Of a stretch of 44,109 nt of DNA, positions 1 to 44,109 are shown in pieces. This stretch comes from a virus: IMG/VR virus record IMGVR_UViG_3300045453_000097, positions 1 to 44,109 of that record; one strand, 5' to 3'. Within the stretch, counting starts at the first letter, position 1; every line of letters starts with the position of its first letter. The translations under genes were made by a program, and so were the position numbers. The notes under the pieces were generated by a model. It saw only the letters and a list, made by a program, of their open reading frames with translations. It was not told where the DNA came from and searched no databases.

Positions 1-156
1 ATGACCAAGAAGAAACCTGCGACCATCGTGTCGCACCGCAGCGCCGTCGATGGACGGTTCATCACCCAGCAACAGGCCAAGGCAGCACCGCGTGAGTCCG
101 TCAGGGAAACACGCCCCGCACCTAAGCCGTGTGGACCGAAGGGAGGCCGCAAGTGA
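1..156 (+). CDS. small hypothetical phage protein, 51 aa
   Basis: Reads MTKKKPATIV then a basic, Gln/Ala-rich stretch with the phrase RSAVDGRFITQQQAK and ends PKGGRK. I recognise this only as a type of short basic protein seen in many prophages, often with an R-S-A-x-x-G-R-F-x-T core; no function is known to me. It is too short to be found by length alone. The start is the first base of the window, so the upstream signal cannot be judged. Its TGA overlaps the GTG of the next gene (GTGA). It runs opposite to the late operon that ends at 313. Confidence 0.55.
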   Translation: MTKKKPATIVSHRSAVDGRFITQQQAKAAPRESVRETRPAPKPCGPKGGRK

Positions 157-260
157 GCAGCTTCCGCGACGATATGGTCCACGTCCGGCGCTACAAGCGG
201 CGCCGCTTTGGGCGTGAAGAGGACGTCTGCGAACACTGGCGCAGCCCACCGAGCTGCTGA
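153..260 (+). CDS. very small hypothetical protein, 35 aa
   Basis: Starts at GTG overlapping the stop of the gene before it by 4 bases, which suggests translational coupling. The product begins MSSFRDDMVHVRRYKRR and ends EHWRSPPSC. It is strongly basic in the middle and has two Cys (VCEHW and the last residue). I do not recognise a family. The overlap and a strong terminator just downstream support a real gene, but at this length the call is weak. Confidence 0.4.
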   Translation: MSSFRDDMVHVRRYKRRRFGREEDVCEHWRSPPSC

Positions 261-273
261 TCCCTCAGCAGCA

Positions 274-306
274 GGCCCCGGAGTCGAAAGGCCCCGGGGC
301 CTTTTT
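274..306. terminator. bidirectional intrinsic terminator
   Basis: An 8-bp stem GGCCCCGG (274-281) pairs with CCGGGGCC (294-301), followed by TTTTT on the plus strand. Positions 287-304 also form a perfect 18-bp palindrome, AAAGGCCCCGGGGCCTTT, giving a U-tract on either strand. It lies between two converging transcripts, the small plus-strand pair ending at 260 and the late operon ending at 313, so it can stop both. Confidence 0.8.
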
Positions 307-312
307 CATTTC

Positions 313-870
313 TCACTGTTCACCAACAAGCTGGCCCTGCTGGCCTACCTGGATGTTGCCTTCCAGCCCGGCCACACACACCGGCCCCACCACCCTGGTG
401 ATGTAAGCCTGCAGCCCCGTCACTTGGACTGAGAGCGCGTCAGCGACTCCCGCCACCGCTGCGTATCGGCTGCTGCATTCTTCGAGTGCATCGGCGGCGG
501 CGACGGCTCCATGAGCGATGGATCCGGCTGGGCTGCTTTGGGCCGCTCGGCTTGCACGGTCACGAAACTGGGTGATCGTGTCGCGCAGCTCGCCACGGAC
601 AACGCGCAGATCAGCGCGAGCATCAGCCAGAGCCAGTTGGGCTTGCTTGAGTTCATGTTGTGCCTCCAGAGCGGCCAGGGCCGCGCTTGTTTCGGTCTTG
701 AGCTTGTGAGCCTGGGCATCGGCCAAGGCTTGGCGGTGCACCTCTTGCCAGCGGTCTCGCTCGGCCTGCACCGCAGCACCGACAACTTCCTGGGCATGGC
801 GCTGATGCCACAGCCACAACAGAATCAGAACGCAAATCAGGGCCGTGGCTGGAATAAAAGTTCGACGCAT
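313..870 (-). CDS. Rz-like i-spanin (DUF2514 type), 185 aa
   Basis: Inner-membrane spanin subunit, needed with an outer-membrane lipoprotein to disrupt the outer membrane at lysis. The N-terminus has one signal-anchor, about residues 6-22 (IPATALICVLILLWLWHQ). It is followed by a long Ala/Glu/Gln-rich coiled coil (30-110) and a C-terminal region with ECSSRYAAVAGVADAL, typical of the DUF2514 family. It starts 1 base after the preceding small gene and is the last late gene before the terminator. An Rz1-type gene is nested in another frame (420-656), the classical embedded spanin layout. The endolysin and holins lie 5 kb upstream, separated by fibre genes. Confidence 0.8.
   Translation of the reverse strand: MRRTFIPATALICVLILLWLWHQRHAQEVVGAAVQAERDRWQEVHRQALADAQAHKLKTETSAALAALEAQHELKQAQLALADARADLRVVRGELRDTITQFRDRASRAAQSSPAGSIAHGAVAAADALEECSSRYAAVAGVADALSVQVTGLQAYITRVVGPVCVAGLEGNIQVGQQGQLVGEQ
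420..656 (-). CDS. embedded Rz1-like o-spanin lipoprotein, 78 aa
   Basis: Wholly inside the i-spanin gene in a different frame. The product starts MNSSKPNWLWLMLALICA and has a lipoprotein signal peptide with lipobox L-S-V-A-S-C (Cys24). The mature part is short and Pro-rich (PDPSLMEPSPPP), as expected for Rz1-type outer-membrane spanins. The ATG has a clear Shine-Dalgarno GGAGG six bases upstream. These four features together make this a gene and not a shadow frame. Partner: the i-spanin at 313-870. Annotation pipelines that forbid nested genes will miss it. Confidence 0.8.
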   Translation of the reverse strand: MNSSKPNWLWLMLALICALSVASCATRSPSFVTVQAERPKAAQPDPSLMEPSPPPMHSKNAAADTQRWRESLTRSQSK

Positions 871-871
871 G

Positions 872-1069
872 TCAGTACCTCAAATGCCACCACGGGCGCT
901 CCAAACCGTACTCACCGAGCATGGCTATGGCCTCTTGCGATTCGCGCAAAGCCAAAGCCCTCAAGGCCTCGATGTCGGCTGCTATTGCGGCTTGCTGCTC
1001 ACGATCTGGCGCAAGTCGCTCGACCAGATCGACCGTAGCGGCTCGGCTGTAACCTCGGCTTGGGCACAT
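872..1069 (-). CDS. small hypothetical protein, 65 aa
   Basis: Ends 1 base before the spanin start (TGA-C-ATG), so it sits in the lysis operon. The product MCPSRGYSRAATVDLVERL... is rich in Ala/Glu/Arg heptad-like helix (VDLVERLAPDREQQAAI) and ends LERPWWHLRY. I do not recognise it. It overlaps the secreted-protein gene upstream by 88 bases in another frame. Either the overlap is real, the start is further downstream, or one of the two reading frames is damaged. The helical composition and tight spacing to the spanin favour a real gene. Confidence 0.5.
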   Translation of the reverse strand: MCPSRGYSRAATVDLVERLAPDREQQAAIAADIEALRALALRESQEAIAMLGEYGLERPWWHLRY

Positions 1070-1506
1070 GACCTGATCGCATTGGCCACCGTCTCCGTGC
1101 TGCTGTTGATGCATGTCGCTGCCTCCGCTGTGGCAGCCCAGCTGCCGGCCATGATCCGCAAGCGCGGGCCCGTCACTGATGGGCACCAGAACGAGTGCCA
1201 GACGCCGCTCGTACCGAAGCCAAACGCCCCGCCCTGCCCGGTCCCGCCCATGAGGCGGGGTGAGCAAGACGCGGTGTTGATGAGGTAGGCGCGGCACTCT
1301 TTGCGCACATTGACGATGGGATCACCACCGGCTGCCGCGTTGTTGCACATGAGCGAACCAGCGGGGGCGTATCGGTAGGCCCACCTGTCGCGGGCTCCGT
1401 ACTCGACCAACGCGGGCGCGGCGAGCGTTGCTCGGCCACCCTCGGCAACCACCACGGTCTGAGCGTGGGCGGTGCCGATGAGCGCCAGGATCAGGGCGTA
1501 TCTCAT
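982..1506 (-). CDS. secreted Cys-containing phage protein, 174 aa
   Basis: Begins MRYALILALIGTAHAQ, a short signal peptide with an AHA cleavage site, so the product is probably exported to the periplasm. The mature part contains several Cys (MCNN, KECRAY, ASCSPR, FWCPS, ATCINS, SCAQ) that could form disulfides, and Gly-rich loops. No family recognised. It sits between the large fibre gene and the spanin, 10 bases after the fibre stop. Its position at the distal end of the tail-fibre/lysis block is compatible with an accessory cell-surface or lysis role, but that is inference only. Confidence 0.65.
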   Translation of the reverse strand: MRYALILALIGTAHAQTVVVAEGGRATLAAPALVEYGARDRWAYRYAPAGSLMCNNAAAGGDPIVNVRKECRAYLINTASCSPRLMGGTGQGGAFGFGTSGVWHSFWCPSVTGPRLRIMAGSWAATAEAATCINSSTETVANAIRSCAQAEVTAEPLRSIWSSDLRQIVSSKPQ

Positions 1507-1516
1507 GTGTCACTCC

Positions 1517-4500
1517 TTATGCACTCAGCGCGGCGGCCAGTGCGGCATTGCTTGCGGCGGCCTGTGCTGTGGTTTCCAGGGCCGTCTGCATGAGCCGATC
1601 GCTTTCTGCTGCGGTCAAGCCGCTGACGCCTGTTTCGACCGCGTAGGCCCGGCCGTACTCCATCTGCACGCCACCGCCGCCGGCCCTGATGACCGTCGAA
1701 CCGTCGGATCGGTACAGCCTGCCACCCACCACGCGCACGGGGGCGGCGTTCACGTTCTGGATTCGCATGTCGACCAGATCCACATTGATCCGGTAATTCA
1801 CGTCGTCCTCGGCTGTCATGCCGCCGTGGAAGAACCTGATTCCGTTTTCGGTCATCTGCCCGGCGATGTACCAGGCATAACCCCGCTGCACTGTCGTGAC
1901 GCCATCGGGGTCGTCGATGTCGATCTCGACGTTCGGATAGTCCTCGATGAACTCAGTCACGGCGTCGCCGTCGATGGCGTTTGCGTTGTACACCTTGTCA
2001 TCGACCTGGTCGGCCAGGATCGACCAGCCGAACTCAGAAGCGACGGTGCGGTATTGCGCCGGCACCTTAGCAGCCGCGCCAGACTGATAGGCCAGGCGCA
2101 CCTGCACAATGTCGCCCGCGCTGAACGTGCTGCCGTCCGGGTAACTCAGCGACCAGCTGGTGCCGGCCACGATCGTGTTTTCCACTTCGGTGCCGGCCGT
2201 GACGTTGACGACCTGGATGCGCGACCCTGGCACGACGTTCGTCACGGACGCGGCGGCCTGCATCACTGCTTCTTCGACGGTGATCGTCGCCGGTGTGGTG
2301 TTGACGTAAGACACGCCGGACACGACCTTCACTGTGATGTTCCCGCCGCTGTTGTTGACCAGCGTGATCGTGCCGGAAAGGTTCGCGCCAGCCAGGTCAT
2401 AAGTGCCGACAGCGCGGAAGTCGAACGTGCATCCGTCGTAGCTGCCGTCGATCACGCCGGCGGAATTCCACTCGACCACGCCACCGCCCCACGTCATGCC
2501 GCTGATCGCCGGGTCGACCACAGTCCAGCCGCTGTTCAGTGCCAGCAGCGCGCCGGCTCGATCCCACGGCATTTGCAGATCGATGTTCTGCACGCCCCAG
2601 GCCTGTGAATAGTCGTAAAGCTTTGCGAAGGTGTCGATCGTGCCGGCGCCGAATGTGATGCGCTTTGTCGCGGCGTTGATCGTGGCACCCGTGTAAGCAG
2701 CTGCCACAGCCTGCGCGACCTGCGTGTAGATGTTGACTCGACGGGTCGCAGAACCCTCGTCGAAAAAATACCCGTAGTGCCGCACCTTCGTGATGAACAG
2801 GCCGTCGGGCGTGCCGTCAAACCACACATTCCCGCCAGACAGCGTTTTCATCGCAACGTCATAGGACAGCGTGAACGACCCGTCGAAGCCCGATACGTTC
2901 GTCGCGTCGATTTCAAATCGCTCCCAAGCGTTCACGCACGCCGCAGTCGCCGACACGCTGATCGACTGGCCCAGGCCCGTGACCTTGACTGTCGGCGGCG
3001 TCCAGTCTCCTGCGTTGTAGAACGCTGAATCGACGCGCACATAAACGATCAGCTTCACGGTCGCGCCAGAAGCACAAATGATGCTCTGGCTGTGCGTGAA
3101 GACACGGCCCAGGTTCACGCTGAAGTTGTGCGGCGTGACCTTGATCGTCGAAGCGCCAGACAAGCGCACCACGTTGTCGCGCACCATGGACGCGACCTGC
3201 GTGTGACGCTCTTGCTGCGTCGGGTCGCGCTGCTTGTTGATGTAGCGCAGGTCAATGTCGCCCTGGTTTACAAGCTCGTCGGCGGTTTCGAATGTCGCAG
3301 TCTCGCCTCGCAGCAGACAGTCTTCTACGACGATTGATCCCAGGCCGCCCACGCCACTACCGTATCGGATGAAGTAGTCTTGCCCAAATTGTGTTCGCCA
3401 ACCGTGCGTCCAGCCAATATCGCACCGCCGGAATACCAGCGGCGTCGTGCCGGGTAGGGACACGAACTGTTGCTGACCTGAAAAAATGCAGTCTTCATAA
3501 ACGCCTGCATTCGCGCTGCTTCCAGTGCCTCCGATGTTCGTCAACCAAGAACCACGGGCAAAACTGCCGTACCCGAAACCAGAAGTCTGCCTAAAAAATG
3601 TGCTGCCCGTTTCTTGCACCCGACCCGTACCGAAGCCCCAAGGTATTTGCAAAAACACGTTGTCTTCGGACACCAGCCCGGCAGGGCTGTTGTAGACCAT
3701 AGGTTGAGTTGCGTGGTTGTAGACAGCCCGACGAACCTCAGGAACGTCACCGACAGGGGCCTGCCCCTCGAAGCTCAACGCCGTCTGGTTTGTAGAGTTG
3801 CCAAGTTCTCTAAGTTCAGCGTCATCAATGATCAGCTTTCGCGTACCCGGCACGCCACCAATGTGCTGCCTAAAACTCATCCGAGAAGTTTGCGTTGATA
3901 CAGTGCTCCACGGGCGCACCAGCACATTGCTGGTCAGATTGCAGGCGCGGCAGCCTGCTTTGTGACCATTCGCCAGTCCTGCGGTCAACGTCACCAGATC
4001 GCCGCTGACTGATGCAACGGTAGCCGTACTCGACCTGTCGCCGGGCACGCTATCCATCGAGGTCGGCAGGCGGATCAAGTCGCCGGGCTGCCAGCCGCAG
4101 TTCGAGGTCGTCAGCCTGATCTGTGTGGCCCCAGCGACCACGGCTTGCGCAAGAACTGCGTTTCGGGTGCGGGTGCCAGATCCGCAAAAACTCACATACC
4201 AACTGTGGGTTGGTTGCCCGGACAAAGATGGCATATCCAGGCCGGTTCGAAATGCCGTCGCGGTGCGGTTGAGCGTCAACGTAGCCGTGACGCCCAACGG
4301 GATGCGATCAGTCGACGTGCCGAAGTCCAGTCGCCCGCCCGTTGACGGCTGAATCTGAATCCACCCTCGAACGATCAATTCGCTGCTGACAGTGCGAGAC
4401 GCACGCAGCGTCCCATACACGTCGATAGCACCGCTGCCTGCTGTATTGCTATGCGGTGCGTCGTTGCCCCATGTGTATGTGCCGTCAAGCGTTACTGTGT

Positions 4501-4606
4501 GACCAGCCGCGATGATCACTTTGTCGCCGTCGATCGGGACAACGCCGCCGACCCATGTGGACGCGGCCGACGCAAGGCCAGACTGTGCTGATGTGATGGT
4601 CGCCAT
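1517..4606 (-). CDS. large tail fibre/spike with G8-like and beta-helix regions, 1029 aa
   Basis: Probable receptor-binding or fibre protein. The first about 100 residues resemble a G8-type domain (STWVGGVVPIDGDKVII then AGHTVTLDG). The middle (about 250-480) is repetitive with short beta segments (for example VVEDCLLRGETATFE), suggesting a right-handed beta-helix. The 480-620 part looks like a jelly-roll carbohydrate-binding module, and the C-terminus (about 990-1029) is a short Ala-rich helix (AAQAAASNAALAAALSA), as seen at fibre ends. No chaperone domain is obvious. It follows the collagen-like fibre protein by 3 bases, so the fibre genes form one block. Function is inferred from composition and place. 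Confidence 0.65.
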   Translation of the reverse strand: MATITSAQSGLASAASTWVGGVVPIDGDKVIIAAGHTVTLDGTYTWGNDAPHSNTAGSGAIDVYGTLRASRTVSSELIVRGWIQIQPSTGGRLDFGTSTDRIPLGVTATLTLNRTATAFRTGLDMPSLSGQPTHSWYVSFCGSGTRTRNAVLAQAVVAGATQIRLTTSNCGWQPGDLIRLPTSMDSVPGDRSSTATVASVSGDLVTLTAGLANGHKAGCRACNLTSNVLVRPWSTVSTQTSRMSFRQHIGGVPGTRKLIIDDAELRELGNSTNQTALSFEGQAPVGDVPEVRRAVYNHATQPMVYNSPAGLVSEDNVFLQIPWGFGTGRVQETGSTFFRQTSGFGYGSFARGSWLTNIGGTGSSANAGVYEDCIFSGQQQFVSLPGTTPLVFRRCDIGWTHGWRTQFGQDYFIRYGSGVGGLGSIVVEDCLLRGETATFETADELVNQGDIDLRYINKQRDPTQQERHTQVASMVRDNVVRLSGASTIKVTPHNFSVNLGRVFTHSQSIICASGATVKLIVYVRVDSAFYNAGDWTPPTVKVTGLGQSISVSATAACVNAWERFEIDATNVSGFDGSFTLSYDVAMKTLSGGNVWFDGTPDGLFITKVRHYGYFFDEGSATRRVNIYTQVAQAVAAAYTGATINAATKRITFGAGTIDTFAKLYDYSQAWGVQNIDLQMPWDRAGALLALNSGWTVVDPAISGMTWGGGVVEWNSAGVIDGSYDGCTFDFRAVGTYDLAGANLSGTITLVNNSGGNITVKVVSGVSYVNTTPATITVEEAVMQAAASVTNVVPGSRIQVVNVTAGTEVENTIVAGTSWSLSYPDGSTFSAGDIVQVRLAYQSGAAAKVPAQYRTVASEFGWSILADQVDDKVYNANAIDGDAVTEFIEDYPNVEIDIDDPDGVTTVQRGYAWYIAGQMTENGIRFFHGGMTAEDDVNYRINVDLVDMRIQNVNAAPVRVVGGRLYRSDGSTVIRAGGGGVQMEYGRAYAVETGVSGLTAAESDRLMQTALETTAQAAASNAALAAALSA

Positions 4607-4609
4607 GTC

Positions 4610-5263
4610 TTATATCTCAGTCTGCGTGATCGACGACAGCGCGCCGTTGGGTGCGTATGCGAACACCTTCCTGATCGTCGTCTGTCCTGGCCTGACGTAG
4701 TCCAGCTGCGTCAGCACTCCAGCGGTATAGGCAAACAGCTTGTAGTTTCCCGATGCGTAGTCGATGCGACTGACGCGGCCCGAGGCGTATGTGAAGACGG
4801 GCGAGGATTCGGTGAAGGCGTCGGCCCCATCCGCCCCGGGCTCGCCCTCGACTCGGCCAGCGTTCAATGTCTGGCCCGTGGTCAGGGTAATGATCAGGTC
4901 GCCGCTAACGACCTCTGCCCTGTCAACGCTCACACCAGGCACGCCAGGAAGGCCGCGCACACTGCCAGCGTTGATCGTCCGTCCGTCGCTCAAGGTGACG
5001 ATCAAATCATCGCCAACGACTTCAGTGCCGGTGATGCTGGTGCCCGCAGGCCTTTGCTCTGCTACCTCAATGACCACAGGGCCGCGCTCAATCATCTCTA
5101 CGAGGACAGGCTCATCTAACTGAATGTTCAGATCGACGGCATTGATCTCATAGGGCGAGTCAAGGCTTACCGAGAGCGATGCAAAATCCACAAGCAAAGA
5201 GCTGCCCTGACGGTCCAGCAACACGTCGGTGTGTCGATACTCGACGGTAATGTCCTCAGTCAC
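4610..5263 (-). CDS. tail fibre-associated protein with collagen-like G-x-y segments, 217 aa
   Basis: Starts at GTG (5263), overlapping the upstream stop; GGGAG lies about 7 bases before it. The protein has two similar beta blocks, each 'GDDLIVTLSDGRTINAG' or 'GDLIITLTTGQTLNAG', each followed by short collagen-like runs (GLPGVPG, GEPGADGAD). The C-terminal part, 'SGRVSRIDYASGNYKLF' and similar, looks like a short beta-repeat. Such Gly-Pro runs are common as trimerising hinges in phage fibres. It lies between a baseplate-type protein and the 1029-aa fibre, and is probably a fibre shaft or connector. Confidence 0.6.
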   Translation of the reverse strand: MTEDITVEYRHTDVLLDRQGSSLLVDFASLSVSLDSPYEINAVDLNIQLDEPVLVEMIERGPVVIEVAEQRPAGTSITGTEVVGDDLIVTLSDGRTINAGSVRGLPGVPGVSVDRAEVVSGDLIITLTTGQTLNAGRVEGEPGADGADAFTESSPVFTYASGRVSRIDYASGNYKLFAYTAGVLTQLDYVRPGQTTIRKVFAYAPNGALSSITQTEI

Positions 5264-5612
5264 GAGTGACTCCCGGCGAGAGCTTGCAAGAGCCCTGTGC
5301 AAGTCTGATCACGTCTCCCGAATCACTGATGAGCAGGACGTCATACACCGCTTTTGGAAAATCCAGCCCCCGGGTCAATGCCGCAGGAACAAAGAAATCC
5401 AGCCGCCCTTCTGCAGCAACAATCGAGATCCCATCATTTGGAGAACTCAGATCGAGCAGAGCAGTACCGCTGCGCACATCAGATCTGAGCTGCATCTTTG
5501 CCGAGTAGCCGCTCAAGTCCATGGGCTGTGGTGGCCTACCTGTCTTGACAACAAATGAGAATCGAAAGTCTGCGCCCTGTTCAATCAAAAGGTCTGCGTT
5601 CAGTGCTGGCAT
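5256..5612 (-). CDS. conserved phage tail/fibre-region protein, 118 aa
   Basis: Starts MPALNADLLIEQGADFRFSF and ends KLSPGVTRD. The pattern 'polar N-terminus, D-L-S-G-Y-x-A-x-M-Q-L-R, then Y-D-V-L-L, then G-x-V-I-R-L-x-Q-G' is one I know from small proteins beside tail-fibre genes in many phages. Its role is unknown, possibly attaching the fibre to the tail tip. It overlaps the next gene by 8 bases. Confidence 0.65.
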   Translation of the reverse strand: MPALNADLLIEQGADFRFSFVVKTGRPPQPMDLSGYSAKMQLRSDVRSGTALLDLSSPNDGISIVAAEGRLDFFVPAALTRGLDFPKAVYDVLLISDSGDVIRLAQGSCKLSPGVTRD

Positions 5613-5644
5613 GAGTACTCCTCAATATGCTGGGGCATCGGTGA

Positions 5645-6151
5645 TCACATCGTCCCAAAGACGAAGCGGCGGGCGCGGGTGTAGTACCCGTCCCACGTGT
5701 GGCGGTGTGGCTTACCCGGCCGCCAGGTGCGCATGTAGTACTGCCAGCCGGCCTCGGCATCGTGCTCACCCGGCAGGCTCACGGGGTGAGACCACAGGAG
5801 CAGGCGGGCAAAGGCGGCGCCCAGGATGTCGTCCTTCTCCATGGCTTGCCACACCGCGCGGGGCTCAGCCTCCACCCCCCGGGCCTTGCACACCGACACA
5901 GCCAGCTTCTCGGTGTGCTCGTGCGTCAACACACCACGGACACCACCGCCACGCTCAAACTGCCACCAACTGCGAGCGGGGCCGATGCCGCCACCGTCCA
6001 CGATCTGAACGCGGTGGACGAATCGGCTTTCCTGCAGGCCAATGGCCAGCAGCTGCTGGCGGGCACGCAGGCTGTCCATCTTGTTGGGCAGCAGCGCCAG
6101 GGCAGGCGAGATGGCGGTGCGCGTCACGCGCTGCAACAGGTCGTCTTGCAT
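5645..6151 (-). CDS. endolysin-like lysozyme-fold protein, 168 aa
   Basis: Contains 'AIGLQESRF' (Glu about 41) followed by 'GPARSWWQFERGGGV' and 'VLTH', a pattern of phage muramidase/transglycosylase-like proteins that cleave peptidoglycan. The start used here (MQDDLLQRV) is preceded by AAGGAAGG; an upstream in-frame start at 6181 would lack this. There is no signal peptide or TM segment, so export needs a holin, and two holin-like genes lie directly upstream. The family is inferred from short motifs only. Confidence 0.7.
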   Translation of the reverse strand: MQDDLLQRVTRTAISPALALLPNKMDSLRARQQLLAIGLQESRFVHRVQIVDGGGIGPARSWWQFERGGGVRGVLTHEHTEKLAVSVCKARGVEAEPRAVWQAMEKDDILGAAFARLLLWSHPVSLPGEHDAEAGWQYYMRTWRPGKPHRHTWDGYYTRARRFVFGTM

Positions 6152-6152
6152 G

Positions 6153-6467
6153 TCAGCCTTCCTTGACTCGAGTTCGAACAATCAGCACAGCAAAGCCAGC
6201 GATCACGCACACGTCATGCAGCGTCGGTCGCTCCAGCGGCAAAAGGGGGGTCACGATGGCTCCAGCCCCGCCCAGGCCCAGCAGCAGCCAGGCGCAGGCC
6301 TTCAGCCAAGCGGTGGCACGTTGTCTGGGGGTGAGCCCTGGCGCCAAGGGCGCGGTGCGCTCCAACTTGTTCAGGGCCTCGGCCACCACCACCAGGCCGC
6401 ACAGCCAGTGGGTCAATCCAAGCAGCAGCTCAATCACGGGCACCCCCATGGTCTGGCCGGTCGTCAT
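6153..6467 (-). CDS. small membrane protein, holin-like, 104 aa
   Basis: Three hydrophobic stretches: about 10-30 (VIELLLGLTHWLCGLVVVAE), 53-75 (WLKACAWLLLGLGGAGAIV) and 84-97. The C-terminus is charged (RTRVKEG). It overlaps the upstream membrane-protein gene by 38 bases and ends 1 base before the endolysin start. Size, topology and place fit a second holin, antiholin or lysis regulator. A start six codons downstream (ATG) is also possible; neither has a strong ribosome site. Confidence 0.6.
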   Translation of the reverse strand: MTTGQTMGVPVIELLLGLTHWLCGLVVVAEALNKLERTAPLAPGLTPRQRATAWLKACAWLLLGLGGAGAIVTPLLPLERPTLHDVCVIAGFAVLIVRTRVKEG

Positions 6468-6837
6468 TGATGCGGCGCAGCTGGCGGTTCACCAGGGCCA
6501 CCAAGAAGCGCTGAGCGCCTGCCCCCACAACGAAGGCCAGGCCCAGCATCAAAGGCTCAAACGTGATGAGCCCGCCCACCACGGGTGTCAGGTAGCCCGA
6601 GGTCAGTGCCGAGGCGCAGGCCACGGACATCCGGCGCAGGCTGGTGCGCACGAGCTCGCGCCAGGTGTCGTCGCTGGTCGGCATCGTTTTGAGCAGCGTG
6701 ATCCACGCTAGCGCCCCACAGAAGCCCGCGATCAGCACATCGGGGCGCAAGCCCAGCGACGTGCCCAGCACGGTCAATGTGGGCACCGTCACCGCTGATG
6801 CCGCCACCAGCGCCGCACCCGTTGTCGGTTCAGCCAC
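6430..6837 (-). CDS. putative holin, 135 aa, GTG start
   Basis: The best start is GTG at 6837 because AAGGAGG lies 5 bases upstream; the frame stays open 21 codons further but that stretch overlaps the terminator hairpin. The product has about four hydrophobic stretches (TGAALVAASAVTVPTLTVLG, VLIAGFCGALAWITLL, the region around SGYLTPVVGGLI, and LMLGLAFVVGAGAQRFLVAL) and a basic tail. It would form membrane lesions that release the endolysin encoded downstream. It is the first gene after a strong intrinsic terminator, so the lysis cassette may have its own transcript or need antitermination. Confidence 0.65.
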   Translation of the reverse strand: MAEPTTGAALVAASAVTVPTLTVLGTSLGLRPDVLIAGFCGALAWITLLKTMPTSDDTWRELVRTSLRRMSVACASALTSGYLTPVVGGLITFEPLMLGLAFVVGAGAQRFLVALVNRQLRRINDDRPDHGGARD

Positions 6838-6852
6838 GCTCACCTCCTTGAG

Positions 6853-6880
6853 CAAAAAAAAACCCCGCTCGTGCGGGGCT
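6853..6880 (-). terminator. intrinsic terminator between tail genes and lysis cassette
   Basis: On the minus strand CCCCGC-ACGA-GCGGGG is followed by a run of nine T (plus-strand A run 6854-6862). Six GC pairs, a 4-base loop and a long U-tract make this the clearest intrinsic terminator of the window. It sits downstream of the 78-aa gene and just upstream of the holin ribosome site, so it must be read through for lysis genes to be made from the late transcript. Confidence 0.85.
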
Positions 6881-6903
6881 GTTGTTGGAATCCTTGTCAT
6901 GAC

Positions 6904-7140
6904 TCATGGGGCGTACACCCTGGGAAGGTGGCGCCGCTGGCGCTCTGACTCGTAGGACAGGCGGCAGTGATCACGCTCCAGCGGACGAAACAGTGCGTCC
7001 AGCACCCAGCGCGTGACAGCCCACCGGCGCTTGTGTCGCTGGCGCCATGCCCGAGCGCTCAGGGTCTCGTCCGCGTGGCCACCCAGCAGCGCGTTGGCCA
7101 GCTGATCGACAGCGATCAGCACATTGCGCAGCCAGGTCAT
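6904..7140 (-). CDS. conserved small phage protein, 78 aa
   Basis: MTWLRNVLIAVDQLANALLG followed by 'GGHADETLSARAWR' and a C-terminal 'DALFRPLERDHCRLSYESE'. I recognise this pattern (D-Q-L-x-N-x-L-L-G-G-x-x-D-E-T-L-S-A-R) as a small conserved phage protein encoded near lysis genes; its function is unknown to me. It overlaps the gene upstream by 4 bases (ATGA) and is the last gene before the terminator at 6853-6880. Confidence 0.65.
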   Translation of the reverse strand: MTWLRNVLIAVDQLANALLGGHADETLSARAWRQRHKRRWAVTRWVLDALFRPLERDHCRLSYESERQRRHLPRVYAP

Positions 7141-7778
7141 AGGGCCTCCAGCTCGGCCAGCGCAGCATCGAGGGCGGCCTGCACGGCCTCCAGGGTGGTG
7201 GCAGAACGCACGGCGGCCTTGTGCTTGATGCGGGCCGCCTCGATCTCGGGGCCTTTGACGTAGGCCCAGAAGTCAGCCAGGGTGATGACCTGCTGCGCAA
7301 TGTGCTGCGGCGTCTCGCCGAGGGCTGCGGCCTCTGCGGCGATGAACGATGGTGCGGGGCCAGCGTAACCGGAGTCCACCCACTGCCTGGCCTGCAGCTC
7401 TTTGCGGGTATAGGTCGCCTGCTGGCCCGGCACGTCTGTGATGTACCGGAGGCGGGCGCGGCCTGCAGCATCGTCTACTTGGGCCTGTGCTGCAACCTGC
7501 CTCAGTACCAAAACACTGGCAATCGCGGTGGCATCTGCTTCCCACACTTGCAGTTGGTGGTTCCACGCGTGCTCGGGGGTGGGGCGTACAGGGCGTTGTA
7601 AGACTTGCCCGCCAAACACATACAGCCGCTCAAGCCCCGCCGGATCAACATCACCCGCAAACTCGATCATGGCTTCGCCTGGGCTACTGATTTGGTACTC
7701 CGCTTGAGCAGCACTACAAAGTACGGCGCGGATCACCTCTCCCGTATTCTGGTCGAACACAATGTATTGATTCATCAC
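7137..7778 (-). CDS. tail fibre-associated protein, DUF4376-like, 213 aa
   Basis: The N-terminal half (MMNQYIVFDQNTGEVIRAVL) resembles fibre-tip or fibre-assembly proteins. The C-terminal half is helical, ending in Ala/Glu/Leu repeats (EAVQAALDAALAELEAL), like the DUF4376-type tails of fibre assembly proteins. It overlaps the J-like gene by 4 bases. Probably helps assemble or decorate the tail tip; family assignment is tentative. Confidence 0.5.
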   Translation of the reverse strand: MMNQYIVFDQNTGEVIRAVLCSAAQAEYQISSPGEAMIEFAGDVDPAGLERLYVFGGQVLQRPVRPTPEHAWNHQLQVWEADATAIASVLVLRQVAAQAQVDDAAGRARLRYITDVPGQQATYTRKELQARQWVDSGYAGPAPSFIAAEAAALGETPQHIAQQVITLADFWAYVKGPEIEAARIKHKAAVRSATTLEAVQAALDAALAELEAL

Positions 7779-10700
7779 CGTTTCCCTGAAAACACGATCA
7801 TGTCGGATGGCGGCACAAAATAAAGAACGCTCATGCGCTGCGCATAATTTGACTGGCTCATCCTCAAATGCACAGTCACGTTATTTGTTCCTGCAACAAG
7901 GGGGACTGAGCAGGCGAAGCGAGTAAACCTAGCGGAACTAACGGTAGTCTGGCCGTTGTATGGGCTCGCCACTGTGTATCGCGTCACCCCGTTGACCCGC
8001 ACATCCAAGTACAGAAACTTTGCCGGCCCGAATGTTGACCAAGCGTAGGAAATGATTTCGTCTGAATCGACGCTATTAAAGTTAAAACTACCCGGCGAGT
8101 CACAGTAAGTCACCGTCTTAGCGTCGGTCGTGGCCTTTCTTGTGTTGAAAAGCACGATTCCAGTACCAGGGCCTGGCAAGCCTCCAATCGTCGCCGACGC
8201 AATCTGCACCTCGTAGTCGGCAGTCCGGCATGTTCCGTCATAGACATCTTGGCGAGGCACAAAAGAGTAGACGCTAAGGAAAACCGATTCCTCAGCAATC
8301 TGCAAGGTACCGACGGCAGCCTGCTGAATCTTGGCAGTGGAAACCTCCAGGTCTCCAATCTTTGCCTGCGTGATAGCCGCATCAGCGATCTGGGCTTCTG
8401 TGATCCACGCTTCACCGATGAACGCCTGATTGATGAACGTCTGCCCGCCCACCACCACAAACGGGCTGGTCAGGGTTTCAGCATCGGGGTCGATGATGGC
8501 GAACTTGTTGGCCGCCACCAGCACCTGGCTTTCGACCTCGTCGCCACCGTTCTCCACGCCAACGCCGATGCCGGCCAGGTAGGTGCGCCCGTTGACCGTC
8601 AGGGACGTTTTGACCGTATACAGGCTGGCCAGCTGGTTGCTGATCTGCTGAATCTCGATCGGTCCCTCTTCGATCTGGTCTCTAAGCGCCTGGCTGAGCT
8701 GCGTCGCCTCGATCTGGTCTTCCAGGTAATCAAGGATTTGCGTCGCGTCTGAGGACACCTGACCTTGCACGCCACCTGTCGCGCTGGTGGGAAACCACGG
8801 GCCCAGGTTGTCGAATCTGTCAACCAGGCGGGCCCAGAAGAAATGCGTGGTACCGGCACCCAAGCCCATCAGTGAGTGAGTCGACTGCGGGTAGGCAAAC
8901 TCATCCACCAGCACGGCCTGGGTGCGGTCGTTGACCGTGGCCCGCCACACCTGGGTGGCCTTCAGCCTGGGCGCCTCGCTGGGCACGCTCCAGGACAGAT
9001 CAAAGCCAAAGATCTTGGGCGTGGCGGTCAGCGCGGTCATGCCCGGCGGCGGCAGGCTGACCATCTGGCCTGTGATGGTGTAGACGTATTCCTCCACGTC
9101 TTCCATGGGCTGCAGCGCGGCACCGAAGACGTTGTAGCTCAAGAACTTGAAGCGCACCTGCTTGCCGATCATCGACAGGTCAAGCGGCTCGCTCTTGATG
9201 ATCAGGTCGTCCACCCGCACGAACTGCGAGCCCGCTGGCTTGGCCACGGTCTGCGTGCCGTAGGCGCCACGGTTCAGGTCGGCCAGCAGGTAGCGATTGG
9301 GTCCAATCAGGCCCGCTGATCCATACGCCAGATACTCGGCCGGGCCCGAGTTGCCATCGCGCACAAAGATCAGGCTGGCCAGGGCCTGGGCATCCTCGAT
9401 GGTGGCGCTGAAGAGCTGGCCACCACGCCCCGCGAGCTGCACGTCCAGGATGGCATTGGCGGCCGCTGGCAGCTCGTCCATGATCTGTCCATAGCGTGCC
9501 CCACCACGGGTCTCACCCATCAGCTTGTAGGTCACGCCATCGTCCATCGAGGCCCACACCTGCGCACCACCCCACAGCGGCGTGGCACCGGTCACCGCCA
9601 CCCACAGCGCCAGGCCAGTGCTGCCCGCCAGATCCACAGGCGCCTCAAAGATGACCGGGTCAGCCACATCGCCAGCCGGCGCGTTGAAGTTGACCTGAAA
9701 GCCCTCGCCGGCCTGGGTGCCGTAGCTGGGTGCATCGGCCACGCCAATGTCGGCTTCCATGGCGGTCACCCGGAACTCGTCGCCGCTTTCTTCGATCGTC
9801 AGGATGCGCACCGGCTTGCGATCCAGGCCCAGCGCCTCATCTGTGATCGTGACGAGCTGCAGCGGCCGCAGCCAGCCCATGGTCCAAGCCAGGCTGAAGG
9901 TGTACACGTTGCGCTGCGCCAGCTCGGCTTGGCACATCTGCGCGGCAATGCGAGCCCCCAGCTCGGGCAGCTTCACCGCCGGGGCCTTGATCGTGGGCTT
10001 GGCGCGGCGGCCGTGCACCGCGATGTGCGCGGTGTCTTCGTAGCTCACGGGCTCGGTGGTGTAGCCGTTAGACCGGTTCTCGATCTCCAGCGTCCAGATG
10101 TTGTACCCCACGTCATCGCCGCTGATCACCTCGCTCGACCCGGGCAGACCCTTGTGGCGCTCTACGCGGATGGAGGGCTCGCCTTCAGCGGGCACAAAGT
10201 GGTCAGCCGTCAGGTCGACCACCGGCGTGGTGTTGGGCGTGTACGTGCGGCCATGGGCCGAAGCGGCCTCATCACCCAGCGGCACAAACTCCAGGGTCTC
10301 GCCATCCCACACCACATTGGTGTTGGTGAGGCTGAGGATCTGCTTGAGTGCATCTGCGGCCGAGGTCTGTTCAGACAGCACAGGGCTGAGCCACAAGCCA
10401 TTGGCAATGCAGTAGTCGCTGTACACACCCAGGCCCGACACCCGGGCCGGATCCCAGCCCGCGCCCCAGTTCTCATCGATGAGCACATCGGCCACCACGG
10501 TGGCAGGGTCGGCATCCAGCACCGGGCTGGCCAAGCCAGGCAAGGTGCCCAGCTCGGTGGACGTCGTCACCTCGAAGTTGTGGTTGTGGATCTGCGCACT
10601 GTTCGTCAGCTGGTAGTTGCTGGCGTACAGGTAGGCCATCCCCGGGTAGCGCAGGGCCTGCGCCGGGTGATTGGTCTCCAGCCAGGGCCAGATGGGCTGA

Positions 10701-11347
10701 TCGTCGGCACCGCTGGCCAGGGCCAGCCCCACATCGGCCAGGGCCGAGGTACCGGGCTGAGCCTCTTGCACCTGGTAGGTGATCTCATAGTCGCCCGCTG
10801 GCGCCAGGTGAGTGAAGGTGTACTGGCCACCCGCGCGGGTGTACTGCGTGCCACGCTGCAGGCGCGACCAGATGCGGCGCAGTCCATCGGTGGGGCGCTG
10901 GCTCACGCGCAGCACCGCCACATCACCCACCACGTCTGCGCTTTGCGGCACGGTCACCACATGGGTGCTGCCGGCGGTCAGCGCGGGCAGGCTGATGGTG
11001 TGGCGCAAGGTGCGGCGCCGGGTGGTGGTGGCCTTGCCCTCAAACCGCTCTTTGCCCTTCCAGGCCGATGTGACGCCATCAATGGGGCCCTGACCCAGCA
11101 TCAGGATCACGGCGGCCTCATAGGTGTAGGTGATGGTCTCTTGCGTGACCCCGCCGCCACCCTTGCCACCCTGGCGGCTGACCGAGCGGTTCTCGATCGC
11201 CTTGAAGCTGCCGTACCAGACCAGGTTGCAGGCCACACGGTACCGGCCCCAGCCCTTGGCCAGCACGGTGCCCTGGCTGGATGTCTGCACACGGATGTCG
11301 CTCAGGCGCTGCTCGCGCTGGGTGAGCGTGGTGTTCTGGCCGCCCAT
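7775..11347 (-). CDS. tail tip / host-specificity protein J-like, 1190 aa
   Basis: Central tail-tip protein that contacts the host. The N-terminal half carries 'TETITYTYEAAVILMLGQGP'-like segments seen in phage tip proteins. About residues 560-770 hold a baseplate-like region, and 790-880 a fibronectin-III-like block (PPGMTALTATPKIFGFDLSW). A coiled-coil linker follows (LDYLEDQIEATQLSQALRDQ). Next is a DUF1983-type domain, as in lambda J (VKTSLTVNGRTYLAGIGVGV ... WITEAQIADAAITQAKIGDL). The last 150 residues are a distinct beta-rich domain, probably the variable receptor-binding end. The ATG overlaps the stop of the NlpC/P60 gene. Confidence 0.85.
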   Translation of the reverse strand: MGGQNTTLTQREQRLSDIRVQTSSQGTVLAKGWGRYRVACNLVWYGSFKAIENRSVSRQGGKGGGGVTQETITYTYEAAVILMLGQGPIDGVTSAWKGKERFEGKATTTRRRTLRHTISLPALTAGSTHVVTVPQSADVVGDVAVLRVSQRPTDGLRRIWSRLQRGTQYTRAGGQYTFTHLAPAGDYEITYQVQEAQPGTSALADVGLALASGADDQPIWPWLETNHPAQALRYPGMAYLYASNYQLTNSAQIHNHNFEVTTSTELGTLPGLASPVLDADPATVVADVLIDENWGAGWDPARVSGLGVYSDYCIANGLWLSPVLSEQTSAADALKQILSLTNTNVVWDGETLEFVPLGDEAASAHGRTYTPNTTPVVDLTADHFVPAEGEPSIRVERHKGLPGSSEVISGDDVGYNIWTLEIENRSNGYTTEPVSYEDTAHIAVHGRRAKPTIKAPAVKLPELGARIAAQMCQAELAQRNVYTFSLAWTMGWLRPLQLVTITDEALGLDRKPVRILTIEESGDEFRVTAMEADIGVADAPSYGTQAGEGFQVNFNAPAGDVADPVIFEAPVDLAGSTGLALWVAVTGATPLWGGAQVWASMDDGVTYKLMGETRGGARYGQIMDELPAAANAILDVQLAGRGGQLFSATIEDAQALASLIFVRDGNSGPAEYLAYGSAGLIGPNRYLLADLNRGAYGTQTVAKPAGSQFVRVDDLIIKSEPLDLSMIGKQVRFKFLSYNVFGAALQPMEDVEEYVYTITGQMVSLPPPGMTALTATPKIFGFDLSWSVPSEAPRLKATQVWRATVNDRTQAVLVDEFAYPQSTHSLMGLGAGTTHFFWARLVDRFDNLGPWFPTSATGGVQGQVSSDATQILDYLEDQIEATQLSQALRDQIEEGPIEIQQISNQLASLYTVKTSLTVNGRTYLAGIGVGVENGGDEVESQVLVAANKFAIIDPDAETLTSPFVVVGGQTFINQAFIGEAWITEAQIADAAITQAKIGDLEVSTAKIQQAAVGTLQIAEESVFLSVYSFVPRQDVYDGTCRTADYEVQIASATIGGLPGPGTGIVLFNTRKATTDAKTVTYCDSPGSFNFNSVDSDEIISYAWSTFGPAKFLYLDVRVNGVTRYTVASPYNGQTTVSSARFTRFACSVPLVAGTNNVTVHLRMSQSNYAQRMSVLYFVPPSDMIVFSGKR

Positions 11348-11814
11348 CAGGCTTGCCCTTTCGTCTGAATGATCGAAAACCAGCGCACATGGCGATCAGC
11401 CAGCGGCGGATCGCTGATCGGCTGGGCCAACACCACGCCCGCGCGGGCCAGTGCGTGCACGACGGTACCGGTGCGTGCGTTGCCATCAACGAGCACAGCG
11501 CCGTGGCTGTACGTGCGGCCAAAGCGGAACACGCACACATCGCCGGGCAGGGCCTGTGCGGCGTCCACCTCGACAGCACAGCGCTCCAGCCAGCCCAGGT
11601 AAAGCTCTTGGCCACGGTGCAGGTGCCACTGGTGGCTGTAGGGGCGCGGGTCAAACGCCTCAATCAGGCCCAGGCCTTGATAGATGCGCACCAGCAGCAT
11701 GGCGCAGTCCACACCACCGCCCGGGCCCTTCAGGTCGCCCAGGTGGTGGTAGGGCGTGCCCAGCCAGGACTGGGCCTCTCTCACCACCAGCTGACGGACG
11801 TCACCGTGCGTCAT
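11347..11814 (-). CDS. tail-tip NlpC/P60 peptidase, 155 aa
   Basis: Cysteine peptidase of the NlpC/P60 class that cuts peptidoglycan peptides or helps assemble the tail tip. The catalytic Cys is visible in 'GGGVDCAMLLVRIYQ' (Cys37), the His in 'TYSHGAVLVD' (His104) and a possible third residue at His119. The N-terminus 'REAQSWLGTPYHHLG' matches the family. It sits between the hub protein and the J-like protein, the same place as lambda gpK and the GTA peptidase. Both ends overlap neighbours by 3-4 bases. Confidence 0.85.
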   Translation of the reverse strand: MTHGDVRQLVVREAQSWLGTPYHHLGDLKGPGGGVDCAMLLVRIYQGLGLIEAFDPRPYSHQWHLHRGQELYLGWLERCAVEVDAAQALPGDVCVFRFGRTYSHGAVLVDGNARTGTVVHALARAGVVLAQPISDPPLADRHVRWFSIIQTKGQA

Positions 11815-12677
11815 GCCACGGTCTCCGGAGGGGGCACAAAGGGCGTGGCCTTGAATCGACCGCGGTTGTTGAACTTCAGGCGGCAGGTGGGCTCAGTTCG
11901 ATTGCAGCCAGGCCGCACGATGAAGGTCTGGCCCACCTGCGGCGCCACGGGCAGCGGCAGGCCCAGCTGCACCGTGCCGTCGGCGTATCGCTTCACAGTG
12001 CGGGCCACACCGTTCATGGCCCCACCGACGAACTCGAGTAAGCCCAGATCAAACCAGCCATCGTCCTGGGTCAGGTTCGTGTCAAAAGCCATCAGCGCGG
12101 CCCGGCCGGTCCCAACGCCCGTCACCACGCCATTGACGCGCCAGGCGGCCTCGTTCAGCCCACAGCCTGGGTCAAACACCTGCCACATGCACTGCGGCTG
12201 CGCAGTCTCACGCGGCACCTGCACGTTCAGCGTGCTGGTCAGGCTGCGCACCAGCAGGTCGATGCGCCCGGCCTCCCAGGCCGCAGGGCCCGTCATGCCG
12301 CTGAAGCGCACGAACGAGCCCTTGAACACTCGGTCGGTGTCAAAGTAGGCCCACTCCAGCGTCACCTCGGCACCGTCCAGCCCGCCACGCTCGGCAAACT
12401 GCAGGGCGCTCATGCCGCCCATGCTGATGGTGTTGTCCACCAGCAGAGAGATGTTCATCTCGCTGACCTGCAGCCCGGCCTGCAGGGTGATCTCATCGCG
12501 CTCGATGCCGGGGCCGTCGCCCACGAACACGCGGCCATCAGGCAGCAAAAAGCGACCCGCGCCGCTGGCCCACTGGAAGGGATTCAGCCCGCGCGGCTTC
12601 AGGGTGAGCAGGTCGATGCGAAAGCCTGCCGAGCGCTGCGCTGAGACCATCCAGGCGATCAATGCAGGATTGATCAT
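11811..12677 (-). CDS. tail hub protein, DUF2163-like, 288 aa
   Basis: The start MINPALIAWMVSAQ is chosen because its ATG overlaps the upstream stop (ATGA); a longer frame would run 40 codons into the neighbour. The protein belongs to the DUF2163/BR0599-type hub proteins found after DUF2460 in gene transfer agents and siphoviruses. It has beta-rich 'GLDGAEVTLEWAYFDTD' and 'FKGSFVRFSG' segments and a Cys-rich C-terminal domain (MWQVFDPGCGLN ... RPGCNRTEPTCRLKF), typical of that family. It forms part of the ring joining tail tube and tip. Confidence 0.8.
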   Translation of the reverse strand: MINPALIAWMVSAQRSAGFRIDLLTLKPRGLNPFQWASGAGRFLLPDGRVFVGDGPGIERDEITLQAGLQVSEMNISLLVDNTISMGGMSALQFAERGGLDGAEVTLEWAYFDTDRVFKGSFVRFSGMTGPAAWEAGRIDLLVRSLTSTLNVQVPRETAQPQCMWQVFDPGCGLNEAAWRVNGVVTGVGTGRAALMAFDTNLTQDDGWFDLGLLEFVGGAMNGVARTVKRYADGTVQLGLPLPVAPQVGQTFIVRPGCNRTEPTCRLKFNNRGRFKATPFVPPPETVA

Positions 12678-13264
12678 CGGTTCACCGTCTCGATCTCGAC
12701 ACCGGTGTCGTACAAGTCCTTCACAAACTGGGTGAAGGACATGCTGGGCTCCACAAAGGCCACCCGGAAGTAAAACAGGGACGTCGTCCAGTCGCACACC
12801 GCATTCAGCGCGGGGGCGGTGGTGAACTCCAGCCAGCCATCGTTGTCCAGCGTGAAGGCCGTGGTGGGCGAACCATTGACCCGCACCGTCGCAGCGGGTG
12901 CGTAGCCAATGGGTTCCAGGAACCCACCACGCGAGCGCACCAGGCGGAAGCGCCGGGTGCTGCCATCGCCAGTGGCAAAGATCTGCGGCGACGTGATCTG
13001 GTAGACCTCACGATCACGGAACAGGAAATCATCCAGGTTGCCGTGGCGGCGCTCGAAGAAGCCCTGCAGGGTCTGCAGCTCGGTGCGCCCAGCCCGCTCG
13101 CGCAAGAAGTTGTAGCGCAGCATCCAGCGGCGCACGGGGTACAGCCGCTTTCCCAGGGCGTAGCGCTTGCCCGAGGCTGCACGCCGCACGATGTTGTCGA
13201 ACTCGACTTCGTGATCGCGCTCCATGGCAATGCCGGGCAGCGCGGGAAAAATGTCGTTGCTCAT
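12674..13264 (-). CDS. distal tail protein, DUF2460 (TIGR02217 type), 196 aa
   Basis: Has the family signature 'FERRHGNLDDFLFRDREVY' preceded by 'RRWMLRYNFLRERAG' and followed by a beta domain with 'TVRVNGSPTTAFTLDN' and 'LEFTTAPA'. In gene transfer agents the homologue is a distal tail protein. It starts 3 bases after the tape measure stop and overlaps the hub gene by 4 bases. Complete and near usual length. Confidence 0.85.
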   Translation of the reverse strand: MSNDIFPALPGIAMERDHEVEFDNIVRRAASGKRYALGKRLYPVRRWMLRYNFLRERAGRTELQTLQGFFERRHGNLDDFLFRDREVYQITSPQIFATGDGSTRRFRLVRSRGGFLEPIGYAPAATVRVNGSPTTAFTLDNDGWLEFTTAPALNAVCDWTTSLFYFRVAFVEPSMSFTQFVKDLYDTGVEIETVNR

Positions 13265-13267
13265 GGC

Positions 13268-15757
13268 TCAAAACCTCCGAGAGCGCTGACGCAGGCCCAG
13301 CTCGTTGACGATGGCCTTGCCGCCATCACCACGCAGCCAGCGCTCCACACTTCGCGCATCCAGGGCGCTGATGCTGATCTGCACATTGCTGCCAGCACCG
13401 CCGCCGCCACCATTGGCCGCCAGGCCCCGGATCACGTCGGCATACTTGGCCGGCAGAATCATCTCCTTCGCGTGGGCCTGCACCATGGGGTTGACGCCCG
13501 CAGGGATGTCAAAGCCCCCCTCAGCGCTGAAGATCTTGCTGGCGAAGCCACCCACAGCCGCCAGGGCACCCACCGCCATGGCTGGCGCCAGGAAGGGGCC
13601 AATCACCGGGATGGCCGAGATAGCCGCATACACAGAGGCGGCGGCCTCATAGGCCTTGATGCCGATGGTCTTGATGGCCGTGGCGGCCGTGATACCGGTG
13701 CTCATGGCCGCGCCCGTGGCCTCAGCGGCGGTGCGGGTGTTGACGCCCAGCAGCGTGGCGGCGGTCTTCTGTGCCTCACCAGCCAGCCAAGCGGCCATCG
13801 GCTTGGTCACCATCTCTTGCACAAAGGCCGTGGCCGTCTGCGCGTAGATGCCCTGCAAAGTCTGCATGGCCGACTGCTGCCCTATGATCATCCGCGTGGT
13901 CTGATCAGCCATGGCCGCCTCCATGCTCTGGAAGGTGTTCAGCAGGGGCTGGTTGTCTTCGGCCTTGCGGGCGCCATCCAGCTCACCCTTGCGGGCCTTG
14001 TGCTGGCGCTCCAGCTCTTCAATCTGGGTGTAGATGCGCTGGCGCTCCACCGGGTTCAAGTCGGGGTCTTTGGCCAGCAGCTCCAGGCGGGCCTCCAGAG
14101 CCTTGCGCTTGATCTCCAGGATGCGATCCTCAAAGCCCTGCTCCAGGGCCAGGCGCTCACGCTGGGTCATCAGGCCCATGGCCACCGCGTTGTCGGCCTG
14201 CTGCTGCTCCAGCGCGATGCTGGCCAGCGCGGCTTGAGACTGGTTGGCTGCGATCTCGTCCTGGATGGCACGCTGCTGATCAGCAGCACGCTGGCGGATG
14301 CGCACGATCTCTTGCTGAGCGGCCGAGAACTCGGACGACTCCGCGCCGAACTGAGCCTTGGCCGCCTGGGCAATCTGCTCAGCCAGGCGCAGCTGCTCTT
14401 CGGTGTTGTTGCGCCACTGGGCCAGCTCCAGGCGCAGGCCTGCCACCTTGTCTTCGTACAGTTCACGCTGGCGTTGCCGTTCTTCGTTGAGCTGGCGGGT
14501 GCGCTCGGCAGCGGCCTGGCGGGATGCAGCAGCAGCGGCACGCTTGGCCTGTTCTTCGCCCTTGGGGTTGCCCAAGGCCTGCTCCAGCGCCTGCGGGTTC
14601 ACCACAGGCTGAGACTGCCCTGGGGCAGCACCGGGGGCCGTCTTGGGCCCACCGTCGCGCATGTTGGCCGAGTCCTTCAGCCCCTGGGTGATCCGTGCGG
14701 CATCAACCTGCAACTGGTCATACTGCGCCCGCAGCTGCTTGATGCGCTCGGTCACACGGATGGCGGGCGCACCGTAGCCCTGCTCGATCATCGCGCCCGG
14801 GTTGCGGTCGACCATGGCCTGCAGGCGCTCGATCTCTTGCACTGTGGTGCGGATCTGGAACTGCACCATGCCCGCCTGACGCTGCCCAGCGGCAATGTCG
14901 CCAAAGCCGGTGGCCTCTTTGAGGGCCTGCCCGATGGTCTTCAAGGTGCCCAGGAAGATCCCAGCGTTCTTGTTGTTCGTCAGCCAGTTCTGCGCCAGGG
15001 CATTCAGCCCGGGCAGCATCTGCTGCATGATCTGGTTGTAGACACCCTCTTGCGCCGCACGCAGGCGGTCCAGGTTGTCCTTCAGGTCGCCAGCGGCTGC
15101 GCCTGCCTCATCGCTGACCACCACGCCCAGGCGGCGTGCCTCTTCGCGCAGATCTGCAACACCCTGCTGGGTCAGGTTGATCAGCGGCAGCAGGCCAGGG
15201 CCCAAGCGATCGCCGAAGATCTCGACAGCAGCAGCGGTACGCAAGCCCTGGTCTTCGATGCCGCTCAAACCACCCACCAGGTCCATCAGCAGCTCATCTG
15301 CTGATCTGATGTTGCCCTGGGCAGTGCGCAGCTTCACGCCCAGCGTGTCCTCCAGCAGGCCCTTGAGCTGCTCGTCGCCGCTGGCTGCCGCCACCGCTGC
15401 TGCGTTCACCTTGTTCAGGGCCCGAACCAGGGTCTCAGACTCCAGCCCTGCAAAGCGGCCGGCATAGGCCAACTCGCTGAACTTGCTGGTGGCTATGCCT
15501 GCCTTCTGTGCTGACTCGTCCATGGCATCGGCCAAGTCCAGCTGCTGACGGATGCCATTGATCAGGGCAGCACCCGCCAGGCTAGTGCTCAGACCGATGA
15601 CCGTACCGGCCACACGGGCGGTGCTTTCCTTGACGCTCTCGCTGGCAGCGTTGATGCGCTGCATGGCAGACACCGCGGCCTTCTCGGTCTTCTCCAACGC
15701 CGCAACGCCACCCGCTGCATCGCCCTTGATGCGGATGGTCACGTCTGTGGTGCTCAC
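13268..15757 (-). CDS. tail tape measure protein, 829 aa
   Basis: Sets tail length and is ejected with the DNA. N-terminus 'MSTTDVTIRIKGDAAGGVAA' then a conserved tape-measure core (about 75-250: 'DAMDESAQKAGIATSKFSEL ... IFGDRLGPGLLPLI'). A long charged coiled coil follows, about 400-590 (many AAASRQAAAERTRQLNEERQ-like repeats). The end is hydrophobic and Ala/Gly-rich (about 665-760), followed by 'GGFDIPAGVNPMVQAHAKEM'. The length predicts a tail of roughly 120 nm by the usual 1.5 Angstrom per residue rule. It lies between the gpT-like frame and DUF2460, as expected. Confidence 0.9.
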   Translation of the reverse strand: MSTTDVTIRIKGDAAGGVAALEKTEKAAVSAMQRINAASESVKESTARVAGTVIGLSTSLAGAALINGIRQQLDLADAMDESAQKAGIATSKFSELAYAGRFAGLESETLVRALNKVNAAAVAAASGDEQLKGLLEDTLGVKLRTAQGNIRSADELLMDLVGGLSGIEDQGLRTAAAVEIFGDRLGPGLLPLINLTQQGVADLREEARRLGVVVSDEAGAAAGDLKDNLDRLRAAQEGVYNQIMQQMLPGLNALAQNWLTNNKNAGIFLGTLKTIGQALKEATGFGDIAAGQRQAGMVQFQIRTTVQEIERLQAMVDRNPGAMIEQGYGAPAIRVTERIKQLRAQYDQLQVDAARITQGLKDSANMRDGGPKTAPGAAPGQSQPVVNPQALEQALGNPKGEEQAKRAAAAASRQAAAERTRQLNEERQRQRELYEDKVAGLRLELAQWRNNTEEQLRLAEQIAQAAKAQFGAESSEFSAAQQEIVRIRQRAADQQRAIQDEIAANQSQAALASIALEQQQADNAVAMGLMTQRERLALEQGFEDRILEIKRKALEARLELLAKDPDLNPVERQRIYTQIEELERQHKARKGELDGARKAEDNQPLLNTFQSMEAAMADQTTRMIIGQQSAMQTLQGIYAQTATAFVQEMVTKPMAAWLAGEAQKTAATLLGVNTRTAAEATGAAMSTGITAATAIKTIGIKAYEAAASVYAAISAIPVIGPFLAPAMAVGALAAVGGFASKIFSAEGGFDIPAGVNPMVQAHAKEMILPAKYADVIRGLAANGGGGGAGSNVQISISALDARSVERWLRGDGGKAIVNELGLRQRSRRF

Positions 15758-15771
15758 GGTGTTCCTTTCGC

Positions 15772-16023
15772 TCAGCCCATCAGGCCCCGATGGACCAGGG
15801 CTGCAAACTCAGCTTCGATGTCTTCGTCAGACTGCTCAGGCGGCGGGCCTTGATCGGCAGGCTCAATGCCCAGGTAGGCCTGCACCATCGCCTGCAGGGT
15901 TGGCCGCTGTCGCAGCTCATCCTGCAAGGCCTTGATGCGGCGCATGTCCAGCTCTCGCTCCCACTGGTCCCAACTGCCACCCAGCGTTGTGACAAAGCTG
16001 GCCACCACCTCATCAATCGTCAG
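15772..16023 (-). CDS. gpT-like tail assembly chaperone frame, 83 codons, probably made by frameshift
   Basis: Open frame 'LTIDEVVASFVTTLGGSWDQ...' that fills the gap between the gpG-like gene and the tape measure, the place of the lambda T frame. No ATG is present at its start: the first codons are CTG-ACG-ATT overlapping the gpG stop, and the first GTG is six codons in (16008) without a good ribosome site. The frame is -1 relative to gpG and stays open upstream of the gpG stop. By analogy with lambda gpG/gpGT it is likely expressed as an extension of gpG by -1 slippage. I see no classical slippery heptamer; the GGC-GGG-GCC run at the gpG end is the best candidate. Confidence 0.65.
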   Translation of the reverse strand: MTIDEVVASFVTTLGGSWDQWERELDMRRIKALQDELRQRPTLQAMVQAYLGIEPADQGPPPEQSDEDIEAEFAALVHRGLMG

Positions 16024-16412
16024 GCCCCGCCCTGATCGGGTGGCGTTACGCCGGCCATCGCCCGCTGAGCCATCCGCTTTCCCACTTCGGCAACCAGCCG
16101 GGCCTCCTGCTCTTTGAGCACTGCGTAGGCCTCAACCAGCTCGGCATAGGTGGCCTCGCCCAGCTCGTCTGCCGTCATACCCGGGTAGTTGCGCTGCAGG
16201 GTCTGCAGCAGCACACCGGCCATCAGCTCTTGTTCGCCGGTCTCGGTGTAGCCCTTCTCCAGCGCAGCACGGGTGGCGATGTCAGCTTTGCGGATCTGCA
16301 GGGTCATGGGCGGCAGCACGTACTGCCGCCCGGCCAGCACCACCAGCTCACCCTCGTGGGCCACCAGTGGGCTGATCATCGACACCGGTTGATGGTGCAC
16401 GGCGCTCATCAT
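16020..16412 (-). CDS. gpG-like tail assembly chaperone, 130 aa
   Basis: Small, acidic, helical protein between tail tube and tape measure (MTLQIRKADIATRAALEKGY ... MTADELGEATYAELVEAYAV), the position and size of lambda gpG chaperones that coat the tape measure. It starts at a TGATGATG overlap with the tail-tube stop, so the first or second ATG may be used. It ends VTPPDQGGA, and the following -1 frame is open across its stop (see the gpT entry). Confidence 0.7.
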   Translation of the reverse strand: MMSAVHHQPVSMISPLVAHEGELVVLAGRQYVLPPMTLQIRKADIATRAALEKGYTETGEQELMAGVLLQTLQRNYPGMTADELGEATYAELVEAYAVLKEQEARLVAEVGKRMAQRAMAGVTPPDQGGA

Positions 16413-17149
16413 CAGCCCCGGAACATCTCGAAGACCTTGCCGTCGTCACCCGAGAAGCCCTTGAACGAGCCTTCAGGCATGGCGTGCTCGTTCAGCTTGA
16501 AGCCGAAGCTGGCCGACTCAAACGTGGCGTTGGCCAGGCGCAGGCCGAAGGGCTTGCCAGTGCGGCTGGTCTTGTACAGCAGCAGGCTGCAGAACACGCT
16601 ATCACCGGCCAGGGTGTTGTTGACGGTGTAGGTCTCGCCCGAGGTGGAGTCGGTCAGGTACGTGAACAGGAAGTCATCATCGTTGGCGGCGTTGTTGAAG
16701 GTGTACACGCCCGTGGCTTCGTTCACTGTGTACTCACCCACGGCAGGCGACGAGGCCACGCGGCGCAGGGGGCGATCGGTCAGCGGGTCGACCACACCGT
16801 AGTCTTCACGGAAGTTTGCGGCGCCGTCCACTGTCACAGTGCCGCTGGCCACGGTACCCAGTTCGCGCTTGACCAGGATGATCGAGCCGGTGGTGCGGGC
16901 GGACGTCATGAACTCTTCCATCATCCAGCCCGGGTCCAGCTCGCCGGACTTGTACTTGCCGCTGATCGACTCGTTGCCCGAGGCAGCGTCTTCGGCGTAC
17001 TTGTTTTCGCCGAACAGCTCTTTGATGTCGCGCTTGATCTCGATCGACACGTCCTGGATGATCGCGATGCGGCGGGGTGTGGGGTTGGCTGCGGTGCGCT
17101 TGATGTAGACCTCAGCGCTGTGGAAGTACAGGTTGTCTTTCGATGCCAT
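16412..17149 (-). CDS. major tail tube protein, 245 aa
   Basis: Starts MASKDNLYFHSAEVYIKR. Features of siphovirus tube subunits: an early beta-strand region with 'IQDVSIEIKRDIKELFGENK', the mid phrase 'SGKYKSGELDPGWMMEEFMT', an Ig-like insert with 'TGVYTFNNAANDDDFLFTYL', and the C-terminal 'FESASFGFKLNEHAMPEGSF'. It polymerises into the tail tube around the tape measure. Good ribosome site (AAGGAG) before the ATG. It directly follows the tail terminator gene. Confidence 0.85.
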   Translation of the reverse strand: MASKDNLYFHSAEVYIKRTAANPTPRRIAIIQDVSIEIKRDIKELFGENKYAEDAASGNESISGKYKSGELDPGWMMEEFMTSARTTGSIILVKRELGTVASGTVTVDGAANFREDYGVVDPLTDRPLRRVASSPAVGEYTVNEATGVYTFNNAANDDDFLFTYLTDSTSGETYTVNNTLAGDSVFCSLLLYKTSRTGKPFGLRLANATFESASFGFKLNEHAMPEGSFKGFSGDDGKVFEMFRG

Positions 17150-17181
17150 GGTGGGCTCCTTTCAGTGGTCGGGTGTCAGGG

Positions 17182-17598
17182 TCAAAGCAGTGAGCCGCGC
17201 TCGTGGTCGTACTCGACCAGGTACTCGGCCTGCAGGTCACACATCGTCTGTTCGTTGTCGATGTATCGGAAGGTCTCGGTGCTGAGCTCGATCTGCACCG
17301 ATCCGTCATTGAGGGCGCCCCAAGTGGTCAGGGCCTCATGGGCTGCGTTCAGCAGGGCGTGCGCCGCTTCGCCGGGCTCATCACCAGCCGTGCGCACGAT
17401 CACCAGCACCGTGGCTTCACGGCCCTGCATCTCGCCCGCCAGGGCCGTCTGCTGCACCCGGCGGGGCAAGATGCACACGGCTGGCAGCGCCGTGATGTCC
17501 AGCGGCAAAACGCGCTCGCGGTACACGCGGCCCGTCAGCTCAGGAACCGAGTCACAGGCCTGGCGCATCTGCTCGATGCAGTCAAACAACTTGGTCAT
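17182..17598 (-). CDS. tail terminator / gpU-like protein, 138 aa
   Basis: Begins MTKLFDCIEQMRQACDSVPE and has 'LPAVCILPRRVQQTALAGEM', a conserved pattern in minor tail proteins that cap the tail tube. Between the head-tail connector (4-base overlap) and the tube gene, as for lambda gpZ/gpU. No enzymatic motif. Family call rests on size, synteny and general pattern. Confidence 0.65.
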   Translation of the reverse strand: MTKLFDCIEQMRQACDSVPELTGRVYRERVLPLDITALPAVCILPRRVQQTALAGEMQGREATVLVIVRTAGDEPGEAAHALLNAAHEALTTWGALNDGSVQIELSTETFRYIDNEQTMCDLQAEYLVEYDHERGSLL

Positions 17599-17888
17599 GT
17601 CGGTGTCCCCAAAACGGCCACCACCACGGCGCCATCACCGCTGAAGCTCAGCGGGTGGCGCACCGGGTAGCTGCGGCCACCAATCACCACCACCGAGCCC
17701 TGCGCCAGGCTGGCAGCCTGGGCATCTGCAGCGGTCAGCGTCAGGCTACGATCGCGCACCATCACGTCGGCTTGATCCAAACTCTCAGCGCGTGACGGCT
17801 CGTTGCGCACGCCATAGAACTGGTGGCCACCACTGGTGCACAGCTCGCCAATCTCGGCAAACAGCAAGGGCAGATCAGCCTCGGTCAC
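17595..17888 (-). CDS. head-tail connector, gpFII-like, 97 aa
   Basis: Small beta-rich protein (SLTLTAADAQAASLAQGSVV followed by GGRSYPVRHPLSFSGDG) of the size and position of the lambda FII-type connector that joins head and tail. It overlaps the 267-aa gene by 14 bases upstream and the terminator gene by 4 bases downstream. Weak sequence signature; call mainly from synteny. Confidence 0.6.
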   Translation of the reverse strand: MTEADLPLLFAEIGELCTSGGHQFYGVRNEPSRAESLDQADVMVRDRSLTLTAADAQAASLAQGSVVVIGGRSYPVRHPLSFSGDGAVVVAVLGTPT

Positions 17889-18678
17889 GGCTCAGAATCC
17901 TTTCAATGCGCTGGTCAAACGACGCGCGGTACCGCTTGTTCACCGCCGCCTCACCCACCTGGCGCAGATCCAGCGCCTGGGTGTAACTGGGCATGCGCTT
18001 GGTGAACAAAAACACCGGGGCCAGGATCGAGCCGTGAATGCCACGACGCGACCAGATGCCCGCAGGCAGGTGCTGCTGCTTGCCGTTGCGCTCACCAGGG
18101 CCGTGGCTCACGAAGTACTCGACCCCGTTGATGCGCACATAGCCGTTCTCGCTCTTGCCACGCTTGGCCAGATTGGCCCGGCGCTTGTCGGTCATGTTGG
18201 CTCGGTAGCCCTGCTCTGAAAACGCGTTCAGGTAGCTCATCAGCTGCACGATGAACGACCCCTTCACATTGCCGTAGGCATCCATGTGAGCGGGGTCAAT
18301 TCCATCGCTGGGCACGGCCGCCATGCCCGGGGGCAGGATGCCGGCTCGCTGCAGAGCCACCTCAAAGCGCTTGTTGCGGCGTGCGCCGCCTTTGGCCTGC
18401 GCCAGCAGCACCTTGGCCGGGTCCACCCCCTTGCCCCCCATGTAGCGGGGGTACACCAAGGCCTCCGGCTTGTCGACCGTGGCACGGTCAACGAAGGGGC
18501 TGCGCAGGATGTAAGGGGTGGGCCGGTCAAAGACTTCTCGCATAGCTTCCTGGAAGCCCAGGCGAGCCTCAAACGCCGAATCGTTGATGGCTTCGGCATG
18601 CACACGAAGCACCCGCGCCGGCGCGAGCTGCAGGGGCGTCACCACCTCCCGCAGATCGTGTTCGATGCGGATGTCCAT
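17875..18678 (-). CDS. conserved head/neck-region protein, 267 aa
   Basis: Basic protein with 'RPTPYILRSPFVDRATVDKP' and 'GGKGVDPAKVLLAQAKGG', and a C-terminal 'LFTKRMPSYTQALDLRQVGE'. I know this type as an unnamed protein encoded right after the major capsid gene in Burkholderiales prophages; it is likely a neck or minor tail protein. No catalytic motif seen. It follows the capsid gene after a 45-base gap and overlaps the FII-like gene. Confidence 0.6.
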   Translation of the reverse strand: MDIRIEHDLREVVTPLQLAPARVLRVHAEAINDSAFEARLGFQEAMREVFDRPTPYILRSPFVDRATVDKPEALVYPRYMGGKGVDPAKVLLAQAKGGARRNKRFEVALQRAGILPPGMAAVPSDGIDPAHMDAYGNVKGSFIVQLMSYLNAFSEQGYRANMTDKRRANLAKRGKSENGYVRINGVEYFVSHGPGERNGKQQHLPAGIWSRRGIHGSILAPVFLFTKRMPSYTQALDLRQVGEAAVNKRYRASFDQRIERILSRDRG

Positions 18679-18723
18679 GTGGGCCTCAGCGATCAGATGC
18701 GGCGTTCAAGGCAGCCAGCCCAC

Positions 18724-19665
18724 TCAGGCCGGGTTGACCACGTTCTTGAACAAGAAGCCAGCCACCGAGCCAGCCAGCACAGGCTTGCGGGCATCGGTCA
18801 CCGGGGCCACCATCGACTTGTGATTGCGGTCGTAGTAGGTCTCTTCCACGAACGGATGACCTTCCAGCTGGTAGGTGTAGCCGTAGGCAGGCGAGCCACC
18901 GTCGCTCAGCGTGGCCACGCGGGTGAAGGCCAGCACGGCGTCAGCACCCCAGATGTCCACGAAGCTGGTGTTGTTGTAGTACGTGGCCTCACCCACCACC
19001 ACGCGCTCCACATCCAGCGCACGGGCGATCTGCTCCAGGGTGGCGATCTTGATGTCCTCATCGCGCAGGGTGGCAATGATGTCCGGATGGGCACGCAAGG
19101 CCTTGTGCACCTTGGGCGAGATGGTGAGCGTGTCGGGGTACACGCCGATCTTGCTGCGGATCACGTCCTTGGCTTCGCTGACATCGCCCACCGGGTCGCT
19201 CGCAGGGTCATCCCAGCGAGTGTTGGCCACGGTGTACTCCAGCTTGTTGTCGGCGCCGTAGTTGGCCAACGAGGTCGCCAGCACAGCCGCCTGGTTCTCG
19301 CGCTCGATGTCCATCAGGCGCTGCACGCCACGGATGCTGCGCTGGTACTGGTCCACACCAATGCGCACACCCTCTTGCTGGATCTCCACCGGCACCTGGG
19401 CTTCCAGGCTGTGATCGATCAGGGCGTAAGGCGCACCCTGGTGGCCAAACTGCACTCGCTTCGTCGCAGCACCCGGCGCACGGGCGGTGTTCACCAGGCG
19501 GAAGTCTTCCGGCCCGAACTCGATCACGGTGCCGCCGCGCTGCTGAACGAGCACCATGGGGAACAGGATGTTGGCGATGGGCGCGAAGGTGTGGGTGTAG
19601 CCGCGCGCGATGCTGGTGAGGATCGGGTCGATCACCCGGGCCTGTTGGGGCGTCATCTGGGTCAT
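18724..19665 (-). CDS. major capsid protein, 313 aa
   Basis: HK97-fold type capsid subunit. The N-terminal arm is short (MTQMTPQQARVIDPILTSIA). Then come a P-domain-like helix with 'DQYQRSIRGVQRLMDIEREN' and A-domain segments 'KIGVYPDTLTISPKVHKALR' and 'VVVGEATYYNNTSFVDIWGA'. It follows the decoration gene by 37 bases with a clear AGGAG before the ATG. No N-terminal scaffold arm is present, matching a separate scaffold encoded inside the protease gene. Confidence 0.88.
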   Translation of the reverse strand: MTQMTPQQARVIDPILTSIARGYTHTFAPIANILFPMVLVQQRGGTVIEFGPEDFRLVNTARAPGAATKRVQFGHQGAPYALIDHSLEAQVPVEIQQEGVRIGVDQYQRSIRGVQRLMDIERENQAAVLATSLANYGADNKLEYTVANTRWDDPASDPVGDVSEAKDVIRSKIGVYPDTLTISPKVHKALRAHPDIIATLRDEDIKIATLEQIARALDVERVVVGEATYYNNTSFVDIWGADAVLAFTRVATLSDGGSPAYGYTYQLEGHPFVEETYYDRNHKSMVAPVTDARKPVLAGSVAGFLFKNVVNPA

Positions 19666-19702
19666 GTTTGACTCCTAAGTCGTTGGTGATGGTGGGGCGT
19701 GC

Positions 19703-20050
19703 TTAAGCTGCGTTGGGCAGCAACAGCACTTCGATGGACTGGCCAGCGGCGGTGGCGGCGCTCAGCGCCACGCCCACGCGCACGTTGGTGCTGGTGTGGG
19801 CCACCGCGCGGCCCTGGTTGTCGGTCATCACCGTGGCGCCAGCCGTCACGGCAGCACCGGCCACAACCTCGGTCGTGCCCAGCACATCCACGGGCACCAG
19901 GTCGCCGCTCTCGGCATCGGTGCGGGTCACGCCCAGCACAGCTGCGCCCGCAGCGGGCACGCCGCCAGCAGCGGTCACAAAGCGATTGGCCACCAGGGCG
20001 GCAGCAGCCGTGCGGGTCAGGCACAGCACCGAAATGGTCGGGGTCGTCAT
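19703..20050 (-). CDS. capsid decoration protein, DUF2190, 115 aa
   Basis: Pattern 'AAVLGVTRTDAESGDLVPVD' followed by 'VLGTTEVVAGAAVTAGATVM' and 'RVGVALSAATAAGQSIEVLL' is the DUF2190 signature (predicted head fibre/cement protein). It is Ala/Val/Thr-rich and all-beta. It binds the outer capsid surface to stabilise packaged DNA. Start has AAAGGA. It lies between the protease-scaffold and the capsid gene, the same place as lambda gpD. Confidence 0.8.
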   Translation of the reverse strand: MTTPTISVLCLTRTAAAALVANRFVTAAGGVPAAGAAVLGVTRTDAESGDLVPVDVLGTTEVVAGAAVTAGATVMTDNQGRAVAHTSTNVRVGVALSAATAAGQSIEVLLLPNAA

Positions 20051-20101
20051 GTTGGGTTCCTTTCAATGACGAGTTGCGAAGATCAGCTGTGCGCTGACGA
20101 A

Positions 20102-20584
20102 TCAGACCTTGTCGTAGCCCAGCGCTTGCAGGGCTGCGACGTAGTCAACGTTGTGCTGCTTGGCGTAGGCCTTGGCCTCGGCATCCATCTGCTCGCGCGT
20201 CTTGGCGCCGCCAGCAGCCGCAGCAGCGCCTGCAGCACCACCAGGGGCGGCGGCGGGCGCATCGCTGTAGTGAGCCTGGCCAGCCGTGGCCAGCGTGGCG
20301 CGATGGGCTTGCACCACCGCAGCAGCGGCTTCGGGGCCCGTGGTCTTGCCGTCAAACGCCAGCTGCTCGATCAGCGCCTCGTGGCCAGGCAGGGCCTGAC
20401 CGCGCACGGCCTGGATGCGCTCACGCTCAGCCTTGGCGCCCTCAGCGCTGAACTGCGCCTGCAGTGCGGCATACAGGCCAGGGTTGCCGCTGGCCAGGGT
20501 CTCAGCCGTCAGCCCTGCCACAGCGGCAGTGACCGCCGCACTGATGGCGGCCTGGGTGGGTTGGGTGTTTTCGGGGGTCGACAT
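20102..20584 (-). CDS. nested scaffold protein (Nu3-like), 160 aa, internal start
   Basis: Within the protease gene, in frame, an ATG at 20584 (MSTPENTQPTQAAISAAV) is preceded by AAAGGA at 8 bases. This matches lambda C/Nu3, where the protease C-terminal part is made separately as the scaffold. The sequence is acidic and helical (ERERIQAVRGQALPGHEALI) with an Ala/Gly-rich linker and a C-terminal 'KAYAKQHNVDYVAALQALGY', probably the capsid-binding end. Expression from this start is inferred from the ribosome site and the known family layout. Confidence 0.65.
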   Translation of the reverse strand: MSTPENTQPTQAAISAAVTAAVAGLTAETLASGNPGLYAALQAQFSAEGAKAERERIQAVRGQALPGHEALIEQLAFDGKTTGPEAAAAVVQAHRATLATAGQAHYSDAPAAAPGGAAGAAAAAGGAKTREQMDAEAKAYAKQHNVDYVAALQALGYDKV

Positions 20585-21544
20585 CGTCGTGGTCCTTTCA
20601 GGAATGACAACGGGCGCCGAAGCGCCCGTGGTGGTTGGATGAATGGTGGCCGTTGCGGCCCGGGATCGCCCGCCCGGCCGACTGCCGGGAGGCTCAACCA
20701 GCAGCCCCTGGGGATCAGTGGCCAGCTGGTCGATGAGCTGATCGAGCGACATGAAGCCGTCCACCAGACCCGCATCGATCGCCTGCTGACCAATGAACAC
20801 ACGGCCATCGGCCATGTCAGACAACACCTGCTCGACAGACACGCCACGGTGGCTGGCCACGGCATCCACGAACAGGCTGTACAGGTAGTCCACACGCTCT
20901 TGCATGTGCTCGCGCCCAGCCTTGGTCAGCGGTTCGTACTGACTGGCGATGCGCTTGTAGCGGCCAGCGGTCACCTCGGTGGTCTTCACCCCGCTGGCAG
21001 CCTCTTGCTTGCTGAAGTCGCGATGCATGGCCACCACGCCAATGCTGCCAACCTCCACCACCGGCCCGCTGATGTACAGCTTCGCGCAGGCCGAGCCCGC
21101 CCAGTAGCCCGCACTGCATACCTGCCCGTCACTGAACGCCACCAGCGGCTTCACAGCACGCAGGCGCAGCAGCTCGGCACCCAGCTCAGGCGTGCCCACC
21201 ACCGCCCCGCCAGGCGTGTCCAGGTGGGCGATCACGGCCTTCACATCCGGGTCGGCTTCGGTCTCGCGCAGCATGCGAATCACTGTCTGTGTCGACACCA
21301 TGCCCGACACATCCGAGAACATCGAGGCCTTGGGCGTCATCACCCCATGCACCGGCACCACCGCCACGCCGCGCACCACCTCATAAGGCTTGGGCTCGTT
21401 GGACAGCGGACGGCCCAGCCGCGCCTCGATGGTGGCCAGGTCAGCCACCTCACCACGCACGTGAGCCGCGTAGATGTCCTGGATCTGAGCCAGCTGCTCG
21501 GGGCGGATCGCGCAGGGGCTGGTGAGGAATTCAGAGAGTTTCAT
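20102..21544 (-). CDS. head maturation protease, S49 (gpC-like), fused with scaffold region, 480 aa
   Basis: SppA/ClpP-fold serine protease that processes the procapsid. The nucleophile is Ser144 in 'GQVCSAGYWAGS' and the probable Lys197 of the dyad is in 'TAGRYKRIA'. The N-terminal 'GVAVVPVHGVMTPKA' and 'HLDTPGGAVVG' blocks are typical of S49. From about residue 320 the protein is a scaffold-like, Ala/Gln-rich helical region with its own start (see next entry). The start has no obvious ribosome site, and the gene no longer follows the portal directly because two other genes lie between. Confidence 0.88.
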   Translation of the reverse strand: MKLSEFLTSPCAIRPEQLAQIQDIYAAHVRGEVADLATIEARLGRPLSNEPKPYEVVRGVAVVPVHGVMTPKASMFSDVSGMVSTQTVIRMLRETEADPDVKAVIAHLDTPGGAVVGTPELGAELLRLRAVKPLVAFSDGQVCSAGYWAGSACAKLYISGPVVEVGSIGVVAMHRDFSKQEAASGVKTTEVTAGRYKRIASQYEPLTKAGREHMQERVDYLYSLFVDAVASHRGVSVEQVLSDMADGRVFIGQQAIDAGLVDGFMSLDQLIDQLATDPQGLLVEPPGSRPGGRSRAATATIHPTTTGASAPVVIPERTTTMSTPENTQPTQAAISAAVTAAVAGLTAETLASGNPGLYAALQAQFSAEGAKAERERIQAVRGQALPGHEALIEQLAFDGKTTGPEAAAAVVQAHRATLATAGQAHYSDAPAAAPGGAAGAAAAAGGAKTREQMDAEAKAYAKQHNVDYVAALQALGYDKV

Positions 21545-21643
21545 AGGGCATCAACAAAGTTTGTCAATCCATCATCCGCGCGATTGACGCAGCGCAGCAA
21601 AGTGGCGTGTGATGGAAGCTCCTTTAACCACTCGGGAGAGAAT

Positions 21644-22216
21644 ATGAAGAAGATTACCTTTGCAATTGCCGCTGCGATTGCTTGTGGCGCGTCAAGCGCT
21701 GCACAGATTACCTTACCAAATACTGGGGCCACACTGAGTTTCTCAGATGGACTTGTTGTCAAGAGCATCGGGAACATTTGGTATGGCAACGACATGGAGA
21801 TGGGCGACAGAGTTTTACTTGTTGCAGAAGTCAGCAAAGGGATTTCAGATTTCTTTTTTTCCTTATCGAGCGCCACAACCATTTACTCCGCCTCGGTGTT
21901 TCAAATGGAAGTATTAAAATACTCGGATGGCTTCAGAAGCGGAAATTACAAATTCTCAGCAAACACAATTGAAAGCACAAACTTCGGCAACGCCACCGTT
22001 TCATTCACACCTGGCACTTGGTTGTTGCCATCTGATGACGCAGATTGCGCAAGCGTGCTTTGCATGACACCAATCAAAGACCGTGCTTTCATTTCATTCT
22101 CAGTTTTTGCAGGGAGCGTTTCAGCTATACCAGAGCCGTCTGGCTATTTATTGCTTGCAGCTTCGTTGGGTGCAGCAGGAGTCATTTCCGCTCGACGCAG
22201 AAGTCACCAGGCGTGA
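21644..22216 (+). CDS. secreted PEP-CTERM sorting-domain protein, 190 aa
   Basis: N-terminal signal peptide (MKKITFAIAAAIACGASSAA) and C-terminal sorting signal: 'IPEPSGYLLLAASLGAAGVI' followed by ARRR. This is the PEP motif, a membrane helix and a basic end recognised by exosortase. The 150-residue middle is beta-rich and AT-richer than the neighbours. ATG has GGGAGAG 5 bases upstream; a possible promoter TTGACG (21584) with TGTGAT 18 bases on lies just before. It runs against the late operon and overlaps the tailspike 3' end by 13 bases. Exosortase systems belong to the host, so this is probably host-derived cargo that alters the cell surface of lysogens. Confidence 0.8.
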   Translation: MKKITFAIAAAIACGASSAAQITLPNTGATLSFSDGLVVKSIGNIWYGNDMEMGDRVLLVAEVSKGISDFFFSLSSATTIYSASVFQMEVLKYSDGFRSGNYKFSANTIESTNFGNATVSFTPGTWLLPSDDADCASVLCMTPIKDRAFISFSVFAGSVSAIPEPSGYLLLAASLGAAGVISARRRSHQA

Positions 22217-23907
22217 ATTTCAACGTCATCGATCTCAATCACGTCATTCAGCGCCAAGTTGTTCAGCCGCACGCGCCAGCCCACCCATTCGTAACCAGCC
22301 GGGGCCCTGCTGGCAGTGCCCGCAGTCCGTCGCTGCTGCCAGGCAGTGCTCAACGCAAAGGTGCCGCTCTGGTCAATTTGACCGCTGACAACGCCAGCGG
22401 GCACCATGACCACATCTGATCCCTGCGTCTGTGTAGGGCCTTGGAAAAAGCCAAACTGAACGACGACTTGCGCAGTTGACGCGGGAGATCGAACACGCAG
22501 AGCGCCCGTGTAAGCACGGGCGGCAGAACCGGCACGCTTGAGGATGAAGATGTCAGCTTGACCAGCATTGCCACCATCGGCTGCCGCAAGTTTTGTGGCT
22601 CGCAGGCACTTGGTGCCAGTTCGAGCCCCTGCGTCACTGACAGCAATCGACACCGTTGTAGTCGTGTGCCGATTGGATGCTGTGCCACCGCGAACGTAGA
22701 TCGTGTCCAAGAAATTGGTGGCCCCGGTGCCGAGCACCTCAAAACCACCGTCAAGCAGCTCGTTCCTCGATTCATGCACACCAATGGGCAGCGCAGTTGC
22801 AGCCGCGCCCCCGTTGATTTCAAGCACGCAACGCTCGGCAATGACTGCGCCCGTGCCTTTGCCCAAATAGCCCGATGCTGTTTCGACGTTCTGGATGGAT
22901 ACCCCATCAAGCAGTACGGGCGGAGCCGTGATGGCTGACGTGTTCTGGTTGTCGAACCAATGAGTAAGCTGCGTGTGTCCGGCCTCCCCGTCAGTCATCA
23001 CAAGTCGGCCACCCTTCATCAAGATGGCGCCGTTATTGCTGACAATCCAGGGTACATGGTTGGCACCGTAAGTGTTGCGGCGCTTGTTTGTTTCGACGTG
23101 ACAGCCGAGTAGATGAACTCGACCAGCCTGCACCGTTCCCATGAAACGGTTGTAATCCAGGGATGAGCCGATGAACGTAAGTTGGCCGCGCTCCAAAGTG
23201 ATGCCGTTAACGCTGTTCAGCAAAGCGCCGCCGTAATAGACAGGCAACTCATAGCCATCCGGGTAGCCAGCACCCACCTTGATGCCTGCTGAACCACACT
23301 CAAAAATCGACCAGCCGTAGTGACCGATGCCCCACGCGGTGTTTCCGTACTCTTCGCCAACATCGCAGTCGGCAATCGAGAAGTTCTTGAGCGCGTATCG
23401 GGAGGCGCCAGCGCCTTGCAGCACACCATCGGGGCGGTGATGGAAGATCCCTCGCGTACCCACAGCGTCACGCCCCGGGCCTCGGATGTGGAAGTTCTCA
23501 ATGTAGAACGCCGATTGTGAGTGGACTCGCTCGTCGGTGCCAGTCAAGCGCATCGCTGTCGCGCCTGCATCTGGCCGCAACTCAAGCTGCGAGAAGTCGA
23601 TGGCGGTCTTTGCCATGTCAACGACTAACTCGCCCGTGAGGCGTGCGCGCTGGTTCACCATGTTCGGAAACCGGAGGACACTGCGCGGGTAAGTGGCAGC
23701 GAACCAGTCGATCGTCTCCTGCAACGCCGCAGTGTCGTCTGTCGTGCCGTTCAGAACTGCACCGTAACGCTGCAATGCGGATTCGACCTTACCCCCCACC
23801 ACCTGACCCGCATCTGGCAGATCAAGGGACAGACCTCGGCCAAGCGACAGCATGTAGTCATCGCCTCGACGGATTACCTTGGCTTTACGTGGGAAGCGCG
23901 ACATCAT
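22204..23907 (-). CDS. tailspike-like beta-helix protein with C-terminal sugar-binding-type domain, 567 aa
   Basis: After a short N-terminus the head region 'RYGAVLNGTTDDTAALQETI' matches the typical entry of phage pectate-lyase-fold spikes (GA-x-x-x-G-x-x-D-D-T-A-A-x-Q). A repetitive beta-helix follows (about 90-390, with 'NVETASGYLGKGTGAVIAER'). From about 400 there is a jelly-roll-like domain (FEVLGTGATNFLDTIYVRGG ... DVIEIDDVEIHAW). It probably binds or degrades surface polysaccharide. It is odd that it sits between portal and head protease, while tail genes lie 10 kb away. The ATG overlaps the portal stop (ATGA). No signal peptide. Confidence 0.7.
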   Translation of the reverse strand: MMSRFPRKAKVIRRGDDYMLSLGRGLSLDLPDAGQVVGGKVESALQRYGAVLNGTTDDTAALQETIDWFAATYPRSVLRFPNMVNQRARLTGELVVDMAKTAIDFSQLELRPDAGATAMRLTGTDERVHSQSAFYIENFHIRGPGRDAVGTRGIFHHRPDGVLQGAGASRYALKNFSIADCDVGEEYGNTAWGIGHYGWSIFECGSAGIKVGAGYPDGYELPVYYGGALLNSVNGITLERGQLTFIGSSLDYNRFMGTVQAGRVHLLGCHVETNKRRNTYGANHVPWIVSNNGAILMKGGRLVMTDGEAGHTQLTHWFDNQNTSAITAPPVLLDGVSIQNVETASGYLGKGTGAVIAERCVLEINGGAAATALPIGVHESRNELLDGGFEVLGTGATNFLDTIYVRGGTASNRHTTTTVSIAVSDAGARTGTKCLRATKLAAADGGNAGQADIFILKRAGSAARAYTGALRVRSPASTAQVVVQFGFFQGPTQTQGSDVVMVPAGVVSGQIDQSGTFALSTAWQQRRTAGTASRAPAGYEWVGWRVRLNNLALNDVIEIDDVEIHAW

Positions 23908-25538
23908 TCGTCTCCGGGTTCTTGAGTTGCAGGCTGAGCCGCTGCAGGCCGACCACCAGGCGCAGCTGCCCCAGCTTTAGGGGCAGGCATGAGATTGGCG
24001 GTGCGCAGGGCATCTTCTTCGGCCCGCTTCGGTTCCAGCGTGCGGTTGAAGTCGGTGCCGAACAGTTCCCACTCGGCCCGCTCACGGGTGCACAGGCGGG
24101 CGTCGATGGCGTCGCGGTAGGCGGCCACCTCATCTTTGGGATTGATCGAGCCCTGGCTGTCGCCGAACCACTCTGCGCGGGTGTAGGCCCAGCGCATCAG
24201 GGGGTCTTCAAAGAAGCCGGGAGCCTTGACGCGGCCCAGGATGACGGCCTCGGTCAGCCAGGTCTCATAGATCGGCTGGCAGAAGCTCAGGGCCAGCCAG
24301 CGGCGACGGCGGCGCAGGTACTGCCAGGCGTCCAGCAACGCGGCCTTACTGGCGCTGTAGCTGGCGTTGAACTGCTTGATCAGCAGCTCATACGGCAGGC
24401 CCAGCGCCACGCCGATCTGGCGAATCACCGCCAGGGTGAAGGGCTCGAAGGCAGTGTTGGGGCGTGTGGGGTTGGCAAAGTCAATGCGCTCATTGCCGGT
24501 CAGGCCCACGATGGCGCCCGAGCCCATGGCCACATCCGCATCAGGCGCACCCTGGGGCACGCTGCCCTGGGCCTGCGCCTGGCCAGGGTCACCGCCGGTG
24601 AACACCGGGTTGCTGTCACCCTCGGGCGTAGTCACGAACACCGTGAACATGCTCGACACGACTGCCGCCTTGATCTCGGCATCGGTGTAGGTGGTGATCT
24701 GCTTGATGCACTCGATCACCGGGGTGAGGTAGGGCAGGCCGCGCGGCTGCTCAGGGCGCAAGCGGTCAAAGTGGTGCAGCATGCGGCGGCGGCCACTGCC
24801 GCCAAGCAGGTCCACCCACTGCCCCGCCCAGCGGTTGCCTACCAGTTGCAGGCTGCCTGGGTGGCGGTCGTACAGGTGGCAGGCCACTGGCCGGCCGTTG
24901 CTGTCCATGCGGATGCCACCGGCTACGTCGTCGGTGTCAAACTGACCGCCCGGGTTGCCCACGCGATCAGCCTCCAGCACCTGCACACGCAGCCGATACG
25001 GGCGCATGCGCGTGGCTGCGGGCGCATCGGGCAGGTTGCTGAAGCAGTCGCCGCTTTCCAGCGTGCTGCGCAGCACCAGGGCCTGCAGCTGGTCAAAGTT
25101 CTGCACTTCGGTCAGGTCGCAGTTCGCAGGGCTGTCGGCCCACATGGCGAACTCGTCTTGCGTGCGGGCCTTCCAGTCGTTGAGCTGCTGCTCGGTCCAG
25201 CCCAGGATGCGGCGGTTGGGCATGGCGCTCAGCGCCAGGCCCGTGCCCACCACGCGGTCTACATTGGTGTTGATGGCACCGATGGCAATGGGCGAGAGGC
25301 GGGCCAGCTCACGCGAGCGGCCGCGCATGTCGTACAGCTCGCCTGCCTGGTCAGTCAGGGCGCTGCGAGGCACCGCACGCCAGTTGCGTGGATTGGTGAC
25401 CGTGCTGCCGCTGCTGTAAGCGCCACCCAGCGCCATCTCTTGCATGGTGCGGGCGTGCAGGCGCTGCAGGCCCCGCTGCGGCGAGACGTAGCTGATCGCC
25501 CGATCCAGCAAGGTCGGGGCGGGCACTTTGATTTTCAT
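23904..25538 (-). CDS. portal protein, lambda gpB-like, 544 aa
   Basis: Dodecameric portal at the capsid vertex through which DNA enters. Family features seen: 'RSRELARLSPIAIGAINTNV' near residue 75, 'QALVLRSTLESGDCFSNLP', 'GGIRMDSNGRPVACHLYDRH', 'LPYLTPVIECIKQITTYTDA', and 'SYSASKAALLDAWQYLRRRR'. The C-terminal tail is Ala/Pro-rich (GAAAPGGRPAAAQPATQEPG). It lies 11 bases after the gpW-like gene. Confidence 0.9.
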   Translation of the reverse strand: MKIKVPAPTLLDRAISYVSPQRGLQRLHARTMQEMALGGAYSSGSTVTNPRNWRAVPRSALTDQAGELYDMRGRSRELARLSPIAIGAINTNVDRVVGTGLALSAMPNRRILGWTEQQLNDWKARTQDEFAMWADSPANCDLTEVQNFDQLQALVLRSTLESGDCFSNLPDAPAATRMRPYRLRVQVLEADRVGNPGGQFDTDDVAGGIRMDSNGRPVACHLYDRHPGSLQLVGNRWAGQWVDLLGGSGRRRMLHHFDRLRPEQPRGLPYLTPVIECIKQITTYTDAEIKAAVVSSMFTVFVTTPEGDSNPVFTGGDPGQAQAQGSVPQGAPDADVAMGSGAIVGLTGNERIDFANPTRPNTAFEPFTLAVIRQIGVALGLPYELLIKQFNASYSASKAALLDAWQYLRRRRRWLALSFCQPIYETWLTEAVILGRVKAPGFFEDPLMRWAYTRAEWFGDSQGSINPKDEVAAYRDAIDARLCTRERAEWELFGTDFNRTLEPKRAEEDALRTANLMPAPKAGAAAPGGRPAAAQPATQEPGDE

Positions 25539-25549
25539 GGGCGTGGGGC

Positions 25550-25771
25550 TCAGCGCATGTACAGCACGCGGCGCGTGCGGTTGGTCTTGACCTGCATGCG
25601 GGCGATCTCGTCATTGAGATCAGAGATGGCCTTGCGGATCTCGGCCAGGTCGGCGTAGCGGTAGCGACGGCTGCCGCCGTCAACCTCGATCGAGAACTCT
25701 TGACGTGCAAGGGCCTTGGCCTCAGCTTGCACGTACAGATCGCGCCGGGCGATCAGTTCTCCAAGAGTCAT
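25550..25771 (-). CDS. gpW-like head-tail joining protein, 73 aa
   Basis: MTLGELIARRDLYVQAEAKA ... YRYADLAEIRKAISDLNDEI matches the small gpW-type joiners that lie between large terminase and portal in lambda-type phages. Start taken at the ATG for MTLGEL; the frame is open 7 codons further upstream via TTG but that reaches into the terminator. First late structural gene after the hairpin/terminator region at 25791-25953. Confidence 0.75.
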   Translation of the reverse strand: MTLGELIARRDLYVQAEAKALARQEFSIEVDGGSRRYRYADLAEIRKAISDLNDEIARMQVKTNRTRRVLYMR

Positions 25772-25790
25772 GCTCACGTTTCGAGGCTCC

Positions 25791-25825
25791 AAAAAAGATG
25801 CCCCGGAACCTTTCGGTGCCGGGGC
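25791..25825 (-). terminator. intrinsic terminator upstream of the structural genes
   Basis: On the minus strand GCCCCGG (25819-25825) pairs with CCGGGGC (25800-25806); an inner ACC/GGT pair extends the stem, and it is followed by ATCTTTTTT. It lies between the HTH regulator (ends 25964) and the gpW-like gene, so transcripts from the terminase side would stop here unless antiterminated, as with Q-type control. Confidence 0.8.
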
Positions 25826-25879
25826 AAACCGTGCTCTGAATCAACCGCTGCAATCCAGACAGACTTTCAGGACTATCTG

Positions 25880-25893
25880 AATTGGGCCCAATT
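25880..25893. repeat. perfect 14-bp palindrome
   Basis: AATTGGGCCCAATT, every base paired. Lies in the 170-bp gap between the HTH regulator gene and the gpW-like gene, 30 bases from a longer inverted repeat and upstream of the terminator. Could be a protein-binding site for late control; no proof from sequence. Confidence 0.6.
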
Positions 25894-25925
25894 TTGGCCG
25901 TTTGTGTAACCTGCTCGCAAGCGCT

Positions 25926-25953
25926 AAGTTGTCACCTCCAGAGGTGACAACTT
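25926..25953. repeat. 13-bp perfect inverted repeat (hairpin or operator)
   Basis: AAGTTGTCACCTC, 2-base loop CA, then GAGGTGACAACTT. Thirteen perfect pairs without a U-tract, so a poor terminator. Its position, 11 bases after the stop of the 176-aa HTH regulator, suggests an operator or an mRNA-end structure. Confidence 0.75.
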
Positions 25954-25963
25954 CGATGTTGAC

Positions 25964-26494
25964 TCAGTCGCTTTCATCCGTTATTTGGCGCGTGCCACCA
26001 CGGGACTGCAGGTGGTCGGCCGCCGCCAGGTTCTGATCCAGGATCGAGCGGGCCGACGAGATGACACGGGCGCGGAACGATCGCAACAGCCGGTACCAGT
26101 GGTTGCGTGACACCCCCAGGGCCGCTGCCGCTTGCTTGACGCTGCCCACGTTGTACAGGTAGTGCAGCTGGAACACCTTGCGGTCCAGGCCATCGGCAGG
26201 CTGTGCCACCACCGCGATGTGCAGCGCGGCCAGCATGGCGCTGCATGCCGCATCAGGCGGGCCACCACTGCTGGTGCGCTTGCGCTTTTGCAGCCGGCCC
26301 AGCACGCTGCCGGCCACCGGTGGCGGGCCGAAGAAGTTTCGCGTACGGCACCAGTGGCCATAGGCCTCGAACAGCTCATCTTGCGCAGCGATCTCGATGG
26401 TCTCGGCCTCGGTCAGCGGCGGGGCGTCATCATCCTCGGGCCGGTCGGGTGCCGGGGCGCTGAAGGTCTTGGGCTTGTCGTGAGGGTCGTGCAT
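25964..26494 (-). CDS. HTH regulator, possible late-gene activator/antiterminator, 176 aa
   Basis: The N-terminal 65 residues are acidic and flexible. The C-terminal half contains a clear helix-turn-helix: 'GSVKQAAAALGVSRNHWYRL', preceded by 'DRKVFQLHYLYNV', a layout like sigma-70 region 4 and like Q/ArpU-type phage late regulators. ATG overlaps the large terminase stop (TGATG). Unusually it lies after the terminase genes and before gpW, immediately upstream of two palindromes and a terminator, which would fit control of the structural operon. Not matched to a named family. Confidence 0.6.
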   Translation of the reverse strand: MHDPHDKPKTFSAPAPDRPEDDDAPPLTEAETIEIAAQDELFEAYGHWCRTRNFFGPPPVAGSVLGRLQKRKRTSSGGPPDAACSAMLAALHIAVVAQPADGLDRKVFQLHYLYNVGSVKQAAAALGVSRNHWYRLLRSFRARVISSARSILDQNLAAADHLQSRGGTRQITDESD

Positions 26495-28707
26495 CAGATT
26501 CCTCTTGAGATCATCCGGCGGCGGCGCACCACCGGGTACTGGTTGACGGGCTGCGCGTACTGCATCGGCGCTGGCGGCGGGGGCGGTGCAGCGGCTGGTG
26601 GGGGCACGGGTGCTGCAGGTGTGGCCGGCTGGGGCGCGGGTGCTGCCTCCGGCTCTGTGATGGTTTGCTGGGGCCCAGGGTCTGGCTCTGGCAGCGCTTG
26701 CTGCTGTGCCGCCTCGGCTTGCTCTGGCGCTTCAGCCGTTGGCGGCGTGACGGGCGCCGGTGCTGGTTGTGCGGGCGCACTGGCAGGTGTGGTGACCGGT
26801 GCGGTGGTGGGCACCGTGGCGAACAGGTCAGCCGTGTGGTGCGTGGGTATCAGTCGCTCACGCAGTGCCTGCCACTCGCGTGCGCTCCACTTGTGCAGGC
26901 CCAGCTTGTGCGCGATGGCCAGGTTGTACACCGAGGTGTCCCACGGCTCGTTGCGTGCACCTGGTGGCTTCACCCAGATCGTCACCACCTGCCCGCGCTT
27001 GTTCAGCTTGCGCAGGGGGCGCTCGGCCACGAGGCCATCAAACCAGGCCTTGCCCAGGCCTGTGTGCATGTGCATGGCGCCAGGGCCGCCGGCACGCTTG
27101 AGTCGGCTGTACAGCCACTCTTTGGCGGTGTCGGTACCGATGAACCACAGGCGTGCACCCTTGTCTACCCTGCGGCCATTCCAGTCGATGTCCACCTTGG
27201 TGGGCACGCTGCTGATGATCGGCTTCTCGGGCCGGTTGGCACCCTTGATGATCACGCAGCCCGAGCGCTCACGCCCCGCGCCGAAGTTGTACACGTCCTG
27301 CGTGTTCAGGCCGCCCGAGTCGATCGCATAGGCGCTGATGTAGATCGGCACGCCGCTGACGTGATACAGCGGTGTGGCCCGCAGCTGCTCCAGGCGCTGC
27401 CACACACTGCCCGGCCGGGACGGCGGCTCGGTCGGGTCGCCCGTGAGCACCTGGTAGTCCATCACCCAGTGCTCCATCTCAGGGCCCCAGGCCTCAATCT
27501 GTACTTCAAGGCGATCAGGCTGCGTGTCCACCGCCATGGTCAGCACCAGCGCGGGATCAGGGATCAGGCGCAGCTGGTAGGTCTCGGCCTTGGCCCGCTC
27601 GATCAACTGATCGGCCGAGGCCGAGGCGTCGGTGTCGTTGTAGCTCAAGGCCAGACGCGTGTTGTAGTACACGCGCATGGCGTCGCTGTCACCGCGCTCG
27701 CGCCGCTCTTCGGCCCGCGCGTGCTGACGGGCCAGCGCCAGCCAGCTGATGTCGCCCGGCTTGGCATAGAAGGCGCTGATGTGAAACGACACCGTCTCAC
27801 CATCACCCTCACTGTCGGCCACCCAGCGGGCCATGCCGCCCATGGCCTCATCGCGCAGCATCCAGCCCTTGTGGCGCTCGTCGATCTCGGCCCCACAGTC
27901 AGGGCACACGAACCACGCGCGGCTCATATAGCCCGTCTCTGGGTCGCGGCTGTAGTGGAAGTTTTCCTGCACCAGCTCGTGCAGGTGGTGGCAGTGCGGG
28001 CACGGGACGTGGTAAGCCTCGCGCGTGCCCATGGCGTACAGCGTGTCGATCTTCGAGAAGTTCTCGATGGTGGGCGAGCTGGTCGCGTAGATCTTGCAAT
28101 TGCTCGAGAACGTGGTGGTGCGGGCCTCGGCCAGCTCAACGGGGTCGCCCTCGCCTTCCACGCTCGACTCCATCCGGTCTACTTCGTCCAGGTACACGTA
28201 CCGCGCCGGGATCTCAGCCAGGTTGGACGCTGCGCCGGCCGTGGTGATGTACAGGGCGCCGCCCTTAAAATCCTTGGCGTCGATGGTGTTGCGGCTGTCA
28301 CGCGATCGCGGCTGCGCCACGGCTGCGGCCACCGCAGGCACATCGCGGATGCTGGCAGCCAGCCGGGCACTCAAGCGCTTGGCCAGCTTGTCGGTGGGCT
28401 GCAGCGCCAGGATGTTCGCGGGCGCCAGGTGGATGCACGACAGCATCCAGTTGATGGCGGTCTGCGTCTTCAGCATCTGCGACGCGGCACGAACCACCAC
28501 GCGCTTGGCGGGGTGACCAGGGCTCAGCACCTGCAGCACGCGGCGGGCGTAGGGCGTTCGCTCCAGCCGATACGGCCCGGGCTCGCTGCTGCTCTTGGGC
28601 AGCACCATGTGCGCCTCTGACCACTCATCGCAGCGCAGCTCAGGGTCAGGCCTGGCGCCACGCAGCGCAGCCTGCATCACCTCGCTGTAGCCGTCTGCGA
28701 CGTTCAT
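26494..28707 (-). CDS. large terminase, GpA family, 737 aa
   Basis: ATPase-nuclease that packages DNA. Deviant Walker A region 'VVRAASQMLKTQTA' (about 72-85), Walker B 'YVYLDEVDRM' (170-179), a Zn-binding pair 'CPHCHHLH' and 'VCPDCGAEID', and a nuclease half starting near 'TMAVDTQPDRLEVQIEAWG' with 'AYAIDSGGL'. The last about 105 residues are a low-complexity Pro/Ala tail ending in a basic RRRR patch, longer than I expect for the family. Starts 4 bases inside the small-subunit gene (ATGA). Confidence 0.9.
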   Translation of the reverse strand: MNVADGYSEVMQAALRGARPDPELRCDEWSEAHMVLPKSSSEPGPYRLERTPYARRVLQVLSPGHPAKRVVVRAASQMLKTQTAINWMLSCIHLAPANILALQPTDKLAKRLSARLAASIRDVPAVAAAVAQPRSRDSRNTIDAKDFKGGALYITTAGAASNLAEIPARYVYLDEVDRMESSVEGEGDPVELAEARTTTFSSNCKIYATSSPTIENFSKIDTLYAMGTREAYHVPCPHCHHLHELVQENFHYSRDPETGYMSRAWFVCPDCGAEIDERHKGWMLRDEAMGGMARWVADSEGDGETVSFHISAFYAKPGDISWLALARQHARAEERRERGDSDAMRVYYNTRLALSYNDTDASASADQLIERAKAETYQLRLIPDPALVLTMAVDTQPDRLEVQIEAWGPEMEHWVMDYQVLTGDPTEPPSRPGSVWQRLEQLRATPLYHVSGVPIYISAYAIDSGGLNTQDVYNFGAGRERSGCVIIKGANRPEKPIISSVPTKVDIDWNGRRVDKGARLWFIGTDTAKEWLYSRLKRAGGPGAMHMHTGLGKAWFDGLVAERPLRKLNKRGQVVTIWVKPPGARNEPWDTSVYNLAIAHKLGLHKWSAREWQALRERLIPTHHTADLFATVPTTAPVTTPASAPAQPAPAPVTPPTAEAPEQAEAAQQQALPEPDPGPQQTITEPEAAPAPQPATPAAPVPPPAAAPPPPPAPMQYAQPVNQYPVVRRRRMISRGI

Positions 28708-29327
28708 GCGGCCTTCCTCTCGTCCAGCGTGGCCAGCATGCGGGCCTCGAAGGCCTCAAAGCCCTTGCGCAGCTCGGTGGTGATCAGGTGCTCCAGCTCA
28801 CGTGTGTCGTTGATGCCCACGCACATGGGGGCCACCCGGCGCGGCGTGGCCAGCAGCGCGTCACGCAGCGCGTGGAAGGCGTCATACACGGCCTGCTGCG
28901 CTGGCGCCCGCTCGATCACTCGGCCGGCCATCTTGGCCAGCTCCAGCTCGGCCTTGGTGGCCTCAGCCTGTTCACGGCGGGTGCGTGCGTCCTGGTAAAC
29001 GTTGACCGGCTGCGCCTGGGCCTGTGGCGCGGCGGGTGGCGTGGCCGTGGGCGCGTCGTTCGCCGCTGTCCTGCCTACCTGCACCGCCTGGTCGACAGGG
29101 CCCACAGCGCCCCGCGTGGCCGCCCTGGCGCGGCTGTTCTGCTCCCACTGGATGTCGGCCACCTTGGGGTCGATCAACTTCTCTGGGCCGATGGTGGTGA
29201 TGCGCCCCGCGTCGACCGCCCGCGAAACCGACTGGCGCGTGCCACCGCTGAGCCCCCGGGCCTCACGATGGCGTGCGTACTCGGCCTGTGTCATCAACTG
29301 GGGCCCGGTCACGTCACCTTTGCTCAT
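28704..29327 (-). CDS. small terminase subunit, 207 aa
   Basis: DNA-recognition subunit. N-terminal winged-helix-like 'LMTQAEYARHREARGLSGGT' followed by 'RQSVSRAVDAGRITTI', an Ala/Pro linker (about 85-110), then a helical oligomerisation part 'TRREQAEATKAELELAKMAG' and 'ALRDALLATPRRVAPMCVGI'. Start taken at MSKGDVTGP; the frame is open 24 codons further upstream but that stretch reads like non-coding DNA. It overlaps the large terminase. Confidence 0.75.
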   Translation of the reverse strand: MSKGDVTGPQLMTQAEYARHREARGLSGGTRQSVSRAVDAGRITTIGPEKLIDPKVADIQWEQNSRARAATRGAVGPVDQAVQVGRTAANDAPTATPPAAPQAQAQPVNVYQDARTRREQAEATKAELELAKMAGRVIERAPAQQAVYDAFHALRDALLATPRRVAPMCVGINDTRELEHLITTELRKGFEAFEARMLATLDERKAA

Positions 29328-29416
29328 GCTGTCACCGCCTTTGTCAACAAATGCCCAGGCCAGCCACTGGCGCAGCCTTGAGGCTCGAACATTCCGCATT
29401 GCCAGGCCTGCTGGGA

Positions 29417-29438
29417 GTACCTATAGGGGGGTACCCCC
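29417..29438. other. GC-rich symmetric element before the terminase genes (cos/pac candidate)
   Basis: GTACC (417-421 of this kb) and GGTAC (430-434) flank CTATAGGG, and GGGGGTACCCCC is a perfect 12-bp palindrome at 29427-29438. It lies 90 bases upstream of the small terminase start. Phages with GpA-type terminases often cut at a cos site near these genes. Assignment is by position and symmetry only. Confidence 0.35.
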
Positions 29439-29475
29439 GGGCCCATGCCGGGTTGATGGTTGATGCAGCACGAGG

Positions 29476-29790
29476 TGGGAACAGTGGGGAAGGCTTGGGA
29501 ACAGTACCCTTCCCGCCCTAAGCCCTTGTCCCACTTAATCTTTTTCTCTCTTGGGAATAGTGGGAATAGTTTTAATGCAGCAACACGCGAGACGCCAAAG
29601 AACTTCCATCTTTCGCACCCGCGCATCGGGAGAGGGGGTTGCAGGGGGCGTGTGTGATTTGCTTCGCGCACACACACGCACACGGGGCTGGTAAAACTGT
29701 TCCCACTGTTCCCACGCCCCTGTTTTTCCTTGTGTGGCGCGGACTTACGTGGGATGGGTAGGTGTTCCCATACCGTTCCCACTGTTCCCA
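29476..29790. repeat. 9-bp iterons (TGGGAACAG) in two opposed groups; replication origin candidate
   Basis: The unit TGGGAACAG or a one-base variant occurs on the plus strand at 29476, 29496, 29552 and 29561. It occurs on the minus strand (CTGTTCCCA) at 29697, 29706, 29773 (CCGTTCCCA) and 29782, with an 8-base copy at 29763. Several copies are exactly tandem. The groups point at each other across an about 120-bp centre with a CACACACACG run. The 29328-29811 gap holds no convincing gene and lies directly downstream of the primase-helicase, so an origin or replication-protein binding region is plausible. Confidence 0.6.
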
Positions 29791-29811
29791 GGCTACGGGC
29801 GGTCAGGCTCA

Positions 29812-32385
29812 TCAGAAGGCCCTCCGCGCAGATTCGACCACGCCAGCCAGCGCGTACTGAAACTGCAGGATACGCTTGTTGATCACATCCTTTGAGGTGC
29901 AGTCTTCGGTGGCTGTCTCAGGTGATGGCTTGCCCACGCCATCAGTCTTGATGATCTGTTTGTCTGCGGGCACGAACAAGACCACGCCCTGCATTGTCTT
30001 TGGCATGACCTTTTCGCCGAACTCACCCTTGTCGATCTGCGCCTGGGTGTAGCCCTCGTACCGAGTCTTGGTCTTAGGCGGCGCATGGATGCGTGCCAGG
30101 TGATCAGACACGGTGCGGCCGAACTGGGTCTGCGTGGGCACGAAGCGCTCACCATTGAGCTTGCACCATGCCCTGAAGCCGGTGTACAGATCGCTGGCCG
30201 GGCACGTGGTGTAGGGCAGATCCGTGTGGCCTGACGACCAGTAGCGGATGAAGCGCTGATCAGGCTGCATGCCGAGGGTGATGAGGTGATCACGGGCTCG
30301 GGTGTGGAAGGGCAAGGTGTACTCGTCAAAGCCCTCCAGGTCATAGTCCAGCAGCCACTGATAGAAGGCCTCCACACCACCATTGGCCATCTGCTCACCA
30401 ATGGCGCGGAAATAGGCCGGGTCTCGCTGCTCTTCGATCTGGATCACGGTGTAGCGGCGATCCGTCTCATTGAGCAGCATGGGAATCTGCTCGTTAGACA
30501 GGAAGGCGAAGTTGGCATGGCTGGCCTCTTCACGCACCGGCATGTTCTTCTCGTTGATCTGCACCACAGGATTGGTGATCATGTTCTGCAGCAGGTTCTT
30601 GAGGTTCTTGCGCTCACTGGCGCTGACCACCTCTTCGGCCACACAGAACAGCATGCCTGACTGCCAGCCGTTGAACTCGCTCTGCAGCTGCACCTGCGTG
30701 ATCGAACGGCTGTAGCGGCCATAGATTCGCCGCATCACATCCATCATCAGGGACTTACCGGTGCCCTCTTGGCGGCCATGCAGGATCAGCGATGTGCGCA
30801 GCTTCACGCCAGGCCGCTTGAGCGGCAGGGCCAGCCACGAGGCCACCCAGTGGAACAGCCTATCGTCGTCGCCGCACAGGTTCATCAGGTGCTTGACGAT
30901 CAGGCTGCAGTCGCCCGGCTTGGGCTCGATCTCCAGACCGCCGAAGAGGTTCACGTGGGTGCCAGGCTTGGCGATCTCACCCGTGGGGTCAAACACCACC
31001 TTGTCCTGGTCGACCATCTTGCGCTGGTCAGACGCGAGCCACCAGTCCACCTTCTTGCCGTAGGCAGCCTTCATGGCCTCCAGGCGCACGATCTGCTGCT
31101 TGGCCGCATCCCACACAGTGGTGGTGCCATAGATGAGCGTGAAGCGCTCCAGAAAGGACAGGTCTGCAGTCTCTTCGGCCGCCTGCTTTTTACCGCCCCC
31201 CTGCGGGGGCTTCGACGCGCGGTTTTTGGGGGCCTCGCCCCCTGCCTTGAATGCCTCCAGCAGCTGCTCACGCGCCGCCTGCAGGCCGATCTCGCAGTGG
31301 AGGTCGTTCCAGTCGGTGCCCGGGCCGTCGGCCTCTGGGAACGCGGGAAACACCGCCAGCGCTTTGTGCCGCTTGACGCATTGCATGGCCTTGGCACGAC
31401 CTGCGTTCTCCAAGGTCAGCAAGGCCTCGGGAAGACCACCGCCGCTGATGCTGCCCTTGATCGAGACCACACCGTTTGCGTCGTTGGCCCAGCCCGCCTT
31501 CAGCCTGACGACCTCACCATCGGGGCGCTCCCATTCGATTTCGCCCAGCTGCTTGAGCTCGTCGGCCGTGGCCGCGATCTGGTACTTGTTCAGCAGGCGC
31601 TCGGACAGGCGCTTGAGCAGGTGGCGGTCGTCATCGCCCAGGATCACAAACTGCTGATCGGGGTAGAGCTTGCGCCATTGCCCCATGACCGCATCGAGGT
31701 TGCCCGAGTCCCAGCACACCACCACGGGCCAGCCCGTGGCCATGTGGCCTGTGGCACAGGTGGCATAGCCTTCTCCGAAGGCGATGGGCTGGTCTGGCGT
31801 GATCTCACCAATGAGGTGAAAGCGCCCCTCTTTGACGACCGAGGTGCCGAACTTCTTGTGGCTGCAATCTTCAGGGATGTACTGAAGACCATGCAGCTTG
31901 CCTTCCATATCCCGCAGCGGAATGTAGAGCGTGTTGCCGTAGCCCACCGCCACACCGAACGCGCCCACCTGCTTCTTGGCCAGGTAGGGATGCACCGGGC
32001 CCTGGGTGGCGTCGCGGGCTTTCTCCCACAGCTTCTGCGCCTTCTCGGCAGCAGCCAGCCCATCAGCCTCACGCTGCAGCTCAGCGGCTTTGGCTGCGGC
32101 CTTCCGCTCTTCAGCTGCAGCCGCACGCTCGGCTGGGGACCAGTCTTTGTCAGACGGCCTGATCTTGTAGATCTCGTTGCGGATGCCGAACGCGCCGTTG
32201 AAGTAGGTGCGGCCCGATGTGGGGCTGCGGTACTCGTGAAGGCGCACCCACGCTGACTTCTTGGTGCTCTTCTCACCAGCAGGGCGCCAGCGGTGCACGC
32301 GCGTGAATGCCCGGTCGAACGAGTCAGGGGGCTCGATGCCCACCTCTCGCATCTGGGCAATGACGTCGTCAATGCTGTTGGCCAT
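29812..32385 (-). CDS. primase-helicase (Toprim + SF3-type DUF5906 helicase), 857 aa
   Basis: Replication protein. The N-terminal about 130 residues are charged. The Toprim-like part is at about 199-255 ('QPIAFGEGYATCATGHMATG', 'VVCWDSGNL', 'FVILGDDDRH'). 'GPGTDWNDLH' (about 355-364) is a further primase motif. A helicase with Walker A 'GRQEGTGKS' (537-545) and Walker B near 'LFCVAEEVV' (579-587) follows. 'FAFLSNEQIPMLLNETDRRY' is typical of the DUF5906 family. The C-terminal domain (about 700-857) may bind DNA. It lies 3 bases after the CII-like gene and ends beside the iteron region. Confidence 0.88.
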   Translation of the reverse strand: MANSIDDVIAQMREVGIEPPDSFDRAFTRVHRWRPAGEKSTKKSAWVRLHEYRSPTSGRTYFNGAFGIRNEIYKIRPSDKDWSPAERAAAAEERKAAAKAAELQREADGLAAAEKAQKLWEKARDATQGPVHPYLAKKQVGAFGVAVGYGNTLYIPLRDMEGKLHGLQYIPEDCSHKKFGTSVVKEGRFHLIGEITPDQPIAFGEGYATCATGHMATGWPVVVCWDSGNLDAVMGQWRKLYPDQQFVILGDDDRHLLKRLSERLLNKYQIAATADELKQLGEIEWERPDGEVVRLKAGWANDANGVVSIKGSISGGGLPEALLTLENAGRAKAMQCVKRHKALAVFPAFPEADGPGTDWNDLHCEIGLQAAREQLLEAFKAGGEAPKNRASKPPQGGGKKQAAEETADLSFLERFTLIYGTTTVWDAAKQQIVRLEAMKAAYGKKVDWWLASDQRKMVDQDKVVFDPTGEIAKPGTHVNLFGGLEIEPKPGDCSLIVKHLMNLCGDDDRLFHWVASWLALPLKRPGVKLRTSLILHGRQEGTGKSLMMDVMRRIYGRYSRSITQVQLQSEFNGWQSGMLFCVAEEVVSASERKNLKNLLQNMITNPVVQINEKNMPVREEASHANFAFLSNEQIPMLLNETDRRYTVIQIEEQRDPAYFRAIGEQMANGGVEAFYQWLLDYDLEGFDEYTLPFHTRARDHLITLGMQPDQRFIRYWSSGHTDLPYTTCPASDLYTGFRAWCKLNGERFVPTQTQFGRTVSDHLARIHAPPKTKTRYEGYTQAQIDKGEFGEKVMPKTMQGVVLFVPADKQIIKTDGVGKPSPETATEDCTSKDVINKRILQFQYALAGVVESARRAF

Positions 32386-32388
32386 TGG

Positions 32389-32847
32389 TCAGCGCCCCTC
32401 GTGCAGCTCGCGCGCCGCTCTCATGGCCGATTGCAATGCACTCATCAGGTCGACCGCTTCACGCTCGATGCGGCGCAGCTCATTGAGGGTGATGCCACCA
32501 TCGGCGGCCGATGAGGTGATGGCAGCCACCACATCCCCAAACTCTTTGGCCAGGCCAGAGACGGACGTCAGCACCGACTCAGGGCTGTGGCCATGGCTTA
32601 CCAAGGGCACGAACATGCCGCCGGCCTGGGCACAGAAGGCGTGCGCGATTCGATGGTCTCCGGTGAGCGCCACGATCTGCACAGCAGTAAGCACCCCCAG
32701 CTTGGCGGCGTTCCCTGCAGGGGGCCGCACCTCGTGACATAGCGTGGTGCCGGACTTGGGCGGGCTCAGGCGCGATCCAAGCGCCTCAGCGCCGCCAGGA
32801 TACTCATGGACCGTGTGATAAGCGGCATCGAGAACGGACAGGCTCAT
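32389..32847 (-). CDS. CII-like phage regulatory protein (CP76 type), 152 aa
   Basis: Starts MSLSVLDAAYHTVHEYPGGA, then 'EALGSRLSPPKSGTTLCHEV' and 'LTAVQIVALTGDHRIAHAF', the pattern of the Phage_CP76/CII regulatory family, which act as early transcription regulators in the lysis/lysogeny decision. C-terminal half is helical. Between the Cro-like gene and the primase, the usual CII place. Good length for the family. Confidence 0.8.
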   Translation of the reverse strand: MSLSVLDAAYHTVHEYPGGAEALGSRLSPPKSGTTLCHEVRPPAGNAAKLGVLTAVQIVALTGDHRIAHAFCAQAGGMFVPLVSHGHSPESVLTSVSGLAKEFGDVVAAITSSAADGGITLNELRRIEREAVDLMSALQSAMRAARELHEGR

Positions 32848-32982
32848 GACAGTCTCCGTGCTTGGTTGTTATGGACGCCCGGCGCAGCGACGCCGAGACT
32901 CACGGATGTGGGGCGGGATGCCTGTTCGTGGCAGGATTCGCGGTTCCCCAACCTCTTCATCCAGACACACGAAAGGCACCCC

Positions 32983-33207
32983 ATGGGAAACAAGATTCCG
33001 GCTGACGCACAGGCCATGAACGCATTGGCCAGCGCGATGGGCGCCGTGGTGTTCGCCATGGTTCGCAGGCTGCCCGTCGTTGAACAACGGGCCTTTGCAC
33101 AAGACCTGGCCACCATGGCCCAAGAGCGGCAAGACGCGGGCGACACCACCACCGAGATGGTGCTGATGGACCTGCATGCGGCTGCCGTGGCTGCCAGCGT
33201 CAAGTGA
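32983..33207 (+). CDS. small antisense-strand hypothetical protein, 74 aa
   Basis: MGNKIPADAQAMNALASAMG ... TTTEMVLMDLHAAAVAASVK. ATG has GAAAGG 6 bases upstream; the product is helical with a clean composition. It lies between the leftward cro-like and CII-like genes on the other strand, so any expression would oppose that transcript. No family recognised. It may modulate the early switch, but no motif shows this. Confidence 0.55.
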   Translation: MGNKIPADAQAMNALASAMGAVVFAMVRRLPVVEQRAFAQDLATMAQERQDAGDTTTEMVLMDLHAAAVAASVK

Positions 33208-33214
33208 GCCCAGC

Positions 33215-33496
33215 TCAGGCACGCTGCTGCACCTGGTCGGCATTGGCCGACTGCTGAACAGGCAGCGGACGACCGCGCACCACTGACCACTTGACGTCAG
33301 GGTTCAGGCGCTCGCAGACCACACGGCCTTCGGTCGCCTCTTCGATCGACGGGCAGTGGCCAGCTGGCACGCGCAGGATGCCGGACTTGGCAGCACGCTT
33401 GAGCCAGGCGCTGACCGTCTGCGGCTTCTCATCGATGCGACGCGCGAGCTCGGCCTGACTGCCGCAGATCTGCACCGCTTCCTCCAGTGGATTCAT
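33215..33496 (-). CDS. Cro/YdaS-like HTH regulator, 93 aa
   Basis: HTH in 'CGSQAELARRIDEKPQTVSAWLKR' region (first 35 residues), the YdaS/Cro layout, then 'ILRVPAGHCPSIEEATEG' and 'CERLNPDVKWSVVRGRPL', which is the standard C-terminal part of this family. The start at 33496 is chosen because GGAGG lies 6 bases upstream; a start 6 codons earlier lacks it. First gene of the leftward operon and divergent from the repressor, so it is the Cro-equivalent. Confidence 0.8.
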   Translation of the reverse strand: MNPLEEAVQICGSQAELARRIDEKPQTVSAWLKRAAKSGILRVPAGHCPSIEEATEGRVVCERLNPDVKWSVVRGRPLPVQQSANADQVQQRA

Positions 33497-33505
33497 GGAC
33501 GCCTC

Positions 33506-33568
33506 CATCAACAAACGTTTGCATTATGCACAACATTCGTTGATGTTCAAGCGCAACAGATGTTTATA
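33506..33568. promoter_or_regulatory. three operator-like sites between cro-like and repressor genes
   Basis: Motif AAC-N4-GTTGATG. Site A 33506-33519 (minus strand, AACGTTTGTTGATG), site B 33532-33545 (plus, AACATTCGTTGATG), site C 33555-33568 (plus, AACAGATGTTTATA, weaker). Core centres are 22 and 23 bp apart, two helical turns. B lies in the spacer of the leftward promoter, A just past its -10, C over the repressor's own -10. The same motif recurs three times at 34549-34618. Confidence 0.7.
33523..33550 (-). promoter_or_regulatory. leftward early promoter (PL-like)
   Basis: On the minus strand TTGAAC (33545-33550), a 16-bp spacer, then CATAAT (33523-33528), 4/6 and 5/6 matches to sigma-70. 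It leads to the cro-like start about 27 bases downstream of the -10. Operator site B lies in the spacer. Confidence 0.6.
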
Positions 33569-33570
33569 GA
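33565..33570 (+). promoter_or_regulatory. repressor promoter -10; likely leaderless mRNA
   Basis: TATAGA ends only 8 bases before the repressor ATG (33579) and no Shine-Dalgarno is present, so transcription would start at or next to the ATG. No good -35 is seen (nearest TTGATG with a 19-bp spacer), which fits a promoter that needs activation. Confidence 0.45.
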
Positions 33571-33578
33571 GTGACGGC

Positions 33579-34271
33579 ATGGCCCTCGGACACAACACAA
33601 AGCACCTGATGGACGTCACCAGCACGTCCTACAGTGACATCGCACAGCACTGCGGGACCGATCCTCAGGCGATCCAGGCACTCGTCAAGCGCAACAGTTC
33701 AAAGAGCAACTTTGCGACCGGTATTGCCAGTTATTTCAAAGTGCCGCTTGATCTTTTGATCAACGGAAGTGAATCGGCAATCGACCAGTATCTAACACAG
33801 GCCAAAAAAGAGAGGCAATCGGCCGAATACCCTACAACCCCGACCGAGGAATTGCGCGAACCAAAGACTGTGCAGTATCTTCCCGCCATACCAGTGACGC
33901 ATACGCTTAACGCTGGAAATGGGGAGTTTTGTAGCATGCAGTTGTTATCGGAGGGCGGCCAGATCTTGTGGCCGTTGGTCACCAAGGACGCCTATGCACT
34001 CAAGGTGCAGGGTGATCACCTGGCGCCCCGCGCTCGGCACGGTGAGTACCTTCTGATCGATCCCATCGCAGAGTACAGCGCAGGCGACGAAGTTGCAGCA
34101 CAATTGGCACATCCTGACGCGGTGTACGTGGGGGTTTACCTGTACCAACGCGATGGGCTGTTTTATTTCGAGGATATCAACCTGTCCGGAAAGAAGACGA
34201 GCATTTCCGAGACCGATATTCTGAATATCCACCTGATTGCGGGGTATGCCAAGAATCACATGCGCCGCTAA
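33579..34271 (+). CDS. S24-type phage repressor (CI-like) lacking Ser and Lys of the protease dyad, 230 aa
   Basis: N-terminal HTH (about 8-60: 'STSYSDIAQHCGTDPQAIQA'), linker, then an S24/LexA-fold C-terminal domain ('DAYALKVQGDHLAPRARHGE ... YLLIDP'). In self-cleaving relatives the GDxM/L position carries Ser (G-D-S-M); here it is His147 (G-D-H-L). The Lys position in 'V-K-R-x-x-x-x-R-D-G' is Gly185 ('YVGVYLYQRDG'). So the fold is kept but the autoprotease is probably dead. It faces the cro-like gene and is likely the master repressor binding the six operator sites. Confidence 0.8.
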   Translation: MALGHNTKHLMDVTSTSYSDIAQHCGTDPQAIQALVKRNSSKSNFATGIASYFKVPLDLLINGSESAIDQYLTQAKKERQSAEYPTTPTEELREPKTVQYLPAIPVTHTLNAGNGEFCSMQLLSEGGQILWPLVTKDAYALKVQGDHLAPRARHGEYLLIDPIAEYSAGDEVAAQLAHPDAVYVGVYLYQRDGLFYFEDINLSGKKTSISETDILNIHLIAGYAKNHMRR

Positions 34272-34287
34272 TTAATAAGGAGTAGCG

Positions 34288-34506
34288 GTGCTATTGAAAG
34301 TCGTTGGCTTCCTGGTCATGACTCCTTCTTTGCTGGCCTTCTTTCTGGGGGCCGGCCTTCAGGCGTTGATCCTGTTCATCATCGGCGCCCTGTGCTACTA
34401 CCTGGGCGCCCGCAGCGCTGGCCGAGAGCCCTGCCCCCATTGCGCCGAGCCGGTCTTGAAGGCCGCCAAAGTCTGCCCCCATTGCAAACGAGACATTGCA
34501 CGCTGA
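34288..34506 (+). CDS. membrane protein with C-terminal zinc ribbon, 72 aa
   Basis: GTG start with AAGGAG 5 bases upstream. Two hydrophobic segments (VVGFLVMTPSLLAFFLGAGL and ALILFIIGALCYYLGA), then a cytoplasmic-type zinc ribbon, CPHC-x10-CPHC. It follows the repressor by 16 bases and so may be made in the lysogen; a role in superinfection exclusion is a guess. No named family. Confidence 0.65.
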   Translation: MLLKVVGFLVMTPSLLAFFLGAGLQALILFIIGALCYYLGARSAGREPCPHCAEPVLKAAKVCPHCKRDIAR

Positions 34507-34548
34507 GCGCTGCATTGCAGCAACGCAAAGGTGTCGCTTTGTGTCGCC

Positions 34549-34618
34549 CATCAACGTTAGTTGACAACATCCGTTGATGTAAATAGACTCGCCCCCAGCA
34601 ACACAACAATTGTTGTTG
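34549..34618. promoter_or_regulatory. second group of three operator-like sites
   Basis: Same AAC-N4-GTTGATG motif as near the repressor. Site D 34549-34562 (minus, AACTAACGTTGATG), site E 34566-34579 (plus, AACATCCGTTGATG, one base from site B), site F 34605-34618 (plus, AACAATTGTTGTTG). D overlaps the -35, E lies in the promoter spacer, F after the start point. Confidence 0.65.
34561..34589 (+). promoter_or_regulatory. rightward early promoter (PR-like)
   Basis: TTGACA (34561-34566, 6/6), 17-bp spacer, TAGACT (34584-34589, 4/6). It reads into the overlapping early gene chain that starts at 34631. The promoter is buried in operator sites D and E, so it should be shut by the repressor. Confidence 0.7.
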
Positions 34619-34630
34619 ATTGGGGGTCAA

Positions 34631-34978
34631 GTGACATCTGCTACCAAACAGGCGCCCCACGAGCGCCATATCAACGCTGAGCACCTGCAACTGGTGCTCT
34701 TCACACGTCGGCTGCGACAGCTGACGGCGTACAGCGGCCCTCAGTGGGCAGCGATCAGCAACGGTCACGACACGCTGGGCATGGGTTGCCCGCGGCGACC
34801 ACACGACGCCCGCATGCAGCGCGTGCTGAAGCACCCTCCCCTATTCCGCCCCGGCAATCGGCTGACGCCCGAGCTGGTGCAGCGCGTGCGAATGACCTAC
34901 GGCCTGCCCGAGGTCAAGGCCACGTGGCACTGCGGCTTTAAGGCGCTGTTGGCTGAGCTGACTCAGCGGAGGGCATGA
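34631..34978 (+). CDS. hypothetical early protein, 115 aa, GTG start
   Basis: Starts at GTG (MTSATKQAPHERHINAEHLQ) with GGGGG before it; a TTG seven codons earlier is less likely since it lies in operator site F. The product is basic and helical, with 'RRLRQLTAYSGPQWAAISNG' and 'LVQRVRMTYGLPEVKATWHC'. I do not recognise it. First gene of the rightward operon. Confidence 0.6.
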   Translation: MTSATKQAPHERHINAEHLQLVLFTRRLRQLTAYSGPQWAAISNGHDTLGMGCPRRPHDARMQRVLKHPPLFRPGNRLTPELVQRVRMTYGLPEVKATWHCGFKALLAELTQRRA

Positions 34979-34979
34979 C

Positions 34980-35201
34980 ATGGCCGCCCATGAAATCACC
35001 TCGCCACCCAGCCGGCAGGCCGCGCTGAACGATCCCCGCTGGGCACCGAAGCTGTGCGCTTACGACGTCACCTGCAGGCTGGCCAACGGCAGCACCACTC
35101 AGGTGGTGACCATCGCGGCCAACAGCTCGGCCGCGATCAACAACCTGGACGTGGCCTTTGAGGGCCAGCTCAGCGGCGTGAAAGTGAGGACGCTGTGCTG
35201 A
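34980..35201 (+). CDS. hypothetical early protein, 73 aa
   Basis: Good ribosome site (GGAGGG, 7 bases). MAAHEITSPPSRQAALNDPR then a beta-like 'CRLANGSTTQVVTIAANSSA' ending VRTLC. No motif known to me. It overlaps the next start by 7 bases. Confidence 0.6.
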   Translation: MAAHEITSPPSRQAALNDPRWAPKLCAYDVTCRLANGSTTQVVTIAANSSAAINNLDVAFEGQLSGVKVRTLC

Positions 35202-35383
35202 AGTGGCTCGCCAACCTTGAGCGCCGCCTGCGCGTGGCCTGGATCGACCGGCGCATTGCCTCGGTGCAGTTTGACTGCGTCGTGACCGAGGCCGAGCTGC
35301 GCAGCGCCCCCGAGCGGCTGCAGCTGTACCAGCAGACGCTGCAGGCCCTGCGCCTGAAGCGCCAAGAGGTGCTGCGGAGCTGA
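35195..35383 (+). CDS. hypothetical helical protein, 62 aa
   Basis: GTG start after GAGGA, overlapping the previous stop. All-helical, basic (MLKWLANLERRLRVAWIDRR ... LYQQTLQALRLKRQEVLRS). No family seen. Confidence 0.6.
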   Translation: MLKWLANLERRLRVAWIDRRIASVQFDCVVTEAELRSAPERLQLYQQTLQALRLKRQEVLRS

Positions 35384-35388
35384 CGGCC

Positions 35389-35649
35389 ATGGCCTGCAAG
35401 TCCTTCACCCCTGAAGAGATGCACCAGGCCTGGCAGCAAGCCCGCCGCCACACATGGCCCGCCACGTTTGATGAGGCCATGAACGACCCGATCTATTTCC
35501 GCCTGATCCGCGCCAAGGCCTCGTGCATGCACCGCGCACGCGAAGCCCAGGTCCGACAGGCATCCCGCCGGCGGCTGCCGGTAACCCCAATCACCCCACC
35601 GGTGCTTGACTTCAAGAGGCTGGCTGCTGGTGAGCGTGATGAAGACTGA
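35389..35649 (+). CDS. hypothetical protein, 86 aa
   Basis: MACKSFTPEEMHQAWQQARR, then 'RAKASCMHRAREAQVRQASR' and an acidic end (GERDED). Basic and helical. No recognised domain. Ends 13 bases before the HD-hydrolase start. Confidence 0.55.
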   Translation: MACKSFTPEEMHQAWQQARRHTWPATFDEAMNDPIYFRLIRAKASCMHRAREAQVRQASRRRLPVTPITPPVLDFKRLAAGERDED

Positions 35650-35662
35650 CATGGAGGCGTGC

Positions 35663-36292
35663 ATGCCCTGGATCGTCATGTCCGATGGCCAAGAGTTGGC
35701 CCTGCAGTACCCGCGTGTGGGCGACATCTGCATTGAGCAGATCGCGCACCACCTGGCGCAGATCAACCGGTTCACCGGTGCAGCGGCACGGCCCTACAGC
35801 GTGGCCGAGCACTCGCTGGTGGTGGCTGACCTGATGCGTGACTGCTTCGGCGCGAGTGCTGAAGCCCAGTTCTGTGCGCTGATGCACGACGCCCACGAGG
35901 CCATCACCAACGATGTGGCCACGCCCAGCAAGTCGCGCATCGGTGCGGGCTGGGATCTCTTTGAAAGTGAGTTTGCGTGCCTGGTGGCCCAGCGCTTTGA
36001 CATGCGCGAAGCCCTGGTGCGCTACGCCAGCGAGATCCGGGCATGCGACCGCATGGCGCTGTACATCGAGCGCCACCAGTTGCTGCCAGCGGTACAGCCC
36101 AACGGCCAGCCCTGCACCCCGTGGCCAGTGCTGGCCCGCGTGACGGCACCGAGTCACATCAACCTGCGCAGCACAGAGCGGGACGAGGCCACATGGCGCC
36201 ATTGGCGCGATGCCTTCCTGATTCGCTTTGCCGAGCTGGACGCAGCCCGCCTGCTTGAGCGGTCGAAAGGAGCCACCCAGTGCTTCGCTTGA
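35663..36292 (+). CDS. HD-domain phosphohydrolase (YfbR-like), 209 aa
   Basis: Family pattern: 'PRVGDICIEQIAHHLAQINR', 'YSVAEHSLVVADLM', metal-binding His-Asp in 'LMHDAHEAITNDVATPSK', and a later conserved Asp in 'EIRACDRMALYIERH'. Such enzymes hydrolyse deoxynucleotides and help tune the dNTP pool during replication. The start is chosen because GGAGG lies 5 bases upstream (MPWIVMSDGQ); the frame is open 19 codons earlier. Followed by a 13-base overlap with the next gene. Confidence 0.8.
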   Translation: MPWIVMSDGQELALQYPRVGDICIEQIAHHLAQINRFTGAAARPYSVAEHSLVVADLMRDCFGASAEAQFCALMHDAHEAITNDVATPSKSRIGAGWDLFESEFACLVAQRFDMREALVRYASEIRACDRMALYIERHQLLPAVQPNGQPCTPWPVLARVTAPSHINLRSTERDEATWRHWRDAFLIRFAELDAARLLERSKGATQCFA

Positions 36293-36606
36293 TCGACAAG
36301 GCGCGCGCGTCTCGCGTGGTGGCGCAGGCCATGAGCCGTGTGCGGCTGCACACCGCCATTCACATCCAGCGCGGCGAGAACCCGAACACCAAGTGGATCG
36401 CCATGCCAGGCAACCGGCTGGAGCTGGCCTGCACAGGCTGGCAGATCGTCATTGAGCGGCGCAACGTCATCTTCCAGGGCCAGCGCACGGTCTACATCGG
36501 CCTGAACCCCGAAGGCGACGAGGTCGCCGCCAGCATCACCGACCTTCAACAAGTCAAACAGGCCGTCGAGCGCATGGCCGCTGATCGTCAGGAGTTTCAA
36601 CTGTGA
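36280..36606 (+). CDS. hypothetical protein, 108 aa
   Basis: GTG start with AAAGGAG 7 bases upstream. MLRLIDKARASRVVAQAMSR, then beta segments 'LELACTGWQIVIERRNVIFQ', ends DRQEFQL. No recognised family. Its stop overlaps the ParB-like start (GTGA). Confidence 0.55.
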   Translation: MLRLIDKARASRVVAQAMSRVRLHTAIHIQRGENPNTKWIAMPGNRLELACTGWQIVIERRNVIFQGQRTVYIGLNPEGDEVAASITDLQQVKQAVERMAADRQEFQL

Positions 36607-38870
36607 GTCCCAGCCCCAACCTTGAGTTCTTCCCCGTCACTGGCGCACGTCGTGTGCCGCTGGACCTGATCCAGCCTGGCCAGTACCAGCCCCGCAAGCA
36701 CTTCGACACGATCAAGATGTCGGAGCTGACCGAGTCAGTGCGCCAGCACGACGTGATGCAGCCCATCCTGCTGCGCCCCATTGGCACAGCCACGGGCGAC
36801 AAGCAGCGGTTTGAGATCGTGGCCGGTGAGCGCCGCTGGCGTGCCAGCAAGGCCGCCATGCGGGAAGACATCCCGGCCGTGGTGCGCGAGCTGACGCTGA
36901 TGCAAGTGCTGGAGCTGCAGGCGATCGAGAACATTCAGCGCGAAGACCTGCACCCAATGGAAGAGGCCTACAGCTTCGACCTGTTGCTGAACCCACCCGA
37001 GGGGCTGCCGGGCTACACCGTCGAGCAGATTGCCGAGAAGGTGGGCAAGAGCACGACCCATGTGCGGCGGCGCTTGGTGCTGTGCCAGCTGATCCCCCAG
37101 GCGGCCAAGGCTTTCACCGATGGCCTGCTGACCCTGCAGACCGCGCTGACCGTCGCACGCATGCCCGTGCCCATCCAGGGCAAGGCCTTCCCCAAGATCA
37201 TGGCCACGCGGGCGGACGATACCAAGCAGGTGGCTCACCGCGATGCCGAGAAGATCGTGCAGGGCGCCTTCATGCTGCGCCTGGCCAACGCGCCATTCCC
37301 GATTAAGGACGCCACCCTGGTGCCTGATGCTGGCGGCTGCAACGTGTGCCCCAAGCGCACTGGTGCCTGCCCTGACCTGTTTGACGACGTGGCCGAGGCC
37401 GACACCTGCACCGACCCCGACTGCTTTGACGGCAAGCAGCTGGCCCACAACGAGCGCCGCAAGGCCGAGGCCCGCGCCGATGGCATCGAGGTGATGGACG
37501 GCAAGAAGGCCACAGCGCTGCTGAAGTTTGGCCCCGACAGCGCACAGTTGAATGCCGACTATGTCTACATGGACGAGCCGCTGGAAGAGCTGACCGGCAG
37601 CAAGAGCAGCCTGCACAAGCTGCTGGGCACCCTACTTAAGCCATCGGCACTGTACGAGCACCCACGCGACAAGACGCTGCGCGAGATCGTCCACACCCAC
37701 AAGGCCCGCGAGGTGCTGAAAGAGCAAGGCCTGCTGATGCACCGCCCCACCAAGGGCGACAAGGCCGCGGCGGCCAGCCTGGTGGCACCTGATCCAGGCA
37801 AAGGCAGCAACAAGGCCAACACCAAGCCCCAGCAGCCCGACAGCGCACAAGCGGCGGCAGCCCAGAAGGAGGCTGAGAAGGCCGAGCAGCGCAAGAAGCT
37901 GGAGGCCCAGTGGCGGCGCCAGTTGTTCACCGCGCTGCACAACGAGATGCACGACAACGACCGTGCGGCCGGCATGCTGGTGCGGGAGGCCGTGTGCATG
38001 CTGGGTGAGCGGGTGTTGACCCTGGCCAACTGGGATGTGCTGGACGAGCTGTGGGGCTGGACCGAGGCCGATCTGATCAGCCCCTTCAACACCGCGATCG
38101 GCCTGCGCCTGGAAGCCGTGACCAAGGACATGCACCAGGGCCAGCTGATGATCCTGCTGGCGCAGCTGGCTCTGATCCCCGACCTGGAGCCGCACGAGGA
38201 CGACTACGACGCGCCCGAGGCCTTGTTGATCTGCCGCGTGTCTGATGAGGCCGAGGCTGACTTTGATCCTGAGTATCAATTCGACTGGCGTGCCATGCGC
38301 ACCTGCGCCCTCAGCGCTCTCTCCCCCCGCAAGGCCAAGGGCCAGAAGACCAGCAAAACACCAATCCCCCCCACCAATGAACCGACCCCGGCAGGGGGGC
38401 CACAAGGCAGCGCCAGCCAGGAAAGCGAGCCCGGCAAGCCGGACTCGCCAGAGGACACCATCCAGGCGCCTTCGGCGCAGAGCTCAAAGGAGTACAGAAG
38501 TGATCTGGCCCACTGGGTGGGCCAGATGGTGAAGGTAAAGGGGTCCAAGCGCCTGGGTGAGGTCGTGGAGATTGAACCCAACGGCGACCTGCTGGTCGCC
38601 TTCGCCAGCGGGGCTGAGGGCACGCGCAACATCTTCCTGCATGGCAGCAGTGAGCTGACCGTGCTGCCCAAACAGCAGCCCCCAGTCTTCACTGTGGGCA
38701 CGGCTGTGTACTGCAACCGCATCGGCCAAAGCGGGGAAGTGACTGCGCTCACCGAAGACGGTCAGATCACCTGGCAAACAAAGCCTTGCGCTCAAAGCGC
38801 ATGGCCATTTCCAGTCACCATACACAACCAGCACCACAGCACGCTGAAGGTTCTGGCAGCGGGAGGCTGA
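36603..38870 (+). CDS. ParB/Srx-type protein with Cys-rich domain and C-terminal KOW-like part, 755 aa
   Basis: N-terminal ParB fold: 'LIQPGQYQPRKHFDTIKMSE', 'GERRWRAS' (75-82), 'ENIQREDLHPMEEAYSFDLL' (about 109-128). HTH near 137-165 ('YTVEQIAEKVGKSTTHVRRR'). A Cys-rich stretch at about 240-275 ('GGCNVCPKRTGACPDLFDDV ... CTDPDCFDGK'), typical of ParB-like proteins of integrative elements. An Ala/Lys-rich linker and a beta domain at the end (about 640-700, 'GQMVKVKGSKRLGEVVEIEP'). No ParA is present in the window, so a DNA-binding/nuclease or regulatory role is as likely as partition. Confidence 0.8.
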   Translation: MSPSPNLEFFPVTGARRVPLDLIQPGQYQPRKHFDTIKMSELTESVRQHDVMQPILLRPIGTATGDKQRFEIVAGERRWRASKAAMREDIPAVVRELTLMQVLELQAIENIQREDLHPMEEAYSFDLLLNPPEGLPGYTVEQIAEKVGKSTTHVRRRLVLCQLIPQAAKAFTDGLLTLQTALTVARMPVPIQGKAFPKIMATRADDTKQVAHRDAEKIVQGAFMLRLANAPFPIKDATLVPDAGGCNVCPKRTGACPDLFDDVAEADTCTDPDCFDGKQLAHNERRKAEARADGIEVMDGKKATALLKFGPDSAQLNADYVYMDEPLEELTGSKSSLHKLLGTLLKPSALYEHPRDKTLREIVHTHKAREVLKEQGLLMHRPTKGDKAAAASLVAPDPGKGSNKANTKPQQPDSAQAAAAQKEAEKAEQRKKLEAQWRRQLFTALHNEMHDNDRAAGMLVREAVCMLGERVLTLANWDVLDELWGWTEADLISPFNTAIGLRLEAVTKDMHQGQLMILLAQLALIPDLEPHEDDYDAPEALLICRVSDEAEADFDPEYQFDWRAMRTCALSALSPRKAKGQKTSKTPIPPTNEPTPAGGPQGSASQESEPGKPDSPEDTIQAPSAQSSKEYRSDLAHWVGQMVKVKGSKRLGEVVEIEPNGDLLVAFASGAEGTRNIFLHGSSELTVLPKQQPPVFTVGTAVYCNRIGQSGEVTALTEDGQITWQTKPCAQSAWPFPVTIHNQHHSTLKVLAAGG

Positions 38871-38871
38871 C

Positions 38872-39048
38872 ATGCAGCTGGTTCACACCCCACCACGTGA
38901 AGAAGAGCGCCAGCAGGCCCGTGAGGCCCTGGCCCGCATGCTCGCCCGCAGCTTGTTTGCCGAGTGGCTGGCTGAGCAGGCCAAAGCGGGCAACATCCCC
39001 CAGGATGCTGTCGCGGCCATGCAGACCACCGACGAGGCCGCACCATGA
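38872..39048 (+). CDS. small hypothetical protein, 58 aa
   Basis: ATG two bases after the ParB-like stop with GGGAGG just upstream. MQLVHTPPREEERQQAREAL, an acidic/basic helix, ends QTTDEAAP. ATGA overlap with the next gene. No family recognised. Confidence 0.6.
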   Translation: MQLVHTPPREEERQQAREALARMLARSLFAEWLAEQAKAGNIPQDAVAAMQTTDEAAP

Positions 39049-39569
39049 AGCGCCGACATCACCATCGCGGCCTGTGCCCACGGGAGCAGGCCCGGCGTGA
39101 ACGCGAACGGCAGGACCAGATCCACCGCAACCCGCTGACCGGTGGCTACGCACGCCACATTGCGGTGCAGCGCATCAGCTCTTACTGCCGCAGCGTGCAG
39201 ATTGGCCTGTACCAGCAGACCCCAGGCCAAGACGCCACGAAGTACCTGGCCAAGCTGGGCTGGCTGATCGCCCTGGCCACCGAGGCCGAGCTGCAAGGCG
39301 CCGGCATCACCACCGAGCTGCGCCGCCTGCACGGTGGTCTGCGCCAGATCCAGGACGCATGCCTGCGCGGCTACAAGTGGCCAGACATCCATCCGGCCGG
39401 CATGGACCAGCTCGTGGACTTGGCCGTCGAGACGGTCACCAAGCTGCCAGCACACGCCCTGACCTTCATGCCTGGCGCCAACCACTTCGAGGCCGAGATC
39501 CTGCAGCACAAGGTCACGGCTTCGTCCATCAGCGGCGCTGAGATCTATCAGGAGGTGGCCAATGGCTGA
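39045..39569 (+). CDS. hypothetical protein, 174 aa
   Basis: Very basic start (MKRRHHHRGLCPREQARRER), then helical 'YLAKLGWLIALATEAELQGA' and 'GAEIYQEVANG'. The middle contains 'IHPAGMDQLVDLAVETVTKL'. No known domain seen. Overlaps both neighbours (4 and 8 bases), so it belongs to the early chain. Confidence 0.6.
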   Translation: MKRRHHHRGLCPREQARRERERQDQIHRNPLTGGYARHIAVQRISSYCRSVQIGLYQQTPGQDATKYLAKLGWLIALATEAELQGAGITTELRRLHGGLRQIQDACLRGYKWPDIHPAGMDQLVDLAVETVTKLPAHALTFMPGANHFEAEILQHKVTASSISGAEIYQEVANG

Positions 39570-40590
39570 GAACACCAAGATCGAATGGACGGATCACACG
39601 TTCAATCCGTGGACTGGGTGCACGAAGGTGTCGCCTGGATGTGATCACTGCTATGCCGAAGGCTGGAGCAAGCGTGCAGGTGACAAGGTCGGCAAGTGGG
39701 GGTCAGGCGCACCGCGAGTCCGCACCACGCCGGCAAACTGGGCCAAGCCGCTCAAGTGGCAAGCGAATGCTGCCTCGTTTATGGCCGAGCATGGCCGGCG
39801 TCAGCGCGTGTTTTGCGCCAGCCTGGCGGACGTGTTTGACAACGAGGTGCCGCCAGCTTGGCGCGCTGAACTGTTTGCCCTGATCGCAGCAACGCCGGAC
39901 CTCGATTGGCTGCTGCTCACCAAGCGCATCGGCAACGTAGCCAAGATGATCGAGGCGCCGGGTATGCAGAAGTGTGGTTTGCCTGAGAACGTCTGGCTTG
40001 GAGCCACCATCACCAGCCAGGCCGAGGCCGACCGCGACATCCCGAAGCTGCTGTCCGTGCCTGCTAAGGTGCGGTTCCTATCCATGGAGCCGCTACTCGG
40101 GCCAGTGCAACTCAGCCTTTGCGACTGCGACCAAGGCAGCATGCCAGGGCCTGGTGGGGTGGGCGGTGTCACCTGCCCGCGTTGCCAGGGTGCCGGCGGC
40201 CAAAATTTGGACTGGGTCATAGTCGGCGGCGAGAGCGGCCCCGGTGCACGCCCCATGCACCCTGACTGGGCCCGCAGCCTGCGCGATCAGTGCGCATCGG
40301 CCGGCGTGCCATTCCTGTTCAAGCAGTGGGGCAACTGGCGAGCCGCCGTGTGGTTTGACGGACCCGACGCCGAGCTTGATGAAGGTGATGACTTCATTGA
40401 CCTGGACCGCGTCAACCATCAATTCCTGGCCGCAGACGGACGTACATGGGATACCAGCGGTGGACGTCACATGTACCCGCCGCTGCCGCTTGGCCACTGG
40501 TGTCTGATGGTCAACGAAGGAAAGAAGGCAGCAGGCCGCCTGCTGGACGGTGTCGAGCACAACAGATTCCCGGAGCTGCGCTATGGCTGA
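39562..40590 (+). CDS. phage Gp37/Gp68 family protein (DUF5131), 342 aa
   Basis: Family start 'TKIEWTDHTFNPWTGCTKVS', with Cys20, Cys27 and Cys30 (C-x6-C-x2-C) forming a probable iron-sulfur or metal site, then 'LADVFDNEVPPAWRAELFAL', 'LDWLLLTKRIGN', 'VIVGGESGPGARPMHPDWAR' and 'PFLFKQWGNW'. Known only as a conserved mobile-element protein; some describe it as radical-SAM-like. A Cys insert (CDCDQGSMPG ... TCPRCQG) around residue 190-213 is an extra zinc ribbon. Confidence 0.85.
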   Translation: MAENTKIEWTDHTFNPWTGCTKVSPGCDHCYAEGWSKRAGDKVGKWGSGAPRVRTTPANWAKPLKWQANAASFMAEHGRRQRVFCASLADVFDNEVPPAWRAELFALIAATPDLDWLLLTKRIGNVAKMIEAPGMQKCGLPENVWLGATITSQAEADRDIPKLLSVPAKVRFLSMEPLLGPVQLSLCDCDQGSMPGPGGVGGVTCPRCQGAGGQNLDWVIVGGESGPGARPMHPDWARSLRDQCASAGVPFLFKQWGNWRAAVWFDGPDAELDEGDDFIDLDRVNHQFLAADGRTWDTSGGRHMYPPLPLGHWCLMVNEGKKAAGRLLDGVEHNRFPELRYG

Positions 40591-40876
40591 TTACATCGAC
40601 CAAGTGCGTTGCCTTGACTGCCAGCACATGACCATCCGCCCACACCCCGGCACGGTCGAACAGCGGTCACGCAAGGCCGCCGCTGAGATCACCACCCAGC
40701 GCGGCTTTGTGCGGTGCTTGCGAGGAGACCACTACCGCTTCCTGTCGCCTGTGCAGCAGCGCGACTGACACCGCTTTGCCAAGGCCGAGGCTGAGCTCAT
40801 CGCACGCCGCGAAGCCTGGATGTCCAAGCCCCGCGACACATCCACCACCGAGCAACCCGAAGAGGCCCAGGCATGA
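40583..40876 (+). pseudogene. small Cys-containing protein split by an in-frame TGA
   Basis: Starts MADYIDQVRCLDCQHMTIRP (overlaps the Gp37/Gp68 stop by 8 bases) and meets a TGA at 40766-40768 after 'SPVQQRD'. The same frame continues without another stop as 'HRFAKAEAELIARREAWMSK' and stops at 40876, overlapping the next ATG in ATGA style. The coding-like tail and the overlap say the full gene was 97 codons and the TGA is secondary, most simply a TGC or TGG changed by one base (Cys or Trp before HRF). The first part alone is 61 aa and may still be made. Confidence 0.7.
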
Positions 40877-41205
40877 GACACCTGCTCATCACCCAATGCG
40901 CCGATGACCGCCTGTGGTACAGCCGCATGGTTGGCCATGCGGTACCACTGCTGACCGATCTGACCGCCAGCGAGGGCGTCTGGCTATCGCGCGAACCCAG
41001 CGGATACACCAACATCGTCAAGCAGGGCGACGCCCTTCCGCTTCCACCTGGCCACCTGCCCGTGCACCGCGACATGCTGATCCAGCGTGGCGACTTCGTG
41101 CGGCGCGATCACGCCTGGATCGGCACCACGCCCGATGAATGGGGCACCTCGGTGGGCACACGACTGGTGGTTCGCCCGCAGCCACATGGGGGTGCGGGAT
41201 GCTGA
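40873..41205 (+). CDS. hypothetical protein, 110 aa
   Basis: MRHLLITQCADDRLWYSRMV, then beta-rich 'EPSGYTNIVKQGDALPLPPG' and 'GDFVRRDHAWIGTTPDEWGT'. Complete; starts in the ATGA overlap with the interrupted gene. Ends GGAGC. No family recognised. Confidence 0.6.
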   Translation: MRHLLITQCADDRLWYSRMVGHAVPLLTDLTASEGVWLSREPSGYTNIVKQGDALPLPPGHLPVHRDMLIQRGDFVRRDHAWIGTTPDEWGTSVGTRLVVRPQPHGGAGC

Positions 41206-41384
41206 CGCCGGACCTCTTCGATGGTCGCCTGCTGCCGGAGGTGCCCTACCCGCACGGGATGCTGCTGAGAGCCAGCGGCACATGGCACCAGATCTGTAGT
41301 CGTTGCACAAGCGTGTACAGCTTCGACGCGGTACTGCCCGCCACCTGGCTTGGCGCATACGACTTTCAAGAGGCCAGCCCGTGA
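41199..41384 (+). CDS. hypothetical protein, 61 aa
   Basis: Starts at ATG overlapping the previous stop by 7 bases. MLTPDLFDGRLLPEVPYPHG ... TWHQICSRCTSVYSFDAVLP; one C-x-x-C (CSRC). No known family. Overlaps the next GTG. Confidence 0.55.
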   Translation: MLTPDLFDGRLLPEVPYPHGMLLRASGTWHQICSRCTSVYSFDAVLPATWLGAYDFQEASP

Positions 41385-41485
41385 TCACCTGGCTCACCTT
41401 TGCTGGCCTGGCCCTGGTGGTCGGCTACCCCCGCGCCGCTGGCGTGTTTGTCTGCATGGCGGCCGCTGCTGCCTTTAACCCATGA
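41381..41485 (+). CDS. tiny membrane protein, 34 aa
   Basis: GTG start in a GTGA overlap. Nearly all hydrophobic: MITWLTFAGLALVVGYPRAA then GVFVCMAAAAAFNP, i.e. one or two short membrane spans. Too short for any length-based search; supported by the 4-base overlap on both sides. Confidence 0.5.
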   Translation: MITWLTFAGLALVVGYPRAAGVFVCMAAAAAFNP

Positions 41486-41514
41486 GCTGGGCAAAGCCTG
41501 GCGGAAAGGAAATC

Positions 41515-41754
41515 ATGGTCACCTTGAACAACGAAGATCCGGCCGACCCCAGTGTGCACGAGCCCACGCCGGCCTCACACATTCAGCAGAACCGGAAAGC
41601 GCTGACCACCAGCCTGCCCATCGTGCTTGACGCGATCGATGACGGAGACCACGAGCTGGCGCTGGAATGGATCCAGAACATGCAGAGCCAGCTGCGCGGA
41701 CTCCACCAGATGCTGACCCGCGCCAAGCACAACGGCGTGGACAAAGAGGCCTAA
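41515..41754 (+). CDS. hypothetical acidic protein, 79 aa
   Basis: The start with the best ribosome site is ATG 41515 (AAAGGA, MVTLNNEDPADPSVHEPTPA); an upstream ATG at 41482 in the same frame overlaps the previous stop (ATGA) and could be used instead, giving 90 aa. Helical middle 'LTTSLPIVLDAIDDGDHELA' and 'WIQNMQSQLRGLHQMLTRAK'. Last gene of the rightward chain. No family. Confidence 0.55.
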   Translation: MVTLNNEDPADPSVHEPTPASHIQQNRKALTTSLPIVLDAIDDGDHELALEWIQNMQSQLRGLHQMLTRAKHNGVDKEA

Positions 41755-41823
41755 CACAAGGTAACCGGCGCCAGCTTGCTGGCACTACCTGTAAGAGCCT
41801 ATCTCTTCAATGAAGGCAAAGCC

Positions 41824-42474
41824 TTAAATTCGAACGGTAGTCAGAATTCCTGGCTCACTGCATGTCAACTCGTAACACTCAACTCGTTGCCGCCCTATTC
41901 CATCAAAGTAGGTCATCGAAATCGTTACCGTTTCGCCAAATTTCATGTTTACGATGTTGTGCTCTTCACCATTGCCAAACTGTCCAAACGTTTGCGATCC
42001 TAGGTTCTCCGAATTGCACTGAATTACATACTGCAACCCAGTTACATTGCGCCCAAAGTTGGCCATGAATACTTGACTCTTTTCCACGAGGTTAGAGAAC
42101 GGCATTACCTTTATGTGGAACCTAAAGATTGGCTGTGTTGCCAAATCCCTCTCTTCAATTTCAGATTGATACTTCTCTTTTTCGTGAAGAAGCTGCTGGT
42201 TTGATATCCGCACCATTTCAATCTGCTGCTGCACCGATGCCTTCAGCTCGTCAGCCTGGAGCTTCAAAGCCGTATTGCTGTTTCTTAACTCTTCACCCTG
42301 CTGCAGGTAACCAACCACCAGCCACAGAAAAGCCACCGGGGAAAAGAAACCTGCAAAGAAATCACCCCATTCATTGAGTCCATCAGGCAGCGGCATCAGC
42401 CACATGAAGGCCACCATCACGCCCAACCACATCGCTGTCAGAACCACCCCGAAGACAAATCGCTTATCTTTCAT
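41824..42474 (-). CDS. membrane/coiled-coil protein, likely lysogenic-conversion gene, 216 aa
   Basis: Start chosen at MKDKRFVFGVVLTAMWLGVM because GGAG lies 6-7 bases upstream. Two TM segments at about 7-25 and 33-55 ('NEWGDFFAGFFSPVAFLWLV'), then 'GYLQQGEELRNSNTALKLQA' and a coiled coil (about 60-115), and a beta C-terminal part ('GRNVTGLQYVIQCNSENLGS'). I know this 'N-E-W-G-D-F-x-A-G-x-x-x-P-x-A-F-L-W' type from many bacteria, without function. AT-richer than its neighbours and opposite to both, so probably a moron expressed in the lysogen. Confidence 0.7.
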   Translation of the reverse strand: MKDKRFVFGVVLTAMWLGVMVAFMWLMPLPDGLNEWGDFFAGFFSPVAFLWLVVGYLQQGEELRNSNTALKLQADELKASVQQQIEMVRISNQQLLHEKEKYQSEIEERDLATQPIFRFHIKVMPFSNLVEKSQVFMANFGRNVTGLQYVIQCNSENLGSQTFGQFGNGEEHNIVNMKFGETVTISMTYFDGIGRQRVECYELTCSEPGILTTVRI

Positions 42475-42516
42475 GAACCGCTCCACTGAATCTTTCAGCT
42501 GAAGGTAACACCAAAA

Positions 42517-44109
42517 ATGCGCTGCTGCATCTACGCCCGCTACTCCACAGACCGCCAGAACGAGGCATCGATCAAAGACCAGGTGCAGGCCGCTGCACGC
42601 TACGCAGCGGCACAGGGCTGGGTCGTGGTGGCCACCCACACCGACAGTGAGCAGTCGGGCTCCACGCCCGTGGCCATGCGCCCAGGGGGCAAGGCCTTGC
42701 TGGCTGACTTGATGGCCAAGAAGTTTGACGTGCTGCTGGTTGAAGACCTGAGCCGTCTCAGCCGCCAGGTGGCCGAGTCCGAGAGCCTGATCAACCGGCT
42801 GGAGGCCCGAGGCGTGCGGATCGTGGGCATGTCTGACGCCTATGACTCCCGCTCGAAGGGGCGCAAAGTCACCCGGATCGCACGCAGCATGATCAACGAA
42901 CTGTACATCGATGACGTGCGGGACAAGACACACCGGGGCATGATCGGCAACATGAGCCGGGGCATGTCTGCCGGTGGGCGCACCTACGGCTACCGCAGCG
43001 AGCGCACACCGATTGGCTTCCAGATGGTCATTGACCAGGAAGAGGCCGACCATGTGCGCTGGATCTTTGAGCAGTTTGCCGACGGCAACAGCCCCCGCTA
43101 CATCGCCCACCAGCTCAACGCCCGAGGCATCCCCAGCGCCCGGGGCAGCACCTGGGCGGTCAGCGCCATCGTGGGCAGCAACGTGCGGGGCCTAGGCATG
43201 CTCAACAACGAGCTCTACATCGGGCGACACATCTGGAACCGCAGCCAGTGGATCAAAGATCCGGACACCGGAGCAAGGCGGCGCGTGGAGCGCCCACGCC
43301 ATGAGTGGATCGTGCGCGAGGATGAGACGCTGCGCATCATCGACCAAGAGCTGTGGGAACGGGTCAAGGCCCGCACCACGTCAAACCCGAACGCTGGCAG
43401 GCGTGGTGCTGCGCACCGCACGCTGTTTGGCGGCCTGATGACCTGCGGGCAGTGTGGTGGGCCCATCGTGAGCATCAACACGCACCGGTACGGCTGCTCG
43501 ATCCACAAGGACCGCGGCAACACCGTCTGCGGCAACTCACGCACCCTGCCGCGCGAGATGCTGGACAACCGCCTGATCACCGAGGTGCGCGACCAGCTGC
43601 TGCAGCCAGGACTGCTGATGGTCGTCAGGGCTGAGCTGAAGCGCCTGATGGCCCTGCACAGTCGCACGGCACGCGCGTCCACCACGGACATGCGCAAGCG
43701 CCTGCAGGAACTGGAAGGTCAGATTGGCAACCTAGTGGCATCGCTGGCCTCGGTGGGCTTCAGCGCGGCCGTGGCGAGCGCACTACAGGCCGCCGAGCGC
43801 GAGAAGGCCGAGCTGGAGGAAGCGCTGGCCATCAAGCTGCCCAGCAACACTGACATGGCCCTGGACGAGGTCGAGGGACGCTACAAGCGGATGCTGATGA
43901 GGCTGAAGACAGCGCTGGACGACGAAGACCGCGCGGCAGTGCGCACACTTCTGAGTCAGCTGATGGGATCGATGGTGGTGAAACCAACATCGGAAGGCGT
44001 GACCATCACCTATGAAGAACCCGCCGAGCGCCTGCTGTATGCAGCCGTCGGCGAGTCTCTAGGAGTGGTTGCGGGGGCCGGATTTGAACCAACGACCTTT
44101 GGGTTATGA
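42517..44109 (+). CDS. large serine recombinase (integrase), 530 aa
   Basis: Catalytic Ser10 in 'IYARYSTDRQNEASIKDQVQ', resolvase domain to about 140 ('LLVEDLSRLSRQVAESESLI'), recombinase domain about 155-285 ('YRSERTPIGFQMVIDQEEAD', 'ARGIPSARGSTWAVSAI'), zinc ribbon about 305-345 ('MTCGQCGGPIVSINTHRYGC', with a further Cys in 'VCGNSR'), then a coiled-coil region. It inserts and excises the prophage by serine-type recombination. The last 12 or so codons (GAGFEPTTFGL) come from the tRNA on the other strand, so the end of the gene is fixed by the attachment site. Divergent from the moron, start-to-start gap 42 bases. Confidence 0.92.
   Translation: MRCCIYARYSTDRQNEASIKDQVQAAARYAAAQGWVVVATHTDSEQSGSTPVAMRPGGKALLADLMAKKFDVLLVEDLSRLSRQVAESESLINRLEARGVRIVGMSDAYDSRSKGRKVTRIARSMINELYIDDVRDKTHRGMIGNMSRGMSAGGRTYGYRSERTPIGFQMVIDQEEADHVRWIFEQFADGNSPRYIAHQLNARGIPSARGSTWAVSAIVGSNVRGLGMLNNELYIGRHIWNRSQWIKDPDTGARRRVERPRHEWIVREDETLRIIDQELWERVKARTTSNPNAGRRGAAHRTLFGGLMTCGQCGGPIVSINTHRYGCSIHKDRGNTVCGNSRTLPREMLDNRLITEVRDQLLQPGLLMVVRAELKRLMALHSRTARASTTDMRKRLQELEGQIGNLVASLASVGFSAAVASALQAAEREKAELEEALAIKLPSNTDMALDEVEGRYKRMLMRLKTALDDEDRAAVRTLLSQLMGSMVVKPTSEGVTITYEEPAERLLYAAVGESLGVVAGAGFEPTTFGL
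44066..44109 (-). tRNA. 3' part of initiator tRNA-fMet (CAT), cut by the window edge
   Basis: Reverse strand reads T-CAT-AA (anticodon loop), then CCC, variable AGGTC, T-arm GTTGG-TTCAAAT-CCGGC, acceptor CCCCGCA, A73 and encoded CCA. Three C at 39-41 (GC-rich anticodon stem) and A72, which implies a 1:72 mismatch, are hallmarks of initiator tRNA. Only the 3' half is inside the window; the 5' half would be just beyond. It overlaps the integrase 3' end and is the likely attachment site. Confidence 0.85.

Follow-up and report, generated by a model that had tools for sequence, protein, structure and literature searches.

The late genes of the virus record IMGVR_UViG_3300045453_000097 (44,109 bases, analyzed at full length and called the window below) lie on the minus strand in the order terminase, portal, gene of a 567-aa protein, S49 protease, cement and capsid proteins. 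The space between portal and protease thus holds the gene of the 567-aa protein and, on the plus strand, a gene with a PEP-CTERM sorting tail, which raises the question of what these two genes encode and whether they belong together. The sequence-only reading had described them as a two-gene insert, and its coordinates, strands, coupling to the portal stop and convergent overlap of 13 bases are all as claimed: the gene of the 567-aa protein starts with the ATGA (23907-23904) that overlaps the portal stop, and GGAG is found upstream. The features relevant to the analysis are the following.

20102-21544, minus: S49-type head maturation protease, downstream flank of the slot (PF01343, E 2.6e-34; phrog_53)
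21545-21643, plus: leader from the protease start to the PEP-CTERM start, with a GGGAGA ribosome site and no promoter recognised
21644-22216, plus: gene of the PEP-CTERM protein, 190 aa, complete (PF07589 over the cut-off; GC3 0.47)
22124-22201, plus: PEP-CTERM sorting tail inside the 190-aa gene (genome profile search)
22204-22216, convergent: 13-base tail-to-tail overlap of the 3' ends of the spike and PEP-CTERM genes
22204-23907, minus: gene of the 567-aa putative modular spike (reading frame and coupling; PF12708 N-cap below the cut-off)
23779-23904, minus: N-terminal module of the spike, common to the relative L003 (44% identity over 41 aa, E 9e-7)
23904-25538, minus: portal protein, lambda family, upstream flank of the slot (PF05136, E 2.9e-91; phrog_21)
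26494-28707, minus: terminase
33579-34271, plus: S24-type repressor (PF00717 over the cut-off)
42517-44109, plus: large serine integrase (PF00239, PF07508), the frame ending in a tRNA remnant (GAGFEPTTFGL)
44065-44079: 15-base attachment core GTGGTTGCGGGGGCC, repeated at L216:112 on the opposite side of the prophage

The portal-protease junction as a cargo slot

Junctions were compared in those viral contigs and GTDB genomes that have a related portal; 115 were measured, leaving 95 distinct ones when duplicates were dropped by identity and gap length. The gap between portal and protease is at most 100 bases in 61 of the 95 distinct relatives, 101-450 bases in 21 and more than 800 bases in 13, the corresponding numbers being 14, 16 and 3 among the 33 relatives whose portal is at least 50% identical. 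Named hosts of these relatives include Methylibium, Comamonas, Acidovorax, Xylophilus, Variovorax, Hydrogenophaga and Piscinibacter. In five isolated phages portal and protease are adjacent.

The small slot genes that were read often encode a coiled coil and a membrane stretch. Large inserts mostly carry virion-type proteins on the portal strand, with hydrolase/tail-fibre and minor tail protein families (phrog_16653/32409, phrog_13352, phrog_3995) as well as GH19 and Ig-like domains. Since the gap content varies among relatives and the isolates have the two genes adjacent, the junction is a general cargo slot of this phage lineage, and its content is accessory.

The proposal that both window genes form an accessory insert agrees with this comparison. 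Most relatives are empty at this position, so the two genes are not core, and a scan with a wide PEP-CTERM motif, which recovers the gene of the window as a positive control, finds no PEP-CTERM-like reading frame in the junctions of the 41 relatives whose insert is longer than 150 bases.

Two minor observations concern the protease side of the slot. No clear ribosome site precedes the protease start (21541-21570, minus), which in many relatives is coupled to the portal by overlapping its stop; the insert abolishes this coupling here. An antisense reading frame ending on the protease start (21541-21882, minus, 113 codons) is attributed to chance, as 72% of synonymous shuffles stay open as long.

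The PEP-CTERM gene, its host and its counterparts in other phages

The plus-strand frame is not a chance one, since it combines a ribosome site with a signal-like start and a PEP-CTERM tail over the Pfam cut-off (PF07589, 23 bits against 20.7; 26.8 bits, E 3.8e-7, in the genome search). The N-terminus, MKKITFAIAAAIACGASSAAQ, resembles a signal peptide by eye, and the C-terminus consists of a PEP motif, a membrane stretch and a basic, arginine-rich cluster. The score for the FxDxF subfamily (NF038126) is 24.2 bits, below the curated cut-off of 50. With the tail removed, the ectodomain has no significant similarity to the other PEP-CTERM proteins gathered, the likeness thus residing in the tail.

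The gene had been called AT-richer than its surroundings, and its GC content and GC3, both 0.47, are indeed low. The phage core genes that were tested have GC3 of 0.79-0.86, and the spike gene, with GC3 of 0.65, is between them. By composition and orientation the PEP-CTERM gene looks like cargo acquired separately from the spike. It has the features of a moron, being accessory, missing from most relatives and deviating in composition. This assignment is weakened by the lack of a recognisable sigma-70 or sigma-54 promoter upstream, and by the position of the gene within the late operon, outside the lysogeny region and antisense to late transcription. A second contig, IMGVR_UViG_3300045950_000018, is identical to positions 1-22130 of the window and ends within the PEP-CTERM gene; it is the same phage, and hence gives no independent measure of selection on this gene.

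The protein resembles known exosortase substrates (PF07589, TIGR02595), such as PepA of Aquincola tertiaricarbonis, in the signal-like start, PEP motif, membrane stretch and C-terminal arginine cluster, and in the Burkholderiales setting. Unlike them, it is encoded by a phage, its ectodomain has no clear homolog, its FxDxF similarity is weak, and no sigma-54 site like that of pepA was found upstream of its gene. PEP-CTERM proteins take part in floc formation by activated-sludge bacteria, and overexpression of PepA in Aquincola decreases soluble and increases bound exopolysaccharide (PMC9850573). Alteration of the cell surface by phage morons and lysogenic-conversion genes is well known, e.g. 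by gtr and sieA of P22 (PMC10883804). The gene of the window is similar to these in being an accessory gene of foreign composition, oriented against the neighbouring transcription, in a temperate phage, and differs in that it would depend on a sorting peptidase of the host and in having no recognised promoter.

The phage is temperate, as follows from the S24 repressor, the serine integrase ending in a tRNA remnant and the 15-base repeat at both prophage ends, and its integration site is a tRNA gene whose anticodon, taken from the sequence, is CAT. No exosortase was found in the 44,109 bases of the record. Of 16 genomes that carry portal relatives, 5 have this enzyme, and so do 4 of 11 selected for a similar tRNA site; it is therefore common, not universal, in plausible hosts. 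The attachment flank was also considered as a pointer to the host: its tRNA part matches hundreds of genomes, and G774, which matches the flank best, does so too weakly to identify the host (G774 has PEP-CTERM proteins and no exosortase match). The earlier expectation of one virion protein and one host-sorted surface protein agrees with what the two genes look like, and the phage lacks an exosortase of its own. Elsewhere in the record, positions 39562-40590 (plus) encode a DUF5131 protein (E 3.6e-94), which also weakly matches a radical-SAM mobile-pair model.

PF07589 was searched in 74 distinct virus records (lists of 25 and 50, with one in common). Three of them, L188-L190, had been picked for having PEP-CTERM genes and so match by construction. 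Among the records chosen by portal there is one convincing match, G327, where the PEP-CTERM gene (L217:7821-8531) lies immediately behind the repressor, toward the integrase; on the integrase side it adjoins an SRAP/YedK-like gene and a HicAB-like pair. A doubtful Pfam match in G332/G378 (a 127-aa frame) was left out of the count, as was L201, which may not be viral. With the records added by two motif-based scans of viral contigs, whose PEP-CTERM tails pass Pfam, such genes are found in about ten other virus records; the scans need a near-exact motif, so that no frequency can be derived from them, and prophage records may include host DNA at their ends. Phage genes confirmed with PHROGs lie near the PEP-CTERM genes in L188 (portal), L189 (DnaC-like), L202 (Erf-like), L203 (helicase), L206 (DNA polymerase), L207 (replication initiation) and L208 (integrase). 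The one in L189 also has a 575-aa methyl-accepting chemotaxis-like protein nearby (L189:2912-4639).

Tandem pairs of PEP-CTERM genes occur in L190, L203, L204/L205 and L206. In L204-L206 they are located directly upstream of the DNA polymerase gene (pair coordinates L203:4449-5727, L204:2983-4318, L206:3765-5102), and the paired proteins are recognisably similar between these related records. We tentatively suggest, as a possibility falling somewhat short of even odds, that phages of exosortase-bearing Burkholderiales repeatedly carry PEP-CTERM conversion genes which use the host exosortase to alter the cell surface or the matrix of flocs, both in lysogens and perhaps, where tandem pairs lie by the DNA polymerase gene, in lytic infection. 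A literature search of incomplete coverage found no paper on phage-borne PEP-CTERM proteins.

These data bear on the rather unlikely alternative that the gene of the window is a recently captured host gene, functionless in the phage and a passenger heading to decay. Its foreign composition, opposite orientation in a late operon, lack of a recognised promoter and absence from the other relatives' junctions would fit such an origin, while the frame is intact, retaining ribosome site, signal-like start and sorting tail, and PEP-CTERM genes recur in unrelated phages.

The 567-aa protein

The 567-aa protein had been proposed to be a beta-helix spike coupled to the portal. The coupling stands, and a spike-like modularity has been added to it; the fold is no more than plausible, as PF12708 matches the N-cap stretch only (E 0.0018, below the cut-off), in a segment following the N-terminal module, and the AlphaFold2 model computed with no alignment has a mean pLDDT of 38. 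Foldseek lists for this model were set aside because of the pLDDT value. No homologs of the protein were found in viral contigs, GTDB genomes, phage records, PDB or PHROGs, and a plasmid search with the region gave no match.

The modularity comes from the closest relative, L003 (portal identity 70%), whose slot contains a 1.9-kb insert. The first gene of this insert has 41 N-terminal residues in common with the spike (pairwise comparison) and then diverges, its distal part giving a weak match to GDSL lipases; the PEP-CTERM gene is absent from L003. A scan for the N-terminal module returned L003 as the sole match, so the combination of a conserved N-terminal module with differing distal domains is seen in two cases, the window included. 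Spikes attached to the particle typically combine a common N-terminal module with exchanged distal domains, and the 567-aa protein is therefore likely to be a modular spike.

Modular tailspikes and head spikes or fibres are a known class, e.g. the RcGTA head spike (PMC7296036). The putative spike of the window resembles them in its N-terminal module, exchangeable distal domain and polysaccharide-type motif, and differs in being encoded between portal and protease and in that no homolog was found. With its place in a variable slot, it adds a new example to a known kind of modular evolution. The spike reading is weakened by the beta-helix being only hinted at, and by a large protein at the end of the tail module (1517-4606, minus, 1029 aa, N-terminal G8 domain), which is possibly the main tail fibre, spike or receptor-binding protein.

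That the 567-aa protein is instead a released enzyme or another accessory late protein seems unlikely. The absence of homologs and of a confident fold leaves room for it, and slot content is not always structural, given that one relative has a DNA methyltransferase-like gene and no virion-type protein there (L071:3680-4396); against this, the gene is coupled to the portal, matches to tail or virion-type families exist for the majority of the large inserts, and the exchange of distal domains behind a common module is spike-like.

Two probable surface cargoes in one slot

The sequence-only reading had also suggested that the two genes may act together on cell-surface polysaccharide or as receptor masking. 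As a functional pair, the spike would digest or bind a surface polysaccharide, which the PEP-CTERM protein would mask or remodel to shield the lysogen; this is improbable, since, despite the adjacency and convergent overlap of the genes and the effect of the Aquincola protein on exopolysaccharide retention (PMC9850573), they differ in composition and orientation, a search for the pair located both genes at no second locus, the nearest relative has the spike module only, and the portal relative G327 has its PEP-CTERM gene elsewhere.

The reading that we favour, with a probability of about 0.58, is that the slot holds two surface cargoes with no link between them: a spike of the virion, and a protein that is sorted by the host and changes the envelope of the lysogen. 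It is preferred because the slot varies, the N-terminal module is common to L003, the phage is temperate, its record has no exosortase, the PEP-CTERM gene is of foreign composition, and PEP-CTERM genes recur in other phages. We infer from these observations that the spike sits on the virion and targets polysaccharide, and that the PEP-CTERM protein is expressed in the lysogen, sorted by the host and active on the surface.

According to the two-cargo reading, the spike would be made late, in translational coupling to the portal, and added to the particle, at the head, neck or tail, the conserved N-terminal module tying it there and the exchangeable distal part binding or cutting surface polysaccharide. 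The PEP-CTERM gene would have been added separately, in the opposite direction, as a moron. In the lysogen its product would leave the cytoplasm through Sec, be processed by the host exosortase and reach the envelope or the exopolysaccharide, where it may change how cells aggregate, how polysaccharide is retained or how other phages gain access; an effect on aggregation or on phage access would be likely, as the Aquincola PEP-CTERM protein moves exopolysaccharide from the soluble to the bound fraction (PMC9850573). Late transcription would cross the PEP-CTERM gene in antisense and might thereby silence it during lytic growth.

Undescribed virion adhesins may be sought in the slot. That PEP-CTERM genes with host-sorted products recur in phages is a more interesting point than the spike: if phages supply PEP-CTERM proteins, lysogeny could alter aggregation, polysaccharide retention and phage access by way of the sorting enzyme of the host.
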